A program made the position numbers and the translations under genes. From an uncultured Intestinimonas sp. (GTDB lineage Bacteria > Bacillota > Clostridia > Oscillospirales > Oscillospiraceae), in NCBI RefSeq assembly GCF_944387725.1, contig NZ_CALXGA010000019.1:1-33236 (forward strand): DNA of 33,236 bases, written 5' to 3'. The notes under the pieces are model-generated. The model did no database searches, was not told where the DNA came from, and saw only the letters and a program-made list of their open reading frames with translations. Positions 1-33,236 of this stretch are shown piece by piece (position 1 is the stretch's first letter; every line of letters begins with the position of its first letter).

Positions 1-23
1 TGTAGCTTAGGCACGAGATGGAG

Positions 24-52
24 GGAAAGCCGGACTGGCTGTCCGGCTTTCC
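24..52 (+). terminator. Hairpin, probable terminator of an upstream gene
   Basis: A perfect 11-bp inverted repeat (ggaaagccgga at 24-34 and tccggctttcc at 42-52) encloses a 7-base loop. The T-tract after it is weak (tgtccaaattta). It lies 31 bases before the ispD start, so it probably ends a transcript that enters from the left of the window. The hairpin is seen directly; its role is inferred. Confidence 0.6.
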
Positions 53-83
53 TGTCCAAATTTATTGTAATAGGAGGTTTGCC

Positions 84-815
84 ATGTCCCCGCTCTTTGC
101 CCGTCTGCGCGGAAAGAAAAGCGCCGCCCCCTTCTGCACCGCCGTGGTCCCTGCGGCGGGCTCCTCCACCCGGATGGGGGAGGACAAGGTGCTGCTCTCC
201 CTGGGGGACCGGCCGGTGCTTATCCGCACTCTGCTGGCCCTGGAGGCGTGTCCCCTCATCCACGAGATTGTGGTGGTGACTCGGGAGGACCTCATCGTCC
301 CGGTGAGCCAGCTATGCAGGGATTATGCCCTGGAGAAGGTCCGCAGCATCGTAGCGGGAGGCGCCACCCGGACGATCTCGGTGCTCTCCGGTCTCCGGGA
401 GGCCAGCCGGGAGGCTCAGCTCATCGCCATCCACGACGGGGCCCGGCCCTTTGTCACCCAGGAGGTGCTGGAGGCGGTGCTCCGAAAGGCGGCGGAGTGC
501 GGCGCGGCAGCCCCGGCGGTGCCTGTGGCCGATACCATCAAGCGAGCCCGAGACGACTTGGTGGAGGAGACCCTGGACCGGGAGGGCCTCTTCGCCGTCC
601 AGACCCCCCAGGTCTTTGAGGCATCCCTCATCAAGGCCGCCCTTGGGAAGGCGGCGGCGGAGGGGCTCGCCCTCACCGACGACTGCGCCGCTGTGGAGCG
701 CCTGGGCATGACCGTGGCCCTCACCCCCGGAGATCCGGCCAACCTCAAGCTCACCACCCCCGGGGACCTGGCCCTGGGGCTGGGCATTTTACAGGAAAGG
801 GGAGCGCTGCTGTGA
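84..815 (+). CDS. ispD: 2-C-methyl-D-erythritol 4-phosphate cytidylyltransferase
   Basis: IspD joins CTP and methylerythritol 4-phosphate to give CDP-methylerythritol, the third step of the MEP isoprenoid pathway, in the cytosol. The 243-residue protein has the nucleotidyltransferase loop [12 protein letters not shown] at about residues 21-32, a lysine shortly after it (EDK), [21 protein letters not shown] and [11 protein letters not shown], all hallmarks of the family. The start at 84 is chosen because taggagg (71-77) precedes it at good spacing. An in-frame ATG at 18 would run through the upstream hairpin and has no ribosome-binding site. The stop overlaps the GTG start of ispF (GTGA), so the two steps are translationally coupled. 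Length is near the family norm of about 230 residues. Confidence 0.95.
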
Positions 816-1309
816 GCGCCTTTCGTATAGGACATGGCTATGACGTCCACCGCCTGGTCCCGGGCCGGAGGCTGATCCTGGGCGGGACGGAGATCCCCTT
901 TGACCGGGGCCTGCTGGGCCACTCCGACGCAGACGTGCTGACCCACGCCGTCATGGACGCCCTTCTGGGGGCGGCCGGTCTGGGGGACATTGGAAAGCTC
1001 TTCCCGGACAGCGACCCGGCCTATGCCGGCGTCTCCAGCCTGCTCCTTCTGGACCGGGTGGCTCAACGCATCCGGGAGGCGGGCTGGCAGGTGGGCAATG
1101 TGGACGCCACCGTCATTGCCCAGCAGCCTAAGCTAGCTCCCTATCTCCCCCAAATGCGCCAGAACCTGGCCCGGCGCCTGGGGGTGCTCCAGGAGCAGAT
1201 CAATGTCAAGGCCACCACCGAGGAGGGCCTGGGCTTTACCGGCGCGGGAGAGGGCATGGCCGCCCACGCGGTGTGCCTGCTGGAGCGTCTGGATGGATCA
1301 GGGAGATAG
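812..1309 (+). CDS. ispF: 2-C-methyl-D-erythritol 2,4-cyclodiphosphate synthase
   Basis: IspF cyclises CDP-methylerythritol 2-phosphate to methylerythritol cyclodiphosphate with release of CMP, the fifth MEP-pathway step. The protein has 165 residues, normal for this trimeric enzyme. GHGYDVHR near the N-terminus holds the metal-binding Asp and His. [20 protein letters not shown] carries the third metal ligand, and [10 protein letters not shown] is the C-terminal signature. The GTG start at 812 overlaps the ispD stop. Adjacent or fused ispD-ispF genes are common, although these enzymes are not consecutive in the pathway; ispE is not in this window. Confidence 0.96.
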
Positions 1310-1386
1310 GAAGGGGATGGGCGTTTTTTCAAGCCGCTGTTTTCCCCAACTGTACCCTGTAGGCGGCTGAAGCGCTTGAAGGTTAA

Positions 1387-1434
1387 GGGCAGCAGCGAAC
1401 AAAGACCGCCTGACGGCTTTGTGCGGCGCTGCCC
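1387..1434. repeat. Palindromic intergenic repeat, copy 1 (short form)
   Basis: The spacer between ispF and the DUF3343 gene (1310-1537) contains a 48-base imperfect palindrome. Its outer arms are gggcagc (1387-1393) and gctgccc (1428-1434). Its core at 1399-1421 is identical over 23 bases to 9552-9574. The core folds on itself as aaag-(a)-ccg, loop cctga, cgg-cttt. A GC-rich palindrome and ccccttttct follow, so it may also act as a terminator. The rest of the spacer shows a further partial inverted repeat (ttcaag at 1329 onward with cttgaa near 1375) and no credible gene. Confidence 0.65.
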
Positions 1435-1537
1435 GCCGGGCCGGCCCCTTTTCTCTGTGGCAGCGGAGCAGCTGTGGCATATGCTGGTATGAGGGGAACG
1501 GTCCTTCCGCCGTATCCCCGGAGAAAGGAGCTGTGCC

Positions 1538-1792
1538 ATGGTCTACTATCTCATCGTGTGCCGCTCGCTGACCTATGCCCAGCGGACGGCCGCGGTTCTG
1601 GAGCGCGCGGGGATCACGGCCCGCATCCTCCGCGCACCGAAAAGCATCGCCGGCGAGGGGTGCGGCTACGCGGTGAAGGTATCCGAGCGCCGTCTTGCCC
1701 AGTCGCTGGTGCTCCTCAACCGTGCGGGCCTCCCGCCCAAGGGCGTCTTCATCATGGAGGCGGACGGCAGCTATCGCGAGGTGTGGCTATGA
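1538..1792 (+). CDS. DUF3343 protein, putative Se/S carrier-like
   Basis: This 84-residue protein matches the DUF3343 (putative Se/S carrier-like) family by size and pattern: an N-terminal strand MVYYLIVCRS, then AGITARILRAPKSI, the motif GEGCGYAVKV with a single conserved Cys near residue 47, and a C-terminal strand GVFIMEADGSYREVW. The family is thought to hold sulfur or selenium on the conserved Cys; this is known only from gene context. AAAGGAG at 1523-1529 sits 8 bases before the ATG. The stop overlaps the start of the cysteine desulfurase-family gene (ATGA), which fits transfer of a persulfide or selenium between the two products. No direct evidence for the substrate is visible here. 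Confidence 0.8.
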   Translation: MVYYLIVCRSLTYAQRTAAVLERAGITARILRAPKSIAGEGCGYAVKVSERRLAQSLVLLNRAGLPPKGVFIMEADGSYREVWL

Positions 1793-2913
1793 TCTATCTG
1801 GACGCCGCCGCCACCACCCTGCAAAAGCCAGCCGCTGTGCCCCGGGCCTCGGCCTGGGCCATGACCCACATGTCCAGCCCCGGCCGGGGCGGACACGCCG
1901 CCGCCATGCTGGCGGCTGAGACCGCCTTTGCCTGCCGGAAGGCCGCTGCCGGACTCTTCCATGTGGAGGCGCCAGACCGGGTGGTCTTCACCATGAACGC
2001 CACCCACGGCCTCAACATTGCCATCCGCTCCCTGGTGAAGCCGGGGGACACCGTGCTCATCTCCGGCTACGAGCACAACGCCGTGACCCGGCCCCTGGCG
2101 GCCATCCCCAATGTGACGGTGAAGGTGGCCGCCTCCCGGCTCTTTGCGCCGGGGGCCATCCTGAGCCGGTTCCAGGAGCTGCTCACCCCGGAGGTCTCCT
2201 GCGTCATCTGCAACCATGTCTCCAACGTCTTCGGCTATGTACTGCCGGTGGAAGAGCTCTCCGGCCTGTGCCTGCGGCGGGGAGTCCCCTTTATCCTGGA
2301 CGCCTCCCAGTCTGCCGGGACCCTTCCCGTCCACATGGACCGGCTCCGGGCCGCCTTCATCGCCATGCCGGGGCACAAGGGGCTCTACGGGCCCCAGGGC
2401 ACCGGGCTGCTGCTGTGCGGCCACGAGGCCGTCCCCCTGCTCCAGGGGGGCACAGGCTCCCTCTCGGCCCAGCAGGAGATGCCGGACTTCCTCCCGGACC
2501 GGCTGGAGGCCGGCACCCACAACCTCACGGGCATTGCCGGACTCCTGGAGGGGCTCCACTTTGTCCAGCGCAGGACCCCGGAGGCCATTCTGAACCACGA
2601 GCGGACCCTCACCGCCCGGTGCGCCGAAGCCCTCTCCGCCATCCCGGGGGTGACGGTCTACGCCGCCCCCCGGCTCTTCAGCCAGGCGGGGGTGCTGTCC
2701 TTCCAGGTGGAGGGCCTGGACTGCGAGGCGGCGGCGGAGCGCCTGGGGGCCCGGGGCATCGCCGTCCGGGCGGGGCTCCACTGCGCCCCTCTGGCCCACC
2801 GCTCCGCCGGGACCCTGGAGGCCGGCACCGTTCGGGCCAGCTTCTCCGCCTTCAATACCGCCCGAGAAGCCGAGCTCCTGGCCGGAGCAGTAGCCCAGAT
2901 TGCCCGGGAGTGA
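1789..2913 (+). CDS. Cysteine desulfurase family protein (class V aminotransferase fold)
   Basis: A PLP enzyme of 374 residues in the NifS/SufS-like group. It opens with MIYLDAAATTLQKP, typical of the group. It has the cofactor segment ILDASQSAGTLPV, the PLP lysine in AMPGHKGLYGPQGTG, and a catalytic-type cysteine in RAGLHCAPLAHR, which matches the SufS RxGxHCA pattern. It should release sulfur (or selenium) from cysteine or selenocysteine as an enzyme-bound persulfide. The start at 1789 overlaps the DUF3343 stop. A longer in-frame extension upstream to 1474 overlaps the DUF3343 gene and is not credible. This subfamily next to DUF3343 has been linked to selenium-dependent molybdenum hydroxylase maturation; that link is known from context elsewhere and is not shown here. 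Confidence 0.88.
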   Translation: MIYLDAAATTLQKPAAVPRASAWAMTHMSSPGRGGHAAAMLAAETAFACRKAAAGLFHVEAPDRVVFTMNATHGLNIAIRSLVKPGDTVLISGYEHNAVTRPLAAIPNVTVKVAASRLFAPGAILSRFQELLTPEVSCVICNHVSNVFGYVLPVEELSGLCLRRGVPFILDASQSAGTLPVHMDRLRAAFIAMPGHKGLYGPQGTGLLLCGHEAVPLLQGGTGSLSAQQEMPDFLPDRLEAGTHNLTGIAGLLEGLHFVQRRTPEAILNHERTLTARCAEALSAIPGVTVYAAPRLFSQAGVLSFQVEGLDCEAAAERLGARGIAVRAGLHCAPLAHRSAGTLEAGTVRASFSAFNTAREAELLAGAVAQIARE

Positions 2914-2935
2914 GGCGGGTACGGTTTTTTCCAAG

Positions 2936-2985
2936 GCGTGCGGAAAAGCGCGGCACTGCGCCATGCGCTTCCGCACGCTTTTTTT
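2936..2985 (+). terminator. Strong Rho-independent terminator
   Basis: The arm gcgtgcggaa followed by a two-base bulge and gcgc (2936 onward) pairs with gcgcttccgcacgc, which ends at 2978. Seven T residues (2979-2985) follow at once. It ends the DUF3343/cysteine desulfurase transcript and insulates the next promoter. Confidence 0.9.
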
Positions 2986-3030
2986 CTGCCATTTTCGTAA
3001 GAGTTTAGGGAAATTTCATTTGCCGGGTCC

Positions 3031-3059
3031 TTGCCATTTTCCCGGGGATCAAGTATAAT
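3031..3059 (+). promoter_or_regulatory. Sigma-A promoter of the cdaA operon
   Basis: TTGCCA at 3031-3036 and a perfect TATAAT at 3054-3059 are separated by 17 bases. Transcription should start near 3066, giving an untranslated leader of about 65 bases before cdaA. The preceding terminator makes this the main promoter for cdaA and probably for the genes to at least 7735. Confidence 0.88.
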
Positions 3060-3131
3060 AACAAAATGGGCGGACACCGTTTGACGGCGTGCGCCCAGGA
3101 GCACATAACTAAGATGTGGGAGACTTTGGAA

Positions 3132-4016
3132 ATGACTGACTTTTTACAGCGGATGTTTCACTACATCCAGACCTACAACATTTCCATCTGGGACGTGGCG
3201 GACATCGCCATCGTGGCCTATGTCGTCTACCGCATCCTGATTCTGGTCCGGCGCAGCCGCACGGCCCAGGTGGCCAAGGCCATCCTGCTGTTGCTGATTG
3301 TGCTGGCCGTAGCCTCCTGGCTCCCCCTCCGGGTGGTCTACTTCGTCCTCAGCAATCTGTTGACCATGGGGGCCCTGGCCCTGATCGTGGTGTTTCAGCC
3401 GGAGATCCGCCGGTTTCTGGAGCAGCTGGGCAGCAGCAGCCTGGGGGATATGTTCAGCAGGGAGGAGGCCCCCCCGGAGGTGGAGGCGGCCATTGCCCAG
3501 ACCGTCCAGGCCTACACCTCCCTGTCCAAGGACAAGGTGGGGGCCCTGATGGTCTTCGAGCGGAAGGTTCCCCTGGATGACATCATCAAGACCGGCACGC
3601 CTTTGAAGTCCACGGTGAACGCCGAGCTGCTGAAGAATCTCTTCTGGAACAAGGCCCCCCTCCACGACGGGGCGGTCATCGTCCGAAACGGCCATATCGT
3701 GGGGGCGGGCTGCGTGCTGCCCCTGTCGGGCAACGTCAACCTCTCCCGGGATCTGGGGATGCGCCACCGGGCCGGCATCGGCATGAGCGAGAACTCCGAC
3801 GCCGTGGTAGCCATCGTCTCTGAGGAGACCGGCTCCATCTCCGTGGCGGAGAACGGGATGCTCAAGCGGCACCTGGCGCCGGAGACCCTGGAGCGGCTTC
3901 TGCGCAACGAGCTTCTGCCCCAGCAGGAACCCACAAAGACCGGAGGAAGGCTCTCCTCGCTATTCAAGTCGAAAAAAGGTGACAAGAACGATGGGGAAAA
4001 AACTCACGGAAAATAA
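3132..4016 (+). CDS. cdaA: Diadenylate cyclase CdaA
   Basis: CdaA makes the second messenger c-di-AMP from two ATP at the membrane. The 294-residue protein starts with three hydrophobic segments (about residues 15-100, including ADIAIVAYVVYRILIL and AILLLLIVLAVAS). A cytosolic DAC domain follows with both signature motifs: DGA in LHDGAVIV (about 178) and RHR in GMRHRAGIG (about 211). The start at 3132 is preceded by gggag at 9 bases. An alternative ATG at 3114 has AGGAG 12 bases upstream and would add six residues. cdaR overlaps its 3' end, as expected for this enzyme-regulator pair. The partner glmM often found downstream is not here. Confidence 0.96.
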   Translation: MTDFLQRMFHYIQTYNISIWDVADIAIVAYVVYRILILVRRSRTAQVAKAILLLLIVLAVASWLPLRVVYFVLSNLLTMGALALIVVFQPEIRRFLEQLGSSSLGDMFSREEAPPEVEAAIAQTVQAYTSLSKDKVGALMVFERKVPLDDIIKTGTPLKSTVNAELLKNLFWNKAPLHDGAVIVRNGHIVGAGCVLPLSGNVNLSRDLGMRHRAGIGMSENSDAVVAIVSEETGSISVAENGMLKRHLAPETLERLLRNELLPQQEPTKTGGRLSSLFKSKKGDKNDGEKTHGK

Positions 4017-5283
4017 AGCCTTCAATATCATTCTCGCCATCCTCATCGCTCTGGGACTGTGGGTTTATGTGACCACCCTGGACACCAATGTGGGAGAGAT
4101 CACGGTGCGGAGCATCCCTGTGACCGTGGTGGGCGAGGAGGTCCTGGCCAGCAAGGGTCTGATGCTGGACGTGGGTTCCGGCGGCCTGACGGTAAGCGCC
4201 AGGGTCAGCGGCAACCGGGACGCCCTGGTGAGCATGGTCATGGACCCCGCCCAGTATTTCACCGCCACCATCAATGTCACCGAGATCGACGAGCCGGGGA
4301 GCTACGACCTGAGTTGCACCGTCACGCCGGTCAACTCCCTCTTCAGCCTCAACAGCGTCCAGGTGCTGGACCAGGAAGGGCAGACCGTACGGGTGACGGT
4401 TTCCCGCCTGCTCTCCGCCCAGGTCCCGGTCCGGGCCGTCTTTGAGGGGACGGTGGACGAGGCCAACGGCTACCGGGCCAACCCTGCGGAGGTCACCCCC
4501 AACACCATCCGCATCCAGGGCCCCGAGGAGCTGGTCAGCCAGGTCTCCTATGCCCAGGTGATCATTACTGGGGAAAACCTCACCAGGACCTACAGCGGGG
4601 AGCTGGGCTTCCAGCTCATGACTGAGGACGGGCAGGTGGTGGACGGCGAGGGCATCACCACCAACGTGGATACGGTGAGCGTGGTGCTGCCGGTGGTCAA
4701 GACCCTGGAGCTGCCCCTGGCGGTGCAGTTTGTCTATGGAGGCGGCGTAACCGAGGAGAACTTCGACCGCTATGTCACCTATGAGATCAGCCCCTCCACC
4801 ATTCAAATCTCCGGCGACGAGGCCGACGTGACCCCCCTGGAGGGCTCCTCCATCACCCTGGGAGAGATCGACCTGGCCCAGGTGATTCAGGAGAACCAGA
4901 CCTATACCTTCCCCATTGAGCTCTCCCCGGAGCTCACCAACGACAGCGGAATCACCCAGGCCACCGTCACCATCACCGTCAGCGGTCTGGAGACCAAGAC
5001 GGTGGAGACCTCCAACATCCAGATCATCAATAAGCCGGAGGGCTTCACCGCCACCCCGGTGACCCAGACCCTCCAGGTCCAGGTCCGGGGCCCGGCATCC
5101 TCCCTGGAGGAGGTGGACGGCTACCAGATCCGGGTGGTGGTGGATCTGGAGGGGGAGACCCTCCGGCAGGCCCAGTTCCCCTTTACCCCCCGCATCTATC
5201 TGGACGGGGATGGGAGGTGCGGTGTGGTGCGCTCTGGCACCTCCGGGGGATACATTGTAGTGGTCAACATCCAAGCGGAATAA
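3991..5283 (+). CDS. cdaR: CdaR, YbbR-domain regulator of CdaA
   Basis: The 430-residue protein has one N-terminal membrane helix (FNIILAILIALGLWVYV) and a long extracytoplasmic part built of YbbR-type beta repeats. About four are suggested by recurring segments such as VRSIPVTVVG, VPVRAVFEGTV, LPLAVQFVYGG and SNIQIINKPEG. In other Firmicutes CdaR binds CdaA and modulates its activity. The ATG at 3991 is preferred because aaaggtg lies 9 bases upstream; a GTG at 3979 is in frame. The gene overlaps the end of cdaA by 26 bases. The sequence after residue 400 is a short tail ending IVVVNIQAE. Confidence 0.93.
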   Translation: MGKKLTENKAFNIILAILIALGLWVYVTTLDTNVGEITVRSIPVTVVGEEVLASKGLMLDVGSGGLTVSARVSGNRDALVSMVMDPAQYFTATINVTEIDEPGSYDLSCTVTPVNSLFSLNSVQVLDQEGQTVRVTVSRLLSAQVPVRAVFEGTVDEANGYRANPAEVTPNTIRIQGPEELVSQVSYAQVIITGENLTRTYSGELGFQLMTEDGQVVDGEGITTNVDTVSVVLPVVKTLELPLAVQFVYGGGVTEENFDRYVTYEISPSTIQISGDEADVTPLEGSSITLGEIDLAQVIQENQTYTFPIELSPELTNDSGITQATVTITVSGLETKTVETSNIQIINKPEGFTATPVTQTLQVQVRGPASSLEEVDGYQIRVVVDLEGETLRQAQFPFTPRIYLDGDGRCGVVRSGTSGGYIVVVNIQAE

Positions 5284-5298
5284 AATAGGAGAATCGTT

Positions 5299-5718
5299 AT
5301 GACACAGACAGCACAAGTGACACAGATCTTTCCCAACGGCACCGCCCAGGTGGCGGTGATCCGCCAGGGGGCCTGCGCCCACAACTGTTCCGAGTGCGGC
5401 GGCTGCATGACCGCCGCCCAGCCCACCGTCACCGCCCTGGCCCAGAACTCTGTAGGCGCCCGGGAGGGGGAATTGGTGGTGGTGGAGACCGAGAACGCCC
5501 AGCTCATGGGCATCATCGCCTTTGTCTATCTGGTGCCCATGGCCCTGCTCATCGCCGGCTATCTGGCGGCCCAGGCCGCCGGCCTCACCCAGGGCTGGTG
5601 TATCCTGGCGGCGGTGGCCGCCTTCGCCGTGAGCATCCTGCTGGTGGTGGCCCTAGACCGGAGCGTCAAGCGGCGCCATGCCCTCCAGTTCCGCATCGTG
5701 GCCGTGCAGGAGATCTGA
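5299..5718 (+). CDS. RseC/MucC-like (SoxR-reducing family) membrane protein
   Basis: A 139-residue protein with the RseC layout. A short N-terminal domain carries four cysteines (C26, C30, C33, C36 in CAHNCSECGGC), and two membrane helices follow (about 71-95 and 101-121), ending in a basic segment. Family members are linked to sigma-E control, SoxR reduction or Rnf-type electron transfer in other bacteria, and the Cys cluster probably binds a metal or Fe-S centre. The gene starts 15 bases after cdaR with aggag upstream, and its stop overlaps the DUF5685 start (TGATG). Its role beside cdaAR is unknown. The family call is good; the function is open. Confidence 0.8.
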   Translation: MTQTAQVTQIFPNGTAQVAVIRQGACAHNCSECGGCMTAAQPTVTALAQNSVGAREGELVVVETENAQLMGIIAFVYLVPMALLIAGYLAAQAAGLTQGWCILAAVAAFAVSILLVVALDRSVKRRHALQFRIVAVQEI

Positions 5719-6605
5719 TGTTCGGCTATGTGCTCCCCCTTCGGGGAGAGCTGAAGGTCCGGGAGCTGGAGGCCTACCAGGGACTCTACTGCGGCCTCTG
5801 CCACACCCTGGGACGGCGGTACGGTTTTTTCGCCCGGTGGCTGCTCAACTATGACTTCACCTTTCTGGCCATGGTCCTCGCTCCGGCGTCGGACCGGCCG
5901 GAGCTCCGGCGGCGGCGCTGTGTGGCCTGCCCGCTTCGGGGCAAGCGGGTGTGTACGCCACGGGAGAGCCTGGATCTGGCCGCCGACGAGAGCCTGGTGC
6001 TCACCTACTGGAAGCTGCGGGACGCGGTGGAGGACAGCTCCTTTCTGCGGGGTCTGCCGGCCCGGTTCTTCGCGCTCTTTTTCCGGCCGGCCTATCGAAA
6101 GGCGGAGGGACGCTGTCCCGGCTTTGCCCGGCAGACCGCGGCCTGCCTGGGAGAGCTCCGGGCCCTGGAGAGCCAAGGGATTGCCTCCATGGACCGGGCG
6201 GCGGACACCTTCGCCCGCATCCTGCGGGCCGCAGCCCCCATTACGGGGGACCCGGTCCGGGACCGGGCGGCGGAACAGCTTCTCTACCATGTGGGGCGCT
6301 GGATTTATCTGTTGGACGCCTGGGACGACCTGGAGGAGGACCGGCGGCTGGGTGGGTATAATCCCTATGCCGCCCGCTTTCCCGACGGACCGGAGGCGCA
6401 CCGGGAGGAGGTGCGGCTTACCCTGCGCCACTCGCTGAACCTGGCGGTGTCCGCCTGCAACCTGACCGACTTCGGGCCGTGGAACGGCCTGATCTGGAAC
6501 ATTCTCTGCCTGGGCCTGCCCATGGTGGAGGAGGCCGTCTTCACGGGACAGTGGCGGCAGCTGAAGAAAAAGACGGGGAGAAACAGACATGAACGATCCT
6601 TATAG
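5718..6605 (+). CDS. DUF5685 family protein, Cys-rich, all-alpha
   Basis: A 295-residue protein that fits DUF5685. The N-terminal half has YCGLCHTLG (C25, C28) and [12 protein letters not shown] (C68, C71, C79), a likely metal- or Fe-S-binding set. The rest reads as helices, with [11 protein letters not shown] near residue 45 and an Asp-rich motif [13 protein letters not shown] (D200, D203, D204, D208) followed by GGYNPY. No function is established for the family. The Asp-rich motif resembles the second catalytic motif of squalene/phytoene synthases, but this is my comparison by eye. The ATG overlaps the stop of the RseC-like gene, and its own 3' end overlaps the J-domain gene by 17 bases, so the three are tightly coupled. 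Confidence 0.75.
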
Positions 6606-7194
6606 CGTTCTGGGGGTGGACCCCAGCGCCAGTGACGACGAGATCAAGCGGGCCTACCGGGAGCTGGCCCGAAAATATCACCCGGACAACTATCAGAACA
6701 ACCCTCTGGCCGACCTGGCGGAGGAGAAGATGAAGGAGATCAATGAGGCCTACGAGGCCATCAACAAGATGCGCTCCGGCGGAGGGGGCGGAGGCTACCA
6801 GAGTGCCTATCAGCAGTCCGGCTACCGGCAGCAGAGCTCCTACGCCTCCTCCGGCAGCAGCCTGTACGCCCGGGTCCGGCAGTCCATCAACCTGGGGAAC
6901 CTCTCCCAGGCGGAGGAGCTTTTGAGTACCGCCCCCAGCCAGGACGCCGAGTGGCACTTCCTCATGGGGAGCATCGCCTACCGCAAGGGCTGGCTGGACG
7001 AGGCCGCCCAGCAGTATCAGATCGCCTGCAACATGGATCCCAACAATCTGGAGTACCGGCAGGCTTTCAACCTGATGCGGCAGGGAGGACAGGCCTACCG
7101 GCCCTATGGCTACGGCGCGGGCGGCATGGACGCCATGGACTGCTGCACCACCATGCTGTGCCTCAACTGCCTGTGCGGCGGGTGCGGACATTAA
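6589..7194 (+). CDS. J-domain protein with TPR-like region and Cys-rich tail
   Basis: The first 60 or so residues are a J domain with the HPD triad at 31-33 (KYHPDN), which should stimulate an Hsp70 (DnaK) ATPase. A Gly-rich stretch (about 64-70) and a Gln/Ser/Tyr linker follow. Next comes a helical region at 93-165 with a TPR-like pattern ([40 protein letters not shown]). The 201-residue chain ends in [17 protein letters not shown] (C185, C186, C191, C194, C196, C199, H201). It lacks the DnaJ zinc-finger repeats and client domain, so it is a dedicated co-chaperone and not DnaJ itself. The Cys tail may bind metal. It overlaps the DUF5685 gene by 17 bases. Confidence 0.85.
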
Positions 7195-7198
7195 AGAG

Positions 7199-7735
7199 AT
7201 GAGACAGTCTAAAAGCGCCGGAGCCGTGGCCCTGACCGCCCTGCTGACGGCCCTGTCCCTGGTGATCCTCTATCTCTCCGTCCTGGTCCCCACAGGCAGG
7301 ATGGGCGTGGTGGCCGTGGCTGGGCTTCTGCCCGCCGCCGCCGTGATCTCCGGGGGGCCTGCCGCAGGGGGCCTGTGCTATGCCGCGGCCTCCATCCTGG
7401 CCCTGATTCTGCTGCCGGACAAGGGAAACGCCCTGCTGTATCTGCTGTTTTTCGGCCTTTACCCCCTGGTGAAGTATGCCGTGGAGCGGCTGGGGCGGCT
7501 GCCCCTGGAGCTGGTGCTCAAGCTGGCCTTCTTCAACGTCATGCTCACGGTGTTCTGGTTCGGACTCCAGGCCATCTTTCTCTCGGCCCTGCCGCCGGCG
7601 GCGGCGGACACCGCTCTCTGGGTCCTCTACCCGGCGGGAAATGTGGTCTTTTTGGCCTACGACTTCGGCTTCAGCAAGCTGATTGCCTTTTATGTGGTCC
7701 GGGTGGACCAGCCCATGCGCCGGCGACGGCGCTGA
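7199..7735 (+). CDS. Small integral membrane protein, unrecognised
   Basis: A 178-residue protein made almost entirely of hydrophobic segments (about five or six helices, for example ALTALLTALSLVILYLSVLV, GLLPAAAVISGG and LLYLLFFGLYPLVKYAVERL). It ends in a basic tail, MRRRRR. The arrangement is reminiscent of small substrate-binding membrane subunits such as ECF S-components, but I cannot assign it. The ATG at 7199 follows the J-protein stop by four bases, and the ribosome-binding site is weak, which suggests translational coupling. The stop is followed directly by an ATG that could prolong yicC. It is the last gene of the cdaA-led group. Confidence 0.7.
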   Translation: MRQSKSAGAVALTALLTALSLVILYLSVLVPTGRMGVVAVAGLLPAAAVISGGPAAGGLCYAAASILALILLPDKGNALLYLLFFGLYPLVKYAVERLGRLPLELVLKLAFFNVMLTVFWFGLQAIFLSALPPAAADTALWVLYPAGNVVFLAYDFGFSKLIAFYVVRVDQPMRRRRR

Positions 7736-7768
7736 ATGAACATCCAGGAAAAGAAAGGGGGACTGCCT

Positions 7769-8647
7769 GTGGTGCGAAGCATGACCGGCTACGGCAGAGG
7801 CGAGGCGGTTCGGAATGGGTGCGCCATTACGGTGGAGGTCCGTTCTGTCAATAACCGCTATCTGGACTGCTCCATCAAAATGCCCCGGACCTACCTCTTT
7901 GCCGAGGAAGCCCTCAAGAGCCAGGTCCAGGGCAGTATTACCCGGGGCAAGGTAGACGTCTTTGTCACCATTGAGGGGGCGGCGGCCCAGGGGGTCACCA
8001 TTACGGTGGACCACACAGTGGCCGGGCGCTATCTAGCGGCCCTGGAGGAGCTCAAGAACACCTACCCGGTGGAGGGGTCTCCTACCCTGGAGCTCCTGGC
8101 CCGGTTCCCGGACGTCCTCCGGGTGGAGAAGGCCCCGGAGGATGTGGAGGCCGTAGCAGCCGGTATCGGAGCGGTACTGGACCAGGCTCTGGCGGATTTC
8201 TCCGTCATGCGGGAGCGGGAGGGGGAGAAGCTCCGGGCCGACATTCTCTCCCGGGCCGAAGCCATCGAGGCCCTGACGGACCTGGTGGAGGCGCAGAGCC
8301 CCCGGACGGTGGCCGAGTACCGGGCCCGGCTGGAGGCCAAGCTGACGGAGGTTTTGCAAAACCACCAGTTGGACGAGAGCCGCATTCTCACCGAGGCGGC
8401 CATTTTCGCCGACAAGGTGGCGGTGGACGAGGAGACCGTCCGGCTCCGCAGCCATCTCTCCCAGCTCCGGGCCATGCTGGAGCAGGGGGGACCCATGGGC
8501 CGGAAGCTGGACTTCCTCATCCAGGAGTTCAACCGGGAGGCCAACACCATCGGATCCAAGTGCAGCGACATCGAGACCTCCCGGCGGGTCATCGACATCA
8601 AGGGCGAGATTGAGAAAATCCGCGAGCAGGTCCAGAACATCGAGTAG
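7769..8647 (+). CDS. yicC: YicC family endoribonuclease
   Basis: YicC-type proteins are endoribonucleases involved in RNA turnover. The 292-residue protein begins VRSMTGYGRGE, the family's N-terminal signature. It has VEVRSVNNRYLDCSIKMP near residue 25 and the conserved C-terminal region KLDFLIQEFNREANTIGSK and EIEKIREQVQNIE. I place the start at GTG 7769, 8 bases after aaagggg (7754-7760); the next codon is also GTG, and an ATG at 7736 has no ribosome-binding site. It heads the yicC-remA-gmk-rpoZ order also found in Bacillus (yloC-ylzA-gmk-rpoZ). Confidence 0.93.
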   Translation: MVRSMTGYGRGEAVRNGCAITVEVRSVNNRYLDCSIKMPRTYLFAEEALKSQVQGSITRGKVDVFVTIEGAAAQGVTITVDHTVAGRYLAALEELKNTYPVEGSPTLELLARFPDVLRVEKAPEDVEAVAAGIGAVLDQALADFSVMREREGEKLRADILSRAEAIEALTDLVEAQSPRTVAEYRARLEAKLTEVLQNHQLDESRILTEAAIFADKVAVDEETVRLRSHLSQLRAMLEQGGPMGRKLDFLIQEFNREANTIGSKCSDIETSRRVIDIKGEIEKIREQVQNIE

Positions 8648-8659
8648 GGGGGCGGCGGT

Positions 8660-8932
8660 GTGAAGCTCATCAACATCGGATTTGGCAGTATGGTCTCGGC
8701 GGAGCGGCTCATCGCCATCGTCAGCCCGGAGTCCGCCCCCATTAAGCGGATGATCCAGGAGGCCCGGGAGCGGAGCGTCCTCATTGACGCCACCTACGGA
8801 CGGAAGACCCGGGCCGTGCTGGTGATGGACAGCGATCATGTGATTCTCTCCGCCATCCCCACGGACAAAATGGCCGAGCGCCTGGGAGTCATCGCCGGGG
8901 AAGGGCCGGAAGAGGAGGAAATGCTCTCGTGA
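8660..8932 (+). CDS. remA: RemA (DUF370), DNA-binding regulator
   Basis: A 90-residue protein that matches RemA throughout: [30 protein letters not shown], then [23 protein letters not shown]. In B. subtilis RemA forms ring-like oligomers, binds DNA and activates matrix and osmoprotection genes. The GTG start at 8660 follows a G-rich ribosome-binding site. The stop overlaps the gmk start (GTGA). The targets of RemA in an anaerobic clostridium are not evident here. The C-terminal acidic stretch (EGPEEEEM) varies in the family. Confidence 0.94.
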
Positions 8933-9540
8933 TGATTAAGAAAAAGACCCGCGGCCAGCTCATCGTCCTCTCCGGGCCCTCCGGCGTGGGCAAGAGCACG
9001 GTGATCTCCGAGCTGCTGGGTCAGCGGCAGGACATCCACTTCTCCGTCTCCTTCACCACCCGGCAGCCCAGGGTGGGGGAGGCCGACGGCGTAAACTACC
9101 ACTTTGTGGACCGGGCGGAGTTCGAGCGCATGATCTCCGCCGGTGAGCTGCTGGAGTATGCCGAATATGTGGGCAACTACTACGGCACCTCCCTGAAGGT
9201 CATCCAGGAGAAGGTGGCCGCCGGCACCGATGTGCTGCTGGATATCGAGGTCCAGGGGGCCGCAAAGGTCCGGGCCAAGTGCCCCGAGGCGGTGCTGATC
9301 TTCATCATTCCCCCCTCCTTTGAGGAGCTCTCCCGGCGGCTGCGTGGCCGCAACACCGACAGCGAGGAGACCATCGCCGGGCGGCTCCGAAAGGCCAGGG
9401 AGGAATACAGGCAGATTCCCAGCTATGACTACCTGGTGGTCAACGACAAGGTCTCGGCGGCGGCGGCGGAGATCATCGCCATCCTGCTGGCCGAGGACTG
9501 CCGGACCCGGAACCGCCTCCATCTGGTGGACGATATCTGA
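8929..9540 (+). CDS. gmk: Guanylate kinase
   Basis: Guanylate kinase phosphorylates GMP to GDP with ATP. The 203-residue protein has the P-loop GPSGVGKST near residue 16, the GMP-binding segment [33 protein letters not shown], and [15 protein letters not shown]. The length is standard. The start is GTG 8929 (overlapping the remA stop) or the ATG at 8932; AGGAGG at 8913-8918 serves either. The gene neighbours rpoZ as in most Firmicutes. A palindromic repeat begins at the base after its stop. Confidence 0.97.
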
Positions 9541-9623
9541 GGCAACGCCGCACAAAGACCGCCTGACGGCTTTGCACACCATCTGCTGACGCATCTGGCG
9601 CACAATCCTTGTGCGGTGTTGCC
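9541..9623. repeat. Palindromic intergenic repeat, copy 2 (long form)
   Basis: An 83-base element fills most of the gmk-rpoZ spacer. The ends ggcaacgccgcacaa (9541-9555) and ttgtgcggtgttgcc (9609-9623) are inverted repeats with one G-U pair. The segment 9552-9574 is identical to 1399-1421 in copy 1. About 34 extra bases lie between the core hairpin and the right arm in comparison with copy 1. It starts directly after the gmk stop. It looks like a small mobile or REP-like element and would fold into a stable RNA hairpin. Confidence 0.75.
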
Positions 9624-9653
9624 TCTGACATTTTCAAAGGAGTGTAAGGACAT

Positions 9654-9857
9654 ATGATGCTCTATCCCGCAATGAAGGACCTGCTGGCCCAGGTGCCCAG
9701 CCGCTACCAATTGGTGAATGTGGTGGCCCACCGGGCCCGTCAGATTGCCGCCGAAGCGGAGGAGGGGGGCTACCCCCTCAGCGAGAAGCCTGTCTCCTTG
9801 GCCATCCAGGAGATCGCGGAGGGAAAGGTGGACCTCTCCCTCCCGGAGCAGCCTTGA
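9654..9857 (+). CDS. rpoZ: RNA polymerase omega subunit
   Basis: Omega helps assemble and stabilise the RNA polymerase beta-prime subunit. The 67-residue protein has SRYQLVNVVAHRARQIAAEA, which corresponds to the conserved omega helix (family pattern kYeLV..aakRARqi), and EKPVSLAIQEIAEGKV. Size and position after gmk agree. The start may be 9654 or the next codon, also ATG; aaaggag lies at 9636-9642. Confidence 0.92.
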   Translation: MMLYPAMKDLLAQVPSRYQLVNVVAHRARQIAAEAEEGGYPLSEKPVSLAIQEIAEGKVDLSLPEQP

Positions 9858-9992
9858 GCCACGCCTGTCTGGACAGGTCCGCCGGCCCGCCGGGGCTTTG
9901 CGGTTCGTGCCGGGGCAGCCGTCCCCGCGACCGAAAGCGCCGGATGGGTTCTGCCCCCGGCGCTTGCCTTTTCCGGTGGAGGGGGCCCGGCC
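9858..9992 (+). other. Hairpin-dense spacer before priA
   Basis: This 135-base gap holds no credible gene. It contains several adjacent inverted repeats: cctgtctggacagg (9864-9877), cgggg/ccccg (9911-9915 with 9923-9927), and aagcgccgg/ccggcgctt (9935-9943 with 9957-9965) followed by gccttttcc. The last could be a terminator or attenuator. In B. subtilis coaBC sits at this position. Confidence 0.4.
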
Positions 9993-12467
9993 ATGGATGA
10001 GGTACGGGTGGCCAAGGTTGCCCTGGCGGCGGCCACCTACGCCATCGACAAGCCCTACGACTATCTGGTGGAGGGCGAGCTGTGGGAGCGGGTGGTCCCA
10101 GGGGTGCGGGTAATGATCCCCTTTGGGCCCGGAAACCGGCGGACTGAGGGACTGGTGCTGGCGGTGGCCGGGGCTGTCCCAGACAAGAAGCTCAAGTCCA
10201 TCCTCGCCGTCCTGGATGAGATCCCTGTGCTGGATGCCGGCGGACGAAGGCTGTGCCTCTGGATGCGGGAGCGGTTTTTCTGCACCTTCTACGACGCGGC
10301 CCGGGCCATGCTACCCGCCGGACTGTGGTTCTCCCTCCGGGACAGCTACCGCGTCGTCCCCGGTGTGGACCAGGAGGCATCTTACCAGGCGGCGGGCCGA
10401 TCGGAACACGCCCGGCGTATCCTGGACCTGATCTGGGCCGCCGGAGGAGAGGCCGAGATCGGGCAGATTCGGGATGCCTTTGCCGGAAAGGACCCAAATC
10501 CGGCCCTGAAACTCCTGACGGACCAGGGCATCCTCACCCTGGAGACCATCGCCGCCCGGGGCGTGGGGGACAAGACGGAGCAGGTGGCCTCTCTGGCCGT
10601 TCCGGCGGAGGAAGCCCTGGCCCAGGCGGCCTCCCGGCGGCGCTCCGCCCCCCAGCGGTACGCCGTGGTGGAGCTGTTGTGCGGCGTGGGCCGGGCCTCG
10701 GTCAAGGAGATCTGCTATTTCACCGGGGCTTCCAGCGCCACCCTGCGCGCCCTGGTCAAAAGCGGCCTTATCACCCTGGAGAAACGGGAGGTCTTCCGCC
10801 GAGTCCAGGTGGAGGCGGTGGAGCCCGCCCCTCCGGTGGTCCTCAACCAGGAGCAGCAGGCCGCCTTTGAGGCACTGGACGCCCTATGCCGGGCCCCGGA
10901 GCCGGCAGTGTCCCTCCTCTACGGGGTGACGGGCAGCGGCAAAACCCAGGTCTATATCCGTCTCATTCAAGCCGCCCTGGAGCGGGGACAGTCGGCCCTG
11001 GTCCTGGTGCCGGAAATTGCCCTGACCCCCCAGCTCCTGCGCATTTTTTCCTCCCATTTTGGGGATCACATTGCTGTGCTCCACAGCTCCCTCCGGGCGG
11101 GGGAGCGGTACGACGAGTGGAAGCGGGCCCGCTCCGGCGCCGCCCGGGTGGTGTTGGGGACCCGCTCCGCAGTCTTCGCCCCCATGGAGCATCTGGGCCT
11201 TCTGATCCTGGACGAGGAGCAGGAGGCTACCTACAAGTCGGAAAACACCCCCCGGTACCACGCCCGGGATGTCGCCAAGTACCGCTGCGCCAAGTGCGGG
11301 GGGCTGTTGGTGCTGGGCTCCGCCACCCCCTCGGTGGAGACCATGTATCTGGCCCGGGCCGGGGTTTACCATCTGGTGGAACTGCGCCGGCGCTACAACA
11401 CCCGGGCCCTGCCGGGGGTCTTCCTCAGCGATCTGAAGGAGGAGCTTCGGAGGGGCAGCGGCGGCGCCATCGGCGGCCTCCTCCGCCAGGAGATCGCCGC
11501 CAACCTGGAGCGGGGGGAGCAGGCCATCCTCTTCCTCAACCGCCGGGGGGCCAGCCGGATGGTCTCCTGCGGAGAGTGCGGCGCCGTACCCACCTGCCCC
11601 CGCTGCTCGGTCCACCTCACCTACCACTCGGCCAACGGCCGCCTCATGTGCCACTACTGCGGCCACTCCCAGCCCCTGCCGCCGGCCTGCCCGGATTGCG
11701 GCGGCGCCCTCCACTTTATCGGCGCCGGCACCCAGCGGGTTCAGGAGGAGCTGGAACAGCTCTTCCCCGGGGTGGAGGTCATGCGGATGGATACCGATAC
11801 CGTCTCCGCCGCCCACTCCCATGAGGCCATCCTCTCCCGGTTCGAGCGGGAGAGGGTCCCCATCCTGGTGGGGACCCAGATGGTGGCCAAGGGTCTGGAC
11901 TTTGAGAACGTCACCCTGGTGGGGGTGGTGGCCGCCGACCTGTCCCTCTATGTGGACAGCTTTCGGGCCACGGAGCGGACCTTTTCCCTCCTCACCCAGG
12001 TGGTGGGCCGAGCCGGCCGGGGGGAGAAATCCGGCCGGGCGGTGATCCAGACCTATACGCCGGACAACGATGTCATCCGCTTTGCCGCCGCCCAGGACTA
12101 CGACAGCTTTTACAACCAGGAGATTGAGCTGCGCCGGATGATGGACTACCCCCCCTTTCGCACCCTGTTCGTGCTCATGGCCTCCGGGCGGGACGAGGCC
12201 GCCGTGCTCCGGGTGTGCCAAAAGCTCCGGCGCAGTCTGGAGCTCTGGGCGGAGTCCCGCCGGGGTGGGGAAGACTTCCCCCGGCTTCTGGGCCCCGCAC
12301 CGGCGGCGGTGGCCAAGGTGAACAACCGCTACCGCTACCGGCTCACCCTAATGAGCCCCAATCATAAGGAAGTCCGCTCCATGCTCTCCCAGCTCCTCCA
12401 GGCCGTGGGCCGGGACAGGGAGAGCCGGGGCGTGTCCGTCTTCGTGGACGCGGACCCATACGACTAG
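9993..12467 (+). CDS. priA: Primosomal helicase PriA
   Basis: PriA recognises stalled forks and reloads the replisome; it is a 3'-to-5' superfamily 2 helicase. The 824 residues contain an N-terminal DNA-binding domain (VALAAATYAIDKPYDYLVEG), a winged-helix region, Walker A GVTGSGKT near residue 311, and Walker B LILDEEQEATYKSE near 406 (DEEH in many homologues). GSATPSVET and helicase motifs QMVAKGLDFENV and VGRAGRG follow. Eight zinc-binding cysteines lie at about 527-570 (CGEC, CPRC, CHYC, CPDC). The ATG follows ggtggaggggg. It leads the priA-def-fmt-rsmB-rlmN run conserved with Bacillus. Confidence 0.96.
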   Translation: MDEVRVAKVALAAATYAIDKPYDYLVEGELWERVVPGVRVMIPFGPGNRRTEGLVLAVAGAVPDKKLKSILAVLDEIPVLDAGGRRLCLWMRERFFCTFYDAARAMLPAGLWFSLRDSYRVVPGVDQEASYQAAGRSEHARRILDLIWAAGGEAEIGQIRDAFAGKDPNPALKLLTDQGILTLETIAARGVGDKTEQVASLAVPAEEALAQAASRRRSAPQRYAVVELLCGVGRASVKEICYFTGASSATLRALVKSGLITLEKREVFRRVQVEAVEPAPPVVLNQEQQAAFEALDALCRAPEPAVSLLYGVTGSGKTQVYIRLIQAALERGQSALVLVPEIALTPQLLRIFSSHFGDHIAVLHSSLRAGERYDEWKRARSGAARVVLGTRSAVFAPMEHLGLLILDEEQEATYKSENTPRYHARDVAKYRCAKCGGLLVLGSATPSVETMYLARAGVYHLVELRRRYNTRALPGVFLSDLKEELRRGSGGAIGGLLRQEIAANLERGEQAILFLNRRGASRMVSCGECGAVPTCPRCSVHLTYHSANGRLMCHYCGHSQPLPPACPDCGGALHFIGAGTQRVQEELEQLFPGVEVMRMDTDTVSAAHSHEAILSRFERERVPILVGTQMVAKGLDFENVTLVGVVAADLSLYVDSFRATERTFSLLTQVVGRAGRGEKSGRAVIQTYTPDNDVIRFAAAQDYDSFYNQEIELRRMMDYPPFRTLFVLMASGRDEAAVLRVCQKLRRSLELWAESRRGGEDFPRLLGPAPAAVAKVNNRYRYRLTLMSPNHKEVRSMLSQLLQAVGRDRESRGVSVFVDADPYD

Positions 12468-12478
12468 GAGGATCAACC

Positions 12479-12973
12479 ATGGCTTTGAGAAAGATTTTGA
12501 CCGACCAGGACCCGGCCCTGCACAAGAAGTGCCGGCCCGTCACCAATTTTGACGGCCGGCTGGGGGAGCTCCTGGACGATTTGCGGGAGACCCTGGCCCA
12601 TGCCAACGGCGCCGGTCTGGCCGCCCCCCAGGTGGGCATCCTGCGCCGCTGCGTCATTGTGGTGGACGAAAAAGACGAGATGCTGGAGCTGGTCAACCCG
12701 GAGATCGTCTGGCGCTCGGAGGAGACCCAGGAGGGCTGGGAGGGCTGCCTCAGCGTCCCCGGCCTCTGGGGAGATGTGGTGCGTCCCGCCCGGGTCCGGG
12801 TCCGGGCCCAAAACCGAAGGGGGGAATCCTTCGAGGTGGAGGGGGAGGGCATTGTGGCCCGGTGCTTCTGCCACGAGCTGGACCACCTGGACGGCCATAT
12901 CTTCACCGAGCTCACTGACCAGCTCTATACCCAGCAGGAGATGGACAAGCTGATGGAGGAGGAGAACCGTTGA
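12479..12973 (+). CDS. def: Peptide deformylase
   Basis: Removes the formyl group from the N-terminal methionine of new proteins, using Fe2+ or a related metal. The 164-residue protein has all three motifs: GAGLAAPQVG (about 42-51), EGCLSVPG (about 83-90, metal Cys) and HELDHLDG (about 127-134, two metal His and the catalytic Glu). aggagg precedes the ATG. The stop overlaps the TTG start of fmt, so formylation and deformylation enzymes are co-translated. Confidence 0.97.
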   Translation: MALRKILTDQDPALHKKCRPVTNFDGRLGELLDDLRETLAHANGAGLAAPQVGILRRCVIVVDEKDEMLELVNPEIVWRSEETQEGWEGCLSVPGLWGDVVRPARVRVRAQNRRGESFEVEGEGIVARCFCHELDHLDGHIFTELTDQLYTQQEMDKLMEEENR

Positions 12974-13890
12974 ACATCCTCTTTATGGGGACCCCGGACT
13001 TTGCAGTCCCCTCCTTACAGGCCCTTTTGGAGGCGGGACACGCCGTCTGCGGGGTGTTTACCCAGCCGGACAAACCCAAAAACCGGGGCATGAAGCTCCA
13101 GGCAAGCCCTGTTAAGGAATTTGCCCTATCAAAAGAAATCCCCGTGTTCCAGCCGGGAAAACTCCGGGATGGCACGGCCTTGGCCCAGATGCAAAGTCTG
13201 GATCCGGAGCTCATTGTGGTGGCGGCCTATGGCCGCATCCTGCCGGAGGACATTCTGAACGCTCCCCCATATGGCTGTATCAACGTCCACTCGTCCCTGC
13301 TCCCCAAGTACCGGGGGGCGGCCCCCATCAACTGGGCCATCCTCAACGGGGAGAAGGAGACCGGCGTCACCATCATGCACATGGCCCCTGAGCTGGACGC
13401 CGGGGACATCATTCTCCAGCGGTCCACCCCCATCGGACCGGATGAGACGGCCCCGGAGCTCTTCGATCGACTGGCCCAAATGGGCGGGGCGCTCCTGGTG
13501 GAGGCCGTGGCCCAGCTCCAGGCAGGGACAGCGCCTCAGATCCCCCAGGACGGGAGCCAGGCCACCTATGCCCCCATGCTGAGCCGGGAGCTCTCCCCCC
13601 TGGACTGGAGTAAGCCCGCCCAGGCCCTCCACAACCAGGTGCGGGGGCTGCTGCCCTGGCCCGCCGCCGCTGGAGTGTTCAGTGGGATACGCTGTAAAGT
13701 ATTTCTGACTGATATTATTGACCATACAACGACTGCGAAACCTGGAACGGTCGTGGAGGCCGGAAAGGGCGGCATCGTCATGGCCTGCGGCGGCGGGAGC
13801 CTCCTGCGCATTTTGGAGCTCCAGCCGGATGGGAAAAAGCGGATGGCCGCCGCTGATTTCCTGCGGGGCCATCCCCTGGCCACCGGCTGA
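12970..13890 (+). CDS. fmt: Methionyl-tRNA formyltransferase
   Basis: Transfers a formyl group from 10-formyltetrahydrofolate to initiator Met-tRNA. The 306-residue protein has the N-terminal MNILFMGTPDFAVPSLQALL, the folate/catalytic region INVHSSLLPKYRGAAPINWAI, and GVTIMHMAPELDAGDI. The C-terminal domain contains SPLDWSKPAQALHNQVRGLLPWP. The TTG start (12970) overlaps the def stop and has ggaggag upstream. A stretch at about 13681-13745 is notably AT-rich, with codons such as ATA, GTA and ACA that are scarce in the neighbouring sequence, but the reading frame and domain stay intact. Confidence 0.96.
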   Translation: MNILFMGTPDFAVPSLQALLEAGHAVCGVFTQPDKPKNRGMKLQASPVKEFALSKEIPVFQPGKLRDGTALAQMQSLDPELIVVAAYGRILPEDILNAPPYGCINVHSSLLPKYRGAAPINWAILNGEKETGVTIMHMAPELDAGDIILQRSTPIGPDETAPELFDRLAQMGGALLVEAVAQLQAGTAPQIPQDGSQATYAPMLSRELSPLDWSKPAQALHNQVRGLLPWPAAAGVFSGIRCKVFLTDIIDHTTTAKPGTVVEAGKGGIVMACGGGSLLRILELQPDGKKRMAAADFLRGHPLATG

Positions 13891-13917
13891 CAGGAGGAGA
13901 GAAAGGAGGCTGGATCC

Positions 13918-15252
13918 ATGACCGGCAGCGCCCGGGAGGTGGCCCTGGTGACCCTGACCGCCTGCGAAAAGCAGGGGGCCTGGTCCGATTTGGCCCTGAA
14001 AAAGAACATCCGCGCCGCCGGTCTGGACAGCCGGGATGCCGCCCTGGCCACCCGGCTCTGCTTCGGGGTCCAGCAGAACCGGCTGCTGCTGGACTTTTAC
14101 CTCAGCAGATTCTCCACGGTGAAGCTAGAGCGCATGGAGCGCCAGGTCCGCAATGTTCTGCGGCTGGGGATCTACCAGATCGCCTTTCTCACCAAGGTGC
14201 CGCCCAGCGCTGCCGTCCATACCTCGGTGGAGCTGGCCCGGCGGTACAGCCGGAACCCCAGGAGCCCCGGCCTGGTCAACGGCATTCTGCGCTCCGTGGC
14301 CCGAAATGCGGAACGCCTACCCGTCATTGGCGAGCAGAACCCGGCGGCCTATCTCTCCATCCGCTATAGCCATCCCCTTTGGCTGGTCCAGGAATGGATG
14401 TCCGTCCTGGGGCCAGAGGAGACGGAGGCCCTCCTGGCCGCTGACAACGGCAGGCCGCCCACAGCAGCACAGGTAAATACAATTCACTTTACAGTGGAAT
14501 ATGTGGTGGAGGCCCTCCGGGCCCAGGGAGTGGAGGCCGCGCTCCATCCCTGGATGCCGGACTGCCTGCTCCTCCGCGCCACTGGGGACCTGGAGGGGCT
14601 GGCCCCCTTTCAGGCGGGGGCCTTCTATATCCAGGACCCAGCGGCCCGGGCGGCGGTGCTGGCGGCGGGGCTGGAGCCCGGAATGCGGGTGCTGGACGCC
14701 TGCGCCGCCCCCGGCGGCAAGTCCTTTGCCTGTGCCATAGCCATGGAGGACAGGGGGGGGGTCTTCTCCTGTGACATCCACTCCCACAAAATGGCCCTCA
14801 TTGACGCCGGGGCCCGGCGGCTGGGCCTCACCTGCATCCACGCCGCCGTCCAGGACGCCAAGGCCCGCCGGGAGGGGTGGACGGAGGGCTTCGATCTGGT
14901 GCTGGCCGACGTGCCCTGCTCGGGCCTGGGCATCATCCGCAAGAAGCCAGACATCCGCTACAAGGACCCGGCCCCTCTGAAGGGTTTGCCGGCAGTCCAG
15001 GGGGACATTTTGGACAATATCTCCGGCTATGTGAAGCCGGGGGGCGTCCTGCTCTACTCCACCTGCACCCTGCTGGAGCGGGAGAACGGGGCGGTGGTGG
15101 ACCGCTTCCTGGCGGCACACCCAGAGTATGCCCCGGAGCCCTTCGTCCTGCCGGGCCCGGCGGGGGAGGTCCCGGAGGGCCGCCTGACCCTCTGGCCCCA
15201 CATCCACGACACCGACGGTTTTTTCATCGCCAAACTGCGGAGGCGCCTATGA
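13918..15252 (+). CDS. rsmB: 16S rRNA (cytosine-967 C5)-methyltransferase RsmB
   Basis: The 444-residue protein joins an N-terminal NusB-like RNA-binding domain (residues 1-135, SAREVALVTLTAC to GLVNGILRSVAR) to a SAM-dependent methyltransferase domain. VLDACAAPGGKS (about 258-269) binds SAM. DVPCSG (about 336) and YSTCTL (about 380) hold the two active-site cysteines of m5C RNA methyltransferases. KKPDIRYK is also typical. gagaaaggagg precedes the start. The stop overlaps the rlmN start (ATGA). A short AT-rich patch at about 14463-14505 sits between the two domains. Confidence 0.95.
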   Translation: MTGSAREVALVTLTACEKQGAWSDLALKKNIRAAGLDSRDAALATRLCFGVQQNRLLLDFYLSRFSTVKLERMERQVRNVLRLGIYQIAFLTKVPPSAAVHTSVELARRYSRNPRSPGLVNGILRSVARNAERLPVIGEQNPAAYLSIRYSHPLWLVQEWMSVLGPEETEALLAADNGRPPTAAQVNTIHFTVEYVVEALRAQGVEAALHPWMPDCLLLRATGDLEGLAPFQAGAFYIQDPAARAAVLAAGLEPGMRVLDACAAPGGKSFACAIAMEDRGGVFSCDIHSHKMALIDAGARRLGLTCIHAAVQDAKARREGWTEGFDLVLADVPCSGLGIIRKKPDIRYKDPAPLKGLPAVQGDILDNISGYVKPGGVLLYSTCTLLERENGAVVDRFLAAHPEYAPEPFVLPGPAGEVPEGRLTLWPHIHDTDGFFIAKLRRRL

Positions 15253-16289
15253 CCGACATCAAATCCATGACCCAGAGAGAGCTGACAGACTGGCTGAAGG
15301 AGCGGGGAGAGCCCGCCTTTCGGGCCAAGCAGCTCTTTCTCTGGCTCCACCGAGGGGCCGCCTCCTTCGATGAGATGACCAATCTCTCCAAGTCCCTGCG
15401 GGAAAAGCTGGCGGGGGAGTGCCATATCACATGTCCAGAGGTTGCCCGGAAGCAGGTGTCCGCCCTGGACGGCACAGTCAAGTACCTCTGGCGGCTTCAG
15501 GACGGAAATTGCATCGAAACGGTTTTGATGCGCTATCATCATGGGAATACTGTCTGTATCTCCTCCCAGGTGGGCTGCCGGATGGACTGCGCCTTCTGCG
15601 CCTCCACCCTGGGGGGCAAGGTCCGGGACCTGACCGCCTCGGAGATGCTGGACCAGGTCCTCTTCACCCAGCTGGACTCCGGCCTTCCCATCTCCAATAT
15701 CGTCCTCATGGGCATTGGGGAGCCTCTGGACAATTTCGATACGGTACTGCGGTTCCTAGAGCTGGTCAACCACCCGGATGGACAGAACATCGGGATGCGC
15801 CACATCTCCCTTTCCACCTGCGGCCTGGTGGACAAAATTGACAAACTGGCCCAACATCGGTTACAATTAACCTTGTCTGTCTCCCTCCACGCCCCGGATA
15901 ACGAGACCCGGAGCCGCATCATGCCGGTGAACCGGGGGGTGGGGGTAGATCGGCTTTTTGCCGCCTGCCGCCGCTACTTCGAGGTTACCGGGCGGCGGAT
16001 CTCCTATGAGTACGCCATGATCGACGGCGTCAACGACAGCGACCGGCAGGCCGACCTGCTGGCCGCCCATCTCAAAGGGACGCCGGGACATGTGAACCTC
16101 ATTCCCCTCAACGAGGTGAAGGAGAGCCCCCTGCGGCCCAGCCGCCGGGTGGCGGAGTTTCAGAAGCGCCTGGAGCGTCAGGGCGTCACTGTCACTGTGC
16201 GCCGGAGGCTGGGCGGGGACATCGACGCCTCCTGCGGGCAGCTCCGGCGGAAGGCCATGCGGGAAGACACCCTGGAACAGCACACCTGA
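15249..16289 (+). CDS. rlmN: 23S rRNA (adenine-2503 C2)-methyltransferase RlmN, radical SAM
   Basis: RlmN methylates A2503 of 23S rRNA, and usually A37 of some tRNAs, by radical SAM chemistry. The 346-residue protein has the Fe-S cluster motif CRMDCAFC (C110, C114, C117), the SAM-binding GIGEPLDNFD, LSTCGLVDKI, and the C-terminal GGDIDASCGQL, whose Cys (about 329) is the methyl-carrying residue. The N-terminal domain (LTDWLKERGEPAFRAKQLFLWLH) is standard. The ATG at 15249 overlaps the rsmB stop. Cfr, the resistance paralogue, is less likely given the operon and the intact RlmN features. Confidence 0.96.
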   Translation: MTDIKSMTQRELTDWLKERGEPAFRAKQLFLWLHRGAASFDEMTNLSKSLREKLAGECHITCPEVARKQVSALDGTVKYLWRLQDGNCIETVLMRYHHGNTVCISSQVGCRMDCAFCASTLGGKVRDLTASEMLDQVLFTQLDSGLPISNIVLMGIGEPLDNFDTVLRFLELVNHPDGQNIGMRHISLSTCGLVDKIDKLAQHRLQLTLSVSLHAPDNETRSRIMPVNRGVGVDRLFAACRRYFEVTGRRISYEYAMIDGVNDSDRQADLLAAHLKGTPGHVNLIPLNEVKESPLRPSRRVAEFQKRLERQGVTVTVRRRLGGDIDASCGQLRRKAMREDTLEQHT

Positions 16290-16316
16290 CCGGGGAAGGG
16301 AAAGGATTGGTCCAAT

Positions 16317-17045
16317 ATGAACCTTTGGGGCATCACCGACACGGGTGCGGTCCGGGAACAGAATCAGGACGATTTCTATATCGAGCTGGTGGAGCCGGAC
16401 CTGGGTCTCGCCATTGTCTGCGACGGCATGGGGGGCGCCCGGGCGGGCAACATCGCCAGCCGGCTGGCAGTCCAGACCTTCCTGGAGACCGCCAAGGCCA
16501 GCCCGCCCCAGGAGTGGCGTACAGAGCCGGAGGCCCTGATCCACTCCGCCGCCCAGCAGGCCAACGCCGTGGTCTACGCCACGGCGGGCCGGGAGCCCGA
16601 GTGCCGGGGGATGGGCACCACCATGGTGGCCGCCCTGGTGGTGGAGCTGAACGCCTACATCCTGAACATCGGGGACAGCCGGTGCTATCTCGTTCAGCCC
16701 GGAGGCATCCAACGGGTTACCCGGGACCACTCCGTGGTGGAGGACCTGGTGACCCGGGGAAAGATCACCCCGGAGCAGGCCCGGCAGCACCCCCAGAAGA
16801 ACCTCATCACCCGGGCCCTGGGGGCGGAGGCCCAGCTTCGGGCAGACCTGTACCGCCAGGCCCTCAGCCCCGGGGACGCCCTGCTGCTGTGCTCGGACGG
16901 GCTGAGCAACGTGGTCACGGAGCAGGAGGTCCTCTATGAGGTCCTCCACGGCGGTCCAACAGAGGACTGCTGCCGGCGGCTGCTGGACATCGCGCTGCTC
17001 CGGGGGGCCCCGGACAACGTGACTGCGGTCCTGCTTCAGATGTAA
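16317..17045 (+). CDS. prpC: PP2C-type Ser/Thr phosphatase PrpC/Stp
   Basis: A metal-dependent phosphatase that opposes the kinase encoded next. The 242-residue protein has the PPM signatures in order: DTGAVREQNQDDFYIE, CDGMGGARAGNIAS, GMGTTMVAAL, NIGDSRCYLV, RDHSVVEDLV, LITRALG, LLLCSDGLSNVV and APDNVTAVLL. The Asp residues in these motifs bind two or three Mn2+/Mg2+ ions. A purine-rich ribosome-binding site (gggaaagga) precedes it. It lies 18 bases before prkC. Confidence 0.95.
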   Translation: MNLWGITDTGAVREQNQDDFYIELVEPDLGLAIVCDGMGGARAGNIASRLAVQTFLETAKASPPQEWRTEPEALIHSAAQQANAVVYATAGREPECRGMGTTMVAALVVELNAYILNIGDSRCYLVQPGGIQRVTRDHSVVEDLVTRGKITPEQARQHPQKNLITRALGAEAQLRADLYRQALSPGDALLLCSDGLSNVVTEQEVLYEVLHGGPTEDCCRRLLDIALLRGAPDNVTAVLLQM

Positions 17046-17063
17046 CAAGGAGGAGACCCCTAT

Positions 17064-19112
17064 ATGGATCAGTACATAGGGAAGCTGCTGGATAACCGCT
17101 ATGAGATCCTGGAGGTCATCGGCACAGGCGGAATGGCGGTGGTCTACAAGGCTCACTGCCACCGGCTCAACCGCAAGGTGGCCATCAAGATCCTGCGGGA
17201 TGATTTGGCCCGGGACGCCGAGTTCCGCCGCCGCTTCCACGACGAATCCCAGGCTGTGGCCATGCTCTCCCACCCCAACATCATGGCGGTGTACGATGTG
17301 AGCCGTTCCTCCGATGTGGAGTACATTGTGATGGAGCTCATCGACGGCATCACCCTCAAGCAGTATATGCAGAAGCGGGGGGGACCCCTGAGCTGGAAGG
17401 AGGCCCTCCACTTTATCACCCAGATCATGAAGGCCCTCTCCCACGCACACAGCCGGGGCATCATCCACCGGGACATCAAGCCCCAGAACATCATGGTCCT
17501 GCGGGACGGCAGCATCAAGGTCACCGACTTCGGCATTGCCCGGCTGGCCTCGGCCGCCCAGAACACCCTGACCCAGGAGGCCCTGGGCTCAGTCCATTAT
17601 ATCTCACCGGAGCAGGCCCGGGGCAGCCGCATCGACGCCCGCAGCGATATCTACTCCGCCGGGGTGGTGCTCTATGAGATGCTCACCGGCCGCCTGCCCT
17701 TTGAGGGGGATACCCCCGTGTCGGTGGCCATTCAGCACATCAGCTCCATCCCGCTGCCCCCCCGGGAGCTCAACCCAGACATCCCGGAGGCCCTGGAGGC
17801 CATCACCATGAAAGCCATGGCCCCCAATGTGGAAAATCGCTACCGCAGCGCCGATGAGATGCTGGCGGACCTGGAGGAGTTCCGAAAAAATCCCAGCATC
17901 AACTTTGACTACACCCCCGCCGATCTCATCCCACCCGACGGGGGGGCTGACGAGCCCACCCAGATCATCGACACCGGCCGCCGGAGCAGCCCGGTCCGCA
18001 CCCCGGAGCGCCGCCGGCCCCGCTCGGAGGTCCCGGAGCCTCCCCGGACCACCGAGTACCACCGGCGGAAGAGGCGGGGAGGGAGCATGTCGGTCCCCCT
18101 GGCCGTGGCCTCCATCCTGATCTTCATTGTGGGCATCGGCGTCCTGTTCTGGGTGGCCTTTTTCAGCAACAACTTCCAGCAGGAAAACTCCCGTTCCGTG
18201 CCCAATCTCATCAATAAGACTCTGGAAGAGGCCCGGAATGACCCAAGTGTGCAGGGCATCTTTACTGTCGTAGAGGGGGAACGTGTCCCCAGCGCCACAG
18301 TGGAGGAGGGCAGGATCATCTCCCAGGACCCCCAGCCCAGGTCGGTGGCTACCGGGGATGACCTGACCATCACCGTCACCGTCAGCAGCGGGGAAGAGCC
18401 CCTCTATATGCCGGAGCTGATGAACAAGGACTACCGGGAGGCCCAGCAGGAGCTTCGGACCATGGGACTTTCCAACATCACAGTCGAATCGGAGTACTCC
18501 GAAATCACCGAGGACTTTGTCAGCCGCACCGACCCCATGCCCGGCAGCACCATCACAACCGACACCCCGGTGATCATCTACGTCAGCCTGGGCCCGGAGC
18601 CGGTGGTGCGGACCATGCCGAATGTGGTGGGTGAGACCCTGGAGACCGCCCGGACCTGGCTGGAGGGCGCCAACGGCCTCAACCTGGTGGTGACAACCAC
18701 TGAGGTGGACAGCGAGGAACCCGCAGGCACCGTGGTCTACCAGAGCATCCCCGTGGGGGAGAGCGTGGAGGAGGGCACCAGCGTCATGCTTCAGGTCAGC
18801 AACGGTTCCGGGGCCCTGGAGGAGGAGACTCCCGCCGTCAGTGAGGAGCCAGAAGTCCCGCCGGACCCGGAGGCCAATTCTGTCCAGGTGGAGATCGCCC
18901 TGCCAAAGAACGGGGATTCCTCCGACATGGTGGCGGTACAGCTCAACGGAGGCAGCGGTTTCGTCTACAACCAGACCGTGGAGCGGAGGGTGAATCATGT
19001 GGTCTTCACCCTGACAGGCACCGGGAGCCACTCCTACAGCGTCTACTTCGACGGGGTCTACTCCCACAACATCACGGTGAACTTCGACACCGGGGCGGTG
19101 AACGGACCATGA
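17064..19112 (+). CDS. prkC: Membrane Ser/Thr kinase with PASTA domains, PrkC/PknB type
   Basis: The 682-residue kinase senses cell-wall material outside and phosphorylates proteins inside. The kinase domain (about 10-270) shows GTGGMAVVYKAH, VAIKIL with the ATP lysine, HRDIKPQN (about 135) and DFGIARL. A Pro/Arg-rich juxtamembrane linker leads to one membrane helix at about 344-367 (VPLAVASILIFIVGIGVLFW). Three PASTA repeats follow (from about 377, 452 and 515, opening SVPNLINKT, YMPELMNKD and TMPNVVGET). After an acidic linker there is an extra beta-type C-terminal domain (about 608-682) with no PASTA pattern. AAGGAGG at 17046-17052 drives translation. The stop overlaps rsgA (ATGA). Confidence 0.96.
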   Translation: MDQYIGKLLDNRYEILEVIGTGGMAVVYKAHCHRLNRKVAIKILRDDLARDAEFRRRFHDESQAVAMLSHPNIMAVYDVSRSSDVEYIVMELIDGITLKQYMQKRGGPLSWKEALHFITQIMKALSHAHSRGIIHRDIKPQNIMVLRDGSIKVTDFGIARLASAAQNTLTQEALGSVHYISPEQARGSRIDARSDIYSAGVVLYEMLTGRLPFEGDTPVSVAIQHISSIPLPPRELNPDIPEALEAITMKAMAPNVENRYRSADEMLADLEEFRKNPSINFDYTPADLIPPDGGADEPTQIIDTGRRSSPVRTPERRRPRSEVPEPPRTTEYHRRKRRGGSMSVPLAVASILIFIVGIGVLFWVAFFSNNFQQENSRSVPNLINKTLEEARNDPSVQGIFTVVEGERVPSATVEEGRIISQDPQPRSVATGDDLTITVTVSSGEEPLYMPELMNKDYREAQQELRTMGLSNITVESEYSEITEDFVSRTDPMPGSTITTDTPVIIYVSLGPEPVVRTMPNVVGETLETARTWLEGANGLNLVVTTTEVDSEEPAGTVVYQSIPVGESVEEGTSVMLQVSNGSGALEEETPAVSEEPEVPPDPEANSVQVEIALPKNGDSSDMVAVQLNGGSGFVYNQTVERRVNHVVFTLTGTGSHSYSVYFDGVYSHNITVNFDTGAVNGP

Positions 19113-20017
19113 GCCGGGAGAACGGCGTGATTCTCAAGGCCCTCAGCGGCTTTTACTATGTGGACGACGGCTCCGGCCGGACTGTGACCTGCCGGGCCCG
19201 GGGGAAATTCCGCCACCAGAGGATCACCCCCCTGGTGGGGGACCGGGTGTCCTTTACCCGCCTCACCGACGGGGTGGGGGCCCTGGAGGAGATTCTGCCC
19301 CGGAAAAACCGCTTCCAGCGCCCGGCGGTGGCCAACATCGACCAGCTGGTGCTGGTGGTCTCCGGGGCCGTCCCAGTGACCGACCCCTTCCTCATCGACC
19401 GGGTCACCGCCTTGGCAGACAGCAAGGAGGGATGCGGCTGTCTCATCTGCATCAACAAGTGCGATCTGGACCCGGCGGATACCCTCTATAAGACCTACAC
19501 CCAGGCGGGCTTTCTCACTCTGCGGGTCAGCGCCGCCACCGGGGAGGGCATGGAAGCCCTGTCTGCCGCAATAACTGGAAGGGTATCCGCCTTTACAGGA
19601 AACTCCGGCGTGGGCAAGTCCAGCATCCTCAATGCCCTGGAGCCCGGCTTCGGCCTCCAGGTGGGAGAGGTCAGCGAGAAGCTGGGCCGGGGCCGCCACA
19701 CCACCCGGCATGTGGAGCTCTACCGCCTGGGAAACGGCGCCATTGTGGCGGACACCCCCGGGTTCTCCTCCTTCGACACCGAGCGCATGGAGCTGCTGCG
19801 AAAGGAGGACCTGGCGATGGCCTTTCGGGAGTTCCGCCCCTACCTGGACCAATGCCGCTTTGTGGGCTGCTCCCATCGGAGAGAGCGGGGCTGCGCCGTA
19901 CTGGAGGCGGTGGAGCAGGGGGACATCCCGGTCAGCCGCCACGAGAGCTATCTGCGCCTCTACCAGCAGGCCAGCGAGGTCAAGGACTGGGAGCGCCGGG
20001 AGCCAGAGAAAAAATGA
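19109..20017 (+). CDS. rsgA: Ribosome small-subunit maturation GTPase RsgA
   Basis: RsgA is a circularly permuted GTPase that checks late 30S assembly. In 302 residues the order is an OB-fold (about 5-75, LSGFYYVDDG, CRARGKFR, PLVGDRVSF), then the G4 motif INKCDL (about 115), G1 TGNSGVGKSS (about 162), G3 DTPGFSSF, and a C-terminal zinc site CRFVGCSHRRERGC. The G4-before-G1 order is diagnostic. It ends just before the spoVM hairpin; in B. subtilis rpe and thiN lie between rsgA and spoVM, and they are absent here. Confidence 0.96.
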   Translation: MSRENGVILKALSGFYYVDDGSGRTVTCRARGKFRHQRITPLVGDRVSFTRLTDGVGALEEILPRKNRFQRPAVANIDQLVLVVSGAVPVTDPFLIDRVTALADSKEGCGCLICINKCDLDPADTLYKTYTQAGFLTLRVSAATGEGMEALSAAITGRVSAFTGNSGVGKSSILNALEPGFGLQVGEVSEKLGRGRHTTRHVELYRLGNGAIVADTPGFSSFDTERMELLRKEDLAMAFREFRPYLDQCRFVGCSHRRERGCAVLEAVEQGDIPVSRHESYLRLYQQASEVKDWERREPEKK

Positions 20018-20029
20018 GTGCGCACCCGC

Positions 20030-20088
20030 CGCCTCCTTCTGCGTATACTGGGATAGCGGTACCAGTCTACGGGGAAGGAGGCGTTTTT
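20030..20088 (+). promoter_or_regulatory. Terminator-like hairpin that contains the spoVM ribosome-binding site
   Basis: CGCCTCCTTC (20030-20039) pairs perfectly with GAAGGAGGCG (20074-20083). The stem continues inward as CGTA (20042-20045) with TACG (20068-20071) and ACTGG (20047-20051) with CCAGT (20062-20066), leaving a 10-base loop. TTTTT (20084-20088) follows at once, as in an intrinsic terminator. The 3' arm contains AAGGAGG (20075-20081), the only Shine-Dalgarno sequence for spoVM. Transcripts from rsgA would therefore end here, or read on with the site masked. A sporulation-type -10 (CGTATACT, 20042-20049) in the 5' arm could start RNA that lacks that arm; this last point is weak inference. 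Confidence 0.75.
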
Positions 20089-20089
20089 C

Positions 20090-20161
20090 TTGAAGATCGT
20101 GATTGTACGCTCCCCAAAGTGTCTGCGGGGCATTTTGAAGGCCCTCTTTGGCCTGCGCTGA
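20090..20161 (+). CDS. spoVM: Stage V sporulation protein SpoVM (23 residues)
   Basis: A 23-codon gene with a TTG start, 8 bases after AAGGAGG. It aligns without gaps to the first 23 residues of B. subtilis SpoVM (26 residues). Shared residues include Lys2, Pro9, Lys10, Leu12, Gly14, Ile15, Ala18 and Gly21, with conservative changes at 6, 7 and 17. Pro9 and the amphipathic helix after it (PKCLRGILKALFGLR) let SpoVM settle on the convex forespore membrane, where it recruits and anchors SpoIVA. Position after prkC-rsgA matches Bacillus. The gene lies just upstream of the SipL-like and SpoIVA genes. Cys11 and the short C-terminus differ from B. subtilis. Confidence 0.9.
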   Translation: MKIVIVRSPKCLRGILKALFGLR

Positions 20162-20238
20162 GCGGGAAGCGGCGGAAGCTCCGCCTCGGTTTGAAAAAGG
20201 ACGGTCTCTCCCGCCAAGGGAGGACGGGGGAAGGTTTC

Positions 20239-20281
20239 GGCTGTCGAAATGGTCCGAGGGACCTTTCGGCAGCCTAATTTT
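20239..20281 (+). terminator. Terminator after spoVM
   Basis: The arm from 20239 to 20255 (ggctgtcgaaatggtcc) pairs with 20259-20274 (ggacctttcggcagcc) through one G-U pair and one bulged base, with a 3-base loop. taatttt follows. It separates spoVM from the next promoter. The bases between the spoVM stop and this hairpin (20162-20238) hold only a small perfect hairpin, ggcgga-agc-tccgcc, and no gene. Confidence 0.82.
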
Positions 20282-20311
20282 GTCATAGCGGCCAGACCTT
20301 GTACATATGCT
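20282..20311 (+). promoter_or_regulatory. Sigma-E-like sporulation promoter for sipL-spoIVA
   Basis: GTCATAGC at 20282-20289 and CATATGCT at 20304-20311 are 14 bases apart. They resemble the Bacillus/Clostridium sigma-E boxes (about TCATATT and CATACAAT). Initiation near 20317 would leave a leader of about 27 bases with AAGGAG at 20329-20334. Both downstream genes are mother-cell coat genes that are sigma-E dependent in studied species, so the fit is biologically sensible. Assignment is by eye. Confidence 0.6.
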
Positions 20312-20343
20312 CCCTGTAGAAACGCTGCAAGGAGAGGAACGCT

Positions 20344-21870
20344 ATGGAGCTGGAACTGAAAACCACCCATCTCAACTGTTACGACACCCTTTTGGACACC
20401 ACCCTGTTCCAGGAGGAGACCCTGGAGAGCATCGTTCCCGACGCCTGTCCCGACATCCTGCGCATTGTGGACACGGAGGCGCTGGTCTGTCTCAAGAGCA
20501 AGGAGGCCCAGGAGGGACGGATGGAGGTGGCCGGAACCGCCCGGTGCGCCATCCTATATCTGCCCGACAGCGGCCAGGAGCTCCGCCGCATGACCGTGAG
20601 CATTCCCTTCACCTGCGCGGCGGAGGCCGCCGGCCTGAATCGGAGCTGCCGCCTCACCGCCGTCCCCCGGGTCCAGTCCGCCGACGCCCGGATGCTCAAT
20701 CCCCGCAAGGTCCTGACCCGGGTGAGCCTGGCTGTGGACCTTCAGGCCTTCGCCCCCCAGACCGCCAGCTTCTGCGACGGGGTGGAGTGCGAGAGCGACG
20801 CCGGCATCCAGCAGATGGGGGAGACCCAATCGGCCTGCCTGGTTGCTGCTGTAGAGGAGAAACCCTTTACCTTTTCTGACGACCTAAGCCTTTCTGGCTC
20901 CCGCCCGGTGGCGGAGGAGCTGCTGAAGACCCGGGCGGACCTGGTATGCAGCGAGTCCAAGATCATCGGCAACAAGCTCATCTTCAAGGGGGAGGCCGAC
21001 CTCCAGCTCCTTTACCGCGCCACGGACGGCAGCCTCTGCCCTGCCAGCTTTGAGCTGCCCTTCTCCCAGATCATGGAGGTCTCGGAGGTGGGGGAGGATG
21101 CAGACTGCGCCCTCCAGGTGACCCTCACAGGCTGTGAGTGCACCCTGGACGGGGAGGAGGGCCGCACCCTGTCCCTGTCCCTGTCCCTGCTGGCCCAGGC
21201 CGTGATCCGGGAGGAGCGGCAGGTGACGCTGCTCTCAGATATCTACAGCACGGCCTACCAGCTCACTGCAGAGCGGAAGCCATACACCTTCTACCGCCTG
21301 ATGGAGCACGCCCAGCGGCGGGTCACCGTCCGGGAGCTGCTGGAGACGGTCTCCCCGGTGCGGGAGGTCTGCGACGTCTATGTCAACGTAGGGGCCGTCG
21401 CCGCCGTCCGGGAGGGGGCCCAAGTGAACTTATCGGCTGAGACCGCCGTCACCGTGGTCTATCTGGCGGAGGATGGCAGCCTGGAGACCGCCCGGCGGGC
21501 TATTCCGGCGGCCTGCCCGGTGGAACTGCCGGAGGGCTCCGCCTGCACCTGCCGCTGTGTCTGCCCAGGGGAGCGGTTTGCCACCCCAACCGGCGGCGGC
21601 GTGGAGGTGCGCTACCCTCTGGATTTCCGCTATCTGGCCCTGATGCCCCACACTGCCACCGGCGTCTCGGATGTCCGGCTGGACGAGAGCGCCCCCCGGG
21701 ACACCGCCGGGCAGCCCTCCATCGTCCTGCGGCTGGTGGGGGAGGGGGAGCGGCTTTGGGACATCGCCAAGGCCTACGGCACCACCACCGAGGACATCGT
21801 CCAGGCCAATGCTCTGGGGGAAGAGGCCCCACCGGCGGGGCAGCTCCTGCTCATCCCCAAGAAGCGGTAA
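20344..21870 (+). CDS. sipL: SPOCS (DUF3794) and LysM protein, SipL/SpoVID-like
   Basis: The 508-residue protein has SPOCS/DUF3794-type segments: LFQEETLESIVPDACPDI near residue 20 and VSESK-like repeats such as TRADLVCSESKIIGNKLIFKGEADLQLLY near 200. It ends in one LysM domain (about 459-506, VGEGERLWDIAKAYGTTTEDIVQANAL). Clostridioides difficile SipL shares this architecture, and Bacillus SpoVID is its functional counterpart; both bind SpoIVA and tie coat to the spore surface. The next gene is spoIVA, 17 bases away, and spoVM is just upstream, so this role is likely. The symbol is by analogy. It should act in the mother cell at the forespore surface. Confidence 0.82.
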   Translation: MELELKTTHLNCYDTLLDTTLFQEETLESIVPDACPDILRIVDTEALVCLKSKEAQEGRMEVAGTARCAILYLPDSGQELRRMTVSIPFTCAAEAAGLNRSCRLTAVPRVQSADARMLNPRKVLTRVSLAVDLQAFAPQTASFCDGVECESDAGIQQMGETQSACLVAAVEEKPFTFSDDLSLSGSRPVAEELLKTRADLVCSESKIIGNKLIFKGEADLQLLYRATDGSLCPASFELPFSQIMEVSEVGEDADCALQVTLTGCECTLDGEEGRTLSLSLSLLAQAVIREERQVTLLSDIYSTAYQLTAERKPYTFYRLMEHAQRRVTVRELLETVSPVREVCDVYVNVGAVAAVREGAQVNLSAETAVTVVYLAEDGSLETARRAIPAACPVELPEGSACTCRCVCPGERFATPTGGGVEVRYPLDFRYLALMPHTATGVSDVRLDESAPRDTAGQPSIVLRLVGEGERLWDIAKAYGTTTEDIVQANALGEEAPPAGQLLLIPKKR

Positions 21871-21887
21871 AAAGGAGGAAGCATCCA

Positions 21888-23366
21888 GTGGAAGACAGGA
21901 AGATCTATGAGGACATCGCCCAGCGCACCGACGGCGATATCTATGTGGGGGTGGTGGGCCCCGTCCGCACCGGCAAGTCTACCTTCATCAAGCGGTTTAT
22001 GGAGACGCTGGTCATCCCCAATATTGAGAATGTGTACCGCCGGGAGCGGGCCCGGGATGAGCTTCCCCAGAGCGGCTCCGGCCGGACTGTCATGACGGTG
22101 GAACCCAAGTTCGTCCCCGAGGAGGCGGTGGACATCGCCCTGGAGGGAGGCGCCCGGGTGTCGGTGCGGCTCATCGACTGCGTGGGCTATACCATCCCCG
22201 GGGCGGCGGGCCAGTTCGAGGAGGACCAGCCCCGGATGGTCACCACCCCCTGGTTCGACCACGAGATTCCCATGACAGAGGCCGCAGAGATCGGCACCCG
22301 GAAGGTTATCACCGAGCACTCCACCATTGCCATCGTGGTTACCACCGACGGCTCCATCACCGATATTCCCCGGGAGGACTACCTGGAGGCGGAAGAGCGG
22401 GTCATCTCCGAGCTCAAGGAGCTGGGAAAGCCCTTCCTGGTACTCCTGAACTCGGCCTATCCCGGTTCGGAGCGGGCCAAGGCCATCCGGGCCGACCTGG
22501 CCTCTCGGTACGACGTCACCTGTATGGTGGTCAACTGCCTTCAGCTGAAGGAGGAGGACGTGGCCGGAATCATCAAGGCGGTGCTCTATGAGTTCCCCCT
22601 CAAGGAGCTGGACCTCTCTCTGCCCCCCTGGGTGGACGCCCTGCCCTACGACCACCCCATTAAAAGCGGACTCTACGCCGCCATTCGGGAGGGGGCCGGG
22701 AACCTGCGGCGCATTCGGGATGTGGAGCACACCATCGAGGCCATTGGGTCCTATGAGGGGGTGAGCAGCGCCCGCATCCGCTCCATCGAGCTGGGCACCG
22801 GCCTGGCCTCCGCCGACCTGGAACTGCCCAGAAGCCTCTTCTACGAGACCATCTCCGACCAGTCCGGCTTCACCATTCATGATGACGGGGACCTGATGGG
22901 TCTGCTCACCCAGCTCGCCGAGGTGAAGCGGGAGTACGACAAGGTGGCCGACGCCCTCCAGGAGGTGAAGGAGACGGGCTACGGCATCGTGGTCCCCACC
23001 ACCGACGAGCTCCACCTGGAGGAGCCGGAAATCGTCCGGCAGGGGGGACGCTACGGCGTGCGCCTAAAGGCCAGCGCCCCCAGCATCCATATGATCCGGG
23101 CCGATATCGAGACCGAGGTCTCCCCCATTGTGGGCAGCGAGAAGCAGTCGGAGGAGATGATCCACTACCTGCTCCAGGAGTTCGAGGGGGACACCAAGGC
23201 CATCTGGCAGTCCAACATTTTCGGAAAATCCTTCCACGAGCTGGTCAGCGAGGACCTGAACACCAAGCTTAAACGGATGCCCGAGGACGCCCGGAGCAAG
23301 CTCCAGGAGACCCTCCAGCGCATCATCAACGAGGGCTCCGGCGGCCTCATCTGCATTATTCTCTAA
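21888..23366 (+). CDS. spoIVA: Stage IV sporulation protein A, coat morphogenetic ATPase
   Basis: SpoIVA polymerises around the forespore with ATP hydrolysis to form the basement layer of the coat. The protein has 492 residues, the same length as in B. subtilis. The P-loop GPVRTGKST places the catalytic Lys at residue 30. IYEDIAQRTDGDIYVGVVG precedes it, and LIDCVGYTIPGA and PFLVLLNSAYP follow. The end GGLICIIL is the membrane-contacting tail that meets SpoVM. The GTG start at 21888 follows AAAGGAGG at 9 bases; longer in-frame readings overlap sipL and are rejected. Confidence 0.97.
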   Translation: MEDRKIYEDIAQRTDGDIYVGVVGPVRTGKSTFIKRFMETLVIPNIENVYRRERARDELPQSGSGRTVMTVEPKFVPEEAVDIALEGGARVSVRLIDCVGYTIPGAAGQFEEDQPRMVTTPWFDHEIPMTEAAEIGTRKVITEHSTIAIVVTTDGSITDIPREDYLEAEERVISELKELGKPFLVLLNSAYPGSERAKAIRADLASRYDVTCMVVNCLQLKEEDVAGIIKAVLYEFPLKELDLSLPPWVDALPYDHPIKSGLYAAIREGAGNLRRIRDVEHTIEAIGSYEGVSSARIRSIELGTGLASADLELPRSLFYETISDQSGFTIHDDGDLMGLLTQLAEVKREYDKVADALQEVKETGYGIVVPTTDELHLEEPEIVRQGGRYGVRLKASAPSIHMIRADIETEVSPIVGSEKQSEEMIHYLLQEFEGDTKAIWQSNIFGKSFHELVSEDLNTKLKRMPEDARSKLQETLQRIINEGSGGLICIIL

Positions 23367-23372
23367 AGCGAC

Positions 23373-23414
23373 GGCGGGAACCGGCCAAAAGGCCGGCTCC
23401 CGCCGCCAGTTTTC
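23373..23414 (+). terminator. Terminator of the sipL-spoIVA transcript
   Basis: ggcgggaaccggcc (23373-23386) pairs with ggccggctcccgcc (23391-23404) with one mismatch and an aaaa loop. A short T-tract (gtttt) follows. The convergent regulator gene ends at 23453, so the hairpin could serve both directions. Confidence 0.8.
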
Positions 23415-23452
23415 CATCTCAATTTCCGGAGACGCCCCAGAAAGAAATTTCC

Positions 23453-24085
23453 TTAATCCAAAGCGGAACCCTGATGGGAAAAGTTCTCCAGGGCCTCACG
23501 GTCCGTCAGGCGCATGGAGCGGTAGCCCGTCTCCACCCAGCCCCGGCGGGCGAAGTCACCCAGGACCCGGCTCACTGTTACCCGGCTCACCCCCACTGCC
23601 GCGCCAACCTCTTCATGGGTGCAGCGCAGGGAGCCGTCTGCCTCGGCAGGGAGGGTGAGGAGATACCGGGCCACCCGCTGGTCCGCCGGGCGGAAGGACA
23701 TGTCGTCCACATGGTCTGAGAGGAGCCGCACCGTCCGGGCCAGATATTGGAGCATGGGGAGGGCCAGGTCCGGGCGGCTGCGGAAGACCTGGTCCAGCCG
23801 CTGCCGGTCAATGGAGACCACCCGGCACTCTGTGACCGCCACCGCCGAGGAGACCCGGGGGCAGCCGTCGAAGAAGGAAGCCTCCCCCATCAGGTCCCCG
23901 GGGCGGTGGGTGGTGAGGACCCGCTCCCCGCCGGACTCCGAGCTGATGTAGCTCCGGGCGGTGCCCGAGAGGAGGTAGTAGAAGACCTCCGCCCGGGTGC
24001 CCTGGAGGTAGATGAGCTGGCCGGGGGCGTAGACCCGGGGGACCTGTCCCTCCGCCAGGGGCGCCCAGATGTCCGTCTGTTCCAT
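23453..24085 (-). CDS. Crp/Fnr family transcriptional regulator
   Basis: The 210-residue protein has an N-terminal cyclic-nucleotide-binding-type beta barrel (about 15-120, [36 protein letters not shown]), a dimerisation helix ([16 protein letters not shown]), and a C-terminal winged helix ([30 protein letters not shown]). No Cys cluster of the FNR type is present, and the PBC region is not the cAMP consensus (RxS), so the effector is unknown. The recognition helix reads SRVTVSR, with Val where Crp/Fnr usually have Glu. It is divergent from leuC with 109 bases between the starts, but control of leucine genes is only a possibility. Confidence 0.88.
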
Positions 24086-24116
24086 ATTTCAGGCGACCCC
24101 CCGTCGGTTTTTTTTA

Positions 24117-24146
24117 ATCGTATCACACTTTACATTCTTTCCGCAA
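24117..24146 (-). promoter_or_regulatory. Possible sigma-A promoter of the Crp/Fnr gene
   Basis: Read on the minus strand, TTGCGG (24146-24141) and TACGAT (24122-24117) are 18 bases apart, about 30 bases upstream of the start codon. A run of eight A residues follows the -10. The match is moderate. Confidence 0.45.
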
Positions 24147-24152
24147 GACTTC

Positions 24153-24161
24153 TGCCATAAT
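24153..24161 (+). promoter_or_regulatory. Extended -10 element for leuCDB
   Basis: TGCCATAAT at 24153-24161 fits an extended -10 (TGn then CATAAT). The best -35 candidate, TTTACA at 24129-24134, is 21 bases upstream, which is too far, so activation by a regulator or use of the extended -10 alone is possible. The leader to the leuC start would be about 27 bases. Confidence 0.45.
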
Positions 24162-24194
24162 AAATGCAATCAAACAAACAGGAGGGACCCAAAG

Positions 24195-25454
24195 ATGGGT
24201 ATGACCATGACCCAGAAGATCCTGGCCAAGCACGCGGGCGTGCCTTCCGTGGAGGCCGGGCAGCTCATTGAGGCCAAGCTGGACCTGGTGCTGGGCAACG
24301 ACATCACCGCTCCGGTGGCCATCACCGAGTTCGACAAGGCCGGACTGACTCAGGTATTCGACAAGGACAAGGTTGCCATTGTCCTGGACCACTCCACCCC
24401 CTGCAAGGACATAAAATCGGCCCAGCTGTGCGCCCAGGCCCGGGAATTTGCCAACCGTTTCTCCATCACCCACTTTTATGACGTGGGGCAGATGGGGGTA
24501 GAGCACGCCCTGATCCCGGAGAAGGGCCTGGCCGCCCCCGGTGAGGTCATCATCGGGGCCGACTCCCACACCTGTACCTACGGGGCCCTGGGGGCCTTTT
24601 CCACCGGCGTGGGCTCCACCGACATGGCCGCCGGCATGGCCACGGGCCTTGCCTGGTTCAAGGTGCCCTCCGCCATCAAAGTGACCCTCACCGGCAAGCT
24701 CTCCCCCTATGTCAGCGGCAAGGATGTGGTCCTCCACCTCATCGGGGAGATCGGAGTAGACGGCGCCCTTTATCAGTCCCTGGAGTTTGCCGGGGATGGC
24801 GTGGCTCAGCTCACGATGGATGACCGCTTCACCATCGCCAACATGGCCATCGAGGCCGGGGCCAAGAACGGCATCTTCCCGGTGGACGAGCAGACCCTCC
24901 GCTACCTGGAGGGCCGGGTGAACCGGCCCTATGACGCTGTGGAGGCCGACCCCGACGCGGTGTACAGCCGGGAGGTGGTTATCGACCTCTCCGCCCTCCG
25001 GCCCACCGTGGCCCTGCCCCACCTGCCCTCCAACACCCGGACGGTGGACGAGGTGGCGGGACTGCCCATTCAGCAGGTGGTCATCGGCTCCTGCACCAAC
25101 GGACGTCTGAAGGACCTCCAGGAGGCCGCCGCCATCCTCAAGGGCCGGAAGGTCCACCAGGGGGTGCGGTGCATCGTCCTGCCCGCTACCCAGCAGATCA
25201 TGATGGACGCCATGGCCCAGGGCCTTGTCCAGACCTTTATTGAGGCCGGCTGCGCCGTGTCCACCCCCACCTGCGGCCCCTGTCTGGGGGGGCACATGGG
25301 CGTCCTCGCCGACGGGGAGCGGGCGGTGTCCACCACCAACCGCAACTTTGTGGGCCGTATGGGCCCTGTCAGCTCTGAGATCATCCTGGCCAGCCCCGCT
25401 GTGGCGGCGGCCTCCGCCGTGGCCGGCTGTATCGCCAACCCGGCCAAGCTCTAA
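24195..25454 (+). CDS. leuC: 3-isopropylmalate dehydratase large subunit
   Basis: With LeuD it isomerises 2-isopropylmalate to 3-isopropylmalate through a 4Fe-4S cluster. The 419-residue protein belongs to the shorter two-subunit HacA/LeuC type. Motifs are [32 protein letters not shown] (the 20-residue core is strictly typical), and the cluster cysteines in GSCTNGR and CGPCLGG. ggaggg lies 8 bases before the ATG; longer in-frame readings are upstream of the promoter. Homoaconitase is a possible alternative in this subfamily, but leuD and leuB downstream argue for leucine synthesis. Confidence 0.94.
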
Positions 25455-25469
25455 GGGAGGTGCAAGGCA

Positions 25470-25955
25470 ATGAAAATTTATAAATACGGCGATAACGTGG
25501 ACACCGATGTCATCATCCCCGCCCGCCATCTCAACAACCCAGACCCCAAGGCCCTGGCCTCCCACTGCATGGAGGACATCGACGCCCGCTTCTCCTCCAC
25601 GGTGGAGCCTGGCGACATTGTGGTGGCGGGGGCCAACTTCGGCTGCGGATCCTCCCGGGAGCACGCCCCTCTGGCCCTGAAGGCCTGCGGCGTCAAGTGC
25701 GTCATCGCCGCCTCCTTTGCCCGCATCTTCTACCGCAACGCCATCAATATCGGCTTCCCCATCCTGGAGTGCCCCAAGGCCGCCCAGGCCATCCAGCCCG
25801 GCGACCGCGTTTCGGTGGACTTCAAGACTGGTGTCATCACCGACGAGACCCAGGGGAAGACCTTCCAGGCCGCGCCTTTCCCGGCCTTTATTGAGGGCAT
25901 CATTGAAAGCGGCGGCCTGCTCAACTCCCTGAAGGCCAGGGGGGTGGCGAAATGA
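25470..25955 (+). CDS. leuD: 3-isopropylmalate dehydratase small subunit
   Basis: The swivel-domain partner of LeuC. The 161-residue protein starts with [16 protein letters not shown] and contains the loop [15 protein letters not shown], which closes over the active site, then [16 protein letters not shown]. This is the small-form LeuD that pairs with the short LeuC. gggaggtgcaagg precedes the ATG. The stop overlaps the leuB start (ATGA). Confidence 0.96.
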
Positions 25956-27028
25956 ACTTCAAGATTGCGCTCATCAAAGGAGACGGTATCGGCCCTGAGG
26001 TGGTGGGGGAGGCCGTGAAGGTCCTGGAGGCCGTGGGGAAGAAGTTCGGTCACAGGTTCACATTTGTGGACGTGCTCCTGGGGGGGTGCGCCACCGACGC
26101 GGTGGGGAAGAGCTACCCCGACGGCACCGCTGAGAAGTGCAATGCCTGCGACGCCGTCCTTCTGGGGGCGGTGGGAGGCCCCAAGTGGGGCTCCGACAAG
26201 CCTGCCGAGCAGCGGCCCGAGACCGCCCTGCTGGCCATTCGGAAGGACCTGGGCCTCTACGCCAACCTGCGCCCCGCCTTCCTGCGCCCTGCCTTGGCCG
26301 GCGCCTGTCCTCTGAAACAGGAGACAGCGGAGAAGGGCATTGACCTGATGATGGTCCGGGAGCTCACCGGCGGCATCTACTTCGGTAAGCGGGACCGCTA
26401 CCAGACCGAAGACCGGGGGGTGGAGTGCACCGACCTTATGGCTTACTCCGAGCGGGAGATCGAGCGCATTGGCCGCCGGGCCTTTGAGCTGGCCCGGCTG
26501 CGCCGGAAAAAGGTCTCCAGTGTGGACAAGGCCAACGTCCTGGAGACCAGCCGCCTGTGGCGATCGGTCATGCGCCGCCTCTCCGAGGAGTACCCCGATG
26601 TGCAGTATGAGGACATTCTGGTGGACAACTGCGCCATGCAGCTTGTCAGGGACCCGGGACAGTTCGACGTGGTGGTCACCGAGAACATGTTCGGGGATAT
26701 CCTTTCTGACGAGGCCAGCATGGTCACAGGCTCCATCGGCCTGCTGCCCTCGGCCTCCGTCGGAGACAGCGCCCCCGGCCTCTATGAGCCCATCCACGGC
26801 TCCGCCCCGGACATTGCCGGCCAGGATAAGGCAAATCCCATTGCCACCATCCTGTCCGTAGCCATGATGTTCCGCTACTCCTTCCACCTCTCCGACGAGG
26901 CCGACGCCATCGAGGCGGCGGTGGACCGCGTGCTGGGGGAGGGCTGGCGCACGCCCGACATCGCCGGGCCGGGCGTCGCCCCCATCGGCACCCGGCAGAT
27001 GGGCGACCTCATCTGTCAGGCGATCTGA
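25952..27028 (+). CDS. leuB: 3-isopropylmalate dehydrogenase
   Basis: Oxidises and decarboxylates 3-isopropylmalate with NAD+. The 358-residue protein has GDGIGPEVV near the start, GAVGGPKW, the substrate loop [24 protein letters not shown], and the metal/NAD region [26 protein letters not shown] followed by [12 protein letters not shown]. No leuA or ilv gene lies downstream in the window. No clear terminator follows before coaX. Confidence 0.96.
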
Positions 27029-27073
27029 CCTACTTCTCCCAGAGGCCCTTGCATTTCAAACAGAGGACCACCC

Positions 27074-27109
27074 TTGCATCTCCGGCGCTTTTCTGTTACA
27101 ATCGTAACA
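27074..27109 (+). promoter_or_regulatory. coaX promoter with palindromic operator candidate
   Basis: TTGCAT (27074-27079) and TACAAT (27097-27102) are 17 bases apart. The -10 is extended (TGtTACAAT). The -10 sits inside a perfect inverted repeat, TGTTACAATCGTAACA (27094-27109), two 6-base arms 4 bases apart. A repressor bound there would block the promoter. The start point would be at about 27109. The promoter is well supported; the operator role is inferred. Confidence 0.7.
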
Positions 27110-27136
27110 AAAGCACCAGAAGGGGGCGTGGAGGAC

Positions 27137-27922
27137 TTGGTCCTGGCCATCGACATCGGAAATTCCACCACGGACATTGGGCTCTTCGACCGGGGTGGGA
27201 CATTGCGCTTTCGCTCCGCCCTGGCCACCAGCCGGAACGCCTCCGGAGACCAGTGCGCCATGAGCCTGATGGGGGTTTTCTCCCTCTATCAGGCAGACCT
27301 CCACGCCGTGTCCGGCGCCATTCTCTCCAGCGTGGTTCCCTCGGTTACCGCCAATATGTGCGCGGCGGTTGAGCGCCTCACCGGAAAATCTCCCATGTTC
27401 ATCGGGCCGGGGATCAAAACCGGACTCAACATCAAGGCCGACTTCCACAACCAGCTGGGCTCGGACATCGTAGCCTGCTGCGTGGCGGCGGTGGCCGCTT
27501 ACCCGTCCCCGCTGATCGTCATTGATATGGGGACGGCGGTGACCATGTCCTACCTCCGGGACAACAGCTACGAGGGCTGCGTCATCATGCCTGGGGTCCG
27601 GGTGGCCCTGGAGGCATTGTCGGAGCGGGCGGCCGCTTTGCCCCACATCTCCATCGAGCCCCCCGCCCACATCTTCGGCCACAATACAGTAGACGCCATG
27701 CGCTCCGGCGTGGTGCACGGGAACGCCAGCATGGTGGACGGCATGATCCAGCGTCTGGAGGAGCAGAGCGCCCCGGTTTCCGCTGTGGTGGCCACGGGCC
27801 GCAGCGCCCCAGAGGTCCTGAGGTTCTGTAAAAGAAAAATCCTTTACGATACAGATCTCCTGCTGAGGGGGCTCCATCTCATCTATCGAAAAAACACCGA
27901 GGGCAGGAGCAGACGGGCCTGA
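27137..27922 (+). CDS. coaX: Type III pantothenate kinase
   Basis: Phosphorylates pantothenate, the first step of coenzyme A synthesis. With a TTG start at 27137 the 261-residue protein begins MVLAIDIGNSTTDIGLF, which lines up with known CoaX N-termini. Other motifs are SSVVPSVT, GPGIKTGLNIK, GSDIVACCVAAV, IDMGTAVTMSYL and IMPGVRVALEAL, all of the ASKHA-fold type III family. AGGGGG at 27121-27126 fits the TTG; a GTG at 27128 is too close to it. CoaBC, expected earlier in the window from synteny, is absent. Confidence 0.92.
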   Translation: MVLAIDIGNSTTDIGLFDRGGTLRFRSALATSRNASGDQCAMSLMGVFSLYQADLHAVSGAILSSVVPSVTANMCAAVERLTGKSPMFIGPGIKTGLNIKADFHNQLGSDIVACCVAAVAAYPSPLIVIDMGTAVTMSYLRDNSYEGCVIMPGVRVALEALSERAAALPHISIEPPAHIFGHNTVDAMRSGVVHGNASMVDGMIQRLEEQSAPVSAVVATGRSAPEVLRFCKRKILYDTDLLLRGLHLIYRKNTEGRSRRA

Positions 27923-27933
27923 CCAAACGGTAC

Positions 27934-27977
27934 CGGCGGCGCTGGGGATTTCTCCCGGCGCCGCCGTTCTCTTTTTC
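27934..27977 (+). terminator. Terminator after coaX
   Basis: cggcggcgc (27934-27942) pairs with gcgccgccg (27958-27966), with an inner ggg/ccc. ttctcttttt follows. It separates coaX from the symporter gene. Confidence 0.8.
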
Positions 27978-28016
27978 TCCTCCGGCGCATATCTCTTTGG
28001 GGAGGGAGGGGTGGAC

Positions 28017-29405
28017 ATGACGCTTTTGGAGCGGCTGGGAGACGGGCTTTGGGATCCATGGCTGCTGGGGGCCTTTTTGCTGCTGGGGCTCTACTACTCC
28101 GTTCGGGGCGGATGGTTTCCGCTCTTCGGGCTCCGGCTGTGGCTGCGGACCACCCTGGGCTCCCTGCTCCGGCCCAGGAGGCGGGGGAAGGGGAGGGGTC
28201 TTACCCAACTCCAGGCCCTCTCCACCGCCCTGGCCTCCACCATCGGCACCGGAAGCATCGCCGGGGTGGCCACCGCCATCTTCTATGGCGGCCCAGGGGC
28301 AGTGTTCTGGATGTGGGTCTCCGCCCTTCTGGGTATGATGACCGGGTGTGCCGAGAAGACGCTGGCGGTCCGATACCGCCGCCGTGCAGCGGACGGCTCC
28401 TGGCAGGGGGGGCCCATGGAGTACATGGAGCGGGGACTGGGGCTCCGGCCCCTGGCGGTGTGGTTCTCCCTCTTCTGTGTGTCGGCCTCCATCGGCGGTG
28501 GGGATATGGTCCAGGCCAACTCCATCGCCACTGCCCTGGAACACGCCTTCGGATGGAACCGGCTGGTGGTGGGCGTGGTCACCGCTCTGCTCACCGGCGT
28601 GGTCATCCTGGGGGGCATCGGGCGCATCGGTCGGGTCAGCGAACGGCTGGTGCCGGTGATGGCCCTGCTCTTTCTGGCAGGGGGCGGGGTGGTGCTGGCC
28701 TGTCACGCCGCCGCTATCCCCGGAGCCCTCTCCCGGATCGTCTCAGAGGCCCTCACTCCAAAAGCGGCTCTGGGGGGCGGTATGGGCTACGGTATGGCCG
28801 CCGCCATGCGCTACGGGGTGGCTCGGGGCGTCTTCACCAACGAGGCGGGGCTGGGCTCCTCCGCCATGGCCCACGCCGCTGCGGAGGTCAGCGAACCGGC
28901 GGAGGAGGGGATGTGGGGCATCTTCGAGGTCTTTGTGGCCACCCTGGTCATCTGCACGGTCACCGCCCTGGTGATCCTCACCTCCGGCGTCTATCAGGAG
29001 AGCGCCGCCCTGTCCGCCATTCAGAGGGGCGCTGTGGACAGCTCCATGGTGGGCTCAGCCCTCTCAGCGGCCGCCTTCTCCACAGTGCTGGGGCGGTGGG
29101 GGGGGCCCTTTGTGGCCCTCTGCCTGCTGCTCTTCGCCTTTTCCTCCCTCCTGGGCTGGAGCTACTACGGGGAACAGGGTCTGCGCTACCTCACCGGGAC
29201 GGACCGCTGGACCGGTCTCTACCGGCTGGCCTTTCTGGGCTTTCTGGTCCTGGGCAGCGTGGGGGAGGTGGGGGCCGTCTGGCAGGTGGCCGATATCTGC
29301 AATGGGATGATGGCTCTGCCCAATCTCATCGCCCTCTTCCTCCTGGCCCCGGAGGCTCTGGATCTGATCCGCCGCTGGGCGGAAGGACTGCGAAACAAGC
29401 TGTAA
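28017..29405 (+). CDS. AGCS family sodium/amino-acid (alanine or glycine) symporter
   Basis: A 462-residue membrane protein with about ten helices. Family signatures are clear: ALASTIGTGSIAGVATAIFYGGPGAVFW near residue 65, AEKTLAVRYR, and the signature GVFTNEAGLGSSAMAHAAA near 275. These carriers take up alanine, glycine or related amino acids with Na+. The ATG at 28017 follows ggagggagggg; a GTG at 28011 lies within the ribosome-binding stretch. The gene stands alone between two terminators. Substrate cannot be read from sequence. Confidence 0.94.
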   Translation: MTLLERLGDGLWDPWLLGAFLLLGLYYSVRGGWFPLFGLRLWLRTTLGSLLRPRRRGKGRGLTQLQALSTALASTIGTGSIAGVATAIFYGGPGAVFWMWVSALLGMMTGCAEKTLAVRYRRRAADGSWQGGPMEYMERGLGLRPLAVWFSLFCVSASIGGGDMVQANSIATALEHAFGWNRLVVGVVTALLTGVVILGGIGRIGRVSERLVPVMALLFLAGGGVVLACHAAAIPGALSRIVSEALTPKAALGGGMGYGMAAAMRYGVARGVFTNEAGLGSSAMAHAAAEVSEPAEEGMWGIFEVFVATLVICTVTALVILTSGVYQESAALSAIQRGAVDSSMVGSALSAAAFSTVLGRWGGPFVALCLLLFAFSSLLGWSYYGEQGLRYLTGTDRWTGLYRLAFLGFLVLGSVGEVGAVWQVADICNGMMALPNLIALFLLAPEALDLIRRWAEGLRNKL

Positions 29406-29408
29406 AGG

Positions 29409-29453
29409 GAAACCCCCGCTGTCCGGCAAGCGCCGGCGGCGGGGGTTTCTTTG
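29409..29453. terminator. Bidirectional terminator between convergent genes
   Basis: gaaacccccgc (29409-29419) and gcgggggtttc (29439-29449) form a perfect 11-bp stem with an inner ccggc/gccgg. ttt follows on the plus strand and a T-rich stretch on the minus strand. It sits between the symporter gene and the convergent membrane-protein gene. Confidence 0.85.
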
Positions 29454-29482
29454 GGTAAATCACGAAAAGGAAGGCGCCGGCC

Positions 29483-31270
29483 TCATCCAGCGGCCCCCGG
29501 AACGGGGACTGTGGCAGCGCCGGACAGGACTTCTGTGGTTCCGTCCTCCACCCCAGTGTCCGGATCCTGGGGCACAATGGGCTCCTCCGGCGCGGCCTTG
29601 CCGTCGATGGTCAGGGAGTAGGCGGTGAGCATGGAGGACGCCTCTCCCTCGGCCTGGGGCGCGTGGTCAATAGTGACCTGATCTCCCACGTTCAGAAGGA
29701 CGGCTACAGGGTTCTGGACGGCGGAGATGGTGTAGTACACCTGACCGCCCTCCAGGCGGATGAAGTAGTAGGTGCTGCCCTCCAGAACGGCGGAGCGGAG
29801 GTCATCCACCACCCCGGAGACCTGGGTTTCTGGCCGATCCTCCGGCTCCGCGATGCCCCGCTCGGCCAGGAGCTGGGTGTAGGCCTGCTCGCAGGCGGAG
29901 ACGCTGGAGGCTACGGTGACCAGCTGATACTGGGCCACGTTGACCATAGCATAGCTCTTCACCAGGTTGGTGTCATCCTTCAAGGGGATAAAGTAGGTAG
30001 GCTCCCCGGCGATATTCAACAGCAGGGGGAAGGTGGCAATATAGCCCAGGTCCTGCACCTCGCCCTCGGCGGAGGCCATGGCGGCGTACTCGGTTGCGCC
30101 TGGGGCGTCGTAGAACCGGGTCTCTTTGGTGCGCTGGTTGGAGAGGAGAAAGCCCAGGTTGGACTGGTCGGCGTTGGCGGAGGTGATGCCAGTGTAGACA
30201 TACACATCGTCATTGAGTGCGATATAGTTGTAGCCCTCGGTGGTGAGGGTGACATCCCGCTGTCCCAGAATGGAGTTGAAGAATCCATGGACAAAGGTGC
30301 CGTGGTAGTCGTACTGCTCCATAATGAGGGTGGGGGTGTAGACGTTGTCCACCCAGGTGGGCACCATATTTTCTACATCGTCATAATAGGTACACTCGCC
30401 GGTGACAGCGTTCACCAGCACAGCCCCCTGGATATCCGTGCCGCCGAAGAGCCCAATGCGCTTGACCACCCGGGGGGCAATCCACCAGGGCTGTCCAGAC
30501 TCGTCGATCTCAAACTGCGGCGTGTCGAACATAAAGGTGGGATACTGAAAGCGCAGATGGCGCATGATGTTGCGGTTCAGGGGCTCGGAAAAGGAGTACT
30601 TCATGCCCTCCTGGAGCCGGACCACCGTTGCTTCCTGGGTTACCATATCCACCAGCACATAGGCGGGGAGTCCCTGGGCGCGGTTGGTAAACCACTTGAT
30701 GAGATCGGCGTAGGCAATGGGGGCCACCCGGACGGGCCGGCCCTGGTAGTTGATCTGTGTGGAGTCATTGGAGTACTCAAACTGGCTGACCATGTCGCTG
30801 AGGGTGCCCATCTGCCGGTCCCCCAGATACTCGGCGGAGGCCCGGTCCAGGGTGGGTATCTTGTCAAAGGAGATTTGGGTGATATCCTGGGCAAAATTTC
30901 CATCCTGCACGGTCAGAAGGTCCCTGTAGTCCGCAGCCCGGAAGATGGGCAGGGAGATGATAGCCCCCACCAGCCCCACCGCCAGCACCAGAGCCAGGAG
31001 GATCCCCGCAGGAAAGCACTGAGATTTGACGAAGCGGAAATACTCTTTGACCCCGCCGTTGGGGTCAACCTGGAACCCGGAGTTGAAGAGGGTGGACGCC
31101 ATGAACATCAGGCACAGCAGACCAAGGAAGAAATAGAAGCTGCTGTCCTGGAAGTTCAGAGAGGGGAGGGCAAAATAAAAGTAGATCAGCCCGAACACCA
31201 GAGTTACCAGCAGACTGGTGAGGACGCAGGCGGGCTTGCTCTTGGGTTTGCGCGGTTTTTTTGCTTTCAT
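29483..31270 (-). CDS. Large membrane-anchored protein, unrecognised
   Basis: A 595-residue protein with a basic N-terminus (MKAKKPRKPKSK) and three membrane helices (about 15-36, 45-65 and 88-113). A long extracytoplasmic part of about 480 residues follows. It holds two loosely similar beta-rich modules, one with QPWWIAPRVVKR, GAVLVNAVTGECTYYDDVE and PTWVDNVY, and another with AGEPTYFIPLKDD and SYAMVNVAQYQLV. The VNAVTGECTYY segment recalls PepSY-type strands, but I cannot name the family. The C-terminus is Pro/Gly/Thr rich and low in complexity. gaggag precedes the ATG. It follows the HD-domain gene by 33 bases and is probably co-transcribed. A 600-codon open frame on the opposite strand is a shadow. 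Confidence 0.8.
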   Translation of the reverse strand: MKAKKPRKPKSKPACVLTSLLVTLVFGLIYFYFALPSLNFQDSSFYFFLGLLCLMFMASTLFNSGFQVDPNGGVKEYFRFVKSQCFPAGILLALVLAVGLVGAIISLPIFRAADYRDLLTVQDGNFAQDITQISFDKIPTLDRASAEYLGDRQMGTLSDMVSQFEYSNDSTQINYQGRPVRVAPIAYADLIKWFTNRAQGLPAYVLVDMVTQEATVVRLQEGMKYSFSEPLNRNIMRHLRFQYPTFMFDTPQFEIDESGQPWWIAPRVVKRIGLFGGTDIQGAVLVNAVTGECTYYDDVENMVPTWVDNVYTPTLIMEQYDYHGTFVHGFFNSILGQRDVTLTTEGYNYIALNDDVYVYTGITSANADQSNLGFLLSNQRTKETRFYDAPGATEYAAMASAEGEVQDLGYIATFPLLLNIAGEPTYFIPLKDDTNLVKSYAMVNVAQYQLVTVASSVSACEQAYTQLLAERGIAEPEDRPETQVSGVVDDLRSAVLEGSTYYFIRLEGGQVYYTISAVQNPVAVLLNVGDQVTIDHAPQAEGEASSMLTAYSLTIDGKAAPEEPIVPQDPDTGVEDGTTEVLSGAATVPVPGAAG

Positions 31271-31303
31271 ACTTGGCTCCTCATCTTCAAAATAGGGTTG
31301 GGG

Positions 31304-31876
31304 TCAGGCGATTTGGGCCTCCACACCGGCCTCGGTGGCTTGCATGGCCCGCAGGGTCAGGTCCAGCAGCTTGTCCAGGTCCCAGCCCAGCAGCTCGGCC
31401 CCCTGCTGAATGACCTCACGGGAGCAGCCGGCGGCAAACTTTTTGTCCTTGAATTTCTTTTTTAGGGACTTGATCTCCATATCCGAACAGCTCTTGGAGG
31501 GGCGCATGAGGGCGGCGGCGCCGATGAGGCCGGTGAGCTCATCGCAGGCGAAAAGGACCTTTTCCATCTCATGTTCCGGCTTGATGTCGCAGGCCAGGCC
31601 CCAGCCGTGGCTGGCGGTGGCATGGATGACGGCCTCGTCTACTCCGGCCTCCCGCATCAGGGCCTGGGACTTGACGCAGTGCTCCTCCGGCCACAGCTCA
31701 AAGTCCAGGTCGTGGAGGAGGCCTACAATGGACCAGAACTCCGCCTCATCCCCGTACCCAAGTTCCCGGGCGAACCAGCCCATGACGGCCTCCACCGTCA
31801 GGGCATGGCGGATGTGGAAGGGCTCCTTATTATACTGCTTCAGCAGGGCCAGGGCCTGCTCTCTGGTAGGCTGCAT
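31304..31876 (-). CDS. HD-domain protein, putative phosphohydrolase
   Basis: A 190-residue protein with HD-type metal ligands: His24 (FHIRHALTVEAVM), the His55-Asp56 pair (GLLHDLDFE), a further His in ATASHGWG, and Asp in FACDELTG near 112. Proteins of this type are often listed as HDIG or HD hydrolases of unknown substrate, acting on nucleotides or other phosphates. The C-terminal part is helical and Lys-rich (KSLKKKFKDKKF). taaggag lies upstream of the ATG, and a good promoter is present. The substrate is unknown. Confidence 0.85.
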   Translation of the reverse strand: MQPTREQALALLKQYNKEPFHIRHALTVEAVMGWFARELGYGDEAEFWSIVGLLHDLDFELWPEEHCVKSQALMREAGVDEAVIHATASHGWGLACDIKPEHEMEKVLFACDELTGLIGAAALMRPSKSCSDMEIKSLKKKFKDKKFAAGCSREVIQQGAELLGWDLDKLLDLTLRAMQATEAGVEAQIA

Positions 31877-31909
31877 GTGCGATACACTCCTTATGTTTGA
31901 CTTGGTACA

Positions 31910-31938
31910 GTTATAACATACTCAGGCCGGGATTGCAA
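31910..31938 (-). promoter_or_regulatory. Sigma-A promoter for the HD-domain operon
   Basis: On the minus strand, TTGCAA (31938-31933) and TATAAC (31915-31910) are 17 bases apart, with an extended -10 (TGtTATAAC). Initiation is near 31903, leaving a leader of about 27 bases. Both motifs and spacing are close to consensus. Confidence 0.8.
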
Positions 31939-32209
31939 TGGCGCCCTTGCGTTTCTTTTTATGGTATACCTTTATATATGGCGGATCCTATATCCCGCCG
32001 ATGACGGACATTTTTCCGCCAGACTCCTTAAAGATGGAGATGCTGTCCTTCTGTAAAGGCAATCGTCTCCCTGTGCCGGCAGACCTCTCCAAAAAGCCAA
32101 ACTCCTGCGGCTTTCCCACTCAATCTCAATCTCCCTTTTTAAGGAAAGTAGTGATTTCAAGGGAAATTGAAAATTTCCGTCAAATTGATGGAAATCGAAC
32201 TGCATGGAA
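31939..32209. other. AT-richer stretch without a credible gene
   Basis: This stretch between the HD operon promoter and the lipoprotein gene is richer in A and T than the rest. Open frames on both strands (111 and 82 codons) lack ribosome-binding sites and recognisable protein character. It holds nested inverted repeats near 32157-32195, such as ggaaatt-gaa-aatttcc (32162-32178) and tttcc/ggaaa flanking tcaa/ttga. It may be a decayed gene or mobile-element remnant; no transposase is visible. Confidence 0.4.
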
Positions 32210-32239
32210 AGAGGCTCCACCCGATGGGGCGAAGCCTCT
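32210..32239 (-). terminator. Terminator of the lipoprotein gene
   Basis: AGAGGCT and AGCCTCT (ends at 32239 and 32210) form a 7-bp stem with an inner cgccc/gggtg pairing. On the minus strand it lies 16 bases after the stop codon and is followed by a short T-run (tttcc). Confidence 0.65.
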
Positions 32240-32254
32240 AAAATGTAGTTGGCT

Positions 32255-33070
32255 TTACTTTGCCGTTACATAGAAAGAATAATGGGCTGTTCCTCCATAT
32301 CCGCTGTCAGTGTCCCACTGCGCGACGACCTCGTAGATATACCCGCCGGACTTCAGTTCGATCGTGTTCCCATTGCGGATCACCTCCTCGCCGCCTGCCG
32401 AGGGGGTGGACCAATGGGAATCACTCCAACATTGAACGCTTACAATTCTATCAGGATTTTCCGTGAATCTCAGCGCAGCGGTTTCCTCCGGCGTCTCCAA
32501 CGGCGGGGACAGCAGCTCTCTGCAATCCAATGGGTGCGGGCTGTCGGCCTCTATATCCGTAAAGGTTCCATCTGCATGTTTTCGCTGCCAGGAATAGGTA
32601 CCCAGCAGAGCGGTCATGGCAGTCTCATCACTGACTACGCGCAATGCTGGCGGCTGTTCCAAAACGACCACAGCATCCCCGGAATCCAGCAGCTCGTTGG
32701 CATAACGGTTCAGCGCCTCACAGGGCTCGTATTCTGTCCGGTATCCGATCCCGTCGATGATCAGAAAAGGGTTGTATGCCGTGATGCTTGTCTGTGTTCC
32801 ATCGGACATGGTTAATTGAATGGTGACGGCCTGCCCCGCATATTCCGTATATGAGTCATCTTCCTCATAGATGACCACATCCTGCAAAAGCGTAGCGAGA
32901 CGGTCAAGCTCCTCCACTTGGAGCGTCTTATCCGGCGGCTGTAAAAGCACTGTTGCGGATGAAATATCTGTCGCCGTCAAATTCTGATATGGTTTTGTGC
33001 CTGCACTGGAGCAACCAACCAGTCCCAAGATGCATGCCAGAATAAACACCCATGCTGTCAGTTTTTTCAT
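32255..33070 (-). CDS. Lipoprotein of unknown function
   Basis: A 271-residue protein with a lipoprotein signal peptide: Lys2-Lys3, a hydrophobic core, and the lipobox LVGC with the lipidated Cys at residue 20. The mature part is soluble. About 30-140 looks like a strand/helix domain (TVLLQPPDKTLQVEELDRLATLL, VTIQLTMSDGTQTSITAYNPFLIIDGIGY), and about 190-271 is a beta-rich domain ending AHYSFYVTAK. I do not recognise the family. aaaggggg precedes the ATG. Its base composition is clearly less GC-rich than the core genes, which suggests later acquisition. It should sit on the outer face of the membrane. Confidence 0.8.
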   Translation of the reverse strand: MKKLTAWVFILACILGLVGCSSAGTKPYQNLTATDISSATVLLQPPDKTLQVEELDRLATLLQDVVIYEEDDSYTEYAGQAVTIQLTMSDGTQTSITAYNPFLIIDGIGYRTEYEPCEALNRYANELLDSGDAVVVLEQPPALRVVSDETAMTALLGTYSWQRKHADGTFTDIEADSPHPLDCRELLSPPLETPEETAALRFTENPDRIVSVQCWSDSHWSTPSAGGEEVIRNGNTIELKSGGYIYEVVAQWDTDSGYGGTAHYSFYVTAK

Positions 33071-33146
33071 GCAGTGGTCCCCCTTTTCTCGATGTATTCC
33101 TGTTGATATAGACGCAAAATTTTCTCTTATGTTCCATTTTTATCAT

Positions 33147-33175
33147 TATATAAAATATGAAAATGCTCTCTGCAA
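33147..33175 (-). promoter_or_regulatory. Probable sigma-A promoter of the lipoprotein gene
   Basis: On the minus strand, TTGCAG (33175-33170) and TATATA (33152-33147) are 17 bases apart; a TATAAT overlaps the latter by a two-base shift. The leader to the ATG would be about 70 bases. The region from 33071 to the window end is AT-rich and shows no gene. Confidence 0.6.
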
Positions 33176-33236
33176 GGCATGATAAACCAGTTAACCAAGC
33201 CTTCTGTGGAGTTAGGAAATGCTATTTAGTGAAACT

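Follow-up and report, generated by a model that had tools for sequence, protein, structure and literature searches.

The rsgA–spoVM locus

The window analysed here is a stretch of 33,236 nucleotides from an uncultured Intestinimonas sp., and it carries on its forward strand the gene rsgA followed by a very short open reading frame (ORF) that resembles spoVM and begins with TTG (Table 1). The coding part of this ORF extends to position 20158 and its stop codon occupies 20159–20161. The NCBIfam model SpoVM_broad (NF033436) matches the 23-residue peptide with an E-value of 5.3e-5 and a score of 23.1 bits, which does not reach the curated cut-off of 31, and a Pfam search of the same peptide gave no match. 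When the NF033436 model was run against the organism's own genome, a single place was returned, which is this ORF, with an E-value of 0.089 and again below the cut-off. Within an alignment of 15 SpoVM-like peptides the residues P9, L16 and F20 are invariant, and it is from this alignment together with the neighbours, rsgA, a SipL-like gene and spoIVA, that the peptide is named SpoVM-like. Domain searches place a PASTA-kinase gene and rsgA upstream of the ORF, and a SPOCS/LysM (SipL-like) gene and spoIVA downstream. Also upstream lie two ORFs that we take to be rlmN-like and PP2C-like.

Between spoVM and the SipL-like gene there is a second strong hairpin (20239–20280), formed by GGCTGTCGAAA...TTTCGGCAGCC and followed by TAATTTT, which is present in this genome and in L002 and is absent from the other seven correctly oriented loci of the genus that were compared. 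The SipL-like gene is preceded by a sigma-E-type promoter composed of TCATA (20283–20287), N16 and CATATGCT (20304–20311), and boxes resembling this promoter occur in the nine correctly oriented loci compared in the genus.

Table 1. Features of the rsgA–spoVM region (window positions).
Feature	Position	Strand	Basis
rsgA	19109–20017	+	Pfam RsgA_GTPase 8.8e-47; TIGR00157 7.1e-62; stop codon 20015–20017
AC of the sigma-K-like −35 element	20024–20025	+	AC placement in relatives; C. difficile consensus
Outer stem, 5' arm, with anti-SD CCTCCTT	20030–20040	+	Fold; pairs counted across relatives
−10 element CGTATACTG, sigma-E/K type, forming the ascending upper stem	20042–20050	+	Variants in relatives at the same position
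Hairpin loop	20052–20061	+	Fold; predicted transcription start at ~20056 (from motif)
Descending upper stem (20062–20066, 20068–20071)	20062–20071	+	Fold
Outer stem, 3' arm, containing the SD	20073–20083	+	Fold
Shine-Dalgarno (SD) AAGGAGG of spoVM	20075–20081	+	Sequence
U-tract TTTTT, doubling as spacer from SD to start codon	20084–20088	+	Sequence
spoVM-like ORF, 23 aa, TTG start 20090–20092	20090–20161	+	NF033436 E 5.3e-5, below cut-off

A hairpin that contains the Shine-Dalgarno sequence

The gap between the two genes is filled by a hairpin of 54 bases, the first stem base of which lies 12 nt past the rsgA stop codon. Positions 20030–20039 (CGCCTCCTTC) pair perfectly over 10 bp with 20074–20083 (GAAGGAGGCG), and the complete hairpin comprises 20 pairs arranged as stacks of 11, 4 and 5 (20030–20040 with 20073–20083, 20042–20045 with 20068–20071 and 20047–20051 with 20062–20066) around a 10-nt loop. 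The initial annotation of this DNA had described a perfect 10-bp stem extended by two inner stems, with the SD in the descending arm, and its positions for the stem, the AAGGAGG, the TTTTT and the TTG were all exact on re-reading of the sequence. The region 20018–20100 folds with an MFE of −38.2 kcal/mol, to be compared with a mean of −25.7 (sd 3.16, z −3.96) for 200 dinucleotide shuffles, none of which is equally stable. As in an intrinsic terminator, a stable stem-loop of 20 pairs is followed directly by TTTTT. A simple terminator scan, which is restricted to loops of 3–8 nt, did not have the hairpin among its calls.

In computed folds the SD is sequestered in long transcripts, with a probability of being unpaired of 0.00 for RNAs starting at 19900, 19980, 20018 or 20030, and this value rises to 0.32–0.39 for RNAs starting at 20055–20057. 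In the model, an RNA that starts in the loop would have its SD freed yet not fully open, and the earlier claim that an RNA begun inside the hairpin leaves the site free is borne out in direction, though not to its full extent.

A putative mother-cell promoter across the hairpin

The sequence from just ahead of the hairpin into its ascending upper stem also has the appearance of a promoter, which in the window reads AC-N16-CGTATACTG, with a −10 element that is one letter off CATA. The spacer (20026–20041) consists mostly of the 5' arm of the terminator. In relatives the −10 element is found at an equal position in variants that include CATATACTG, CATATGCTG and CATAGACTG, and the pattern across loci, AC-N16/17-C(A/G)TA..CTG, has the CATA-type −10 and the AC at the usual spacing that characterise mother-cell (sigma-K/E) promoters. 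The named loci were assigned to the groups g40, g45 and g67 by reading of the peptide and the element. Outside g40, C(A/G)TA(T/G)(A/G)CTG or a close variant lies near the same place in 44 of the 46 loci tested, and 43 of these 44 have an AC 15–18 nt ahead of it, the exception being a locus with a truncated sequence. Within g40 an AC is found at 15–17 nt in 10 of 18 loci. The Evtepia-type loci L078, L082 and L084 have no match to the −10 motif. The predicted start of transcription, derived from the motif, is at ~20056, which is 7 nt past the −10 element and inside the loop. A simple scan for sigma-70 promoters across positions 19000–21000 found none.

In C. difficile the −35 element is AC for sigma-K and ATA for sigma-E, according to the part of PMC3789822 drawn on here. 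The spoVM promoter of the window looks sigma-K-like, since its −35 element is an AC that matches the sigma-K element of C. difficile. In contrast, spoVM of C. difficile itself is under sigma-E control and is cotranscribed with CD25622, as described in the section of PMC5607322 that was available. Expression of SpoVM in the mother cell would be the feature in common with both C. difficile and B. subtilis.

Proposed mode of action

Our interpretation is that positions 20024–20089 unite the terminator of rsgA, the promoter of spoVM and a mask over the SD in one stretch, and would thereby provide a gene start that is proof against read-through; we put the probability of this reading at about 0.7. 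When read from upstream, the element would bring transcription of the rsgA operon to an end by intrinsic termination, rsgA being a co-directional housekeeping gene whose transcript would stop at the hairpin. The promoter of spoVM would reside within the same element, with its −35 just ahead of the stem, the terminator 5' arm as its spacer, its −10 in the ascending upper stem and the start of transcription in the loop, and the 3' arm would serve as the SD with the U-tract as the spacer to the start codon. RNA derived from rsgA would end in the U-tract or, upon read-through, carry a masked SD. The RNA that begins in the loop during sporulation would neither terminate nor mask the SD, because the 5' arm is missing from it. 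The sequences themselves establish how the element is built, that it is conserved and that it goes with the upstream gene; from them we infer termination at the hairpin, a start site in the loop, a mother-cell sigma factor and silence of spoVM in growth.

If this is true, a packed genome would close one transcription unit and open another with different timing within ~65 bases, with insulation at the two levels of termination and translation and with no protein required. It is further predicted that sigma-K or sigma-E transcribes spoVM of this clade from within the loop. To each of the gene, terminator and promoter finders one third of such an element is visible. A promoter spacer with a second job represents a testable principle, and synthetic biology would gain from the arrangement a small module with built-in insulation.

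Distribution and alternative explanations

The genus was represented by 11 genomes, in 10 of which a hairpin with a paired SD folds. The exception is L002, the closest relative by RsgA (87%), where one arm has a G–G mismatch and the MFE prefers another fold in which the stem is not formed, despite the retention of the adjacent rsgA and of spoVM. Loss of the stem in a close relative that keeps spoVM was an observation that had been expected to speak against the element, and L002 touches on it, with the hairpin folding in 10 of the 11 genomes. Across Intestinimonas 90.1% of 253 cells pair. Covariation is weak, with changes on both sides at 3 pairs, a level that 74 of 500 shuffles equal. In L009 an extra T in the 5' arm is accompanied by an extra A in the 3' arm, which the covariation alignment does not register.

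A stronger signal is seen in the g67 clade, for which 10 sequences (g67 and named relatives) were chosen with intact stems and in which 90.8% of 250 cells pair. Changes on both sides occur in 15 cells at 5 pairs, and none of 500 shuffles reaches that number of cells; two of the five measures do not rise above the shuffles, namely the pairs with a change on both sides (57/500) and further pair types (475/500). Columns 58, 60 and 62, which belong to the SD stretch, switch between G–C and A–U together with their 5' partners. The covariation for which the initial annotation had suggested looking is present as compensatory changes in g67, including the SD stretch, and is weak in the genus from which the window comes.

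For the wider family, SpoVM was found by profile in 159 of 400 genomes, and the spoVM regions of 79 of these 159 were added to the initial loci. This gave 162 distinct loci, duplicate upstream sequences being counted once, after removal of L021, L022 and L024 (no SpoVM found), of L012 (an RsgA-like paralogue) and of 21 of 80 named loci that had no SpoVM in their retrieved DNA. What was counted was a strong hairpin whose 3' arm includes the SD, with four or more T among the 9 nt that precede the start codon, and rsgA was called adjacent when within 200 nt upstream of spoVM; these thresholds were reset after a first look, the first version having counted too few of the loci in which a 5' A-run is paired with the U-tract. 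The association of the hairpin with the upstream gene is clear. Among loci that have rsgA as the immediate upstream neighbour, 31 of 52 carry the strong form, compared with 1 of 71 loci in which rsgA lies at a greater distance and 4 of 39 in which the stretch contains no rsgA. Fisher's test on the first two classes gives 4e-14, a value to be read in the light of loci that are phylogenetically non-independent and of thresholds set after the first look. In g40 rsgA is adjacent in many loci and a clear terminator is mostly absent.

Elsewhere in the family, in numerous genera (loci L097–L103 and L115–L119 among others), a short membrane-type ORF with a LIACGCGCMRR-like end lies directly before spoVM, and no terminator is seen between the two, as if they formed one operon.

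The best of the alternatives is that the hairpin merely ends transcription of rsgA, with the SD placed in the 3' arm for lack of space and masking having no role, an account that we consider unlikely although it retains some weight. It draws on the g45/Evtepia group, which accounts for 9 of the 21 rsgA-adjacent loci that fall outside the count of 31. The six of these that were read closely (L078, L079, L080, L083, L085 and L241) have a terminator-like hairpin, which in five of the six contains the −10, followed by a separate SD, and spoVM is still there. Furthermore, little read-through would pass a strong terminator. Against this account, the SD lies in the arm across g1, g91, g87, g67, g77, g27 and L230 even as the letters of the stem differ, and in g67 the SD stretch changes jointly with the 5' arm; the spread of the SD-in-arm arrangement and the g67 co-changes fit either a plain terminator or masking. 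Judged by the sequences, it is not the masking of the SD that stays constant, given that the SD of Evtepia-type loci lies outside the terminator-like hairpin. Within our preferred reading of a combined element, the main function is probably insulation, with masking of the SD as a second layer that arose with compaction. The one-element switch of the initial annotation thus keeps its conserved hairpin with SD and U-tract, its pairing in one clade and a promoter with a predicted start in the loop, and is weakened by L002 and by the position of the SD in Evtepia.

Among Evtepia-type loci in general (L078–L085, L224, L240 and L241), a terminator-like hairpin follows rsgA, several have a CATAGACT-type −10 within this hairpin, and a separate SD is found downstream.

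In five loci of the g67 clade (L076, L210, L226, L237 and L242) a divergent ORF of 34–35 codons, equipped with a good SD, is found some 250 nt ahead of spoVM. Their hairpin elements fold at −15.7 to −22.5 kcal/mol, in comparison with −30.8 to −40.9 kcal/mol for all ten g67-clade relatives with a co-directional rsgA, and the promoter and a G-rich SD are retained in all five. No divergent ORF was present in the rsgA–spoVM gap of the five rsgA-adjacent relatives checked. In L209, where a second hairpin lies right behind rsgA, the stem is intermediate (−25.2 kcal/mol). An RsgA tree nests the four named weak-stem loci within the hairpin clade, and the weak-stem loci may represent one to three evolutionary events only. 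Insulation of spoVM from the rsgA operon, as had been proposed, agrees with the weak stems where divergent ORFs replace rsgA and is harder to reconcile with L002, whose stem is imperfect beside rsgA. The divergent ORFs themselves have ends similar to ...YVAYYPYLNG or ...KALIQFLFRS.

The same loci bear upon a second alternative, in which the dyad is a DNA operator bound over the promoter by a dimeric sporulation regulator and the RNA structure is incidental. The dyad does overlap the −10, and the layout before BlaI/MecI-family genes described below contains a TACA/TGTA-type dyad, which we take to be a potential operator. This explanation is nevertheless improbable, in that the letters of the stem vary among genera with the pairing maintained and G–U pairs used, a T-rich tract stands behind the stem, and the loci with a weak dyad are those in which protection against read-through alone is lost.

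Relation to known systems

Masking of an inner gene in transcripts that come from outside is a feature of fold-back inhibition in IS10 and of the IS200 leader, where the ribosome-binding site (RBS) is covered and the gene insulated. The two examples are transposon-borne, and the present element is likened to them in its masking logic.

A closer parallel is offered by phage T4, where long upstream transcripts of gene e (lysozyme), soc and I-TevI fold a hairpin that covers the RBS, and transcripts from internal late promoters, which do not contain the 5' strand, are translated (PMC3014915, PMC2988022, in the portions used here). This is the masking logic proposed for spoVM, with an internal promoter that frees the RBS, and in the computed folds the RBS of the long spoVM transcript is likewise paired. 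The differences are that in those portions of the T4 papers the hairpins are described as masking translation with no mention of a U-tract terminator, whereas the stem here is also a candidate terminator, and that the element here lies between chromosomal genes and has its 5' arm as the spacer of a putative developmental promoter.

The attenuator of repC on plasmid pT181 has AGGAG in the 3' half of an intrinsic terminator and exerts dual control of transcription and translation (PMC5435934, in the part consulted). By sequence and fold, the window has this placing of the RBS in common with pT181. In pT181 an antisense RNA decides on formation of the terminator, and in the window this role would fall to the choice of start site. 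A regulated attenuator of this kind, in which conditional antitermination of rsgA-operon RNA by a riboswitch- or antisense-like device makes spoVM, has the pT181 precedent in its favour and is very improbable here, as the stem follows the rsgA stop after 12 nt, which leaves little leader for an antiterminator, and Rfam gave zero matches in the window.

The initial annotation knew of no description of the switch that it proposed. The masking logic of the switch is long established from T4 (PMC3014915 and PMC2988022, in the portions used here). For the combination, no precedent was found among the matches listed in the open-licence literature and the excerpts consulted, which do not extend to the older T4 and IS10 work; they contained no description of a promoter, a terminator and an RBS in one hairpin, nor of a promoter spacer used as an anti-SD arm.

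Similar arrangements before other genes

Comparable layouts are found before several unrelated genes, some of the loci having been picked by eye from a list of pattern matches. The best sampled is DUF378, where 9 of the 10 Intestinimonas loci that were examined have a hairpin with a U-tract (G009 was outside the sample), 7 of these 9 having come from the hairpin pattern itself, so that the unbiased part amounts to 2 of 3 (L364 and L365 with the hairpin, L393 without). In the last of these, from G005, the fold is weaker (−17.8) and there is no U-tract. The promoter, GCATA or GTATA, N18 and (C/T)ATCCTA, is sigma-G-like and spans into the hairpin. In other genera a hairpin was called in 1 of 27 DUF378 loci (L370, with no U-tract), and several have a similar promoter. 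The DUF378 loci are L261, L274, L276, L282, L283, L286, L291, L363, L364, L365 and L393.

Half-size genes of the TauE/SafE family have a similar hairpin with GTATA/GCATA-N17-18-CATACTA or CAAACTA, in five loci that were all found through the pattern and one of which has no start codon at that spot (L259, L272, L275, L285 and L289). Before a BlaI/MecI-family regulator the promoter is TTGACA-N17-TAGTAT in five loci, four found through the pattern and one from an unbiased scan (L268, L273, L284, L287 and L326). It is possible that the long dyad of this family acts as operator, terminator and SD mask at once. Common to the DUF378, TauE and BlaI layouts is a promoter spacer that houses the 5' arm of the terminator, with the SD forming the 3' arm.

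These cases suggest, tentatively and at somewhat less than even odds, a general type of gene start, in which the promoter spacer, 16–18 nt that are largely unconstrained by sigma, would have become, in the course of evolution, the terminator arm complementary to the SD, with the SD itself becoming the opposite arm, leaving the gene open to its own promoter only. Such starts would have appeared ahead of unrelated genes with promoters of no fewer than three types, namely mother-cell (spoVM), sigma-G-like GCATA-N18-CATCCTA/CATACTA (DUF378 and TauE) and sigma-A TTGACA-N17-TAGTAT (the BlaI family).

Counts of the pattern give an idea of its frequency. CCTCC-N20-50-GGAGG-N1-6-T5 occurs 143 times in the 11 genomes, where its reversed form has 56 occurrences, with overlapping T-run matches counted repeatedly in these figures. 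There are 124 sites of the form GGAGG-N1-3-T5-N0-2-ATG, and 31 of them have CCTCC 20–50 nt upstream (overlap counted by eye), an enrichment over the 10.9 expected from a background of 0.0875 in the G001 sample; the 31 sites may include some in coding sequence. Across 800 kb of G001, with a crude gene caller, loose criteria for an SD within a terminator select 17 of 429 genes against 9.55 in shuffles, and tight criteria select 3 of 429 against 1.05 expected. The layout is rare in this sample, and it is not a feature of genes in general.

An SD-bearing hairpin with a U-tract also stands before the start of EF-G-like, cytidylate-kinase-like, D-Ala-D-Ala-ligase-like, ABC-transporter and recombinase genes, at the loci L258 (contig C3 of the organism's own genome), L260 (a weak hairpin), L266, L270, L277 and L288.
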